Shown here: positions 1 to 64,000 of the stretch, piece after piece
Layout: each line of letters starts with the position of its first letter
How positions within the stretch are numbered: position 1 is the first letter of the stretch
NCBI GenBank assembly: GCA_037892935.1
Contig: JAYXKI010000008.1
Location: forward strand, 868,001 to 932,000
Length of the DNA stretch: 64,000 bases
Direction of reading: 5' to 3'
Source: Phlebopus portentosus
Lineage: Eukaryota; Basidiomycota; Agaricomycetes; Boletales; Boletinellaceae
Made by a program: the position numbers and the translations under genes
The notes under the pieces: generated by a model
Told to the model about the DNA's origin: nothing
Database searches by the model: none
The model's input: the letters and a program-made list of their open reading frames with translations, nothing else

Positions 1-2730
1 GCTCGACTGCCACCTCGAGATGTCCAAGAGCACCTTTTGCAGCTTTATTTCACTCATGTACACCCATTTTTGCCCGTGGTACATAAGCAAGCGTTCCTCC
101 GAGAGTTCAGACAAATGTAGGTGTATCCGCACTGTCGATGAATTTGCCATCCTCATTATTCATTAGGAACGATGAACGCGACAGACAGGAAGCTTGGGCT
201 TCAAGGGGGAATACAACTGATGATCTTGGTAGCTCACAGAACTCTGTGGCTGAATTTCGAGATCGATCAACTTCTACGAACTCTGGCCGTACTGAACAAC
301 CGGAAGAAATTGATAAAGCTCAGACCGATGGTATCGTTAAAATGCCAGGACCCAGAATATCGACGCTCCTTCTATACGCCATGTTTGCCATTGCTGCACG
401 ATATGCACCTGTCGCTCACGGCACGACTGCGTCACCTCATCAGGTATTATTAGAGCCGTCCCCGAATTCGGCAGACGCGGAGATGTCTAAAGCTCGGGAC
501 AATTCTGCGAATCCAAGACGGTCGGCTGAATCCCGCACAACCAGCCCTAGCGGGGAAAGTTCTACTACTTCCAAGAAGTCAGAAGCTGAAATTGCAACTG
601 AGTTGGAAACGGATTCTGAGTTACCTGAACCCGACTCTGGACATATGTGGCCAGCCGGAGATGGTTTTTTGGAGCGAGCAAAAGATTTACTTGACAAGAC
701 TTACGCCAATTCCCGTCCGAGCACATGTCAAGCATTAATATTGATGGGTTACAGAGAAATCGGGATCGGAGCAATGGCCCAGAGTTGGCTTTATGTCGGT
801 ATGGCTGTCAGAATGGTGAGCACATTCTTCTTTCCGTTCCGTACTGGCATTGCTTATACTTGATTTGCAGGCTCAAGACTTGGGAATGCATCGGAATTCT
901 GACAATTGGACCTGTGATGGCGAGCTGCTTTTTTCTCCTATCGAACAGCAGCTTCGCAAGCGCATATGGTATTCGTGTGTAAGAATGGATAAGTATGTCT
1001 CAGCGTATATTGGCCGACCACTCTCGATATTTGAGGCCGATTACGATACTCGGCTCCCGAGTATTGACGAGGTATAATTATTCATGAGTCTATGTCATGA
1101 TTATATACTGAATTTTGTCAATAGGACGAGGAGCTGGAGTTATGGGCACCAAACGAGTCCATGCCTAATTCGATACTTAGTGATCCTGTTGAGGCGGTCA
1201 GTGCACCTATACCGCCGTTTACTGCCATCCCAGGGAGGATAATTTCGTGCTTTAACGAATCTGCTCGTCTTTGTAAGTGTTAATGGTTATCTTAACGTTG
1301 ATCGACTACCGCTTGACCTGGCTATCAGCATCAATCCTCGCGATGATTATGCAGGCTATTTATGCAGTGAATCCAGTATCGAGCCGCCACTTTGAGGCCT
1401 TGCAGCTTGAGCGGACCCTGGATCGATGGTACATGGACTTGCCAGAGTATCTTCGGTTTGACACGAGCGTCCGGTCCACAAATGTTCCGCCTCCCAATGT
1501 GCTTATTTTGCACATGCAGTACTGGTGTGCTGTGATCTTGCTCCACCGGCCATTGTGAGTTACCTGCGTATGTTTTGGGTGGTTCTTTATTTCTAAAATC
1601 TGATCGAAAGCATTCCACGATATGTCGCTATGCACCAAAAGCGGTATATATACATTTTTTCCTACGGGCTTCTTCGCTGACCTTTGTTTCGCTACTAGAT
1701 TGCGGCCGGGAAGCCCAGTTGATCAAAAGGCTTACTTTGCTGCGCAAAAGAATTTCAATCTGTGCGTTTCAGCTGCGAACCATATAACATCTATCGGTGG
1801 GTTGTCAAAGTGTCATCATCCTTTTCAACAGTCTGATCTGCTTGCGATGATAGTATCGATGTATCAAGAGCACTTTTGTTTGAAACGCTGCCCTGTATTC
1901 CTTAGCTATTACATATTTACTGCTGGGATTATGCATATGACGACTAGTATGTATTGGTTTCTTTTCTCCGCTAATTGGACTAATGACGTTTGGTAGTGGC
2001 TACGAATCCAGATGACCCTCAGGCTTCAATCGGACTCAATAAATGTATGGAGGTGCTGAAGCGTATTGAAATTGTTTGGCCCAGTGCCGCCAGAGCTTGG
2101 CAGCTTCTTCATGGAGCAAAAGTTGACTTACCAGATTATGATTTGCCTGTCGCTAGGATCGATCGACCGAGAAAGCGTTCTGCAGATGATACCATTGACG
2201 CTGTCATACCAGGGGATTCTTCTCATTTGCATGAGAGCCGTAGCAACGCAGCGAGAGCGCCTCAGGCATATGCCCCTACAACCGCGAATGGACGGTATGA
2301 TCCTGTCGTAGACATCAACGGCAATCGTGCATTTGCTCTATTTAATTCGTACTCCCGTTGGGCATCGGACGGACCTATGGGCTTTTCTTCAGGTCTATCG
2401 ACATCGGTCTTGCCGCAGCATTACAGTACTGGTTTCGTTGATGAACGTGCATCCTCAAGCGCTCATCGCTCCCCGGTAGCAGTGGCTGACGACACGGGAC
2501 GTTTTTCGCAGTATTGGAGCGACTATTCCATGGGTCAGCCATCGTCCATGCTCAGTTCTATGTATGACCTGCCGTTGCTTTCCGATCTACACCACCATGA
2601 TCAACAAAACCAGCATGCATCTCATGGATTACAACAAGCACAAAGCTTCACGCACCCATTGTATATGAACGATCATTATAACGCCTTTGGTGAGTACTTT
2701 CGTATACTGCTTCGGAAGAACAAGGTCTGA
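1..2730 (+). CDS. Fungal-specific transcription factor, C-terminal part (5' end outside window)
   Basis: This is the middle homology region and C-terminus of a Zn2Cys6-type regulator of the Fungal_trans family. The frame is open from base 1, where the sequence around PFLPVVHKQAFLREF is the typical start of that domain. The first intron is 119-166. Further exons give a second domain block (IYAVNPVSSRHFEALQLERT at about 1360-1420) and a ligand-domain end (SVATNP-like exon from about 1996). The tail from about 2170 is rich in S, H, Q and Y, as is usual for activation regions. The DNA-binding zinc cluster must lie upstream of the window. An internal Ser/Glu-rich stretch (about 450-650) interrupts the domain. 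The end is uncertain: a GTGAGT at 2692 may splice to an exon after 2760, which would replace the stop at 2728-2730. The family is clear, the target genes are unknown. Confidence 0.8.
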
Positions 2731-3152
2731 CGTGCCTCGAAGATCCTCTTCCTCATCATTAGGAGGCCTCGATAATTGCATTCTCTGCTTTTCTTTGCAC
2801 AGAGATCCTTTTGTTATCTTCCCCGCCACAAAATACTGTATCTCATAGTCCTCATCTTACTCGTCATTTCCTGTGTATGCCTAAGAATCATACCATATTA
2901 AATTTCCAAAATATTAACTTTGAGTGCATACATGCAACACGTAGATCAATATAAAATAAAATAAAATAGTCAATCTTTGAAGGTACCATATCCATAAAAT
3001 AAGCGTGGGAAAGTGCAGCACAGGAGTTAGAGAAGAGCGGAACGAATGTGAGTAAGAGAACTTGGACTTGACCACAATCAGCCATGAGTACCATCGCCGC
3101 CTCGTAACCCAAGACTATCCTGACGATATATCCGTCAACTTATGCGTACAAT
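2731..3152. other. Intergenic, 3' end of regulator and promoter of EST1/SMG7-like gene
   Basis: No supported gene. It may hold a short last exon of the upstream regulator (after about 2760). An AT-rich stretch at 2895-2990 contains short ATAAA runs. The ATG at 3084 runs into a stop after seven codons and is probably leader sequence. Confidence 0.5.
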
Positions 3153-6100
3153 ATGCAAGACGCTCTTCACAATTCTGCGTCCGATGTAGCGAGGTCAGAC
3201 CTCTCGTTCGTTCGTGGCGTGCTTCCATAGACACTCATGCTATACTTCTACATCCCCAGGGAAGCCCGTACACTTGCCCAGAGCTTGAAGGAAGCAGCCA
3301 AGAAAAATGAAACATTAGATAAAGACGTTGAGTTTAAGCGCAAAAAGTGTGTGTTTCGACATACAATTTACTTAATTTGTCTGAGCTTGGATTCCATAGC
3401 CTTCGGAAGCAGCATCTCAAACTGCTGCTCCTATATCCAACTTCGAAGGAAGCCAAGGATGCAGAGACGCACATCTGGATGCAAACATCCTACCAGTTTA
3501 TTTCTGTATACAAGCAGCGCTTGGCAGTACTTGACCGAAAATTGTTCTCGCCCGTTGCGCAATCAAATAAACCCGGTGCTCGTCAAGGTCCAGGTGAAGG
3601 AGGTCATGTAGAATATCGGAAGACACTCGCTCGGTTCCGACAATTTCTTGCAGAGGAGGAACGGTTCTACGTGCAACTACTTGTCCGATACCAGTCTCAA
3701 TTCGAATTGACCGAGGCGAAACCGGCGCTTACCAGGGCGGAGGTATTATCTCCAGACCAGGAGGATGGGTCATCAGCCGACTCTGGGAGAGGCTTGTTCC
3801 CAGAACGTGCGGATTCGTCACCTATGAGAGATGACGAAAGACAAGCAAGACTTGCGACGTTCACAAAACTATTGGTTTGCTTGGGTGACATCTCTCGGTA
3901 TCGAGAACAATACAATGACGGTGGTGGGAGGCCACGTGCGGGCCACGAAGAAGGACCTCCGAGAAAGACGGGAAGGGGTGGACGAAGAGGTGGCTTTGAA
4001 GCTGTGGCTAGGCCGCGTAATTACACTCGGGCAAAGAATATCTACGAACAGGCGCGCCTACTGCTTCCGGATGATGGGAACGCTTCACACCAGCTTGCGA
4101 TTCTTTCGTCGTACGAGAAGGATTCTTTCGGATCTTTGTTACACTATTACCGCGCCCTATGTGTTCGCCAGCCTTATGACACTGCGTCGGACAATTTGAA
4201 CACGGTATTGAAGAAGGCATTGGATCAGTATCGGTCCTCTAAGGGGAGCGCTGCGGTTGATCCGCATGCAGTTCAGAAGGTCCGCGTTGATCGTTTCCTA
4301 GAATCAGTGGTTGTGTTACACGGTCTTTGGTATCTCGATGCTGACGAGTATGTTTGACAATTCACATTGGCATCGTACGTCCTAATGTTTACCTTAGACA
4401 CGCGGCACGAGCTTCAAAACATTCTCGGCATATTACTGCAAGGTTCAGGTCCCTCATCGCTGAACCGGCACTTCCAGCCAATACTGTTTCTGAAGTCATC
4501 GTAATGGCTTTTAGCGCACTCTGGAAAATTCGTATGATCCGGGACAAGAATACGCGAGCTAATCGGACGGTCATCGAACCTCTCATAGCTACGCATATAC
4601 TCTCGCTATTGCGCGCACTTTTTGACGCGGCCAGAATGCAATTATCGGTTAAGATTGAGGATCTACAGGACAAGGGAGATCTTGGACAACAGATCACTAG
4701 GGTCTTCCGACGGATCCTACCCGCGATTCGCATTGCATCCAAATGGTTGCGCACCAATGCGAACTACCTGGCTTCCTCAGTAGCTTCAGCTTCACCAGAG
4801 TATTTCAAGAATTCCATCAAGAAGTTCTGGGACTCATATGTGATGTTCTTGACTCCACTGAGCGAAACTTTCCCGCTGGCCAAGTTGCCCGAGTTGAAGA
4901 ATCCTCTGGACGAAGATGTTGACCTGACTGGCTTCTCGCCGGTGAGGAAAGCGATGTTCGTTCAGCCTCCTGAAGCGGAGACTGGTTTCGTGCTTGGCCA
5001 GCAGGATGTCCATCCGAATGAGGAGTATCTGATGCGGATTTGGGACTTGTTGAGGGATGCTGAGCAAATTACTGCGTTCGAGGTACGAGTTCTTTCCAGA
5101 CTTTGATGCATTTGCTGAGACCGTGATTTAGAGGTCGCCCGTTTCATTCAGTAATGGCAAATTCATGGTTTCTGGAGAACAGCATACTTCTGCTGAACTT
5201 ATACGCTCGTCCACTCCGGAATTAACAGAACCAAGCCCACCGCCTCCACTTCCGGAGCCCGTTCAGGAGGGTGCTCAAGAAAGTGACGATGACGATGATG
5301 GAAATACGACGCAGACGTCTCGCACGGAAGACGATGTTGTTCGTGAGGCGTTTGAAAAAGCCCTTCAAGATGATATAAGGACTGATACGGAACTTGATGA
5401 CGAAGAGGATGAAAGGATTGTTTGGAGTCCTCCAAGGCAAGCTATTTTATCCTACTATCCGCTAGGGGCAGAAACTGATTCTTTGGATAGGACACATCTG
5501 TCTCCTTTGCAGAAGATCATACAGCCGCCTCATATATCGCCACACGTCTATCCGTCTGCACAATCACCTACGACAGCAACGGCTTCACCCACGCGACCTC
5601 TTCCTCCGCCTTTTATCCCTAGCACGGTCTCAGGAACGACGGCGCAGGACTTGCTTAACAACGTTCTTGGGTTCTCTCGCTCGAAAGGCGAACATGTGTC
5701 GTTCGGACTTCAGCAGCAGCAAGGGGTGACGTCTTCTACTCCGCAATCGTCTTTATTATTCGGATCTGGGTCATTCAACTCTCCTACTAAATCGATCTGG
5801 AGCAGTACGAGTGCGACTGGGCAACTGGGAACCGGAGGACATTTGCCACCCTCACTTTCCTCGCAGTTTGCACCTTCGGGACCTTTGGCTCCTGAGCATG
5901 AGCGGGCGAGATCGCACTCGTTTTCTTTTTCACAGTCGGCGATGGGTCACAGTCAGACGTTGACAAGCACTCAGGATTCAGTTTATCAAGGCTCTGGAAA
6001 CGTGTCTCTGGCGCTCCCCGTTGGACATGTTGGAGTTGGGCATGCTGGGACTCGGCTGGGAGGACATCACCAGAGCCTATCTTTCTCTGGGCCGCAAAGC

Positions 6101-6358
6101 GCCTTTCAGAGTCTATCTCCTCCACTCGTGCCTTCTCAGTCACAACAGGTGTTCTACGATTCTCATCCCGCTGCGCCTCCGCCTCCTGTGCAGATTCAAG
6201 ACACGCGTCTGCAAGGATACGCTTATCGTCCAACCGGTATCGGAGCCCCAGACCCATTTTTATATCATGATTCTGGTGGGACGAACATCGATACGTTTTC
6301 TGGAATGGGCATGCCGCAATCTACATCTACCGTGAATCGATCGATATGGGGTACGTAG
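3153..6358 (+). CDS. EST1/SMG7-like protein (telomerase/NMD family)
   Basis: Members of this family have a 14-3-3-like TPR N-terminus. They act in nonsense-mediated mRNA decay (SMG5/6/7) or in telomerase recruitment (yeast Est1). The spliced model is 3153-3193, 3260-3346, 3400-4347, 4398-5082 and 5132-6358, giving 995 codons with phase closing at every junction. The EST1 N-terminal helices are seen in the stretch ending SYQFISVYKQRLAVLDRK (exon 3). The EST1 DNA/RNA-binding domain follows with NYTRAKNIYEQARLLLPDDG and SFGSLLHYYRALCVRQPYDT. The C-terminal 400 residues are acidic, then Ser/Pro/Gln-rich and low complexity, as in SMG7-like fungal proteins. No PIN domain is visible, which argues against SMG6. 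The first 41-bp exon is inferred from phase; its GTCAGA donor is not a strong consensus. Confidence 0.87.
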
Positions 6359-6937
6359 AAGAACTTGCCTTTTGGAAGGTTTGGGTTTCTGCCTGAGACT
6401 ACAGATTTCGGATACGGAGATAACAGACAGACCGGTGATGAACGGGTACCTAACGGATAGGAGACAGAGACAATGGATAGGGTGCCTTTCCAATCCAAGA
6501 TCACCGTATCACCGTTGCGAGTCGGACTGGACTGGACCCATCCGAGCACATTTCCTCGTCGTTTCTTCATCTCTCAAGGGATTTCAATGGGATTAAATAT
6601 TTCCAAGCTGGAAGATGAATGGAAAGTAGTCTGCAGTAGTGACTGAGCAATGTACTACGTATCGCGAATTGATTTGTTTTATCTCTGAATTGTCTCATTT
6701 TTATTGTGTATTTATTTGATGAGTGATGAGTGTTGACAAATAAGATGTGTCACTTTGCCGGCGCGTAGACGGACAACTCGGTTCGACCTCACCTTGCTCT
6801 CGACGTCCACCACCTCTCCCTCATCGTCTCAACGCGTCTCTCATATCGGAAAATTGGTGGGCACGTGTCGGTGGGCAAGGACATAGTTTTCATTCGTCTA
6901 GGTTACGAGACGTACGCGAAAATCCAGGAAAACCAGG
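6359..6937. other. Intergenic, promoter of LCB2-like gene
   Basis: No gene seen. The first 400 bases are the 3' flank of the EST1/SMG7-like gene. From about 6740 the sequence becomes CT-rich, a common feature upstream of highly expressed fungal genes. It contains one ACGCGT (6832-6837) about 100 bp before the LCB2 start. Confidence 0.5.
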
Positions 6938-9072
6938 ATGCCCTCGCCTATGGCTCTCAGCCCTCCGTCGCAGACGAGGTCGATGTTTTCAAGGAAGAAG
7001 AAATCGTCTGTCAACCTCTTTTCGGCTGCCGAGTATCTCTCTGCTGTCTCCCAGAAGGATGCCATGTCTCGTTCTGCCGCTGCCGTAGCAGTAGCCTCGT
7101 CGCGCAGCTCGAACAGTACGACACCCACGTCCACGCCGGCACTGTCGTTTTCGTCAACACTGACGACGTCCACTGAGGAAACTATTGTTGACGAATACGG
7201 GGATAGTGGTAATAATAAGGATGGGTTGGCGCTGCCGAGCACGCCGCCGACATCTGAACAGGTTTTCACGACTGTCCACTCGGAATTTGGTCATTGTGCA
7301 AATCAGGAGTATCGCTATCAGTCCTCTGCTCGTCCGGGAAGCACATACGATCTTGAGGAGGTCGAACCGCCGTATAGGATTTTGCTCACGACGTATATCA
7401 GTTATATTATCCTTATTTGCCTGGGTCATCTTCGTGACTTCCTTGGCAAGCGACTTCGTCCGTCGAACTACAAGCACCTTAAGGAGAAGAATGTACGTTG
7501 AGTTGTTTTGTCACCTTGATGTGAAGATTGAAATGCGTATGTGAAGGGATACGCTCCGCTCAACTCGGACTTTGATTCGTTCTACACGCGCAGGTTGAAG
7601 AAGCGTATGGACGACTGCTTTTCGCGGCCAGTTACGGGTGTACCAGGCCGAACCATCACGTTGCTTGACCGTTACAGCGAGGATTTCAACGATAGATTCG
7701 AACTTACGGGCTCACGCACACGCGCACTCAACTTGTCTTCTTACAATTACCTCGGTTTTGCCCAAGCTCGTGGAGGCTGTGCCGATGCCGTTGAGGAAGG
7801 CATAAAGCGCTACGGTGTCAGCGCGTGCGGCCCGCGCCTGGAGGGTGGCACCCTCGATCTGCACTTGCAGACTGAACAGCTCGTGGCGAAGTTCCTTGGC
7901 CAGGAAGATGCCCTGATTAGTTCGATGGGTTTCGCGACAAACTCTACGGTTATTCCGGCACTGGTGACCAAGGGATGCCTCGTCATTTCAGATGAACTCA
8001 ACCATGCGTCTATCAGGTACGGTGTCCGCCTGAGCGGTGCAAATGTCCGCATGTTCAAGCATAATAGTATGGAATCGCTCGAGTCGCTTCTCCGAGAGGC
8101 AATTAGCCAGGGACAACCAAGGACGCACAGGCCTTGGAAGAAAATTTTGCTAGTTGTCGAAGGCTTGTTCAGTATGGAGGGCACACTGACGAATTTACCG
8201 ATGATAATGGAATTCAAGAAGCGCTACAAGGTATTTTTGGCATTCTCAAGACGTTCTTTTTTGGGATACTGATTATTCCGTTATAGTTCTATCTTTTCGT
8301 TGATGAGGCACATTCCATCGGCGCGCTCGGCTCGCACGGCAGAGGCGTTGCAGACTATTTCGGTATCAATCCGAGAGACATTGATATCCTTATGGGCACA
8401 TTTACAAAATCTTTCGGCGCCGCTGGCGGCTATATCTCAGGCAACAAGGCTCTAATCGACAGACTGCGAATCCGCGGATATGGAGGGTCGTATGCGGAAT
8501 CCATGTCCCCGCCCGTCTTGACTCAGATTGTGGCCAGTATGGCGAGCATCATGGGTGTCTCGCCTCCCCTACCGCCTGCTTCAACTTCTGATCCAAATGC
8601 ATATGTGCACCCTGGCCCGGCACCTGCTGCGAGCATCCCCGCATGGATGGACCTTCCCCGACCTCTTCGGGATGGAAGCGAAGGGCGAGAACGTCTCCGT
8701 CGACTTGCCTTCAATTCGCGTTACCTATCGCGTGGACTCGCCAAACTCGGGTTCATCACGTACGGACACGTTGACAGCCCTATCGTCCCCCTCCTCCTCT
8801 TCAATCCAGGAAAGATGTGCGTCTTCAGTCGGATGATGCTCGAGCGCCGCACACCGATTGCTGTTGTCGTCGTTGCGTACCCTGCTACTCCCCTCGTCAC
8901 ATCTCGTGTGAGGTTCTGCCTTTCGGCGGCGCATACGAAGGAGGACGTGGACACGGTGTTGAGGACGTGTAGTGAGATTGGGGATGTTTTGGATTTGAAG
9001 CACCGTGAGGGCGAGAGGTGGACGATTGACGAGGTTGTTGCGCGGGCTGTCGAGTTGGTTGAGATGCCCTGA
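6938..9072 (+). CDS. LCB2: Serine palmitoyltransferase subunit 2
   Basis: The PLP-dependent enzyme condenses serine with palmitoyl-CoA to 3-ketodihydrosphingosine, the first step of sphingolipid synthesis, in the ER membrane with LCB1. Exons 6938-7492, 7547-8230 and 8287-9072 give 674 residues with clean phase. A Ser/Thr-rich head is followed by a membrane segment (TTYISYIILICLGHL). The alpha-oxoamine synthase fold follows: SSYNYLGFA, GPRLEGGTLDLH, the DEAHSIGALGSHGRG loop, and GTFTKSFGAAGGY holding the PLP-binding lysine. The product is about 100 residues longer than yeast Lcb2, mostly in the N-terminal head. The downstream neighbour UGD is convergent. Confidence 0.96.
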
Positions 9073-9643
9073 ACAAGGTCTGCAATTGACCGAATAAATG
9101 GAATTCCGTTGGTCTCCGGACCGTCGAACGAAGCATTAAACGGATCTGATCTTGGATATTGGCGTGAATTTTACTTTCTTCAATTATTTTTTGCTTCTAT
9201 CTTTATGTTTTAATAGTCGCCCCGGTGCGCAAGACCGGATGATTAATGACCAGCGTTTGTAGACCTCTGCATCCGACTTTGATGACGAGTCATTCTAACT
9301 TTGATTTACAGAACTACATAGTGGCTGTTTGTCTATATACCTTTTTCACGAATAGATGGTTTGCCTTGCAACTTGATGAGCTCATGAAAAACAATTTGAG
9401 CAAGTGTTCGGCGCATTTTTGCATATACTTCATTCTATCTAATTATCGGTTTTACCAAGAGTTGGGTATTAGGTACCACGGTACCTTGAAGAGGAAGAGT
9501 CCCTGGAGACAGAAAAAACGAAGTGGAGGGATCTACGTTCAAGTCCAGAAAATATCCTGACAAGTCTCTAAAACGCAATGCCTTCAACTCCGAAAGTCTG
9601 AATGTCTATTCAAAGTTGGGATGGAGACCGGTTAAAACGTGAT
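9073..9643. other. Convergent intergenic region
   Basis: Shared 3' flank of LCB2 (+) and UGD (-). The sequence is AT-rich with short homopolymers. A 104-codon plus-strand frame at 9246-9560 has no recognisable features and no promoter context. Confidence 0.5.
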
Positions 9644-11441
9644 CTAGAGGCCCTCGCCCCTTCCGATGACCTTGACTCTGAATCCAATCTGACGGAGCTT
9701 GTCAGCGTCTAGGAGGAGTCGGCCGTCAAAGACAAAGGCAGGCTTTTCCATGTTGTCGTAGATAGCTTTCCAGTCGATGTCACGGAATTCCTTCCATTCA
9801 GTGGCGACGACTACGGCTTCGGCGTCTGAGCATGCATCGAAAGCGCTCGGGCAGATCGTTACTTGTTTTTGAACTGGAGAATCGATTTACTTAATGTCAG
9901 ATTTGGAGAATACATTGAAAAAGGGTGAATGGAACGTACTCTCTGCGAGAGAAAGATGCGGTTCGGCTTCCTGCAAGTCTTGCCAGATTTGCGAGTGCTC
10001 GACCTTGGGATCATAGATCCTAACTTGAGCGCGCTCCGATAGGAAGTCGCGAATGAGCGTGATGGCAGCGCTTTCGCGAGTGTCGCCAGTGTCCGCCTTG
10101 AACGCGAATCCGAGCACAGCGATGCGCTTTCCGGTGATGGTATTAAAGAGCGTATCAACAACCGTCTTTGAGAATCGTCGTTTCTGGTACTCATTGAGCT
10201 CGACAACTTGGCGCCAGTATGCAGCGACCTCGGGCAAGTGAAGGCTCTCGCTTAGGTATACGAGGTTGAGAATATCCTTTTGGAAACACGATCCGCCAAA
10301 ACCGACGGAGGCCTTGAGGAATTTAGGACCAATGCGGGAGTCAAACCCGACAGCATGGGCGACTTCATCGATGTTGGCACCTGTTGCTTCGCAAATTGCG
10401 GAGAGGGCGTTGATCGAAGAGATACGCTGCGCAAGCATGGCGTTTGCTGCGAGCTTGGAGAGCTCAGAGGACCATAATCCGACGGTTAGGATTTGTTCTT
10501 TCCTAAATTCGCATCATTTTTTAAATAGAATGAACATACGATAAGAGAATGAATTGAAACTCACGGCACCCAGTTCGCGTAAACGTCGGATAGGGACTCG
10601 GATGCGGCAAGACCTTCTGGGGTCTGAAGGGAGCCGATGAGAACACGGTCCGGGTACAGAAGGTCGTTGACGGCCGTTCCCTCTGCCAAGAACTCCGGGT
10701 TGGATAGGATGTCAAACCGACAACCATTCTTGGAATTGGCCTCGAGGATGGTGCGCATCGATTCCGCCGTTCGGCAAGGGACTGTTGATTTTTCGACAAC
10801 GATCTTGGAGGAAGTGGCTACTGCGGCGATACGGCGCGTCGCAAGCTCGATATAGCTGGGTGAGATGAATTGGGAGAGAAAAACGTGTATCAGCGCGCAG
10901 ACAAGTAGCACGTAAGGAAAGAGGATAATGATAACGCACTTGAGATCAGCAGCAAAGCCCGCACCAACGCCGCTCTTCTTGGTCGGCGTATTAACAGAGA
11001 CGAAGATGAGGTCGGCCTCTTTTATGCACCTGTCGACCTCGGTGGTGAAGAAAAGATTGCGCCCACGAGCTTGACGGACGACGTCGACAAGCCCTGGCTC
11101 ATAGATGGGGATGGAAAAGTCCTCGCTGTTCCAGGCGTCGATGCGTGTTTGACTGAGGTCGACGATGTTCACCTCAATCTGAGGGCATTTGAGCGCAATG
11201 ACTGCGCATGTTGGTCCACCTATGAAGGTAGAATGAACCTCAAAAACTCGAATGAAGGCGAGAGTAGGCTTACCGACGTAACCTGCGCCGACTGTTGAGG
11301 GCAAAAACGCGTCAGGACACAACGAAACGAAACACGCGTGTCTCAAGTGAATGTGAAGTACGCACCACAACATATTTTCTTTACTTTTACAGGAGCAATG
11401 GCGGCTTTTTGGTCTTTGTAACGTGCAGCGACGCTCTCCAT
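9644..11441 (-). CDS. UGD1: UDP-glucose 6-dehydrogenase
   Basis: Oxidises UDP-glucose to UDP-glucuronate with two NAD+, supplying UDP-glucuronate and UDP-xylose for capsule and wall glycans in basidiomycetes. The model on the minus strand is 11441-11366, 11291-11274, 11219-10940, 10855-10565, 10502-9940 and 9873-9644. This gives 485 residues with exact phase, including an 18-bp micro-exon. The Rossmann start is split by introns ([18 protein letters not shown]). Other motifs are VSVNTPTK, the hinge [11 protein letters not shown], the catalytic cysteine in [10 protein letters not shown], and the C-terminal domain with [16 protein letters not shown]. The length is normal for the family. The C-terminus ends within a few residues of VIGRG. 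Confidence 0.96.
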
Positions 11442-11681
11442 ATTGACGAGGGCAGATGAGATGATGGTAAGAGGACAAGTTGAAAAGGCGAAACAGGATC
11501 GGCCATAATATATTTTATAGTATATTTTAGAGCGGCTAATGATACCCGCTTCATTCATCGTCGGATAAGTTCGTATCAATAAAACGGAGTACCAAGATAA
11601 TCCAATTGTCCGAGTTTATTCGACTATATACTGTACACGGGTATATTTACAGTAGTCCAAGTCGGTATAATAAACACCTGC

Positions 11682-13490
11682 TTATGTTCCGCCCCACTGG
11701 GCGAACGGGTTGTGTGAACCAGCGCCTCCACCTGCAGCCATGCCCTGGAAGATCTGCTGCGCTTGTTGGGCTTGCGTCGTCATCGGAAAGCTCGAATTAG
11801 CTGGTGATTGGAATACACCACCAGGCTGGAATGATGTCTGTTGTGTCTGGACTTGGGGAGTGAAGAATGGCGAAGGCGAAGGGTTGCTTGCAAGAGGTGT
11901 TCCGGGGTATTGTTGTTGCTGCGCCTGCGCCTGTGCTTGTATTTGCATCGGGGTGAATGGGTTGAATGATGCCTGGGGTTGTGGTTGCTGGAAGGCGTTC
12001 GGAGTGCCAGTAGGCATCACTCCCAGAGGCGACTGTCCGATATTTGAAAATGGAAGTGTTGCACCACGAATATTGGACCCAGGGGTGGGAGAAGAGAAGG
12101 GTCCACCAGCAGACAAACTCGCATATGGATTTGTAGTCGGTGATGCACCGCTATTACCGAATGGAGAAGCGCCGAACGTTGAGATGGCAGATTGGCCGAG
12201 ACCTGTCGTCATTGGTGTCTGGAATGCCTGGGGTATGCCTTGTTGCGGTTGTGACTGAGTATATTGGAGCGGTAGAGACGAGTTCAGAGAGGGAGTCTGG
12301 ATGGAGATGAGGTCGTTGAATGTCGATGAAGTGAGTGAAGCTTGTTGATTCGGCGGTGCTGCTGGTGGTGCGCTTGATGCTTGTGTCGAAGTTGGAGTGA
12401 AGTTGGAAGGAGATGCTGTAGAGTTCGCAGGAAACGGATTGAAACTGGATCTTCGGGGAGGGATACTAACTTCGGAGCCAAAATTCGTAAAAGCAGAGCC
12501 AGAAGAGAAGGAACGAGTTCCCAAGCTCGGAGCACCTGGAAGCGGGGGTTGTTGCGTCTGTGTAGTTTGACCGCTCGCAGGAAGATCAGAGCGGATGGGT
12601 GCGGTCTGCGAGCGCTTTGGGAGATGAGTAGGCTGCGTCGATGTCGACGGTAATACTATTCTGGATCGGAGTGATTGGGAAGGTCCGAGCTTTTCGGCTG
12701 CACGCACGGACAGGGGTCGAAAGCGTTGGAACTCGTATTTCGCTAAAGGGAACCAATGGAATTGTAGGTGAGATCAAGGATAGATGAATAGGCAGGAATG
12801 AACGGCCCAGTACTTACATCGGATGTATTTCTCCAATTCGCTGTCGCGCTCGGATTCTTCCATGTTTGTCGGTAATGGGTGTTTCTTCTCGTCTGGATTC
12901 CAGTACTGATTCGCCTTTATGTTGCCGATGGCTTTCATGTTCTGAATGTGAAATTAGGATATCGGTTTAATGAGGAGAAATGGGCGGGAAGACTGACCTC
13001 AACTTGCTCTTTCGTCCAGTCGTCGAGCGTAAGACTCTTCCTAAGGCGATAGCAACATCAGAGAAGCAAAAAACTACCAGTGATCGTTGACGTACACCTT
13101 GGTGATATGAGTCCCTATCTTGCGATGAATGCTCGCACAATGGACACTGGAATGAAATGGTACGTCCAGGTCAGATCCTTCAACATAACAGAGCGATGGA
13201 TGTTGGCTCACCAGATGAATATGCCGAGATTGTGCGATGCCCAACGAGGAGCCTTGGCTGGTAATGATCATTCAGCTTATAAGTCAAGGGCTGTTGCGCA
13301 TGAACAGAGTACAGACCTTTGCAGTCTGCACATACATCTGAACGCGAAATGAGATTGGTGAACAAGTGTATTATTATACGTGTATTGTATTGCACATACC
13401 GTTACCTGGCTGAGATACAAGTTCGAGTAGGATTCTTTGGTTCTTATCTCTTGTCATTTTGCTCAATCCTGATGTTTTACTTGTGGACAT
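11682..13490 (-). CDS. ArfGAP of the SMAP/Age2 type with C-terminal NPF motifs
   Basis: A GTPase-activating protein for Arf, acting in vesicle budding at the trans-Golgi or endosome. Seven exons (13490-13400, 13337-13317, 13257-13212, 13146-13096, 13040-12998, 12941-12818, 12742-11682) give 478 residues with exact phase. The ArfGAP zinc finger is at residues about 34-57 (CADC ... CVHC, spacing C-x2-C-x16-C-x2-C), followed by ASIHRKIGTHITKVKSLTLD. The catalytic-loop arginine is expected in this block. The rest is a low-complexity tail rich in Q, N, P and S that carries SFNPF, FNPF and HNPF motifs. Such motifs bind EH-domain endocytic proteins. One exon is only 21 bp. It shares a 171-bp promoter with FAD1. 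Confidence 0.93.
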
Positions 13491-13661
13491 GGTCGTGGTT
13501 TGAGAGAGAGATGATTACACGATAAATAAATACAAAATGCTCTCATGTGAAAGTAATGCATGTCTGTCATCACACCACTGCTCAAGCATCATCCCGTGCC
13601 ATTCGGACTCTTTTCCTCTCTTCATCGCACACAACGACGGCCACTCTTCGCTGCTGCTACT
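13491..13661. promoter_or_regulatory. Bidirectional promoter, ArfGAP (-) / FAD1 (+)
   Basis: The two start codons are 171 bp apart and divergent, so both genes must share this segment. An in-frame ATG at 13560 would extend FAD1 by 34 residues with an uncharged, R-containing head. If used, it could act as a mitochondrial presequence. Confidence 0.6.
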
Positions 13662-15111
13662 ATGACATTGATCGACAGCAGGCATGCTAGGAATGTGAAC
13701 GTGCAGGTGTTCGACCAGGCCAAAATCGCCGCTGACGTCCGTAAACTGGCCGAGTCGAATGAGCCTATTGCACCGCTCGTCCGAGAGGCTCTCGATGTTA
13801 TAGACCAGGCTCTCGATGACCATACGTGCGTACCCAGCTTTTCGGAAGACATAGAGACTGAAAGTACTTCGTGTTTTGTTTTGCAGGCAGGACCGTGTTT
13901 CTCTCAGCTTCAATGGAGGCAAAGATTGTGCGTACCAGTCTTCTTTTCCTTGCAATACCTGCCTGTTCTAATGTCTGCTATGCTATAGGCACTGTTCTAC
14001 TACATCTATTCTACGCTGCTATCGGCATGCGCTCGTCCTCTTCAAAAGAACCTTATCGAATACCGACGCTCTACATCCCTCTTCCCTCTCCATTCCCTGA
14101 ACTCGAAGAATTCATCAAGCAGTCTGTCGTAGCGTACAACCTGGACCTCTACCACTGTTCACCTCCGCACACCGAGTCTGAACCTAAGACGAAGCCGGGG
14201 AATCCAAGGGACCTTCCTCCGATTGAGAGTGTAACTCGACCGGCATCTCCCCAGCCGAATGGAACAGGCAAGGAGAAGTACCCTGTTGGGAAGTCGAAGG
14301 GTGGGGAGGGCATGAGGAGAGCGCTGGAGGTCTACAAGCACGATTTCCCGCATGTTGAGGCTATTCTCGTTGGAACGCGCAGGGGAGATCCTCACGGAGG
14401 TCAGCATATAATCACCTTTTTTTCTCTATCATTTGTGCTGATTAGCCATTTGGATTTCCAGCGACTCTTGGGTTCCGCAACATGACGGACGGTGATTGGC
14501 CTCGCTTTGAACGCGTACATCCGATTATCAACTGGTCGTATACCGATATTTGGACCTTCCTTTGTTCGTTATCTGTGCCGTACTGTGTTCTATACGACCG
14601 CGGGTATGTCTTCCAGGATCAATTCGCGATTACTATTTGCTGATATATTGTTGTGTGCCGAAGATACACAAGCCTCGGCTCCACGTATAACACGTATCCC
14701 AACCCGGCACTGCGCATCCGTCCCGTATGTACGTCGAGATCAGAGGCTATTCCGTCACTCGAGACTCCCGACCCCGTACATCCTTTGGAGACGAACAGTC
14801 TATCTGCGAGAGCAGACGAGCCTTGGCTACCGATCGACTCGGAGTGTACTACACCGGCGCCTGGCTCTGATACTGAGATGCGGAATGGGCGGACCGATGG
14901 AAACTGGAGTGGGAACGGGAAGGAAAATGGGAAAACTGACCAATACGAAGAGGAGGAAGAGAGATATCTCCCAGCGTATGAACTTGTGGACGGAAATCTC
15001 GAACGTGCGGGCCGGGGGAAACGTCCTGGCTCTGGCTCTGGAGCAGAAAATAGGAAGAACGGGAGCAGGAGTAATGAGGTGGATGAAGTTAAGCTTGAGG
15101 GAAATTTATAG
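13662..15111 (+). CDS. FAD1: FAD synthase (FMN adenylyltransferase)
   Basis: Transfers AMP from ATP to FMN to make FAD (PAPS-reductase-like fold). Exons 13662-13825, 13887-13927, 13989-14399, 14462-14603 and 14664-15111 give 401 residues with exact phase. Key motifs are the PP-loop [17 protein letters not shown] (split by an intron after GGKD), [17 protein letters not shown], the substrate-binding stretch NMTDGDWP with [14 protein letters not shown], and YDRGYTSLGS. Compared with yeast Fad1 (about 300 residues) there is a roughly 50-residue Pro/Lys/Glu-rich insertion between LDLYHCSPP and MRRALEVYK. There is also a charged C-terminal extension of about 60 residues. An upstream in-frame ATG at 13560 is an alternative start. 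Confidence 0.93.
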
Positions 15112-15392
15112 AACGGTTTATCTAGAATCTTGTTGTGATTGGAGTCGATATTTCTGTTGTACATGCTTCGCAGCACGTTCGCGAGGTATGAAAAGGCAAA
15201 GATGGAGAATAATGTTGTATGGAATGTATATATTATATATCTTGCAATGGATGGATACGAGACCGATTACAAACAGAATCGACTCTATGGCAATAAATTA
15301 ACTATGTGCTATACGGATATGCGGTGATATAGATAACAAAAAGTAGTCCAGCGCTGGTATACCGAAAAAATAAGTGCAAGTATGTTGCACCG

Positions 15393-16766
15393 TTATTCGG
15401 GTTTATCAACCTTGCCGGCCTCGATCTCGTCAAGCGGTACTCGTTCATATGCCTTTTCGGCGGAGTGAGTAGGAGGATGCTGGGATTCGACATGTTTGAT
15501 CCAGGTGTAATAGATCGAGCCGCCGAGGATGATGGCTATACTAGCTGCGCGTCCGCTATAAAATTTGAACATTGATGAGTAACGTTGCTTTATCTCAATG
15601 AAAGGGATTACCTGGTAATGATATCGTGGAAAAGCCAGACGCCAAGGAAGGATGCGGCTACGCCGCGCACGGCGGACGAGACCATGTGTGTGATTGGTGA
15701 TGTTACTTTGATGGAAAGTAAGGAGGCGAGACTCATGAGGAAGCCGACAGTTCCCTGCGCAGTCAATATAAAATGAATTTTTGCGAAAGTTTCATATTAG
15801 GTCGAGAATAAGTACCGTGATGAGAGAACCCCACACGAATGTTCTAAGTTCCCGCGCGTCTCCGTACAGGAGGGCCAATACTCCAGGGAGTTCTCCACAG
15901 ATCACTACGACAACGCTCAGCGCAGCCGCACTTAGCAAATTTGTGTACCAGCTAAGATCAAGGGCGGAGTCGTTGAGCAATTTGATAGCTTTTTTTATGA
16001 CGACTGCGTGTAGGGCTGTAATTGCGCTGCTGGCGACGCCGAATAATACACCTGCCATCGAGACATGGACGCCATCGAGGAAGACGCCTACGAAGAAGCC
16101 AAGAGTGACAACGAGGGAGGCGAGGAGAATGGCGCGAGAGGGACGGGCGTGGATGAAGATGAAGGATGTGAGTACTGTGAATGGAAGGACGAGCCCCCGG
16201 GCGACTTGGTAGAAAGAAGCATCCACGTATTTAAGCGTGAGGTTGCTGAAGCTGATCACGGAGAGAATGTAATGGTCAAGATAGAGCTTGCAGACGTGAA
16301 GTAAAATGGGAACAGACCTGAGCCCGACGACGTTGAGAATGACCATAGGAGCAAGACCCTTGAAGAGAGACAGGTCGATATGAAAGGACAGTCTAACGAT
16401 ACCAGCAGCATGAGATACAAGGAAGAGCAGCACTGCGATGATAAGTTGGGTGAGGAGGAAGAACAACGGGACGGTTGTGGTGTTTAGCACCCATTTATTC
16501 CTACACGAAGCGGGTAAGCAAAGTTATGGCCTTTCATAAGGGAGAATGTATTTACGCCATGACCATCTGCGGTACGAATATAAGATAATTTGGAAAAGAA
16601 ATGATATTAATTGGGACATACTGCAAGAGCCGCAACCATGTAAAACGAGACAGTGCCAAACTGAAAAAAAAATGATGGATTTTAGTTTGTATAAACTGAA
16701 ATGAATACTTTATCAACGCACAACGAGCAGCCTCTCTGGAGGCTTTGGTATATTTTGTTGTGCCAT
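15393..16766 (-). CDS. Nucleotide-sugar transporter, GDP-fucose-transporter-like (SLC35C type)
   Basis: A drug/metabolite-superfamily carrier expected to exchange a nucleotide sugar for its monophosphate in Golgi or ER membrane. Seven exons (16766-16722, 16660-16622, 16566-16556, 16500-16318, 16251-15816, 15754-15612, 15555-15393) give 339 residues with exact phase. One exon is only 11 bp. About ten hydrophobic segments are visible. Family signature stretches are VSFYMVAALAMVMANKWVL, SFSNLTLKYVDASFYQVARG and PITHMVSSAVRGVAAS. The second resembles the GDP-fucose transporter signature. A charged cytosolic tail ends in a Lys/Glu-rich stretch without a classic KKxx. GDP-fucose as substrate is inferred from these stretches and from GDP-fucose synthase 10 kb away. 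Another GDP-sugar is possible. Confidence 0.82.
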
Positions 16767-16945
16767 TTTGAAGGGAAAAGGGAGGCCGTCAGTAGCGTAG
16801 TAGGGAAGGAAAGCTTGAACCACCGCAGTCGATGCTGTACGCGCGTGACACCTTCGGTCACGCACGCGTCAGTCACATTCCAGCGCGTCGTCGGCTCGAT
16901 GTCTTTGGTTTTGTGCATAAACTACCACCACGTTCATAATACAAA
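16767..16945. promoter_or_regulatory. Bidirectional promoter, transporter (-) / MRE11 (+), with MCB-like ACGCGT
   Basis: A 179-bp divergent promoter. It contains an imperfect inverted repeat GCGCGTGAC/GTCACGC at 16841-16864 and an ACGCGT at 16864-16869, which is the core of the MBF-bound MluI cell-cycle box in fungi. A single 6-mer is weak evidence by itself. Confidence 0.4.
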
Positions 16946-19835
16946 ATGCCTAAAACTTCAGCTGCTTTTCAGTCAGATGGTGCGTCAATGAAATAAATGC
17001 TGAAGCTATCGATATCCGCATTGCTCAAATGCCCGGTACTCCAGAGGACACGATCAAAATCCTGCTTGCAACGGATAATCACATAGGCTATCTGGAACGG
17101 GATCCTATCAGGGGAAGAGACTCCTTTAACACCTTTGAAGAAATCCTACAACTGGCGGTCAAGCATGATGTGAGATATTTGTTGTGGTCATTATAAATCA
17201 TTCATGTCTGTGTCTTAGGTCGACTTCATCCTTTTAGCAGGAGACCTGTTTCACGAGAACCGACCTTCAAGAGACTGTATATATCGTGTCATTGCTCTTC
17301 TGAGAGAATACACTATGGGAGATAGACCTATACAGGTTGAGCTACTCAGTGATCCAGATGAAGGGAGAGCTTCCGGGTTCTCGTAAGCCTTGGTAGTATT
17401 GCGAATACCTGATGAAGTAACGACTTGGTTAGATTTCCTGCCGTAAACTACGAAGACCCGAACTTCAACATTGGCATCCCTGTCTTCTCGATACATGGTA
17501 ATCATGATGATCCACAAGGCGCGGGACCTGTAGTGCTTTTTACCTCTCTCCCTTCGGCAGGTACTGATCTATAACGGTCCTAACAGGAAGGCGCACTGTG
17601 CGCTCTTGATTTGCTTTCTGTGACGGGTCTTTTGAACTACATGGGCAAGATAGACCTTCCTACGAATGACGCTGAGGCGCAAAACACGGGTATCGCGGTG
17701 AAACCAGTGCTTCTGAAGAAGGGCAACACACAGTTGGGTCTATATGGCATTGGAAACGTCAAGGACGCGCGATTGCACTTCGAGCTCAGGAGCAATCGTG
17801 TGAGAATGTACATGCCGCGAGATAAGCAAGATTGGTTCAACGTACTGCTATTGCATCAAAATAGGTTCTTGCAAACCTTCTCTCAATTCATTTCTCGTGA
17901 GTGCTGACTACGTGCTTGACGTAGAGTCAAACGTGGTCCGCAGGAATCAGTGCCTGAAGGCATGTTCGATGACAGTGTCGACCTTGTCGTTTGGGGACAT
18001 GAACATGACTGTCGTATCATCCCTGAACCGGTGGCTGGAAAAGAATACTATATAACTCAGCCAGGATCCTCCGTAGCAACTTCCTTGGCTGACGGAGAAT
18101 CACTCGAAAAGTGAGTCGGTATTCGTATAACAGACATGTTTATTGAGCCTTTTCCTTTCAGACATGTTGCTTTACTTCAGATTTGCGGGAAAGACTTCCG
18201 ATTAGATCCAATTCCTCTGCGTACCGTTCGTCCGTTCGTTGTTGACGAGGTCTGTCTTGTCGAGGCGGCAGAGGATGAAGGCTTCGACGTCTCTGATCAG
18301 ATTGAAGTTAGCAAGTTTCTGAAGCGAAGGGCACGTTCTTTGTTCAGAGATGGTATTCCAAAAAGTTCTCTGATTGCATTCATTCTTGTCAGGTCAATGA
18401 ATTGATTGAAAAAGCAAATGCGCAATGGGAAGAGCGAAACGCGCAAGCTTTACAGAGAGAAGAAGAACCACTCCCCGCAATGCTACCTTTGATTCGACTA
18501 AAGGTATTAAAGGCCTTTAACTTAATGATTCTCTCGGTGTTGAGCCTCGCTGTATACAATAGGTGGATACGACTGATGTCGCTGAGATGTCAAACCCAAT
18601 ACGCTTCGGACAAGAATTCCAGGGCCGTATAGCTAATCCTCGGGATGTCCTATTCTTCCATCGGTCCAAAAAGTTCACATCCCGGTCAAAGAAAACGGTC
18701 ATTGAAGAACCAGAACTCAGTATTGATGATCCTAACATGCCCGTTAGCGAAAAACTCGCAAAAATACGCGTGGGGACACTTGTGAAAGAATATTTGGCAG
18801 GCCAGGAGATGCAGTTACTCGGAGATGCTGGCATGGGCGATGCCATTCAGTTGTTTGTCGAGAAAGATGATCCTCATGCAATATCATCGTAAGTGCGGGC
18901 TGGTATTTTTTGTCTCTATCTCTTGAAGTAACCATGATGACGGGACAAAAGATATGTGAATTCGAGCTTGAGATCACTCATGAAAGGTGTCCAAGCCAAC
19001 GGCCAGGTCGAAGAGGAAGAATTGGATGGTGTCGTAAGTTACTCAGTGAGCAATATATTTCACGATACTCAACTGTCGCAGGTTCAAGAGGCGAGGAAGA
19101 AACACGAGGAAGAGTATAAAGAAAAGAAGAAAGGTGGGCATACAGGCGGAACGAAGGTAACTCGATTCCGTTCGTCGAAATTGTACTTCGGTCTTACGAA
19201 ACATGATAGGGCAAACAGAACGAAGGTTCTGATGCGGAGTCTGTTGACTCGATGATGATGGACCTGGATGGGGATGATGATGACTTTGAAGAACCTGCTC
19301 CCGCAAAAAGGGGGAAAGCGGCTGCTTCGAAAGCAAAAGGAAAGGGCACATCGAAAGCGGCGGCGCGTAAAGGAAGACAAGCCAAAGCACAGGTGAGCGT
19401 GATTGATATACGCCGCGAGCAATAGCTCAGACGAACTCGCAGTCGGATTCGGATGGCGAAGAAGACGAGAACGTCGAGGACGCCCCGAAGGCACCGAAGA
19501 AAACAAGTCGTGCGGCCGTGTTAAGGTACGTGGTTTTTGTCTGTGAATCATGTAAGCATCTGAGCAAGTTGTTTGAAGTCAAACCACGACCGCAAAGAAG
19601 GCCACGGGACGTGGAAAGGCAGCTGCATCGCAGACAAGCACGAAGCCTAAGCAAGCAACCTTGAGTTTCGCCCCTTCTGGTACTGGTGCTCGCGGTCGTG
19701 GCACGCGAACTGCCGCGACTGCCGCCAGAGGAAAGATGCAGAAAGTTGTACGTCTTCTCCGGTTATCTTCCAAGGGGTTATTGATGGTAGAGTCATGTTG
19801 CTCAGGTCGAAGTAGACAGTGATAGCGACGAATGA
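16946..19835 (+). CDS. MRE11: Double-strand break repair nuclease MRE11
   Basis: Nuclease subunit of the MRN/MRX complex, which processes breaks and telomere ends. Fifteen exons close exactly in phase at 700 residues. They are 16946-16979, 17045-17169, 17219-17382, 17433-17529, 17587-17864, 17925-18110, 18162-18330, 18393-18503, 18563-18888, 18952-19033, 19082-19156, 19219-19392, 19443-19525, 19579-19747 and 19806-19835. Phosphoesterase motifs are [43 protein letters not shown] and [12 protein letters not shown]. The DNA-binding cap has [16 protein letters not shown]. The C-terminal tail is acidic, then K/R/A/G-rich, as in other MRE11 proteins. The intron at 18331-18392 appears to use a GC donor. 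The exon 13 acceptor is ambiguous between two in-phase AG sites. An alternative start is ATG 17029. Confidence 0.95.
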
Positions 19836-19932
19836 TACCTGAATTTTGTGTCAGACAATTCTTCATTAATGTACTATCAGCACTTGTCTTTCCTGCATAT
19901 CTTGTAACCCTACCTCTAAACCGTATCTGCAC

Positions 19933-21162
19933 CTATCTGACGTTTGAATCCATCCGATCTCCTCCCATTATCCTCTCCGTCAGCGCCTCACAAGAGACTA
20001 ATTTCCGTATTCGGTCGATGCAAGCCTTATGTATGCTTAGCTGCATGTCACCGGCATCTGAGCCGGAGGACGACATCGAGAAGAAACTCGCGGAAGCCTT
20101 CTCCACATCCATAATCCTGATGCGAGGTCCCCATATACTACCTCGATAAGCATCCACAATACGCATTGAAGCGAGAGAGACAAGTTCTGTCGCAGACGCA
20201 ATCATTGCAATTTCCAGAGGGTCCAGGAATGTTATCTGGCCGAGATAAATGGTCTGAAGATATGGCATGGGCAACAGTGGCGACATTGGTACGGAGTCGA
20301 TCGGGTCAGTGACATAATCATGTGCCACTATACCCAGAGCTTTCGCAAGCAGATGTGTCGGATATCCGTCCTCAGGCAGAGGGAACGATAGATTAGTGAG
20401 TTTGAGGTGACGAAGATGTGTCCATGATTGCATTGCCTTGAACAGATACGAGGCAGCGATTGGTACGATCTGAGATTGAACAAGTCAGAGGCCGTGATTA
20501 TAATGTGAGAGGATACGAGAGGTGAAGCTTACGGCAATGGAGAAATGATGAGCTGGATCGGGACCTGTCCAAATAAATTCAAATGGGCTTGTAGAATATG
20601 TTTGAGTTTTGTCGAAAGGGAATCTCTGGAAGGTAACTCACTCCGTCAAATCGAGAGCATTGAAAAGATAGTCGGAACTCTCGTCAAGTCTAAGAGAGTT
20701 TAGGCACAACTGTATACGTCGAAACCCCAGCTTTCCGCGTGGCGAATGGTTGTATTGGTCATACTCCGAGTCCAAGACTGATTTACGAGTGAGGTCTGCT
20801 AAGCGAAGAAACAGTTCGCGAAGGAGTTTGAATAGATGGTAATTAACCGTCCCTCCAGCAAGATTGATGAAGATCACCCTCGGGCGGAATACGAGTTTAT
20901 GGCACGTCCTGACAAAACGATCGAGCTGGCGAACGGACGAGAAACGCAGGACGGTGTGTAGTAGAGATAAGCACAAGTTGTGAAAATAGGAGTTGACCAT
21001 AAGCAGGGACATTGGTCGCCGAGGCGTCTCGTCGAATACGAATTCAATAATTTTTAACAGAATCTCTGCAGGTAAAGCTAGGCTCATATTCCCTGGTGTG
21101 CTGTAGCAGTTAGGTGATAAGGAGCGCATCCGTCTAGATAGACAACGGAGGTATTTATTCAA
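19933..21162 (-). CDS. F-box-like protein with leucine-rich C-terminal part
   Basis: Probable substrate adaptor of an SCF-type ubiquitin ligase, from a large and fast-evolving family in Agaricomycetes. Exons 21162-20642, 20587-20533 and 20469-19933 give 370 residues with exact phase. An F-box-like start LALPAEILLKIIEFVFDE lies at residues about 28-45. An internal ATG at 21087 (26th codon) just before it is an equally likely start and gives 345 residues. Downstream blocks such as HLRHLKLTNLSFPL and LPYLQTIYLGQITFLDPLE-like stretches have the leucine spacing of degenerate LRRs. Substrate unknown. The gene is convergent with MRE11, with stop codons about 100 bp apart. Confidence 0.68.
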
Positions 21163-21224
21163 ACGTTTATATAATCAGATGTTCTGAGCCTGAAACGCCG
21201 ATCATCTCTTCGCCATTGCAATGC

Positions 21225-21845
21225 ATGGCCGAATCCACTGTAAATGAACAGTTTGCTTCCTACCCTTTTGACACAGATGAAGCATTCCAGGTTCGTGTGT
21301 CCTGTGGTCCTGACTGTGATCCGATTTCTGAGTGACGATTCAGGAAGGACTATCGAGCATTCTAGAGTCTGTAGTACAGCAAGGTGAATCGACTTCTGAC
21401 AGTCGAGAAGATATTATTGGCCGGGCCAAAGCATTCTACTTCTCATCGTTGGTGCAATCGAAACGCTCTAGTATGACTGCTTGCCTCATTTGATATTTGT
21501 CTAGCGTCACTGGGTATCAAGTAACGTGGGACGAGTTGAAGTCTGCAAATACGGTACCTTCGCCAGGCCGGCGAAGTACTGGCGAGCACCATACCCAGAA
21601 CGACGAGAAGGTTCTGACTTTCGCCGAGATCGTATCTCTGATTGAGTCGAATCAGGCGCACCTTGTCCCAAATAATGAGAGCATACCAGGAGGCACAACC
21701 GTGCGTTGACTCGCAATTCCAGTGAAAATCGATGGAGCTGATTGATCACAACATTGATTTCCAGGAAGAAATTCCGAGCGCATCAACAGCCGAGCGAAGA
21801 AAGAAGCCCTGGGAGCTCGTTGCTAATACGGACGCTGGCCGTTAA
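21225..21845 (+). CDS. Small KPWE-motif protein, PEX39-like
   Basis: Four exons (21225-21290, 21344-21447, 21505-21700, 21765-21845) give 148 residues with exact phase. The N-terminal half is acidic and helical (FDTDEAFQEGLSSILESVVQ, then IIGRAKAFYFSS). The C-terminal half has LTFAEIVSLIESNQ, a PGGTT turn, and ends RRKKPWELV. A short I-x3-I-x-PG segment followed by a basic KPWE is the hallmark of the KPWE-domain proteins. That family includes the small peroxin PEX39, which assists PEX7 in PTS2 import, and N-terminal parts of PEX14-like proteins. The assignment rests on motif order only, recalled from the family. The donor of the second intron (GTTGGT) is weak but is the only one that keeps phase. 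Confidence 0.6.
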
Positions 21846-22299
21846 CGTTAGGAGGTGCACACTGACAACGGCACACATATATACTGGTATTACACAAAAA
21901 GAAACCATTCATTAGCATGCACATTTCAAACATGATCGCTTTGTATGGCCATTTACATACGTGTACAACATGAGAGCAAGAAACATTACTACCAGCAAAC
22001 AACATCTGAAATTCATCGCACAGGGGGCAAAACCCTATTCCGAACCTGAAAATTTTGATCCGGAACTGAAATCCAGCCAATCAGAGGCGAGCTTTCCAAT
22101 TCTGTTGCCTATATAAACGGCTCAGAAACGTAATTCTGCCCCCTGTGCGCGATCGGTTCAGTGCAGAATACTAATGCAGTGTAATACGACCTAGGCTCCG
22201 TAGCAAAACGCAAATATGTACATCTTCAAAACCATACCCTCGCGGTCAACCCAGCTGAGGAAAGTAGCACTTACTATTGTAGTCAAATACACGAGTGGT
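21846..22299. other. Intergenic with a short inverted-repeat element
   Basis: Non-coding flank of the small KPWE gene. The only structure seen is the 137-bp inverted-repeat element listed separately and the left edge of a foldback MITE at about 22300. Confidence 0.5.
22016..22152. mobile_element. Short MITE-like element
   Basis: The left end ATCGCACAGGGGGCA and the right end (read on the other strand) ATCGCGCACAGGGGGCA are inverted copies about 15 bp long, enclosing about 110 bp without an ORF. The size and terminal inverted repeats fit a MITE. No clear target duplication could be picked out. Confidence 0.45.
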
Positions 22300-23115
22300 G
22301 CATCACAAAAATTTGTACGAGATAATATAAGACTATAACCCGCGTACGGCATTTATGAGTGAATATTAGACCTCTAATTTGACATGATAGTCTGCAAACT
22401 TGACATAATCTGTTATACAGGTGGGTACAAAAAGTCTTCGGCCTCCTCATTTATGGAAGGTGATTTGCATGCCTTCTCGGGAAATAAACAACAGCGAAAC
22501 GAGGAGATCCCTCACCTCTGCCGATATGAACAAGTTGGCGAGTGCTATCCGACACTTATAGTACCAGATAGAGCATGCAAATCCTCCTTCCTAAAGCAGG
22601 GGGGCCGAAGACTTACTGCTGTTTGCATAATTCCTTAGAATGGCAATCATCACGTGTTTTTTCGCCGCATCCAACCAAAATTGATTGAAATGGGTTTTTC
22701 TCCGTCAATATTCATCCATATTGTCCAGTTAAACAATGTAAAATTAGAGAAGTTAATGATTAGTATATAGAGCAAAAAATAATCTGTATATTTTGCTTTG
22801 CCACTACATGCTTGCTAAAATTTACAATCCTTTGAAATCCAGTAAAAAAAACTGAGTAGCCTATTTTAAACTTGTGCTCCTAATTCATATGAGTAAACTA
22901 TACAGAATTTTTTGTAGTTAATGTATCTATTATTGATTTCTCTAATTTTACATCACTTAACTGGACAAAACAGCTGAATATTGACGGAGAAAAACCCATT
23001 TCAATCAATTTTGGTTGGATGCGGCGGAAAAACACGTGATGATTGCCATTCTAAGGAATTATGCAAACAGCAGTAATGTACCCACCTGTAATTCCGTGCA
23101 AATTTTTGTGATGCG
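22300..23115. mobile_element. Foldback MITE with long inverted arms
   Basis: The segment from GCATCACAAAAATTTGTAC (about 22299) is matched in inverted form at 23096-23114. Inner arms of about 150 bp (22615-22760 and 22950-23095) are nearly perfect inverted copies, including a TTGACGGAGAAAAACCC-type stretch and CACGTG. No ORF of its own is seen, so it is a non-autonomous DNA element or foldback. The left arm is longer than the right because another element has landed in it (22432-22614). It lies directly upstream of the SNF2 gene, with its end about 170 bp from that start codon. Confidence 0.75.
22432..22614. mobile_element. MITE nested in the left arm of the foldback element
   Basis: Perfect 12-bp ends AAGTCTTCGGCC / GGCCGAAGACTT, extended by imperfect matching to about 43 bp (both arms run to GGATTTGCATGC or its variant). 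The right arm of the host element has the uninterrupted site (GTACATTACTGC), which shows that about 180 bp was added here. Confidence 0.7.
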
Positions 23116-23284
23116 CCGCCGCCGAGATACCTATAAAAAATTGCAGGTAAATCAATTGCTATGTAGTATACCCAGAGTCACGGGTGACGCCTCGCGAAAG
23201 TCAACAGTCACGTGCGTGTGCTGGCCCACAACGCCCAGTGGCCCACACGCGTCTTGCACCTCAACCATACCTTCCCCGCGTAAC

Positions 23285-26200
23285 ATGGAAGACTTGTGCG
23301 TACTTTGTGTCTTAGACCATAGGATTATTCAAGCTCCGCTCTTACTTTCGTTTTCAGAAGAAAGCACCTAGCAGCCTCGACGGAACCATTCGTATTGAAA
23401 GGCGGCGGTCAATCCCACCGAGTAGTGAAGGCTCCTGCAGTTTCTTCTGCCCATACAGTTCTTGTACGATTCTACAACGAACCTGCGACTGTGTACTGCT
23501 AACTTACTGCCTGCATAGACTATATCATCGTCTTCCGAGTCAAGTCCCATACTAAGTAGCAGGCCTTTGGAGCATGCGGGTGACAGGGATTCTTCTGACA
23601 GAATCAATGGTGAAGGTAGCGACGATGCTCAACCGCGCTCCCCGTCCAAGCCCACAGGACTGAAACCCAAGCGGTTAATCTGGTCCGATGATGAGGATGA
23701 ACCGTTGGTTATACCGTACGTGCTTTTGAGACGTTACTCTGAAGTGACACTTTGTCAAAGGTCTTCTTTGTCTTCTCCATCTCTAGTCATCAAGTGGTAA
23801 GACCAAGCGAATCCCGTTTCAAACCGGCTCCGACTTCCACGCTTACTCCTATAACAAATCTTCCCTTGAAGCATCCTAATCCGAAGGACAAACCAATAAC
23901 CAAAACGATCAGTTTATCCTCTGATGATGAAGATCGTCAACCGGCGTGAGTATACCAGGATCAACGGTGCCTTGTGATGCGTTTGACACGCTTGTAATTT
24001 TAGTCCTTCGAGAGTGGCCGAACCAGTACTACAGCAGTCTGTCTTTAAGAAACCGCCGACAATCGTACAGGCCCCAACAGACTCTACTCTAGAGCGTACA
24101 CAATCTAATGAAGGGCCGAGATGGGAGACGTTTGATCTACCAGCGGCGGATCATCTTTATGATCCGAAGAAGACGGCCGAAGAAGCCGAGCGCGATCTTC
24201 AAGAATTATTATCTTCAAGTATGAACGACGGTGTTGTCGACATCGATGCGCAAGATGCCATTGTTGACGGCTTCCAAGAAGGCATCAAGCTCCTGCCCCA
24301 TCAAGTTATCGGTCGCAAATGGATGGCGGAGCGTGAGAGCGGAAAGAAAGCTGGAGGCATTCTAGCCGATGACATGGGGTACGCTCGCGATGGAGGTGTG
24401 ACTGCGAACTGAATCTTACCATCTCGCGATAGACTTGGCAAGACGATCCAGACTCTGGCGAGAATAGTTGACGGAAGACCGCGCAAGTCGGACAAGAAAG
24501 CAGGCTATGCAGCTTCTACTATGTAAGTCCATTGCTTCATGATGTGAAAAATCTTTAATAACGACACTCCAAGCGTCATCTGTCCCGTGGCTCTAGTACC
24601 GCAGTGGGCAAGTGAAATACGAAAGATGGCGGTCGGTCTCCGGGTTATCGAACATCACGGTCCCTCAAGGACAACGGGTAACTGACAATCAGTTTGGCTT
24701 AAAAACAAGAGCTGACTTATAGAGAACCCCCAAGATCCCGAGTCACTGAAGATGGCGCATATAGTCGTATGTTCAATCCAATGTCCCAGTTAGATGATGT
24801 TGAGATTCTGGTTTAAACAAGATAACGTCGTACAGTGTGCTATCTTCCGAGCATAGTGCATATGAACGTTCGCTAGGATGCAAAACATCCAATGCCAAGT
24901 CACGAAATAACAGTTCGGACGGGGAAAGTAGTACTTCTGATGAATACAGGCTCGACCGAACTACGGCAAAGAAAGCAACGAAAAAGACGAAGGTTATGGA
25001 TGCTTTGTTCCGGGTCAAATGGTGGAGAATCGTCTTGGGTTCGTTAAAATCTTCAATGGTCCGACGGCTCACGTTGACTCCAGTTTCCATCAGACGAAGC
25101 ACACAACATAAAAAACCGTAACACAAAGATGGCCATAGCATGTTGCGCCCTTGAAGGCAGATTTAGATGGGCGCTGACCGGTACGCCGATGTATGTATTA
25201 TTATTCACTAGTATGAAAGTACTCTTAATGAGCTCAATCAGGCAAAACAACGTCGAAGAGCTATATTCCCTGCTGAAGTTCCTGAGGATCCGTCCCCTAA
25301 ACAACTGGGAAACCTTCAACAACCAGATCAATAAGCCTGTCAAGTCGGGCAAGTCAATTCGAGCCATGAAAAGACTACAGGTAGTTGATTATAGCAGAGC
25401 AATGTATTGCAACCACTCACGTCATATTTCAGGTGGTCCTGAAGGCGATTATGTTGAGGAGAAAGAAGGACTCTATGCTCAATGGAAAGCAGTTGCTCGA
25501 GCTTCCCGATAGGAACGTTCACGTTGTTCATTGCACGTTCGACGCGGATGAACGCGAGTTTTATGAATCAATTGCGTCGAAAGTAGAGTTAACTCTCAAT
25601 AAATTTCGTCAAAGTGGTGATATAGCGAGGAATTACACATCGGTTTTGGTGCTTCTTCTACGCCTTCGACAAGGTACGCGTTTCATGTTGGGTTGTGAAC
25701 TCTCCTGACAAATATGCCTTCGGAAGCATGCAACCATCCATCTCTCCTATCGAAAGAATTCTCGCTCGATAGGGACGTTGTGGAACCTCAAGTTACGAAA
25801 GATGAAAAGTCCGTGGTTGATGCAGATAGACTCGCGGATCTCCTCGGACAGATGGATGTTTCATCGACTCGAAAATGTCTCATGTGCCAGCAGACGTGAG
25901 TTTCTCGCTTTCTCTGTTTGATTAGCTCCTCAAAAGACTGTGAAGACTCGGTTCTAGCTACGGGAAGTATTGTTCAGACTGCGAGAGTATTGCGAGCAGA
26001 TCGAGACGGAAGTCCCTAGCAGCAGGCTCGGAAAAGACTCCTCCGGATTCTGCCAAGATAAGAATGATCCTAAAGATATTACGAAGAATTCATGACAATT
26101 CGACCGGAGAGAAAACAATAATCTTCTCTCAATTTACATCCATGCTTGACCTGATCCAGCCATTTCTACAGAACCGAGGGTACAAGTTTGTCAGATGTAG

Positions 26201-26756
26201 GTTCAAAATTTGTATGCTCTGTTCCCTTACTGAAATAGCCATAGATGATGGATCAATGCGAACGGATCAGCGAGAAGAAAGCCTACGAATAATTCGGGAG
26301 GACAAATCTACGACAATAATTCTTATTTCTTTCAAAGCCGGAAGCACAGGTTTGTAAGCAGAGGGTAAATTCATACGGGTGACTGACTAGCGTGGCCTCC
26401 AGGCTTGAATCTTACAGCATGCAACAATGTCATCCTGGTAGATCTTTGGTGGAATCCGGCCCTTGAGGTGAGCATCTGCCAAGAAATGATGGTTTAAACT
26501 TGACAGCCACGTCTTGATATAGGATCAAGCCTTCGATCGTGCCCATCGGTATGGTCAAACCCGGTCAGTTAATATCTACAAGTTGACAATCGAGGAGACC
26601 GTGGAAGAGAGGATTTTGGCACTCCAGGAAAAGAAACGTGCTTTAGCTGCAGCTGCGCTAGGTGGAGACAAAATCAAGAACTCTCGCCTCGGTTTGGAAG
26701 AGTTACTGGCGCTTTTCAGGTCCGGCGACCATGAGGAAGACGATGAGGAGGATTGA
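23285..26756 (+). CDS. SNF2-family DNA-dependent ATPase (Rad5/Rad16/Uls1-like class)
   Basis: A translocase expected to remodel chromatin or DNA-bound proteins in the nucleus. Many short introns were spliced by hand, starting with 23285-23295, and the product is roughly 850 residues. The disordered head has two acidic SDDEDE-type patches. Helicase motifs, several restored only by splicing, are LLPHQVIGRKWM (Q-like), ADDM-G-LGKTIQT (I), VICPVALVPQW (Ia), IVLDEAHNIKN (II, DEAH), ALTGTPMQNNVEELYSLLKF (III), CNHPSLL, TIIFSQFTSMLD (IV), STGLNLTACN (V) and QAFDRAHRYGQ (VI). The DEAH box and HPSLL region place it with the Rad5/Rad16/Uls1 class. Instead of a C3HC4 RING there is a compact CLMC ... CSDC four-cysteine motif near 25880-25985. 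The C-terminus is acidic. An ACGCGT lies 33 bp before the ATG. Confidence 0.9.
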
Positions 26757-26943
26757 AGAATTGTGATATCGAATAAATTGTCGAAATTAGTCGTTTTCGT
26801 TGCCGAGATCTTGTCTTGTTTGTGCTTAGTAATCTATGGTGTGATGATTTTGATGATCGGAAGTTAAAAAAAATTCTACTCCTATCACTGCTACACTCAT
26901 ACCTACCCAGAGTATTTTGACCTGCAAGCTGACTCTTCAATCG

Positions 26944-28504
<1,561 letters not shown>

Positions 28505-31500
28505 ATGTTCTTCCATGACTATGATCTCTGTGAGGGCCCTCAGAGTCTTGATGAGCATTTGTGAGGATGTTGATTGTATAGGCGCAGACATTTTGAACAG
28601 GCTTTCGGGACTACATTCTTCAATTCAGTACGACTGAATATAATCAAGCCACCAATCTGACTATCAGTAATGCGTACTGTAATCGACTGTGTGAGGGTTG
28701 GAGATAGTTTGCATAGCGCTGACAAAGTATCGTCTATTATTTTGAGGAGTAGATAAGGAAATCTACACAAAACTCTGTAATAGATCACATAAAAAATTGT
28801 GTAGAACAGGGTATATTAGTTACACAAATATACATGTTGTTCTGTAGATCACCTAACACGGAATTCTGTATATATTTGACTAGGTGACTTGCTATCTGGT
28901 TAGATTGTGAGAGTTGATGTACAAGAATTTGACTAGATCTGCCTAGATGAGCTATGCAAATCTACACACACAACAGGTTCAGTATCTAATGGACTTGTGC
29001 ACATTCTGATGCATTGTCACTTATCCTCTTGTCCCCATCATTGTGCCACTTCAAGTAAGTACCTCTTGCTGGCCTCAATGTACTCCAAATCATCAATGAG
29101 TCAACAGTGGCTGCTATCACGTAAAGACTTGACAAGAAGGTCCAAGGTGAGCACAAGATTAATGTCTTTATTTTTAACCTTGGCAGAGACACTTTTGATG
29201 TGCTGTTTTTGACCATCCATAGAGGAGAGTATCTTTAAATGGCCACTGCTGGCAACACTCATTTGACAAGAACTTTGACAACTGCCTCATAAATCACTTT
29301 GTTCAGGAGTTCAAGTGCAAGAATAAGAAGGGTATACATTTTTTATCTTTTGTGATGATGTATGATCACAGTATTGACACTAATTTTCCTAGATCTCTCA
29401 TTGAACCTTCATGCTCTTTACCAACTCTGCACTACTTTCAAGCATGCAAAGTGTCACTCTTATCAGCAGTGCAGATAATCATCAAGACTGATTTGCTTAA
29501 TGAGAGTATAAACTTCTACACTTTGATTACTTATGTATAATTTGAGAAGCTGTGCCAGAATTAGAATCTCTTCCATTCCATGCTTAAGCCTGTTGAGAGA
29601 GTTATCTGAGACTTCAAGATTGGCAAGTTTGACATTTACAAGAATGTTCTTGACAGTAGTTCTACTCATATCCTTCATATTATCAAGCTTTTTTCTGACT
29701 TCTTTAATAGCAAGGTGCTATGCAAGTCTATCAACCCAAGGTCAACTTGGCTAGCTGTATAGGAAGGTACAAGTTTGATAGCATTAAGATGCAGCTTCTC
29801 CTCTCTGACTTTTGCAGTCTGCTCTTCAAGAACACATTTATAATCAAAGAGCATAATATAAATGAATAATGAGAGAAGATGATGAAAATTATGAAGAATG
29901 CAATTGGCAACCTCTAACCTAGTATAGTGATGATGATCCTCAATAAAACTATATAAGAGAGTAATTTCCTTTAGATCAGTAACCTTTTCAAGTTCCACTA
30001 TTTCTATATTGACATTTGAGATAAAAATACATACAAGATCTAGGATGTATGCTATTCCTCTACTTATACCAGTAGTGAAGTTACAATCAGTTGTACTGAG
30101 CACTAAAACATGGCCACTAGTCATATTGATAAGGCTGTTATAGACATCTTTATAGTAACTTGATGGGAAAATATGTTGATTTTTCAACATATACTATTAT
30201 AACTGGAGACCTAAATCTGAAACTTGATAAAGTTGGTGCATGTCGAAGAGCATCACTATGCCTCTTATATACTAAGAAAGAGGTTACAGCCTTTTTCATA
30301 TGTATTGTCACTTGTGACTTCTGTGATTTTTGTCATGCAGAATACCTCATAATATAAAAATCATCATATCTCACTCAATTCTTGATCATTTTGCATGATC
30401 TAAGTTGCTAAATCTATAGTCTTAAGATCCACTTCAAACTCCAATAAAAATGAAGAGAAATGAGCAAAGAATAAGCGAGATATGTTGCAAAAGGCCGATT
30501 TTAGACACATCTTTCATGTGCAGTTTTTCCTGCCCTCATCCCTACTTCTACAGTCCTACAGGCAAGTCCAAAATGATATAATAATTTTATTGTAAATTTA
30601 CAGACTGACTCTGAGCTCTATTCTGTGCTGTATCTGCTGGTTTGATACATGTCTGAGCTGAGCTCAAACCTATCTTTTCTCAAGGGCCCCCAGATCTCAG
30701 AATAAATTCATTCTTAGGCAATCTGATATCTGTAAATTTATATTATGTCAATAGAACCACTCTGGTGCAGTCTAGATTGTTGTAGCACCCAGTCTGAGGG
30801 CAGGAAAAAATGCACATGAGGGAAGTGTCTAAAATCAGCCTTTTGTGACATATCTCACTCATTCTTTGCTCATTTCTCTTCATCATTGTTGGAGTTTGAA
30901 GCGGATCTTAAAACTATAGATTTATTAACTTATATCATGTAGAATGGTCAAGAATTGAGTGAGATATGGTGATTTTTATATTATGAGGTATTCTATGTGA
31001 TAAAAATTACAGAAGTTGCGAGTGACAATACATATAAAAAAGGCAGTAATAGGAAGAGTATCTTAATTGATATACAATTTAAAATTATTTGATAGTGACT
31101 CCATACAATATAGTATACTTACAAGAGCCTATATAGAATAGATCAAGAGAATGTCCTCAAGTGCAATATAATTCAAGATACCAAGAAGCACATAGATCTT
31201 CAGTATAATAAGTATACAGATGTTTTTCTTTAGTATCAATGCAGTTATGTTCTCTTCAATCAACAGCTATCATTGCATGAGATATCTATAATATATATTA
31301 GGGTCCAACTACAGTGAATTCTATAATAATTTGAACATGTGAATTTTGATGTGTGTTGTACCCTAAAATACCAAAAATGCCAAAAACATAACAAATAGCT
31401 CAATTTCTCAGTCAATTCTGCACATTGTGATATAGTTTAGCCGCATAAAAAAAGCACTAGAAAATGTGCTTCTAAATGTGTAAAAATATATGAGAAATGT

Positions 31501-31594
31501 GGTGTTTACACAGCAGAAGAGGTCAGACAATACCGCTGAGTCAGTGTCTCACCTCCTTCCTCATAAAGTGCAAAAATTGTAGCTCTTACAGCTA
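28505..31594. other. AT-rich, gene-poor repeat-derived sequence
   Basis: Base composition drops sharply after the GDP-fucose synthase stop. Apart from the inverted repeat at 30284-31049 I see no defined element. Short frames are scattered on both strands and are not convincing as genes. The longest is a 171-codon minus-strand frame at 29675-30190. It may be the remnant of a mobile-element protein, but I recognise no motif in it. A stretch at about 31310-31560 resembles the beginning of the arm sequence at 32130-32250 (CTCAGTCAAT, then AAAATGTGCT/CGCT), suggesting a related, older repeat. Confidence 0.5.
30284..31049. repeat. Inverted repeat, two 256-bp arms around a 254-bp loop
   Basis: The arm 30284-30539 (starting TTACAGCCTTTTTCATATG, ending near TTTTCCTGCCCTCA) is repeated in reverse at 30794-31049 with scattered differences. 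No ORF. The symmetry and length fit a MITE or a foldback element. The outer ends do not show a clear target duplication. Confidence 0.7.
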
Positions 31595-32062
31595 CAGTTG
31601 AAATTGTTATAGTGCATTGAATCATAATGCATAAATCTTATAATGCATTGGGTTTGGGCTTCTCCCGACTTGGGAGAAGGGAAATTATGCAAAAATCTTG
31701 TATTGCATAATGCATTGCATTTTGAGTCAATTTATACGTTTTAATGTGCTATTTTTGTGAAATTTGTCTGTATTTATAAATAATTTCTCTACATTGGTTA
31801 CTATTATATCATATTTCCAATCTCTGCCAAGTTCTTTCAGCTATGAATAGCTAATCTCTGATGTAATTTGTAAAATACTTTCATCATCAGCTTACTCATC
31901 TGATGCTAATTAGCCCCAGAAAGGCTAATTTCAACCAGAAAGAATAAAATTCATTATTTTACTTAATGTGGAAGGTTATTCCCACATAATATGTTGCATA
32001 AATTTCATAATGCATTAGGAAATGCCTTCTCCCGACATTATGTGTTATGACAATTTCAACTG
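31595..32062. mobile_element. 468-bp MITE with TA target duplication
   Basis: Ends CAGTTGAAATTGTTAT and, inverted, CAGTTGAAATTGTCAT. TA flanks both sides (31593-31594 and 32063-32064). The other copy of the surrounding repeat (around 56370) has the unoccupied sequence with a single TA, so this is a direct empty-site comparison. Internal copies of CTTCTCCCGAC in the same orientation occur near both ends. The features match non-autonomous Tc1/mariner elements. Confidence 0.88.
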
Positions 32063-32064
32063 TA

Positions 32065-34158
32065 ATTGCAAAATTGTTGGCAATTTGGAAAATCACGTGT
32101 ATTTTTGATGCATAGTGCATTCTGGATGAGCAAAAAAAAACAAAATAGCAAATATCTCAGTCAATACAGTACATAAAAATCTGATATAACCATGTAAAAA
32201 ACCTGCTTAAAAATGCGCTCCAGTACATATAAAAATGTCTGGGTTTTGTTGAGTATGTACTTCGCTACTAAAAAGATAGCATCATAGTGCTAAATCCTTG
32301 TCATGCCCTCCGTTCAGTGTAAAAATCATAGCTTGCCCAACGTCATCTGGAAAAATCTGATTTAAGTTTGATAAATCAGGCCAGCCCAGTGGACACCTGT
32401 ATACAACTCCTCGAGGCTCCCTGACATGATTGTGGTAGTAAAACTGAGTGGTTTGTTGTCACTCCTGCTCGCAGAACTCTCCCCTACTTTATTGCATCTG
32501 TCATAACTCATGCATTCGAACACCAAAAAATCTGATTGTTTCTGCTAAAAAGACAGCAGCATAGGCGCTTTCAGCCAAGACAGTAGCTGAGCTGAGTTAG
32601 GCTTGGGTGTGACTACATTACATGTACTATCTACCAATCAGACTTGAAACCACCTCGGTGACCATCCTCTGCTGAAATGTTACCCAAAATCATATCTGGG
32701 TGAGGGCAAATAAGGTCAGCTCAGCCATCATGCACTCCTGCTACAACCAAACCAAGCGTGCCTGCCAGAGCCACAGAAACATCTCTCAGAGAAACACAAG
32801 TGTACACACACGATGGTAGTCTTTTATATGCAGTATCTCTCTGCATAGCAGCTCTCATCACTTGTCTACAGTTTCCTCTTCATTCTCACCAATCCCTCAT
32901 CACCCACAGGCATGAGGGAACCCCCAGTTACTGGGGACGGACTATCATGAGAGACGAGGCACCACGGCAAAGAGATAGGAGCAGCAACGCATGTAAGGAT
33001 GAAGAGTTAACTCACGTGTTGAGTCACCACTTGATCTCGAGCCATCACCATCTTCACAGTCACTATCTCTACAGCTTATGTTGAGCATTCATTCATGCAA
33101 CCCTGGCGATGCAGCAGACAGCTGTCCAACGATTTATGGGAATGCATCATCACTATAAATAAGAAACTCAGTGCCTCTCAGATCGCAGCCTTGACCGACA
33201 TACCCAAGATAACAGTTTTCTGGATAATATAAGAGTTCAAGCGTAATGGGACTGTTGCTGTGCATGAACTTGGTTTTCATGGAAGGCCTTGAGTGCTTGA
33301 TTATATCCACACCAAGGTATGCACATGTTGAAACCTGTCCTGGTAGCTGTTGGTTCACACCACGTAGTTCCTTTTCGGGTTACTAAGCAATCTCAATGAC
33401 TATTACATCGACGAGTTGAGGCTACTGCTCCAGGAAAGATGGGAGAAGGAGGCTTTGGATGCGACTATACACAGGTCCTTGCTGCGCACTGGTTTCACAC
33501 TTAAGAAGGTGGCTGTCTCTGTCGCTTTGCTTCCCCATGCAGTCCATGTGAACTGAAATTGTTGTGGTCTAGTTATCGAAAAGGGCTCTCAAGCACAATG
33601 AAACTCTGCATGCATAGTACATCACACGTATCACCTCTCAGTACACAGCAGAACAGCTGGTATTTGTCAATGAGAGTGCTTGTAATCGGCGGGCTTTTCT
33701 TTGTAACACTGCTTGGGCCCTTAAGGGTCGCCGTGCATGTTGCAAGCAGTTTTTCAATAGGGGAAAATGGTGATTCTGCCTCTTGTGGCACGTCACAAGC
33801 TTCTGATTCACTCTGTTAGCTTCTCCATCTTGCCAGCTATCAGCCTCGATGGGACAATCGACTGCATTATCGTACAGGGCACATTCAATACTAAATTGTT
33901 CATAGAATTTATTGCCAGCCTGTTAGACAAAATGTATCCCTTCCCTGGTAATCAATCAGTCATCGTAATGGACAACTGCCCGATACACAAGGCTCTCAAG
34001 ATTTGGGAGCTCATCAAATCTCGGTCTGTCTCACTAGCAATGCAAGTCGCAGCATGTACTGACCCCTTTGCTTAGGAGTGTCAGGCTTGAATTTCTTCCT
34101 CCTTACTCACCAGACTACAATCCTATTGAACTTGCATTCTCTGTAATCAAGTCCAGGC
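32065..34158 (+). mobile_element. Inverted arm 1 carrying a decayed DDE transposase
   Basis: About 2.1 kb that is repeated, inverted, at 42738-43651 plus 55189-56374 (arm 2, split by a Ty3-type element). The outer third (32065-33070) is non-coding in both copies. The inner part holds the transposase remnant. Homology with arm 2 ends at AAGTCCAGG (34158 here, 42738 there). Confidence 0.8.
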
Positions 34159-34165
34159 TTTGTGG
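33095..34165 (+). pseudogene. Tc1/mariner-type (DDE_3-like) transposase remnant, arm 1
   Basis: An HTH segment with SASQIAALTDIPKITVF lies at about 33170-33220. The catalytic domain has VARHKLLIHSVSF, FNTKLFIEFIASLLDKMYPF and the second catalytic Asp in VIVMDNCPIHK (about 33955-34000). The third acidic region follows as LPPYSPDYNPIELAFSVIKS at about 34090-34160. Several stops and frame changes interrupt it. Arm 2 shares most of the sequence, but some stops present here are absent there (for example after the HTH). Function is lost in this copy. Confidence 0.75.
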
Positions 34166-35202
34166 AATCTGATGAGTTTATTTTATTTCCTCTTGCAGGC
34201 AGGGATCCATGCCTAGTTCTATAAAGTACTCAACATTCACTGTTGTCTTCGCTATAAGAACATACCGCTTTGACGGAACAACCAATGAGGATGCTGGCCA
34301 AAAGTTGATTTTAACAAAGTTGATACTGAGTGCATTTGGAATCACTTTTGGCCTTAAACACTAGTACGTTGACCATCATAGGAGTATGGCAATGCCTGAC
34401 AGTTTGATAGCCATCGCATTTGATGTACAACTGGATAATAGATGCGACCTGTCAGTTCTATCTTACATGTGCTTCATGAGAAATCTTGAATGTAAAATTA
34501 AGGGACAGCACACTCCCAATGAAAGACGATCAATACTCGTTGTTCTAGTTGACGAGGGGTGCACTTTGCGCAAAATGTACATCAAACTGCAACACGATAT
34601 AATGATGTGCATCAGAATGCCACCTCACTACAGTTCAAGGAGGTTATCACAATGTTCCATCATGGTACCTCGACTTCAACGAAGGCCTGGGCGAACTTGT
34701 TAAAAGATATAGTGCTGATAAATACGATCGATGAATGATAGGTGCGATTGTTTGCCTTGCCCCTTTCCTTGCATTGTGCACTTATTTGTTCTGATAGGAA
34801 GTGTTCCAAATGCTCAGGAGATGCTTTTACCAGTGCGGCCCATGTAGCTCCAGGGAACCTCAATGCAATGCTCACATTTTATATATGTGAGTATAAATAG
34901 AGATCGTTGCCTGCGGAGCCAGAAACAATCAAAGAAGCTCTGATTCTCATTTATGAAGCAGCAATCGCTTTTGGTGAGTTCTTTTGAAGAGTATGCTTCT
35001 TTTTGATAAAGCATCTGTAAATATCTATTTGGTCTTACGGCATGACTTTGCTTTCCTATAAGATTAAGTCGATTGATCAATATTGATGTCTGTTCCCCTC
35101 TGACTACAACCAACATGTCTGTCAAATGCCAGGATGGAGATTTATGTGGGTCCTCATCCTCCACTCTCCTTGACATGTTCTGAAATTGTCTTAGACTTAT
35201 CC
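34159..35202. other. Unassigned spacer inside the inverted arms
   Basis: No recognised gene. It may contain the end of the transposase element unique to arm 1 (to about 34380). A 178-codon minus-strand frame at 34814-35350 has no motif I recognise and overlaps the start of the plus-strand pseudogene, so I do not call it. Confidence 0.4.
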
Positions 35203-35472
35203 ATGCCCGACAATGATCGTAAGTATCTTCTCTTATATAGAGTTCATTCTCATTGTAATATTGGATATAAGTGATCACGGATAATTTAAAAGGCATAATA
35301 TATGAGTGGAACAAGGCTGTGCTAAAAGTTGAGGAAGCTCGGGACAGCAATGTCAGTTACATCTGGGGCTATTGAGATGCGGTTAAGCATGTAGCACCCT
35401 GCATCCATGCACTTTTTGAGGCGAGCGTGCATGCCTCACAGCTCGTGGATGCCCTGTTCGATGAGGTGAAGG

Positions 35473-37038
35473 TGAAAGGATCCGCTCAAAAACTCGCATC
35501 AAGATTGACATGATTGGCAGATCAACAGGATCAGCATTCTAAATGCGACTAGCAACAGTCCAACAGTCACTAGAGCCAAACTACTGTTAACGCAACCAAG
35601 GCAACAGTCACGGGCATCAACAGTAATATACGGGCACCTGAGAAGCATGCCACAAGTATGTAACCTCGTGGACTACTTAACACTGCTGACCAGTAATTAC
35701 CACTGCCAATTTACTACCACCAACTGTCACATTAACATTACCGACCAAACTCCCGATCTGACCTGATCAAAAGAAGTCAAAAAGTGATCAAACTACTAGA
35801 AGCCTGAGAAGTCTAGAACTTGACTACTAAAGCCTAACACCTAAAGCCTAAAGCCTAATTCAAGCCCAATGGAGACATCACTAGCATTCCAGCACTGTCA
35901 GACTTGTGCCCGAGTGTACATGGTCCTTTATGAGATATACTTCACAGTATGTCATGCTATAAGCAAAACACGTGACTGCTAAATTAAAGTCCAACATCAC
36001 ATGCAAGAAGCATTACATGCCAATCCACCAAATCCTATAATACCCAAGCGACATGAGGAACTCATTATTACAACTCAAACCCCTCGAGCTACAGACCTGA
36101 TAACTTGGAGGATACTAGGATGGTACAAGCCAGAGCTGCACAACTCATGTCCAGCCTCTACAGTGCAAGCGAACCTTTATTTACCAAGGAACGCAAACCT
36201 GGACACCAAGCAATTACAACTAGTACTCTAATGAAGGATATGGCAATACATTTGCGATATTAGACTTCCAGGCAAAGCATGGCTAGTTACTCGAACACAA
36301 TTGCATCCCCCAGCTGAACTCATACAGTTCATGGTATGCATTGGACCATACTCTACACCAACCCGACATCTCAATACCGATGTACGAGTTGTGCTTACAC
36401 CCTTTAGACCACAAGACGAACAGTGAAGAGTCACATATCAAGCAGCCTACATTGCACCAAGAGCTACAATCCCACCTGGTGATGGAATCAATGTTATAGT
36501 GGAGCACTGACAGTAGAGCTTTTCATACTGGAACAGCACCTCTATTGTCTCAGTCAGCAACTCCATAGAATTCTGTCATAGTGGAGATACATTGGAGCAA
36601 AGTGGCGCCCAGTGGAGCAGAATGACAAAGGAAGTGATGTAATAGTAGAGAGAAGTGGAGCAAGGTAGAGCATGGTGGAGTAAAGTGGAGAGAAGATAAG
36701 TAAGAAATAGGATAGAAAATAGATTATCTAGAAAGCATAAATAGCATTAGAAGTAGGCCCTCTTTCCCCCATCTTTTGATCCTCTTAACACACAGCGACA
36801 GTGTCTTACTACACTATCCATTGTGTGCTTTGTACTACTACGCCTCTTAGAAATCCCAATCTGCTCTTACTCTACCTTGTCTCTGAAAGCATCCCTAACC
36901 AGGACTGCAACTAGGAAGGATAGTAAGGGGACTACGTGGTACAGCTAAACATGGGTAGACAGATCACCTCTGCACAATATACTGCTGCTTAGGCAAAAGG
37001 ATCGAAACTGGTATAACCCCAGACCTACACCTCTAACA
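35473..37038 (+). mobile_element. Solo LTR (1566 bp) with 5-bp target duplication GAAGG
   Basis: Starts TGAAAGG, ends CTAACA, and is flanked by GAAGG at 35468-35472 and 37039-37043. About 90 per cent similar by eye to the LTR at 60454-62019 in inverted orientation. A TATA-like ATAAATAG at about 36738 followed by a CT-rich start region gives the transcription sense as plus. U3 is then about 1.27 kb and R-U5 about 0.26 kb. No internal retroelement sequence is left, as expected after LTR-LTR recombination. Confidence 0.9.
35869..36510 (+). pseudogene. LTR-encoded 214-codon frame, inactivated copy
   Basis: Same length (642 bp, no indels) as the intact frame at 60981-61622. It is broken by four stops, each explained by one C-to-T change relative to the intact copy: CAA to TAA twice and CGA to TGA twice. 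It lies in U3, in the sense of the LTR, ending about 230 bp before the TATA-like box. Confidence 0.75.
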
Positions 37039-37813
37039 GAAGGAGATCAGAGATTTGTCAAATGACTTGTCTCTCAGGATGACAGAGGTGAGTTTTAGCA
37101 CTTTCTTTCAAGAACTTATAGTTGCTTATATTCTCTTAGGAGATGACAGCAAATCTGGCCATCGGAGGAAGGCTTGCTTTTGATATCGGCTTAGAGATGT
37201 TTAGCCAAATTGGCTCAATACTTGCAGAGATTGGTAGAAAGAATGGAGGTATTCTCAACGACAGTAGCAATGATGCGAGGCTTAGGGCCTTTGTGACTTG
37301 TTTTGACAATTATGGCAAACTCAAGCCATCTACTTTCCTTTTGCATTTGGCTTCCTTATTAATCGGACTCAGGGATCTTACAGTGGAGGAGGGGAAGGAA
37401 CCAGAAGTAATCCCTATAGTGATGGCACTTTTGAATGCCGTATCAATGTGAACCAGTCCTGTGAAGGACTCCCTCAAAACTATGGCAATGAGCCTATGGT
37501 CATAGCATGAAGACCAGGTACAGGCACTAGAGTGCTTCCTGCAGGCCTTCCCACCTGTAGAAGGGTCCGCACGAATTGCGGTCCTTTACTTTTTTATTAA
37601 AAAGAATCTGATTTGATAATTCGGTAATGATGTAGCGCATCCCTTGGAGATTGGGATGTCTTACTCTTCTATGAAATTTTTGGTGGAGCAGGTTGACATA
37701 AATGCAGAGGATAAGGAAGTTTTGCACCAAATCTCCCACAATATGGAGAAGATTTAGGATGAGTTCAAAGGTCTCAAGTTCGGGTATGGGTTGAAGGAGC
37801 CGAAGAAAGAGAA

Positions 37814-38179
37814 GGGGAAGGGGAAGGGGAAGGGGAAGGGGAAGGGGAAGGGGAAGGGGAAGGGGAAGGGGAAGGGGAAGGGGAAGGGGAAGGGGAAGGG
37901 GAAGGGGAAGGGGAAGGGGAAGGGGAAGGGGAAGGGGAAGGGGAAGGGGAAGGGGAAGGGGAAGGGGGGGAAGGGGAAGGGGAAGGGGAAGGGGAAGGGG
38001 AAGGGGAAGGGGAAGGGGAAGGGGAAGGGGAAGGGGAAGGGGAAGGGGAAGGGGAAGGGGAAGGGGAAGGGGAAGGGGAAGGGGAAGGGGAAGGGGAAGG
38101 GGAAGGGGAAGGGGAAGGGGAAGGGGAAGGGGAAGGGGAAGGGGAAGGGGAAGGGGAAGGGGAAGGGGAAGGGGAAGGG
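37814..38179. repeat. (GGGGAA)n tract, about 61 units
   Basis: About 366 bp of GGGGAA repeats with a single irregular unit (a run of six G at about 37964). One strand is all purine. The tract is in frame as Lys-Gly on + and Pro-Phe on -, giving long but meaningless frames. It is a candidate for triplex (H-DNA) or G-quadruplex structure and for length polymorphism. Confidence 0.95.
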
Positions 38180-38907
38180 CGATGTCATTTTCAGCCTACT
38201 TGGTGACTCGAAAAAATGCTCACCTATAATCTCGACATGGACTAGTGATACATTTGTGTCAAAGAGGCTAGTCCGCCGAGTACCTCAACCAAGCGAGCTT
38301 GAAGTGCCACCGATTGAATGGAGCGTAGGAGGGAGTGACAAAGTGTAGTAGAGGGGAAAGATAAAGAGAAGGCGAGGCCGAGTACAGAGGTGTCAAGTGT
38401 AGAGGAAGAGAGGGAAGTAAAGAAGAGGAGATGATTGTGTACTTTACTTTAGTCCAAGCTCTGTGTTCTCTGCTCCAAAAAGATTCAAAGAAAGCATGCA
38501 GTACTAGGCCACACTATATAATAGAGACTAGGTCAGGCAACCTAGATGTTAGTCAGCCAAGTCTTTGTAAGATTTGGCTCATCTCCATATATAAGGGAGC
38601 CAGGGATGAATGATCTCTAGTACCCACTTTGCCTCTTCCCACCATTATTGGTAACTCCTCCCCTTTCCTACACAGATCTCCCCCTACTTAAACTCTGTCT
38701 GAGCAGTGTCATGCACTCCTCTCAAGCTACCATTAGGGGCTGTGAGTATCAGCTGTTATTATTTAAAGCACTGAAAATAACTAAACACCTCCACCTAGCC
38801 CTGAGTTCCAGAAGAATTCCCCAGCTGGAGAAAGTCAGCCTAGGTACGTTTCCTTGGTTGAATGCTGTAGTATGCACTCTCTCGAACTCTTTTAATCAGC
38901 ATCTAAG

Positions 38908-40025
38908 ATGGTAACTTCTGCAAAGTCTGTATCTCCAGATGCAGAAGCAGTGAAGAAGAAGCAGGAGGAGGAGAAGGAGAAGGCATTTGCAGACGGCATG
39001 CGCAAATGTTTTACATCTATGCATGAGCAAATTGGATCTGGAGTTAAGGATACCGAAGAAAAATTTACCGCCTTATGTGAGGAATTGCAAAAACAGAGAG
39101 AGCATTTGAAGAAAGACGAGAGCTACCTCAATTTCATAGGATTCCCCTTTTTTTTGGTATAATGGGAGGTTTGATATGTTATGTTTAATAGGTACTCTGG
39201 ACAAAAGCAGACAAGGCAAATCTAGAACTTCTCAAGAGAGCGTTGACCATTGTGTATGATGCAGTTGCTGCTTATGTAGATAGTCTACAATCTGCAAACC
39301 AGCAGGTTCCAGGGGGTGTCGACTGGAGACTGGAGGAAGCAAAGACTTCCGATGGACATATTAATGTCAAGATTCTCATGCAGAAGCTCCAGAAATTCCT
39401 CAAACTTGAGCACGATCCCATTCAGACAACAGAATTGGTATGGTTATCACAGTGTTTCTGCCGAAAGCTGGTTGATTAGGCTAAACTTGCAGAAGATCAG
39501 CTCAAAAGTACCAAGAAGTATGGCACCTTCAAGCCAGATATAGATCTGGCAGAGGAGGGATTTCGTCACCTAAAGCGGGTGCTTCAATGCTTTCCAAATG
39601 ATAATGGCTCAATTAAGATCCTATCCTTTCTAGTTTTTGTGCCGGAGACCTCCAGTAGTGAGACTGAACATAAAGTAGTTGCGATGAAGAATCTACATGA
39701 TTTCCATTAGTACTGAGGAGATGCACATGACTTTAAGGCGAGGTGTGATGACGAGCATGGCAATGAACTGATTGAAGTGAAGATGCATTTTCAGTCTTTT
39801 GGTCAATCCTCAGCATTCACAATTCTGCAGGATTGGGTCAGGCAGGCCAAATCCGATGACCAGATATTGGACAACTAGAATCGTAGTTCTCTCATTCTTA
39901 CTCAAGCGAATATGGATGGTGATTCGGATGATGGTTCTGATGCTGAGACTTCTGACATATATATGAACAACGAGAGCAAATCCTCGACGTCAAACGGTTC
40001 TTCACCAGAGGTGAGCTTTGTATAA
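38908..40025 (+). pseudogene. Second cargo-like pseudogene, coiled-coil rich
   Basis: Exons can be followed by eye. The first starts ATG 38908 with a Lys/Glu-rich coiled coil (about 38940-39130). An exon at about 39194-39436 contains ALTIVYDAVAAYVDSLQ and NVKILMQKLQKFLKLEHDP. A further exon from about 39481 contains GFRHLKRVLQCFPNDNGS and later ILQDWVRQAKSDDQ, ending with an acidic stretch near 40000. In-frame TAG and TGA codons (about 39708-39720 and 39879) look like C-to-T versions of CAG and CGA. No known domain. It resembles the 35203-37451 pseudogene in character and probably belonged to the same mobile unit. Confidence 0.5.
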
Positions 40026-40332
40026 ATTCTTAAGGTATTTGGGCCTCTGCACTATTTTTCATAGTCGTAACTGATATGATCTAGGTTCACTCCTTGCGTT
40101 TGGGCCTTGAGTTTGTGTAATTTTTAGAAATTGACTTGTTCTCATTTTGTTACAGTGGTTCGTTTGACATGTATACCAGTTTTTCAATAGGAATTTCCAG
40201 GAACATTATTGATTTCAGATCGTCTTCAGCTAGGAGTTTGTTCCCACTTCCTTTCTGTACCCTTATTTATTGTGCGCATGACTGTATATAACACATATCA
40301 TGTTTACTATTGAACATAATTGTCTTTGTCGT

Positions 40333-42471
40333 TCAGCCAATGTCCTCCCAGGCATAGAAAAGCACGGCGGATGCAAGCCCACGTGTGATGTGAACACCCG
40401 ACTGTGATGCCATTGAAATCAATTTGTTGGTTGTCAACCCAAGTAGAATCGGGTTGATGCACAGATATCCATTACATTTCAGAACATCGGCCAGCACTGA
40501 GTAATTCATGTTGTCACACCCTCGTTCCATGTGATCATCACACATCTTCAGCCAAATCTCCACTAAAGGATAATCACGAATTTTATTTCTTGTGGATGGG
40601 GAGCCTTGAGTTCTGTTGTGGTGACCTTTGCAATAATATCTACTACGATGCAATGCAGAGTGTCTGTTCCGATAACTGTGGTGCCTGTAGTCATCCTCAG
40701 ATAACGAACTGCAATCGTGATAACCCCTTTCTGTAGAGCTTTTGGAGTCCGCCCACCCTGATGATGACGAGGATCGATAGTGACGTTTATGACCCCTCTT
40801 TCTGATGGATCGGCTCCTGCCACGACAACACTTCCCTCCATGCAATGATCTACGGTACCTTCTGTCATCCCTCGGCCTGTCTCGTGCAGGCCAGGAGGCA
40901 GGTGATGGTGATGCATAGTGAGTCCTTCCAGCACTGGAATTTTCTACACCTGGTTTGGTCTGTGGATCCCCATCCGCTTGTGCTTGACCAGCACCAGCTT
41001 AGTTTGTAAGCCTCTGCTGCATGCCTATAGTGGTTGAACCTAAGGTGGTCTGCACAGTTCGCTTTGATTTGTGGTAGTCAAGCAAGTTCAGCTGCTTGGG
41101 AACCTCCGAAGCTGTCATGCCCAGAGCTTTACTTAGCTACAAAAGCTCAGAAGCCTCCAGAATCACATAGATGAGAGTAAGACTCGTACTAGGAGCCTTG
41201 CATGATCAAAATAATTCTTTATTATATAATATATATGGGTGCCATCAGCACGAACATAATAAACTTCCTCCGGATGCATGCTGCACTGTAGGTTCTGCTT
41301 GATCTCCTTGATATGAGGCACGAGTATCGCATTCAGGTCACCTTTTGTTGCTTCAGCTGCACTGGTTGGTTTAGTCACATTCTGAAGTATGCTTCCTGAG
41401 CATTTAGAACCCTTCTAAATGGTACATAATTTGCACATCAATACATGAAAGAGAGAAAGGCAAATGATCACATTTACCCATTCGTCATTTATATTTATAA
41501 GCACAATTTCGCCTGCACTATCGACCTTATACTTCTTCTTCAGCTCCTCGAGATACTTCTTGAACCCTTGTACAAGCTCATCAAGATCTACATCAGATTC
41601 GAGATACTGTGATTGAATCTTCATCCCAATCTTCTTAAACCACAGACCAGTGTAGCCTAGTGTAACCAAGGTGGGATAGCACTGAAGAATACTTGCCATG
41701 TTCTAACGCACATTGATTATGCTGTGTTGAGGTTCAATGTTCATTTTGCGCAAAGCCTGCCCATCGTCAACCAGAATGACAAGTGTTGATCATGTTTCTT
41801 TAGGAGCTTGCTGCTCCTCTTTTTCACATTTGAGATTTTCCATGAAATGCATGTAAGATACAACTGACAAGTTGCATCTATACTCTTGGTCCGAATTGTC
41901 AGCGTAGTCTATTAAATCATTAGAGACTGACAAACTCCTATAATGGTCTATGCACTGGCTGCAAGCAATGGATTATCAAAGTCCCAAGGATCACCAGTAC
42001 CGACTCTGTTGGTATCTGACTCTTGACCTAGATCGTCATTAGCCATTCGGGCAATATCAAGTTGTGATGGTTCTTCATTATAGGGCTCTTCATATTGATA
42101 CATCAGGTCCTTATCAGCAGCTCTCTGGCCCCTTGCTTTTGTCGTGGTGGGCTCCACTTCCATATTTTTCTGTTATGAAGTATAAGTGCAATACCAGAAG
42201 ATAAGACTATCAGTACTACCATCTCTTCAACACCGTTCTTGTTGACAGCAGGCTGCTCTGCCTTCCTTGGCTAGCCTCGTTTTCATAGTCCTTCAGCAAT
42301 GACATCTGCATTTTGAGAGTTCGAATGAGGGCCATTTGCTCGCTGGGGCTCCAGGGCCGTTGCTGCTTTTTTGGGAGAGGAGTTTCTTATGACGGTGGAT
42401 GCCTGCTTCATCCTGACAGTCTTACGAGCTGCAGTCTTGTGAGCTGCAAGTTTTCTAGGGGTGGGACTCAT
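40333..42471 (-). pseudogene. Minus-strand cargo-like gene(s), RS-rich with possible SAM-like C-terminus, decayed
   Basis: Read from right to left. A basic Ala/Lys-rich start (ATG 42471) is followed by an acidic exon (about 42163-41950). Next is an exon at 41699-41470 with TLVTLGYTGLWFKKIGMKIQ and a Lys-rich helix, and then one at about 41380-41165. The last is a long frame (about 41140-40350) with an Arg/Ser-rich middle and an end containing DYPLVEIWLKMCDDHME and ASQSGVHITRGLASAVLFYA. That ending is reminiscent of SAM-like domains in proteins often found near basidiomycete transposons, but this is a weak resemblance. Exon borders are not clean, and it may be two genes. It is convergent with the plus-strand pseudogene at 38908. 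Confidence 0.4.
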
Positions 42472-42737
42472 GATGGTAAGAGATAATAAAAAAAGTGATG
42501 TGGCAATGAAGGTAGCTGCTTATAAACGTGTTCCCAGCTCGCTTACTAGCCCTCTGGAGATCAACGATCCAAAGTCTGCAAATATACACTATCTTTAGAT
42601 TCAACGGCCTATACAAGCACATCATAGCGACAGTGGCGAAAGAAGGAATAACTATCCAAAGAATTAATGGAATACACCTGTTTGCAGAGTTGCTCAACAA
42701 CTGAAGTGTCATCCTAAGAACTGAGACCCTGCTATTT

Positions 42738-43651
42738 TAACCTGGACTTGATTACGGAGAATGCAAGTTCAATAGGATTGTAGTCTGGTGAGTAAGGAGG
42801 AAGAAATTCAAGTCTGACACCCCTAAGCAAAGGGGTCAGTACATGCTGCGACTTGCATTGCTAGTGAGATAGACCGAGATTTGATGAGCTCCCAAATCTC
42901 GGGAGCCTTGTGTATTGGGCAGTTATCCATTACGATAACTGATTGATTACCGGAGAAGGGATGCATTTTATCTAACAGGCTGGTAATGAATTTCATGAAC
43001 AATTTGGTATTGAATGCACCCTGTACGATAGTGCAGTTGATTGTCCCATTGAGGCTGATAGCTGGCAAGACAGAGAAGCTAACAGAGTGAATCAGAAGCT
43101 TGTGACATGCCACAAGAGGCAGAATCACCGTTTCCCTCTATTGAAAAACTGCTTGCGACATGCACGGTGACCCTTAAGGGCCCAAATAGTGTTGCGAAGA
43201 AAAGCCCACTGATCGCAAGCACTCTCATCAACAAATACCAGCTGTTTCACTGTGTACTGAGAGGTGATACGTGCAACATACTGCACACACAGAGTTTCAT
43301 TCCACTCGAGAGCCCTTTTCGATAACTAGACTATGACAATTTCAGTTCGCATGGAATGTGTAGGGAAGCAAAGCAACAGAGACAGCCACCTTCTTAAGTA
43401 TCAAACTGGCATACAGCAAGGACCTGCATATAGTCGCATCCGAAGCCTCCTTCTCCCATCTTTTCTGGAGCAGTAGCCTCAACTCGTCGATGTAATAGTC
43501 ATTGAGATTGCTTAGTGACCTGAAAAGGAACTACGTAGTGTGAACCAACAGCTATCAGGACAGGTTTCAACATGTGCATACCTTGGTGTGGATATAATCA
43601 AGCACTCAAGGCCTTCCACAAAAACCAAGTTCATGCACAGCAACAGTCCCG
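42738..43651 (-). mobile_element. Inverted arm 2, inner part, with transposase remnant
   Basis: Inverted counterpart of 33240-34158. It holds a decayed DDE domain with VACHKLLIHSVSF and VIVMDNCPIHK (about 42915-42945). It ends at AAGTCCAGG, after which sequence differs from arm 1. The arm is interrupted at 43651 by the LTR retrotransposon and resumes at 55189. Confidence 0.8.
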
Positions 43652-45056
43652 TTGAAACTCCTGTGCACTGTCTGATAGCTGAGGAGTGTCACAGTTCTTG
43701 GGGGCTGTTCGGTAAGATTAAAACGAGTGGAAAGAGAAGGGTGACTCTTGGGGGGGGAAAACTAGAGAAGCGCTGATGCGTCGATCTGGGTTCCGGAGCG
43801 GTTCCGGAAGGGATGGAGGAGAAATGGGATTGAAGGCTGCTGGATGTATGCGAGGGGGGGGGATTGGATTAAAGGAGATAGGCGAAGAAGCAAGGCGGGA
43901 GAAGTCGAAGCAAGGGGGATTGGCGGTGGCGGTGCGAAGGTAATCGATGTCCTCACAGGTAATCCCTCGATGGATTCGAACCCTGGAGGCGGAAGACGAT
44001 GGGACGAAGCTTAGAGAAGGACTTCCCCTAAGCGCTGACGATTTGAAGGTGATCCCTTCGAGGATCCGACACGATATAACAGGTTACGACAAGTTACGAC
44101 GAGTTTCGGTGGGTTACGAAGTGAAACAGAGCTATACGACGCGGAACGAAGCGATACGCAAGGGACTCAAGTGAGACCTTGCGTAGAGGCGTAGGGAGGA
44201 GAGATGAGGGTCTCTGACTTCAACACGGGTTGAACTGATCACACTGGGCTCGGGTACGACTGCAGAGCAGGAGACTCGAGGCGTATGAGACAGAACTATT
44301 GTGTATTTGTGGGAGATAGAGTCGAGGAGAGTACAGGAAGAGTCGAATTGGTCTCGACTGTAGCTGAAGTGGGTTCAAGCCCGAGCTAAACTGTTTTCTG
44401 CTAAAACTCTCCGGGCTAAAACTGGGCTCCTACTACAAGTTGCTCGCCTATTTATAACTTTGTCCGAACCTGAGCCATCGGAGCGTCAGGGAGCATAACG
44501 AAAGGAAATCGGAAGTGAAAATCATAAGGGAATGCACGGGAACAAGGTACGAGGTGAGCATATCTGGAAGGTGGCGAGATAATGACCATAGAGCATAATA
44601 CGACATGTGAGCGCACACGGAATAATGAGCATAAGAATCATAAGGAACAAAACAAAATATGAACGCATATGGGACTCAAAAGGGGAAAAGCCGGAGCGCG
44701 TCGCGTCGGGTCGAAACTTGGGAGGTGTTGGGGGCCGATTGCGGATCCTTCAATTTACCTCTCGTGCCTGGGTTTAGTAAGACGAGCTAGCTAAGTCAGC
44801 CTTTGTAAGTTTTCGACTGGGTGGCTCGAGCGTCCGAAACAGGCATGCCCCTCGGAATACCAAGGGGCGCAAGGTGCGTTCAAAGATTCGATGATTCACT
44901 GAATTCCTACGCAGCGGTCGAGTGCGAGAGACTACAGTAGTCCGTTCCACTTCGAATCGAATCGATCCGCACTGAGTTCCGCTGTTACGATGCTGATCAC
45001 CGCGGAACACGTGTCACGTGTGCGATCTCGGACCTAGCGTGTCGATGCTTCTTACA
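43652..45056 (-). repeat. 3' LTR of the Ty3-type element
   Basis: 1405 bp, ending (plus reading) TTCTTACA. Compared with the 5' LTR it contains an extra 62-bp stretch at about 44836-44900. On the minus strand it is preceded by a purine-rich AGAAACCAGGAGA (45057-45069), the likely polypurine tract. Confidence 0.92.
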
Positions 45057-45190
45057 TCTCCTGGTTTCTTGAAATCGTGACTGTCCGCAGTCACACTCCC
45101 AATAGGGTTAGACTCGGCGTCTCTAGATTCTTGACGCGTAAAACGCGGTTCGCGACGCGTTCCGTTCATCTATCCTCTCTTCTCTCCGTC

Positions 45191-46274
45191 ATGTCCCATC
45201 AACAGCAACAACAACAGCAACAACAGCAACAACAGCAACAGCAGCAACAACAGCCGCTGTTCGACGAGATTCCTGTCTCAGCGGAGGGCTTCGTGTTCAG
45301 CAACACGTGGCTTTACGGTGTCGGAAACCAGGTCCAGGTCATCGAGCGTTTGCACGAGGACGTGGATCAGAGACGGTTCGTGAGGATGACCGTTGCGCAG
45401 TCCGTTGAGAGGGCGGAGGAAATGCGTGAGATCCAGGTGCGCTTTCTTTTCTGTCTTCATCTATTCTCTTCGTTCCGTTCCGACTTCCTGAATTTCATAG
45501 ACCGCGAGAAAGAGACTCGAGGACCTTCGGCCCGAGTGGGTGCCCATCGATTTGATGTGGCCGCCGTATGCCGCGCGTTTCTGGGCGGAAAGCGTGGTTG
45601 TGCTTGCGGATCGTTGCGCAACCCTCAACATCAACTGCGACCAGCTCGATGCGCTCAAGGCTTCATACCTCGAGGACGAAAAGCGTTCGAAGCCGGACAC
45701 CGAAGTCTACATTCAGCAATGGCGTGCGGGTTTGACCGGTCTAGAAGGGGCGATCGGTCGTCACCGCGATCTGCTACGGCCACTGGTTGGCCATTTCGAC
45801 GAAAGGAAGGACGAGCTGGAGAATACGGTCATGAAGATCGATCTGGACCAGGTGAGTGCTCATTCTCGCTTCTTCTTCTAATCTTGCTAACTGTTGAACT
45901 TCTAGCTATGGCGGATGTTTTGGGTCGGTCGTCGTTCTCCCGGCACGGAGATTGACGACGTCTGGACCGAATTCGGGTGGCTCGCTTGGGCGGAGATCCG
46001 GGGAATCCTCCTCTCAGCGCCGCTGAAGAGTCACGTCCACGAGGCCCTGCGGTGCTGGACTGCGTATGAGGAGAAGTGCTGCCCGTGCTCGGTCAAAGCC
46101 GCAGACGCACTCGTTGCGCTGCGTTCCGACGCGCATCTCGGCGGATCGGGCCCCTTTTCGTCGGGTATATCCGAATTGACCGAGTCTGCCCTCAGGACGC
46201 TGCTGGGTCGTCAAGACTTGAGTCAGGTGGAGCGGGAGTCCGTCATCAGCGAGCTGGAAGATTGTGCGGACTGA
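45191..46274 (+). CDS. Antisense spliced gene inside the Ty3-type element, part A
   Basis: The gene runs opposite to gag-pol. It starts 135 bp inside the 3' LTR border at an ATG followed by a run of glutamines (CAA/CAG). Exons 45191-45436, 45501-45851 and 45906-46274 are joined by two canonical GT-AG introns (64 and 54 bp) with phase 0 throughout, giving 321 residues. The protein has no domain I know. After the Q run come VFSNTWLYGVGNQVQVIERL, a helical charged middle, LDALKASYLEDEKR, and a Trp-rich block (LWRMFWVGRR, EFGWLAWAEIR). A coding frame that spans two well-formed introns, with GC-rich codon use, argues for a real expressed gene. It ends at TGA 46272-46274, and the same frame stays open beyond it. 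Confidence 0.7.
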
Positions 46275-46301
46275 GTTTCGTACTTGAGCGAGCTGGAGAA
46301 G

Positions 46302-47111
46302 ATGGCAAGCGCGGTCAGGGTTCCGTCGCCGTCTTCGGATCGCGAGAGAGATGAGAGGCCCACGAAGCGGCCTCGGATTGTCGATTATTCGAGCGACGAG
46401 GAGTCGGTAGAGGGGAACTGCAACAACAGCAGCAGCAACATTCCTTCTGCTGCCAACGGTTTCTCTTCTGGGGGTCCGGCTGGAGATGACGACTTTGGGG
46501 CTTTTGACGAAGCGCCCCTCTTTCTTCCGGACGGTGCTGTCAGCGAGAGCAACAGCAGCAACAGCAATCCTCCAGCTGCGAGCGAGTCTCCGAGTGCAGA
46601 ACGAATGGAAGAGGATGAGGGAAGCCAAGGTGATGGCAGGGACGGTAGCAGCAGTAGCAGCAGCAGCAGCAATTCGTCTGCTGGTGGCTGGGTCGTGCAT
46701 GATGAGGGGTGTGAGAGGTGTGCGAGGGCAGGCCGGGTCTGTGAGGGTTTCCCTGGGCAGGCCTGTGATTACTGCCGCACGAAGGCCAGGCGGCGATGCG
46801 AGCTGGCTACGCACGGGAGGGCTGCGCGTCGCCTGCGGAACGAGCAGGTGGAACGCGAGACACGCGAAGCTCGTCAGCGCGCAACGGTGCAGGTGCTGAG
46901 GATGCCGGTTGCGCCTGTCCTTGAGGTGAGTGACATCGAGGAGTTGGTCGCCGGGACGGACGAGAGCGCCGTCCATTTCCGGATGGCGGCCTTGGAGAGG
47001 CGCGCGCGCGTGTTGTTCTGCGCTGCGGATCAACTGCGCAACCTAGCGGAGGAGATGCTGGCCGAGACCAGTGCGCTAGGAAGGGTGGTAAGGGGTGAGG
47101 AGGAGGAGTAA
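46302..47111 (+). CDS. Antisense ORF, part B, with Zn2Cys6-like cysteine cluster
   Basis: 269 codons, in the same frame as part A and separated from it only by the TGA at 46272-46274 and nine codons. It is either a separate gene or the C-terminal half of one protein. A basic stretch (KRPRIVDYSSDEE) could be a nuclear signal. A long Ser/Asn/Gly/Glu-rich disordered region follows. Six cysteines at residues 137-166 have spacing C-x2-C-x6-C-x7-C-x2-C-x7-C, within the range of GAL4-type Zn2Cys6 clusters. The last 90 residues are basic then helical (RRLRNEQVERETREARQR), a possible dimerisation coiled coil. The known family binds DNA, but the usual N-terminal position and the Lys/Arg pattern after the second cysteine are not fully met. 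Confidence 0.62.
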   Translation: MASAVRVPSPSSDRERDERPTKRPRIVDYSSDEESVEGNCNNSSSNIPSAANGFSSGGPAGDDDFGAFDEAPLFLPDGAVSESNSSNSNPPAASESPSAERMEEDEGSQGDGRDGSSSSSSSSNSSAGGWVVHDEGCERCARAGRVCEGFPGQACDYCRTKARRRCELATHGRAARRLRNEQVERETREARQRATVQVLRMPVAPVLEVSDIEELVAGTDESAVHFRMAALERRARVLFCAADQLRNLAEEMLAETSALGRVVRGEEEE

Positions 47112-47676
47112 GGAGTAAGAGGAGTGAGGGGAGGGGGTAGAGTGCGTCAAAACGACGCTTTTTCGTCTAGTGTCCCCTCATGGGACGAATAAAAAAAACA
47201 AAGAAAAAGAAGAAAAAGAAAAAAAATAATTTGAACTTTTGTATATATATGGTTTTTATGCGTTTTTGAATGTTATGAATTTTTGTTTGCGGTTTTGACG
47301 TTTGGGGTGAAGGTAAATAATAATGGAAGAATGAGGATTGAGATATGAGAAAATGAGAGATTAGAGAAAATAAGCGGTGATTATTGAGTCGAAAGGACTG
47401 AGAGAAAAATAAGCTAGTTGCGCTGTTTTGCGCAGCGCTACGCCGGGTTGCGATTCGCAACTGAGCGCATGAAGGTGAACACGCGGTTGAACGCGTATCT
47501 CGGTTTGCGCGAACACTTTTCCGAGGGTCTAAATGCGGTTGAGCGCGAATAATTCGAAGGAAGGAAAAATCGAGAGGAAAATCGGGAGAGGAATGAAATG
47601 AAACAAATAATCGAAAGGATCTAATAGAAGAAGAATGTCAGTGGTTTGCATGGAGGGTATCAGAACTGAATGGTGT
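47112..47676. other. Convergent 3' region between antisense gene and pol
   Basis: AT-rich non-coding segment with purine runs (about 47190-47230). It is probably the shared termination region of part B (+) and pol (-). Nothing else is seen. Confidence 0.5.
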
Positions 47677-49854
47677 TTATAAGTTGAGGTTTTGAGATTC
47701 CGACTGGGCGTCGGAAACGTCGTCTTCTTCTGGTTCGATTGGGGGGTTGGCGTCGTCCTCGAGTTCGTCATCTGCTGCGTTTACGAGTTTAGTAACGGGT
47801 ACAGAGAGATTCGAATGAGGAAAGTAAGGAATCAGGCGAAACGCAGCTACTCGGATCTTCGAGACTGATCCGTCGAGTTCCGCAATGACATATGAGCCGG
47901 CCTTTGTTTTGCGTACTACCACGTAGGGTCCTAGGTATCGGGGCTTCGTCTTGCGATTAAGTTCCATTTTGATACGCGTATTTCGCAACAATACGAGTCG
48001 TCCTGGCTGGAAATCGTAGTCTTTGATTTTGGCCTTGTTGATCTCTTCGAATTGTCGCGCGTATGCATGCCGGGCATCGGAAACTAGTCTGGCGATTCGA
48101 TCCAGTTCCTCAGGGCGCTTCTGGAGCTGCTTCGCACGAGTTGCAATAAGTTCCACAGTCGGAACAGGCGTATCGACCGGGGGGGCTAAGTACGTGGCTT
48201 CGGCGAGGTCGAAAGGTAGAATAGGCTCTACTCCGTGTACCATGTAATACGGGGACATTCCGGTCGCCTTCTGGATGGTGATTCTTTCTGCCCAAAATAC
48301 TGAGTAAGCTTGGTCGCTCCATCGTTTGTCATTACCGTCTACAGCCTTTATCAGGGCTTCCTGCACATCGTAGTGGCGTCTTTCTACAATTCCATTGGCG
48401 CGAGAGTTGTATGCTGAGATGCGTATGTGATTGATGTGATATCGATCCTTGAGGTAATCGAGTGCTGCGATGAACGGTTTCCCATTATCTGTTACGAGCT
48501 CGGGACAAGCGCCGTATCGGCAAAGGAGGTCTTGGAAAATGAACTGGGCTATCGCTTTGCCGGTTTCTTCGCGCAAGAGTCGAAATTCGGGGTAACCAGA
48601 TAAAGCGCATTGGGCTTGTACGATGTACCAGTATCCTCCAGACTTCGGCATTACCTTGGTGTCGATGTGTATGCGCTGGAAAATCGATGGTATTGTTGGT
48701 ACGACCGGGGGAATTAGAATGTTCTTCGTCTGGCGAACTTGGCACTCATGACAGGTGCGCACGTAGTATTTGACGTCTGGACCGAGGGTAGGCCACCAAA
48801 ATCGTTCCAGGAGTCGAATTCGAACAGAGTATACTCCCTTGTGGCCTAGATCATCATGCGCTTGCTTTACGAGGTTCCATCTGCGTTCCGGTTCGATTAC
48901 GACCTGGTGTCGTCCGTTCCGCACTTTCTTCCACAAACGTCCATCTCTAGCGAAGAAATTTGCCGCGTACCTGATCAGTGCTGCATAGCCACGATTGTCT
49001 AACTGATCCGGTCGCTTCTGGCCGATCAAGAAGCTCTTGACGTCATCCAAGTGAGCGTCTTTCGGGTTAGCTTTCTCGGAGCTGGGAAACAAGGTCAAAG
49101 CGATGTCAGTCATCTTCGGGAAGTCAGAGTCGCCGTTTCTCTCCCGGCGTTTCCTATTCGATCTCTCGAGGTATCCTATTGATCCGAGAGTTGCTTGCGC
49201 ATTTCCAGGGCTCGATGGGAGTCGTTTCGCTTGGTTGCGCACACGTAAGTCTGTGCAATACGTCGTAACCGGGTTTTCGATGTAGAATCCATACGTGTCG
49301 TCTATCCACTCTTCGTATCCTTCGTCCGGAGGTGGATCTTCGGGTGCCGGGGGTCGTCGAGAAAGTCCGTCGGTGCATTTGAAGTCCGCCGCCGGGATGT
49401 GGCGAATCTCGAAGTCGAATAGAAGTATCCCGGCGATCCAGCGGTTGATCGTAGCGTTTGGTTGTAAGTCCGGGTTGTTAATCATGCCTTTGATGTATGC
49501 TGCGTCCATTTCTACGACAAGCTTGCGCACTCCGATGAGATATAGTCGCATGGCGTGTAACGTACGAAATAGTCCGTAAAGTTCGATTTTCGGTTGGGAG
49601 TATGTTGCTTGCGTAGCATTCCAGTTTATGGAACCGAAGCGATTAATCCTTCTTCGTCCATCTACGTGTTCTTGACCCAAATACCATCCTACTCCGATAA
49701 TCGATGAATCCACCGCTAGTACGACTTCGAGTTCCGATTGATAGTCTATTGCGCATAGAGCTGGGCACCTAATGACCGCTTCCTTCAACTCGTCCATTGA
49801 TTCCTGTTCTTCGTCTGTCCAATCGAAAATGTTGTTCTTCCGAGTGAGTCGATT
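47677..49854 (-). CDS. pol: pol, second part: RNase H and integrase
   Basis: Frame open from about 49854 to the stop at 47677, with the first ATG at 49797. RNase H begins with VVLAVDSSIIGVGWYLGQ. Integrase shows the HHCC finger (HDDLGHKGVY ... CHECQVRQ) and the catalytic triad in HIDTKVMP, VTDNGKPF and NGIVERRH. An SH3-like or chromodomain-type tail follows (FQPGRLVLLRNTRI, KPRYLGPYVVVRKT). The C-terminus is acidic. The frame is shifted by one base relative to the reverse-transcriptase ORF at the G5 run 49855-49859 (C5 on the coding strand). Confidence 0.9.
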   Translation of the reverse strand, partial: NRLTRKNNIFDWTDEEQESMDELKEAVIRCPALCAIDYQSELEVVLAVDSSIIGVGWYLGQEHVDGRRRINRFGSINWNATQATYSQPKIELYGLFRTLHAMRLYLIGVRKLVVEMDAAYIKGMINNPDLQPNATINRWIAGILLFDFEIRHIPAADFKCTDGLSRRPPAPEDPPPDEGYEEWIDDTYGFYIENPVTTYCTDLRVRNQAKRLPSSPGNAQATLGSIGYLERSNRKRRERNGDSDFPKMTDIALTLFPSSEKANPKDAHLDDVKSFLIGQKRPDQLDNRGYAALIRYAANFFARDGRLWKKVRNGRHQVVIEPERRWNLVKQAHDDLGHKGVYSVRIRLLERFWWPTLGPDVKYYVRTCHECQVRQTKNILIPPVVPTIPSIFQRIHIDTKVMPKSGGYWYIVQAQCALSGYPEFRLLREETGKAIAQFIFQDLLCRYGACPELVTDNGKPFIAALDYLKDRYHINHIRISAYNSRANGIVERRHYDVQEALIKAVDGNDKRWSDQAYSVFWAERITIQKATGMSPYYMVHGVEPILPFDLAEATYLAPPVDTPVPTVELIATRAKQLQKRPEELDRIARLVSDARHAYARQFEEINKAKIKDYDFQPGRLVLLRNTRIKMELNRKTKPRYLGPYVVVRKTKAGSYVIAELDGSVSKIRVAAFRLIPYFPHSNLSVPVTKLVNAADDELEDDANPPIEPEEDDVSDAQSESQNLNL

Positions 49855-51061
49855 GGGGGCGTGCCATCTTGGCGAAATCCTTAATGAAAATTCGCAGGAC
49901 TCCCACTGTTCCGAGGAATCCTTTGACTTCGGTTACCGATCGGCATGGCGGCCAGTCACTGACCTTCTGGACTTTCGATTCGTCTGGCTCTCGTCCATAA
50001 TATGTCAGTTTGTGTCCGAGAAATACGATTGACTCAACGCCGATCTCCATTTTCTTTCCTGAGTACGTCCCTCCCACTGCCTTGACTCGCTGCAAAATTC
50101 GATTTACGTCGCATATATGCTCGTAAATAAATCGCCTAATCCCTGGATTCTCTGGCAGGGTTTCGTAAGAGCCATCCGGGAGTTCGTAGCGCATTTTGGG
50201 ACCTAATCCGGGCGAATCGTCTGCATACGGATCGGTACAGTGCGGAATCTCGTCTTGTAGGATGAAAGTGACGTCATTGTGCATAATCTGAAGGGAATTC
50301 GTGTATCCCATCGGGAGAACCGTCATTCTGAACGTTCCCAAGGGAGTCTGAAATGTCGTGAGATCTCGAGAGCGTTCGTCTAGAACTCGCTGGTCAAAAG
50401 CCACATAGAAATCGAGGCTCGAATAACAACTTCGTCCGCCGCAACGCTCCGCAATGGTCTCTATATTCGGCGGAACGGCTGAGTCTCGGACGGAAATGCC
50501 ATTCATGTCTTGCAGGTCGAGTATAAATCGAAGGGAGACTCCATCTTTCTTGACTAGGCAAAACCATCGTGATCGGTACGAGGAGTTAGATGGTTCAATG
50601 GCTCCATTCTTGATTTTCTCACGAATCAGGTTGATGGTACGCTCGAGAATACCCGGAGGAATAGGTATGTTCTTGTGTACCCACGGTACATGCGGTACCG
50701 TCGGGATGCGAATCGGATCGAAGTATTGCGCATCGAAACTACCCCGTTCCGCTTCCGTCCACGCTAGTGCTCCTTCCTGCAGCATAAGTAGGTTAGCAAC
50801 TAGCAGCCTTTCTTCGGGCCATAAGAACTGATTCTCGTCAATCCTGAGGGCTTCAAACCGCTCCTTCGTTAGTCTGCCTATGGGCGTAAACGGTTTCGGT
50901 TTCTTTGGTATTTCGGGCAGTCCTTCGAGCGGGTTCGGATGCCTCCTTCGGACGATCCGAAATTCTTCTGGTAGTACCCCGGGGACGGGCCGTACTTTCT
51001 GAGCGACGCGTTTGTACATGAGTACCGCCGGGTCGTCGTCGTCCGGGTCTCTAGAATACAT
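49769..51061 (-). CDS. pol: pol, first part: reverse transcriptase (frameshifted end)
   Basis: 430 codons from ATG 51061. Reverse transcriptase motifs are KKDGVSLRFILDLQDMN, SLDFYVAFDQ, TPLGTFRMTVLPMGYTNS and the catalytic YADD. GFLGTVGVLRIFIKDFAKM leads into the tether and RNase H. Just after KMARP the reading frame is lost: the last 37 codons are out-of-frame, while the correct frame continues in the next ORF. The pol ATG is 178 bp downstream of the gag-pro stop and in a different frame. Confidence 0.9.
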   Translation of the reverse strand: MYSRDPDDDDPAVLMYKRVAQKVRPVPGVLPEEFRIVRRRHPNPLEGLPEIPKKPKPFTPIGRLTKERFEALRIDENQFLWPEERLLVANLLMLQEGALAWTEAERGSFDAQYFDPIRIPTVPHVPWVHKNIPIPPGILERTINLIREKIKNGAIEPSNSSYRSRWFCLVKKDGVSLRFILDLQDMNGISVRDSAVPPNIETIAERCGGRSCYSSLDFYVAFDQRVLDERSRDLTTFQTPLGTFRMTVLPMGYTNSLQIMHNDVTFILQDEIPHCTDPYADDSPGLGPKMRYELPDGSYETLPENPGIRRFIYEHICDVNRILQRVKAVGGTYSGKKMEIGVESIVFLGHKLTYYGREPDESKVQKVSDWPPCRSVTEVKGFLGTVGVLRIFIKDFAKMARPQSTHSEEQHFRLDRRRTGINGRVEGSGH

Positions 51062-51239
51062 GATCTATAAGGTCGATTTGAATAGTCAGTAGCGAAACGC
51101 ATTGGGTCTTTCATCAGCTTCCGAAGCTGGTTACTAAATAGTGAGGTGAAAGTGTCGGAAACATCGATAGAATAGATAGAAAACGTATTGTTGAGGCTTG
51201 AACACGTATAATCGCCTACGTCTCGCTGACGTCTTAGTA

Positions 51240-53843
51240 TCAGTTCCTCGACGTCTGCTGAAAACCCTGTTGCGCAACGTTGCGCAACACGTTCCGAATT
51301 CCAGTCGCGACCTTACTATGTCGATTCCTGTCGTTGGGGTCTGATAGCGTTATATGCTGGTCTCCCGAGGTATAATCCTTGGTTTCGCATTCGGTTACTG
51401 CGAAGAAGGGTCGTCCGAGTAGCGCCTGGAACGGTGCCTGACGAACGACATGCACTTGCAGGGAAAGATCAATTCCGGCTATCGTAAACTTGGTGTTCGG
51501 GATTAATCCTACGGTGGCCGACTTCGCTGTGTCCGCCATCTCGATGGTCGTGCTCTGGTCCGGTGATAGGGGCACTTGAAGTTTTTCCCAAACGTCTTCC
51601 CTAATCAGACACACTGCTGCGCCTTGATCGAGTACGCACTCCACTTCCATCGCGTCCTCCACTACGGCTGTAATCGTACGAAGAGGGAGAGTTGCTTCCG
51701 CGGTCACTCCCGACGTTCCGATGGACAGAATCGAGTCCTCAGGTTGTTGCGATGCGGTTCCACACAGTTGCGTGGCGTAACTCGGCGATTCGACGAGATT
51801 CACATCGGCAGCGTTATATCTCTTTGCGGTAGTGAGTTCCTTTAGTTGCTTTCGTAGTTCGGGGGCGATCAATAACAGTTCCCTTTGGCTAAGCGTAATG
51901 CTCGTGTCGAGCGTCCGAGTGAGCACGTTAGAGACAGCGTTAGAATCTTCAACGGGGACTACGTAGCGGTATTGGGGTTGGGGGTTCGAGGGTTTTCTAA
52001 TATCATCCCGCTGCGGTGACGAACGTGAAACCGCCGGGGACTTAGGAATAGGGGGTGGCGACTGCTGCGCCTTCGAAGCCCCTCTTCCCGGCGGTCCCAC
52101 CTTAGTCGGAATGACTATTCCGTCGAACTTCTGCCTTTTACCAGTCGCCGCTTTCTTCTTTGCCTCGTTGAGCAAGATTTCTAAACGTTCCACTTCATAA
52201 TCGGTCTCTTCTGTCTGATCCTCGCTGATTTCCTGGAGCATAGCTGATGCTATCGGCTCGGCCGGGGTTTCCGGGTGCTCGGCGACTTCGATGATGTTGA
52301 CTGGATGTGACGGGTTCGGCTTTAGCAAGTTGTCAATTCGCTCCATCAGGTTCCGGCCCGAAACCCTACTTGATACGAAGGCTCCGTTTGGCATGACTAC
52401 TCGTCCGTTCGAGTCACGTAGACACTTTCCGGCCTGGATATACTCGAGTACCATCGGGCACGACCTTATAAAGTGGCCGGGATCGCTGCAGAATGCACAT
52501 CCGGGCGTGCGAGCCAATGGGGCCGGTTGCGGACCTGTTGCGATTCGAGGGCCCTGGCCTCTAGTGAGCGATTCCAGTGTTACCTGAAAACCCTTCAGCG
52601 TTTCCCAAACTTTACTCAAGTCCGTTTCTTCCTTCTTGACGGTCATTCCATGTCCTCTCGACGATGCGCTCATCGTTGCGCTCGTTCCACCGCTCATCGG
52701 GTCGGATCCGATCTGATCAACTGCGGATCCCGAAAGAATGTACATGGCTGCATTTGCTACTTTCTCGGTGTCGTAGGGGTCGCCCCTCTCGTGGTCCGGG
52801 TCCTTGATTTCGAGCCTTTGCAGGATATCCTTCCTAGTCTGGCCCGAAATGCCTCGAAGAAACGCGAATTTCGAGTCGTTCTCGGTAAGTTTGTTGCTGG
52901 CAACTAGATACCTGGCTCTGCGTAGGAACTCGCGATGATAAGTGCCGAATTCATCTCTGGTGTGAATACCTTTCTCGGCCCATTCGGCGATGAACTGCTC
53001 CAATTCGCCCCTAGAGTATCTCTTGCCGTCTGCCAAACTTGGATAAAGCTTCTTGACGGCCGTTTTGAAATTCCCGATGCTCGCAGGGGCGGCAGAAACT
53101 TCGGGTAGGGTCTCCCATACTTCTGCAACGTCAGTCTTCGCATAGTACAGGTACCCACGTCTGATGGTAGTTGACGCATCCCAGTTGGAATCTATTGCGA
53201 TCGCATCCACGTCGTCGAAGAAGCGGAACAGTTCCTTCGGATCGGAACCGTTGAATACTGGTGCTCTCTTGTCACCTCGAAGAGGTGGTCTAACTGCAGC
53301 CATCTGGTTCGATATACGCTGCAACTGCTGATAATTGGTCTGAAGTTGGTTAAGGATCTGCAGGTTGCTTCCCAGTCCTTGGAGGTGGTGAGCGAGAGTC
53401 AATCCGCTTGGTTGCGACTGTTGCGCAAGCGGATCGACTTGGATCGCTTGATCGGAGGTTTGAGGCTGTCTGAGCCTAGCGGGGTCTGGGTAATCGAGTC
53501 GAACAGTGATATCCTCTGGCGACGAGGATTCTTGCTCGGAGAATTCGGTAGGTAGATCGGTTTCTTGGAAACTAAAAGGAGACGATTCGGCCGACGGCTC
53601 GAACGATGGTAGGGTACTGGACTCGGTTAGAGGTGAAGGTTGAATTACTGAAGAACTTAGCGACGATGCTGTGGTGCTTCTAGCGCTTGCCCTCTGCCTA
53701 GGTGTCCGAGGTGTGACTTGGGGTAAGGCTTGGTGAACTACGGGGATACGGGCTGATTGGCTTCGGGTAGTCCGAGTACTACCTGGAGTTTGGTTACTCG
53801 TTTTGGACGAACAGTGAATTTCCCCCCTCGCCGTGGGCTCCAC
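51240..53843 (-). CDS. gag: gag-protease
   Basis: 867 codons ending at 51240. A Ser/Thr/Pro/Gln-rich head is followed by a capsid-like helical region from about residue 190 (APVFNGSDPKELFRFFDDVD). A CCHC knuckle (CAFCSDPGHFIRSC) lies near residue 450, and a retropepsin-type aspartic protease with active-site DQGA near residue 737 (LDQGAAVCLI, then LLGRPFF). There is no ATG before about residue 183. The frame begins in the primer-binding site and is open back into the 5' LTR to a stop near 53907. Initiation is therefore either non-AUG, at the internal methionine, or after splicing of a leader. Confidence 0.85.
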   Translation of the reverse strand: MEPTARGEIHCSSKTSNQTPGSTRTTRSQSARIPVVHQALPQVTPRTPRQRASARSTTASSLSSSVIQPSPLTESSTLPSFEPSAESSPFSFQETDLPTEFSEQESSSPEDITVRLDYPDPARLRQPQTSDQAIQVDPLAQQSQPSGLTLAHHLQGLGSNLQILNQLQTNYQQLQRISNQMAAVRPPLRGDKRAPVFNGSDPKELFRFFDDVDAIAIDSNWDASTTIRRGYLYYAKTDVAEVWETLPEVSAAPASIGNFKTAVKKLYPSLADGKRYSRGELEQFIAEWAEKGIHTRDEFGTYHREFLRRARYLVASNKLTENDSKFAFLRGISGQTRKDILQRLEIKDPDHERGDPYDTEKVANAAMYILSGSAVDQIGSDPMSGGTSATMSASSRGHGMTVKKEETDLSKVWETLKGFQVTLESLTRGQGPRIATGPQPAPLARTPGCAFCSDPGHFIRSCPMVLEYIQAGKCLRDSNGRVVMPNGAFVSSRVSGRNLMERIDNLLKPNPSHPVNIIEVAEHPETPAEPIASAMLQEISEDQTEETDYEVERLEILLNEAKKKAATGKRQKFDGIVIPTKVGPPGRGASKAQQSPPPIPKSPAVSRSSPQRDDIRKPSNPQPQYRYVVPVEDSNAVSNVLTRTLDTSITLSQRELLLIAPELRKQLKELTTAKRYNAADVNLVESPSYATQLCGTASQQPEDSILSIGTSGVTAEATLPLRTITAVVEDAMEVECVLDQGAAVCLIREDVWEKLQVPLSPDQSTTIEMADTAKSATVGLIPNTKFTIAGIDLSLQVHVVRQAPFQALLGRPFFAVTECETKDYTSGDQHITLSDPNDRNRHSKVATGIRNVLRNVAQQGFQQTSRN
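53827..53842 (-). other. Primer-binding site of the Ty3-type element
   Basis: Directly after the 5' LTR (two bases in), the minus strand reads TGGAGCCCACGGCGAG. It begins with the TGG expected of a sequence pairing to a tRNA 3' CCA end. The tRNA was not identified. Confidence 0.7.
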
Positions 53844-53844
53844 T

Positions 53845-55188
53845 TGAAACTCCTGTGCACTGTCTGATAGCTGAGGAGTGTCACAGTTCTTGGGGGCTGT
53901 TCGGTAAGATTAAAACGAGTGGAAAGAGAAGGGTGACTCTTGGGGGGGGAAAACTAGAGAAGCGCTGATGCGTCGATCTGGGTTCCAGAGCGGTTCCGGA
54001 AGGGATGGAGGAGAAATGGGATTGAAGGCTGCTGGATGTATGCGAGGGGGGGGGATTGGATTAAAGGAGATAGGCGAAGAAGCAAGGCGGGAGAAGTCGA
54101 AGCAAGGGGGATTGGCGGTGGCGGTGCGAAGGTAATCGATGTCCTCACAGGTAATCCCTCGATGGATTCGAACCCTGGAGGCGGAAGACGATGGGACGAA
54201 GCTTAGAGAAGGACTTCCCCTAAGCGCTGACGATTCGAAGGTGATCCCTTCGAGGATCCGACACGATATAACAGGTTACGACAAGTTACGACGAGTTTCG
54301 GTGGGTTACGAAGCGAAACAGAGCTATACGACGCGGAACGAAGCGATACGCAAGGGACTCAAGTGAGACCTTGCGTAGAGGCGTAGGGAGGAGAGATGAG
54401 GGTCTCTGACTTCAACACGGGTTGAACTGATCACACTGGGCTCGGGTACGACTGCAGAGCAGGAGACTCGAGGCGTATGAGACAGAACTATCGTGTATTT
54501 GTGGGAGATAGAGTCAAGGAGAGTACAGGAAGAGTCGAATTGGTCTCGACTGTAGCTGAAGTGGGTTCAAGCCTGAGCTAAACTGTTTTCTGCTAAAACT
54601 CTCCGGGCTAAAACTGGGCTCCTACTACAAGTTGCTCGCCTATTTATAACTTTGTCCGAACCTGAGCCATCGGAGCGTCAGGGAGCATAACGAAAGGAAA
54701 TCGGAAGTGAAAATCATAAGGGAATGCACGGGAACAAGGTACGAGGTGAGCATATCTGGAAGGTGGCGAGATAATGACCATAGAGCATAATACGACATGT
54801 GAGCGCACACGGAATAATGAGCATAAGAATCATAAGGAACAAAACAAAATATGAACGCATATGGGACTCAAAAGGGGAAAAGCCGGAGCGCGTCGCGTCG
54901 CGTCGAAACTTGGGAGGTGTTGGGGGCCGATTGCGGATCCTTCAATTTACCTCTCGTGCCTGGGTTTAGTAAGACGAGCTAGCTAAGTCAGCCTTTGTAA
55001 GTTTTCGACTGGGTGGCTCGAGCGTCCGAAGGTTCTTCCTACGCAGCGGTCGAGTGCGAGAGGCTACAGTAGTCCGTTCCACTTCGAATCGAATCGATCC
55101 GCACTGAGTTCCGCTGTTACGATGCTGATCACCGCGGAACACGTGTCACGTGCGCGATCTCGGACCTAGCGTGTCGATGCTTCTTACA
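53845..55188 (-). repeat. 5' LTR of the Ty3-type element
   Basis: 1344 bp. Nearly identical to 43652-45056 except for about nine substitutions and the missing 62-bp segment near 55030. Most of the substitutions are C/T transitions, several at CpG. Confidence 0.92.
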
Positions 55189-56374
55189 CCGTTGCGCTTG
55201 AACTCTTGTATTATCCGGAAAACTGTTATCTTGGGTATGTCGGTCAAGGCTGCAATCTGAGAGGCGCTGAGTTTCTTATTTATAGTGATGATGCATTCCC
55301 ATAAATTGTTGGACAGCCATCTGCCGCGTCGCCAGGGTTGCATGAATGAATGCTCAACATAAGCTGTAGAGATGGTGACTGTGAAGATGGTGATAGCTCG
55401 AGATCAAGTGGTGACTCGACACGTGAGTTAACCCTTCATCCTCACATGCATCGCTGCTCCTATCTCTTTGCCATGGTGCCTCATCTCTCATGATGGTCCA
55501 TCCCCAGCAACTGGGGGTTCCCTCATGCCTGTGAGTGATGAGGGATTGGTGAGGACGAGGAGAGAACTGTGGACAAGTGATGAGAGCTGCTGTGCAGGGA
55601 GATACTGTATACAAAAGACTACTATCATGTGCATACACTCGTGTTTCTCTGAGAGATATTTCTGTGGCCCTGGCAGGCACGCTCAGTTTGGTTGTAGTAG
55701 GAGTGCATGATGGCTGAGCTGACCTTGTTCGCCCTTACCCAGATATGATTTTAGGTGACATTTTAGCAGAGGATAGTCACCGAGGTGGTTTCAAGTCTGA
55801 TTGGTAGATAGTACATGTAATGTAGTCACACCCAAGCCTAACTCAGCTCAGCTACTGTCTTGGCTGAAAGTGCCTATGCTGCTGTCTTTTTAGCAGAAAC
55901 AATCAGATTTTTTGGTGTTCGAATGCATGAGTTATGACAGATGCAATGAAGTAGGGGAGAGTTCTGTGAGCAGGAGTAACAACAAACTACCCAGTTTCAC
56001 TATCACAATTATATCAGGGAGCCTCGAGGAGTTGCATACAGGTGCCCACTGGGCTGGCCTGATTTATCAAACTTATTCAGATTTTTCCAGATGACGTTGG
56101 GCAAGCTATGATTTTTACACTGAACAGAGGGCATGACAAGGATTTAGCACTATGATGCTATCTTTTAAGTAGCGAAGTACATACTCAACAAAACCCAGAC
56201 ATTTTTATATATACTGGAGCGCATTTTCAAGTAGGTTTTTTACATAGTTATATCAGATTTTTATGTGTTGTATTGACTGAGATATTTGCTATTTTGTTTT
56301 TTTTTGCTCATCCAGGATGCACTATGCGTCAAAAATACACATGATTTTCCAAATTGCCAACAATTTTGCAATTA
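55189..56374 (-). mobile_element. Inverted arm 2, outer part
   Basis: Inverted counterpart of 32065-33240. It contains the transposase HTH start (about 55146-55343 minus frame, SASQIAALTDIPKITVFRII without the stop seen in arm 1) and the non-coding outer third. It ends at 56374 with GCAATTAGCTGTAAG, the unoccupied form of the TA site that holds a MITE in arm 1. Confidence 0.8.
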
Positions 56375-56559
56375 GCTGTAAGCTATATTTGAAATAATAA
56401 TAAGTATTTAGATTCAGATTAGAAAAATAAAGAGATTTTAAATAATATTATATAAGAAATACATAAAGAAATTTAAAGTCTTAGAAAAGTAAAAATACTT
56501 ATGTTTAGTTATTGCTGAGATTTTATATCTTTGAAAGGAAGAAATTTGAAGTTTATTTT

Positions 56560-57130
56560 ATTATTTTGACAAAGAAAAAATAAGTTTACTACTCAGTGGA
56601 CACTCAGTGGGCAATCAGTAGGCAATTAGTAGACAATTAGCAAGTAAGTGATGGGTAATTAGTAGGTGATTAATAAGCAACTAATAGTATCTTTAGTAGT
56701 AAATAGAGTGACAAAGAGCTGCAACTTGCTAGCTTAACTAATAGTACCAGTTTCTATCTTGACAATTATCACACTTGTGGACTGTTTATTATTCTTATTT
56801 TCTCTATAGTCAGTATTATAGAAGGTAGTGAACAGCTTAAAGGACTTAAGATCAGGTGCATAAGTCAGCCTGAAATTCTTTATGCTTTGTAAATAGATAC
56901 TTTGCTGTCTTTTAATGAGCTGGACTAGAATTAAAACTAAAGCATCCTAAGATACTAACTGTATAAGCAATATCTAGCCTAGTGACTATAGCCAGATATA
57001 TGAGTGCACCAATCAATTACTTGTAGGGCACCTACTTTATGTATTCAGTCTCTGTAGGGGTTTTAAGAGCTATGTCCTTGCTAAGTTTATGCTTAAGGAG
57101 AGAAGTAGTAACAAATCACAGTTGCTTATG
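56560..57130 (-). pseudogene. copia-type RT/RNase H fragment
   Basis: On the minus strand, frames with stops contain GALIYLAIVTRLDIAYTVS (about 57035-56975), the conserved end of copia reverse transcriptase. They are followed by an RNase H stretch resembling DYRENKNNKQSTS and KLQLFVTLSTT (about 56830-56710). These match the order in Ty1/copia pol. The copy is heavily mutated. Confidence 0.7.
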
Positions 57131-57144
57131 CTAAAGTGCTCTAG

Positions 57145-57420
57145 TACATCAATATGTTAGAAGTGTGATTCTAACACTCTTACTATTTTGTAGTTTATTG
57201 TTCTGTTTATATTCTTTCTTATATTTGCTTTCTTGATTACATAATACTTATATAATCTATTATAAAAGTGGTACAGTCCATTGGTGAGTATTTTATATTA
57301 AGTATACTCACTACTGGACTTAGGTATGTAGTTAGACTACTAATATACATCAAGTGTACTTACCACTAGACTCAGTGGTCCCTTGCTAGATTTGTATACT
57401 CTAATAGATTATGAGCCTTG
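57145..57420 (+). repeat. copia LTR-like segment (copy a)
   Basis: Begins near TGTTAGAAGTGTGATTCTAAC (57154) and runs through a TAAAAGTGGTACAGTCC stretch. It is repeated in inverted orientation at about 59985-60190 with scattered differences. Confidence 0.6.
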
Positions 57421-58476
57421 AGCTCTAGCTATTTGCACTTTTATATTTTTAAGTTTTTAGATTTAGAGAGCTGCTACTGTTGTCAGAGAAGTTTTTTGAT
57501 GTTCTGGACTGGCCTTTTGGTGTGTTTCTAGTGTTTCTATCACCTTTTGTACTCTTTTATATAGTTTCCACAGTTCCAGAGCTCTCTACCTTCTTCTTTG
57601 GCCTTTATTAGTATTAAATCTCTCTAAAACTCTACTGCTTGATTGCTCTACACTCATCTAGCTGTTTTTGACACCCTTTAGCATGTTTACTCAGCCTATA
57701 TAGATCTACTATTCTGCTAAGTTTTAGCCTGATCCATTGTAATTTGACACCACTATAGCCCTATTACTTTAAGTTATTTTCAAACTTACATTACCTATTT
57801 TAAACAAACCACTAATCTGTTTCTCACAAAATTTGGCACATCTATTCAGCCTATTTTTGCATCTTTTATTATGAAGTTTCAGCTAAATCAGTTTAGAACT
57901 CACTGACTTATTGAAGGATCTTTATTTTGTACCTTATTTTAATAACTTTTAAATTTTTTAGCAACTGCTGATCTTGATCCGATCTGAACACCCTTTGATG
58001 TGTATACGGCTCCTATACCTATATATACTTTTACCAAGTTTCAGCTTGATCTACTACAGTTTAACTGCACTGTGAGCTATTCTTATACTAATTAAAAATT
58101 ATCAATTGCTACTAATTCACTAATCTAATCTGCATACTCTTTACACTATTTAATTCAGCTTATTCTCCTTTATCTGCATGCCAATTTGCACACCATTCTG
58201 CTTATCTGTTCTCTCTTTATACTGTATTTTGTATTTGGCAGCTCTAATGTCAATTAGTATGTAGCTCTATCACTGTTGTTAGATTAGCCTAATCTATAGA
58301 CTGTGAAGCTTGCCTGCCTGGCCTTAGTTCACTGGTTGTAGTCACACTCTAAGTGTCTACTTAAGCCTAGAGCCTCTCTCAGTTAGTAATACTTGTGTGA
58401 TCTTAGTAGACTAACAGACCAGCACTATCTTGTGGCAAATCTTATATACTTTAGTGGCTGTAGAAGACTACACTGA

Positions 58477-59760
58477 TTGGCATTGATCTACACCTCCAGA
58501 TATAAATTTGTTAGCACTCTCTCCTTCCTCACTACTTATTATCTTTTGAGCACATTATCTGTTTACTCTTATCTACATCTCATTCTCACTATCACATCTG
58601 AACCTACAACCTTTAAGATGCTATCTACTATTACTAAGCTTAATGATAGCAATTACTCTGTCTGGAAGCATAGTATATATGCTATACTTCAAGTCAAAAA
58701 GTTGTGGCATCTGATCTCTGGTCAGGAAGCTGTTAGGATTATGTAATCCTCAGCTTACTCAGACTATGAGTTATTCCCTGCTTAGTAGCAATATGGACCC
58801 TGAACTCATAGGCTGGTAATGCCAATCTAAAGTGATTAACCTGGCTAGATAGCTTAGTGGTGAAAGTATCTGATATATACTCAGGAGATCCTAGGTTCAA
58901 TCTCTAGTCTAGCTAGTTACCTGTTTTTAACTCTTAATAGAAGCTGAGCCTAATGCTTTAGCAGAGGTTATTCAGCTCTGAAAAGAGAAAGCTGAGCAAG
59001 CTGCAGACCTGATTTATTAGAGACTTGAGCATAGCATGTAGGTTATAATGTAGAACTACATAGTCAAGATGTAAACTGAGCTTTAGAAGATTAATAAGCA
59101 GGACAACCCAGCTGTGTGCTTTAATGCTTATGATAAGTTCTTTAATATTATCAAGAAGGAAGATGAGTCTCTCACCAATCTAGTGAGCAGGGTTGAGCTA
59201 GCATTGTATAAATTTAGAAGCACTTGTTCTAACACTCTCAAACTTAAGGAGTTTGAGAATAAGCTTGCATATATATATTTGATTCATGCTCTTCCTAAGG
59301 ACTATACCTTTTTTTGCTCTGCAGTGCTCCTTATAAAGGAATTTAAGTGAAATAACCTCAAGAAGATATTTGCTCAAGAGTAGCAGAACTATTAAGAGTG
59401 TATTTAGCTTCAGCTTCAGGCTATATTCATATCTACTAGTAGTGCTGTAAAGCCTATCTTCTCTCAAGGTGTCACTTACACCTTTTGTAGCATTTCTAAG
59501 CATATAGAGGAGAACTGTTATATAAAGCAGATAGCCTCCAAAGATATACATATTAGGGCTAAGAGAAACAGAAAAAAGGAGAGGAGAAAGGGCAGAAAGG
59601 GCTAGAAGGCCTATATTGCTCAACAAGATAAATCTGCTGAATCTGCCAAATTTACTAGTAATGCAAGTGCTCTTGACTATACCAATCTACATTTATCTCT
59701 TATTTCAGATGCAGGAACTGACTGGATTGCTGACACAGGTGCTACTTGCCACATGACTCT
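58477..59760 (+). pseudogene. copia-type gag and protease start, decayed
   Basis: Frames interrupted by stops. LNDSNYSVWKHSIYAILQVK (about 58650) is the copia gag N-terminal motif. ALYKFRSTCSNTLKLKEFE lies at about 59200-59260. A cysteine-containing segment stands where the zinc knuckle is expected (about 59480-59525). WIADTGATCHMT at about 59730-59760 is the protease active site. The end of the protein is lost. Confidence 0.75.
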
Positions 59761-59984
59761 ATATCATCATTAGTTCACTAAATACTTAATAAATCACACC
59801 TTTATTCATTTAACCAACAACTAAGTTATTCATTCAGTTAGCATTGGCACAGTGCACTTTCAGCCTGTAGTTAGTAGCAAATCTGAACAGTTACTTAAAT
59901 TTGAGTGTGTACTCTACTTTCTAAACTTAGAAACAATCTCCTCTCAGTTCTATATTTGACTTGTTCCAAATCATATGTTTATTA

Positions 59985-60190
59985 AAGTATATAAATCTAG
60001 CAAGGGACCACTAAGTCCAGTAATGAGTATACTCAATGTAGAGTACTCACCAATAGACTGTGCCGCTTTTATAAGAGATTACATAAGCACTACATAATCA
60101 AGAAAGCAGACATAAGGAAAAATATAAATAGAACAATAAATTACAAAATAATAAGAGTGTCAGGATCACACTTTTAACACTCCTCTCTAA
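59985..60190 (-). repeat. copia LTR-like segment (copy b, inverted)
   Basis: Inverted, diverged copy of 57145-57420; on the minus strand it starts GTGTTAAAAGTGTGATCC. The orientation is opposite to the gag fragment next to it, so the two do not belong to one intact element. Confidence 0.6.
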
Positions 60191-60453
60191 TCTAACACTT
60201 CTTCCTTCAACATAATCCTAGCATTTTATACATCTCCTGCACCTTTACTTTGCTTAGTGTTTTAGTCATAATGTCTGCTGGCATAATCTAAGTAGGTAAG
60301 TAATGCACTTTAATATAACTAGCCTTTACAACATCTCTCAACTAGTAGAAGAACAGATCTAGATATTTTGTGCATCTATGATGCTCAGGATTATTTACCA
60401 CAGACAGAGCAGACTGGTTATTTATGTACAAAGAGGAAGGTGTATTAAACTTG

Positions 60454-62019
60454 TGTTAGAGGTGTAGGTCCGGGGTTACACCGGTTTTGATCCTTTTGCC
60501 TAAGCAGCGGTATGTTGTGCAGAGGTGATCTATCTACCCACGTTTAGCTGTACCACGTGGTCCCCTTACTATCCTTCCTAGTTGCAGTCCTGGTAAGGGA
60601 TGCTTTCAGAGACAAGGTAGAGTAAGAGCAGATTGGGATTTCCAAGAGGCGTAGTAGTACAAAGCACACAGTGAGTCGTGTTAGGACACTATCACCAGTG
60701 TGTTAAGAGGATTGAAAGATGGGGGAAAGAGGGCCTACTTCTAATGCTATTTATGCTTTCTAGATAATCCATTTTCCGTTCTATTTCTTACTCATCTTCT
60801 CTCCACTTTACTCCACTATGCTCCACCTTGCTCCACTTCTCTCCACTATTACATCACTTCCTTCGTCATTCTGCTCCACTGAGCGCCACTTTGCTCCAAT
60901 GTATCTCCACTATGATGGAATTCTGTGGGGTTGCTGACTGAGATAATAGAGGTGCTGCTCCAGTATGGAAAGCTCCACTGTCAGTGCTCCACTATGATGT
61001 CGATTCCATCACCAGGTGGGATTGTAGCTCTTGGTGCAATGTAGGCAGCTCGATATATAACTCTTCGCTGTTCGTCTTGTGGTCCGAAGGGTGTAAGCAC
61101 AACTCGCACATCGGTATTAAGATGTTGGGTTGGTGTAGAGTATGGTTCAATGCATACCATAAACTGTATGAGTTCTGCTGGAGGATGCAGTTGTGTTCGA
61201 GTGACTAGCCATGCTTTGCCTGGGAGTCTAACATCGCGAATGTATTGCCATATCCTTCGTTGGAGTACCAGTTGTAATTGCTTGGTGTCCAGGTTTGCGT
61301 CCCTTGGTAAATAAAGGTTCGCTTGTACTGTAGAGGCTGGACATGAGTTGTGCAGCTCTGGCTTGTACCATCCTATTATTCTCCAAGTTATTGGGTCTGC
61401 AGCTCGAGGGGTTCGAGTTGTAATAATGAGTTCTTCGTGTCGCTTGGGTATTATAGGATTTAGTGGATTGGCATGTAACGCTTCTTGCGTGTGATGTTGG
61501 ACTTCGATTTGGCAGTCACGTGTTTCGCTTGTAGTATGACATATTGTGAAGTATATCTCATAAAGGACTATGTACGCTTGGGCACAAGTCTGACAGTGCT
61601 GGAATGCCAGTGATGTCTCCATTGGGATCGGATTAGCCTTTAGACTTTAGGTGTTAGGCTTTAGTAGTTGTGTTCTAGACTTCTCGGGCTTCTAGTAGTT
61701 TTGATTGCTTCTTGACTTCTTTTGATCGGGTCAGATCGGGAGTTTGGTCGGCGGTGTTAAGGTGACGGTCGGCAGTAGTAAATCGGCAGTGGTAATTACC
61801 AGTCGGCGGTGCTAAGTAGTCCGTGGGGTTACGTACTTGTGGCATGCTTCTCAGGCGCCCATATATTGCTGTTGATGCCCGTGACCGTTGCCTTAGTTGC
61901 GTTAACAGTAGTTTGGCTCTAGTGACTGCTAGATTGTTACTAGTTGCATTTGGAATGCTGATCCTGTTGATCTGCCAATTGTGTCGATCTTGATGCGAGT
62001 TTTTGAGCAGATCCTTTCA
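60454..62019 (-). repeat. 3' LTR of the second retrotransposon
   Basis: 1566 bp; on the minus strand TGAAAGG ... TAACA. The flank outside (ACTTG at 60449-60453) marks the integration side. The matching duplication would lie beyond the window. Fewer CpG sites are lost here than in the solo LTR. Confidence 0.88.
60981..61622 (-). CDS. 213-aa ORF encoded in the U3 of the LTR
   Basis: Intact frame from ATG 61622 to stop 60981, in the sense of the element. The protein is soluble, of mixed composition, with His/Cys in the first 50 residues (LAFQHCQTCAQAYIV, EVQHHTQEALHANP). A central block has ITWRIIGWYKPELHNSC and WQYIRDVRLPGKAWLV, and it ends PPGDGIDIIVEH. No known domain. The solo LTR copy has exactly the same length without indels and is broken only by C-to-T stops, so the frame was probably maintained before that copy decayed. 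U3-located ORFs are rare; the mouse mammary tumour virus sag gene is the textbook parallel for position only. Confidence 0.6.
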   Translation of the reverse strand: METSLAFQHCQTCAQAYIVLYEIYFTICHTTSETRDCQIEVQHHTQEALHANPLNPIIPKRHEELIITTRTPRAADPITWRIIGWYKPELHNSCPASTVQANLYLPRDANLDTKQLQLVLQRRIWQYIRDVRLPGKAWLVTRTQLHPPAELIQFMVCIEPYSTPTQHLNTDVRVVLTPFGPQDEQRRVIYRAAYIAPRATIPPGDGIDIIVEH

Positions 62020-62034
62020 CTACCCCCCTCCTAA
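62020..62034 (-). other. Polypurine tract of the second retrotransposon
   Basis: Minus strand TTAGGAGGGGGGTAG directly before TGAAAGG of the 3' LTR. This sets the element orientation. Confidence 0.75.
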
Positions 62035-62143
62035 GATGAACTTTTGGAGAAATGTTCATCCTAATCCATGAGAAAGCTTGGATAAAGGAGTCGCCTAATG
62101 ATAGTTGATGTTGCTATCAAACCATCATCATCACTGCCCAGTT

Positions 62144-62470
62144 ATGTCCAAAGTCGCCGCTGTCTGCATTGTTTTCATCGCTCTTGTTGCAATTTTCGGC
62201 ATGAATCTTTGGATTCTAGATCGCAGGAGGCGTAATGAGGTGAGTTCTCTTGCCTCTGTTTGCAGGTTGCAGCTGCTAATAGTCCTATAGGAGAACAATT
62301 ATGAGATGCAATCGGTTCCTAATGAGAGGACTGCAGAAATTTGGCAGCGCGTCAACTGCATATTCCCTGACCCTGATGTGCCTTCAAGTTCAGCTGAAGC
62401 TGTCGATAAAGCGGGTATTTCAGTGCAGGAAAGTCGTGAGAAGGGTGTTTGGGAAGTCATCAATTTGTAA
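62144..62470 (+). CDS. Antisense spliced small membrane protein in the second retrotransposon
   Basis: Exons 62144-62239 and 62291-62470 are joined by a canonical 51-bp intron (GTGAGT ... CTATAG) in phase 0, giving 91 residues. An N-terminal hydrophobic segment (VAAVCIVFIALVAIFGMNL) is followed by a positive stop-transfer patch (DRRRRNE). This fits a single-pass protein or signal anchor with the C-terminal 60 residues on the basic side. The tail contains EIWQRVNCIFPDPDVP and ends VWEVINL. An in-frame ATG at 62108 would add 12 residues. It is transcribed opposite to the element and sits 125 bp inside the 3' LTR, the same place and direction as the spliced gene in the Ty3-type element. No family recognised. 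Confidence 0.62.
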
Positions 62471-63055
62471 AGGGTGGTGGAAAGGGATGTGAACGTGAAA
62501 TGTGAAATATGCATCATGTAAAAGGTTATGACGCAATTGAAAGTGATAAGAAAGAAAAAGTCATAAAGTCGTTACTGAATGAGTTTTCTGTCACTTTGGA
62601 AGTGGCTTGCCTGGTGTATTGACTGGGCAAGGAGTGATATTCAACCAACCCTGTGCACAGCAATATGTTCACCTACGGTTCGCCCACCTCCAAAGGGGTT
62701 TTTTGAAAAGTAGAATAGAGTCGGAGTGCTTATTGGCTCCTCTTCCTCTGCATGGAAGATAAGAAAAGGGGTGCATAATGCGCCATGTATCACTGGGATG
62801 TACAAGAAGTGCAACAGTTGATAGTTGGTTAAACCAAGTAGGCTTAAACCGCCCATCAACTTATTCACAACTCGGCATATCAGTGAATATGGTGAATAAA
62901 TACCATAGCGAGTTGGGAATGATGGTTGCATAAAGGCATAATTTGGTCGGATGTGACCATAGATACCATAGAAAGAATAGAATGCATAATTGACCATGTC
63001 AGGTCGCGATATGGGAAAGGGGTTGCATAAAAGAATAGTGAAAAGCTTGCATAAA

Positions 63056-64000
63056 TTATAGTTCTTTGCTCTCAGGTATCATTTCCTGTGAGTTCATCGG
63101 TATAGGCAGTGGTTCGCTAACCTCATCTGAATTGTCTAAATCAGTTTCATCTGATGAACCAAATTTCTCGTCCTGCTCTGTGATAGTGAGCATGTTATCT
63201 GGCTGGTAGATCTCACTTGGATACTGATAGATCGTGATCATCATATCCTCCATCATGAGATGTCTTGTCGCCTGTAGTCTTTCCCTTGCTTCCTCTTCTC
63301 GCTCATTGAGTTTCATAAGGTATTGTGGGTCATAGTTGACTATCCTTCCTTCGACTAAGTGGTGTGTGATGTCATCGATTGACAGACCATTCGCTTGGCC
63401 TGTAGATCGTCTGGCTCGAATGAGCTCCTGGTACATAGTACCTTCGTAGTACTTCGTCATGTTGAGTACCACCATGAACTGCATGGCATGGGAAGCGTAA
63501 AAGGCTGTCTGATCAGCTAGGTAGTTCATGTACTTCATCATATCCACGCTGATGGGATGATAGTGGCTCCATTGCATTATTTGGTTAAGAGTTGCGATTG
63601 TCAGGCCTTGTCTGTAGGCGCAAATTTGAATTGCTGAATGGTAGATGCCCATGACATTCTTGTATGTCGGCTCATGGCTGAAGTCAATTTGTCCTCGATG
63701 TAAGGCTTGTGTCTCGAGTTCGACTGCATAGGTAAGAAATGCATCATCATTGAGTCGTCGGACTGCTGCATCTCGAGGGTTACTGAGTTTAAGCAGTTGT
63801 CCTTCTGGTTGCTTCGGTACCATAAGATCAGGTTGTTCTTCGGCTGGCTGATGGACTGCATTCCATTTGTCGAATAGGTCGTTGAAGTATTTTCCTGGGC
63901 ATGAGGGTACAATCTCTCCTTCATAGTTCTCTTGGTTAAAGCGGTTGCATAGTTGTGGCCATTGATAACGTTCATTAGGTGGCTTTAGTACAAACGTCCA
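63056..64000 (-). CDS. Sense ORF of the second retrotransposon (5' end outside window)
   Basis: The frame is open from base 64000 to the stop at 63056, 314 codons in view. It is probably element-encoded, lying upstream of the 3' LTR in element sense. The visible part is largely helical: YQWPQLCNRFNQENY near the edge, then TYKNVMGIYHSAIQICAYRQ, YMNYLADQTAFYASHAMQFM, REEEARERLQATRHLM, and an acidic end. No gag, pol or integrase motif is seen, so it may be an additional ORF after pol or a capsid-like protein. It is not identified. Confidence 0.55.
   Translation of the reverse strand, partial: WTFVLKPPNERYQWPQLCNRFNQENYEGEIVPSCPGKYFNDLFDKWNAVHQPAEEQPDLMVPKQPEGQLLKLSNPRDAAVRRLNDDAFLTYAVELETQALHRGQIDFSHEPTYKNVMGIYHSAIQICAYRQGLTIATLNQIMQWSHYHPISVDMMKYMNYLADQTAFYASHAMQFMVVLNMTKYYEGTMYQELIRARRSTGQANGLSIDDITHHLVEGRIVNYDPQYLMKLNEREEEARERLQATRHLMMEDMMITIYQYPSEIYQPDNMLTITEQDEKFGSSDETDLDNSDEVSEPLPIPMNSQEMIPESKEL

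Follow-up and report, generated by a model that had tools for sequence, protein, structure and literature searches.

RESULTS

An antisense gene inside a Ty3-type element

The window analysed in this study, a stretch of 64,000 nucleotides on contig C8 of the Phlebopus portentosus genome (38.4 Mb, 23 contigs), carries on its minus strand a Ty3-type LTR retrotransposon and, on its plus strand, between pol and the 3' LTR of this element, a gene that is convergent (tail to tail) with pol. The features at the locus are the following.

43653–45056, minus strand: 3' LTR (1331 of 1340 aligned columns identical to the right-hand LTR)
45077–45094, no strand assigned: 18-bp palindrome in the gap that separates the 3' LTR from the antisense gene, next to the LTR
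45191–45436, plus strand: exon 1 of the antisense gene, 82 codons, ATG start, polyglutamine
45437–45500, plus strand: intron 1, 64 nt, GT-AG, phase 0
45501–45851, plus strand: exon 2, 117 codons
45852–45905, plus strand: intron 2, 54 nt, GT-AG, phase 0
45906–47111, plus strand: exon 3, 402 codons including the final stop, carrying the six-cysteine C-terminal region
47188–47193, plus strand: AATAAA word, read in the sequence, beginning 77 nt past the stop codon
47677–49932, minus strand: pol, RNase H and integrase (H2C2), Pfam PF17921, PF17919 and PF17917
49769–51064, minus strand: pol, reverse transcriptase (RT), Pfam PF00078
51240–53909, minus strand: gag and protease frame (stop to stop), PF13352 and PF13650 above cut-offs
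53845–55188, minus strand: 5' LTR, from the LTR–LTR alignment

The element was assigned to the Ty3 type on the grounds that an LTR pair, a target duplication and the order protease, RT, RNase H, integrase are all present. Aligned over 1340 columns, the LTR pair shows 9 mismatches (99.3% identity in the aligned parts) and, in addition, an indel of about 60 bp, located near 44839–44903 of the left LTR, and CCGT flanks both ends of the element (43649–43652 and 55189–55192, by eye). RT of the window copy lies in a different frame from RNase H and integrase, and several other copies have a single open frame of 1212–1213 aa. Zinc-knuckle matches in the gag-protease frame score below the Pfam cut-offs. 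Pfam searches at E-values up to 1 found no chromodomain at the integrase C-terminus, with SH3_Tf2-1 appearing as a sub-threshold match only, and we therefore do not place the element in the chromovirus branch. A check by eye for a primer-binding site showed, on the minus strand, a stretch that starts with TGG and lies 2 nt inside the LTR, for which ARAGORN, run on the window only, gave no matching tRNA. The same program located a tRNA-Ile gene (TAT anticodon) at 58842–58916, approximately 3.7 kb from the element. Elsewhere in the window, positions 37709–38240 hold a long direct-repeat array with a spacing of mostly 12 bp, and several of its frames give two-residue protein repeats.

The ATG of the antisense gene at 45191 is 135 bp from the LTR edge and both of its introns are GT-AG introns in phase 0, in agreement with the initial annotation, which had described an intron-bearing gene antisense to the element between pol and the 3' LTR. 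The two introns and their phase are as that annotation described them. It had missed that the frame is not unbroken to 47111 in the window copy, as exon 3 contains an in-frame stop at 46272–46274 (codon 322). Of the 19 full-length copies, 17 lack this stop. According to a motif scan, intron 2 holds CTAAC and CTAAT words resembling branch sites, and a pyrimidine-rich tract immediately 5' of the ATG, with E-box words farther upstream, is present both in this family and in the sister family described below; the scan gave no TATA-like motif upstream of the antisense gene in either family. The AATAAA word past the stop codon is a possible poly(A) signal of the gene. The 18-bp palindrome occurs in 16 of these 19 copies and, in a changed form in which the change in the stem is paired (compensatory), at the sister loci L067 and L068. 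It was not found in L069, a locus without the gene start; the comparison within the sister family covers L067–L069, the sequences used for L071–L075 ending short of this point. The palindrome may serve as a site for protein binding or form a hairpin in the RNA close to the polypurine tract.

Both introns are retained in all full-length copies of the window family

A whole-genome search gave 19 full-length copies of the antisense region (L001–L019). Both GT-AG splice-site pairs are retained in every one of them and the intron lengths are constant, with intron 1 at 64 nt in 19/19 and intron 2 at 54 nt in 19/19. The whole spliced frame, of 600 to 608 codons including the final stop, is kept in 13 copies and is broken by stops or frame shifts in the other six; read without splicing, all 19 copies reach a stop at or before codon 255. 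These counts refer to L001–L019 and leave aside the partial or older loci L020–L023 and L030–L032. Close to the full-length copy at L017 (C14:359571-364482), the start of the antisense gene occurs a second time, in partial and inverted form. Changes from C to T or from G to A at CpG sites account for 156 of the 218 substitutions among the 19 copies (exons, 45191–47111), which suggests that the elements are subject to CpG methylation and deamination.

At nine shorter loci of the family (L024–L029, L033–L035) most of the antisense gene is gone between CAACAG-type repeats, which were recognised by eye, and in the six of these loci that were translated from the gene start (6/6) the frame closes within 37 codons; L029, L034 and L035, in which the gene start was not located, are outside this set. 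The gene loss at these repeats may reflect either a recurrent deletion or an inherited one, and the copies may have moved after the loss or have lost the gene in place. The existence of nine loci without most of the gene suggests that it is dispensable in cis, as expected of a gene with a trans-acting product. One of the gene-deleted loci adjoins a pol that is 96% identical.

A related antisense gene in a sister Ty3 family

A protein search of the genome with the antisense product revealed distant homologues with 31–33% identity beside the pol of a sister Ty3 family, the integrase region of which is 71–75% identical at the amino acid level to that of the window family. Among the 60 pol hits that were scored from 831 candidates, so that all counts of pol hits are lower bounds, the antisense cysteine domain is situated downstream of pol, and on the strand opposite to it, at 37/37 sister-family hits and at 20/23 window-family hits (57/60 together). 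The three window-family exceptions comprise one hit with the domain on the same strand and two with none by the query used. The distance from pol to the domain is 524–547 bp in the sister family and 589–1123 bp in the window family.

In the sister loci L067 and L068 the gene has first and second exons of 261 and 375 nt and introns of 52–53 and 47 nt, both in phase 0, and its product has 736 residues in L067 and 723 in L068. Judged from match coordinates among the matches listed, and without two partial exon-2 matches, all 64 sister loci tested have intron 1, with a length of 51–53 nt in 63 of them and of 105 nt in one. For intron 2, which was checked in the seven copies examined at the sequence level, and for both introns together, retention was established by sequence in 7/7 full-length copies (L067, L068, L071–L075), which are open over 723–747 residues; since these copies were chosen beforehand for a long open exon-3 frame, their openness and their coding lengths in multiples of three partly reflect that choice and are not independent evidence. 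L069, of which the C-terminal part alone was aligned, was left out of the sister counts. A hand count of the 67 sister matches gave 27 that contain no stop and whose open frame reaches 478 codons or more. A genome-wide scan for the spliced junctions, one per family, allowing up to three mismatches and run without a positive control, gave no match.

These copy comparisons bear on two points raised in the initial annotation. Its proposal that the introns of the antisense gene survive retrotransposition is upheld by the 19/19 window-family copies, the 64/64 sister loci for intron 1 and the 7/7 sister copies for both introns, and frame and introns are conserved in related copies. The concern that the segment might be a gene captured in one copy only is refuted, as the gene is present in many copies and in two families. 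More generally, it could be argued that a host gene was captured by chance in the window copy, or that the open frame is itself due to chance, which would fit with the broken state of the window copy and with a possible host gene on contig C3 that has the same cysteine spacing (see below). The occurrence of the domain at the same place and in the same orientation at 57/60 pol hits, together with the selection on the frame in two families described in the next section, makes this very improbable; an ancient capture that took place before the split of the two families is possible.

Inherited variants in the antisense frame are short of amino acid replacements

The action of selection was examined separately in private variants, which are expected to be mostly neutral decay after insertion, and in shared variants, which are expected to reflect what source elements have transmitted, and the counts of replacement and silent changes were compared with a CpG-aware neutral expectation. 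In the antisense gene of the window family the shared variants comprise 30 replacement and 32 silent changes against 38.9 and 22.9 expected (omega 0.55, p = 0.014; this and all later P-values are given without correction, and shared variants do not count as independent), and private variants give an omega of about 0.98. As a control, a pol fragment at the same loci (18 copies, without L014) has 11 replacement and 17 silent shared changes against 17.6 and 10.2 expected (omega 0.375, p = 0.008) and an omega of 0.88 for private variants. For the sister gene (7 copies) the corresponding figures are 7 and 23 against 19.6 and 9.6 (omega 0.15, p < 0.0001), with an omega of 0.76 (p = 0.12) for private variants, and its C-terminal region has an omega of 0.17 over all variants. 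As judged from these variant counts, the antisense reading frame is under purifying selection in inherited variants in both families. Of the five other registers, a single one, on the reverse strand, gives a low omega as well, in both families, and this register carries 12 and 22 stops.

Some parts of the data speak against this. The cysteine region of the window family shows no constraint among copies (8 replacement and 3 silent shared changes), and the number of nonsense variants in the window family is at the neutral level, with 5 observed and 4.5 expected, so that in this family an intact frame is by itself no evidence for selection.

Two other explanations can be weighed against these numbers. 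The first is that the real gene is a frame of 342 aa on the minus strand (46014–47042), in the sense orientation with respect to pol, and that the antisense frame is its shadow. The minus-strand frame is long and lies opposite exon 3, and over exactly this stretch the antisense frame likewise falls short of significance (19 replacement and 13 silent shared changes against 20.8 and 11.7 expected). However, the sense frame spans only a part of exon 3, its own ratio for shared variants is 0.68 (p = 0.19) whereas that of the whole antisense gene is significant, and it is in the antisense frame that homology between the two families has been shown; we regard this explanation as hardly credible. The second is that the antisense RNA itself is functional and that convergent transcription produces double-stranded and small RNAs that restrain the element, the reading frame being incidental. 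The convergent arrangement with pol would suit such a role, and the same idea has been put forward for plant antisense open reading frames (ORFs) in PMC7264820. An RNA acting in this way does not account for the shortage of amino acid replacements among inherited variants in both families, nor for the conservation of the C-terminal amino acid sequence between them, and it therefore seems to us a distinctly improbable basis for the gene.

The protein and its homologues

The products of the two families have in common a C-terminal module of approximately 125–150 aa with 30–34% identity (blastp E-values of 5e-11 to 4e-7). It contains six cysteines with the spacing CX2CX6CX7CX2CX6-7C followed by a basic stretch, and all six are invariant in the aligned sequences (sets of 4 and 5). 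We take this spacing to be that of the fungal Zn2Cys6 (GAL4-type) clusters, and the order of cysteines followed by basic residues is also that of GAL4-type proteins; the antisense protein differs from these in that it has no match to Pfam Zn_clus (PF00172) and in that its cluster is near the C-terminus. No match to a bZIP domain was found in Pfam, and searches of Pfam, NCBIfam and solved structures gave no credible domain in the antisense protein. Hits of P0003 and P0005, two of the database proteins introduced below, to TFIIA were discarded, being below the cut-off and falling in low-complexity stretches. The antisense protein has low-complexity stretches that are polyglutamine or acidic. For a third database protein, P0004, AlphaFold2 gave a low-confidence model (mean pLDDT 43).

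No homology was detected between the N-terminal halves of the two families (hhalign probability 0.4%). A common C-terminus combined with N-terminal halves in which no homology is seen suggests that one module is shared and that the remainder is fast-evolving or has been replaced. For the same reason the introns of the two families are not demonstrably the same ancestral introns, and the idea of provably homologous intron positions was dropped.

In a database search in which the best word-sharing candidates were scored, the antisense product had one match, P0001, annotated as a hypothetical protein in Sanghuangporus sanghuang and 93% identical. Taken by itself, this identity would point to a Sanghuangporus or a near relative as the most likely host. 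The gene models of P0001, which belongs to the window family, and of P0003 (S. sanghuang) and P0004 (Sanghuangporus weigelae), which belong to the sister family, join the same residues at both introns, and that of P0005 (Sanghuangporus baumii) joins nearly the same residues at the two introns, an agreement of gene model with gene model. Inside exon 1, the models of P0001 and P0003 depart from the one presented here. Database protein searches, two of which scored only candidates sharing most words, gave homologues from Sanghuangporus only. In P. portentosus itself, the six-cysteine spacing recurs in what may be a host gene, at L070 999–1733 (C3:2959521-2959769), with an E-value of 0.0015 and a sub-threshold Zn_clus match, and this gene is a candidate source of the cysteine module.

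Our best guess, drawn from the low-complexity stretches and the cysteine spacing, is that the antisense product would be a nuclear DNA-binding regulator. It could also be the product of a protein-coding accessory gene with a role other than in transcription control, such as helping the element to enter the nucleus or directing where it integrates. The evidence for a selected protein applies equally to such a role, a basic stretch after the cysteine cluster would suit any nucleic-acid-binding function, and loci without the gene exist as they would for any trans-acting factor. No domain or structure match favours either role, and taken together we consider a non-transcriptional function to be rather unlikely.

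DISCUSSION

In this study, we revisited a gene that lies between pol and the 3' LTR of a fungal Ty3-type element, in the opposite orientation to the element. Our analysis confirms that the gene is real and, as far as DNA sequence goes, upholds the main inference that the initial annotation drew from it. It is in our view likely that this is a genuine accessory gene, antisense to gag-pol and with two small introns, which would be expressed as a transcript from a promoter of its own and would give rise to a trans-acting nuclear protein.

The persistence of the introns can be explained by the orientation of the gene. In the genomic RNA of the element the antisense introns are present solely in reverse-complement form, beginning with CT and ending with AC, so that they offer no canonical splice sites, and the introns would persist in the copies because what the genomic RNA carries is not recognisable for splicing. 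Intron retention through antisense orientation is, from the comparison of copies, well supported. In an integrated copy, the antisense message would be made from a plus-strand promoter within the 3' LTR or next to it, and this message, once spliced, would be translated into a nuclear protein with polyglutamine or acidic low-complexity stretches and a Zn2Cys6-like cysteine cluster. The protein might then act in trans on DNA of the element or of the host, in the manner of HBZ of human T-cell leukaemia virus (HTLV).

Plant elements and the Boty element of Botrytis are already known to carry antisense ORFs in the interval from pol to the 3' LTR (PMC7264820, PMC11963269, PMC8365987). In position and orientation the present gene resembles gene23 of Grande, a plant Ty3/gypsy element, and its counterparts in RIRE2 and Retand (TRP28 in the latter), and like the plant antisense ORFs it is present in most copies and has homologues across families (PMC7264820, PMC11963269). 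The plant proteins are there characterised as nuclear or predicted to bind DNA, and that of Grande as having its own promoter (PMC7264820, PMC11963269). The differences are that the protein domains are not the same, that the hosts are plants and that the word 'intron' does not occur in the main text of PMC7264820 and PMC11963269. Boty of Botrytis cinerea, with its brtn gene, is likewise a fungal Ty3-type element with an extra antisense gene (PMC7264820, PMC8365987); however, its host is an ascomycete, a chromodomain has been reported for it (PMC4227169), and brtn was compared with the present gene by description only.

A second parallel is provided by HTLV-1 HBZ and HTLV-2 APH-2, which are also antisense and which PMC3185765 describes as spliced, starting at the 3' LTR and encoding nuclear regulators. 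Unlike the present gene, HBZ encodes a bZIP protein and its major form starts inside the LTR, and we claim no sequence relationship. A third is found in retroviral vectors with cassettes in reverse orientation, in which antisense introns are maintained and sense introns are spliced out, according to PMC13148933, although these cassettes, in contrast to the gene described here, are engineered. In the part of the open-access literature covered by our search, most subscription journals being outside its scope, we came across no report of an intron-bearing antisense gene in an LTR retrotransposon. Two further papers concern antisense RNAs derived from transposons in a mildew (PMC10648671) and an antisense mRNA from a mussel element (PMC10974842). 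The kind of gene is thus already known, and what is added here is an intron-bearing version in basidiomycete Ty3 families, with intron retention in multiple copies and with measured constraint.

More tentatively, we suggest that in this fungal Ty3 lineage the antisense orientation might have become a lasting solution for carrying an intron-bearing accessory gene, that the gene could be an independently evolved, HBZ-like spliced regulator and that its introns may limit the protein to integrated copies; this extended proposal is possible, and we hold it with considerably more reserve than the accessory gene itself. Because the full protein is encoded by neither the genomic RNA nor the unspliced antisense RNA, the introns may ensure that it is produced only from an integrated copy, where it would arise through nuclear antisense transcription and splicing.

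The homology reported here suggests that some of the 'hypothetical proteins' of Sanghuangporus (P0001–P0005) may be retrotransposon accessory proteins. The copies of the two families provide natural, multi-copy evidence for a principle of vector design, namely that antisense introns survive an RNA intermediate. They also offer a system for asking why an element keeps introns at all, and with two families that each have many near-identical copies, this question is testable.
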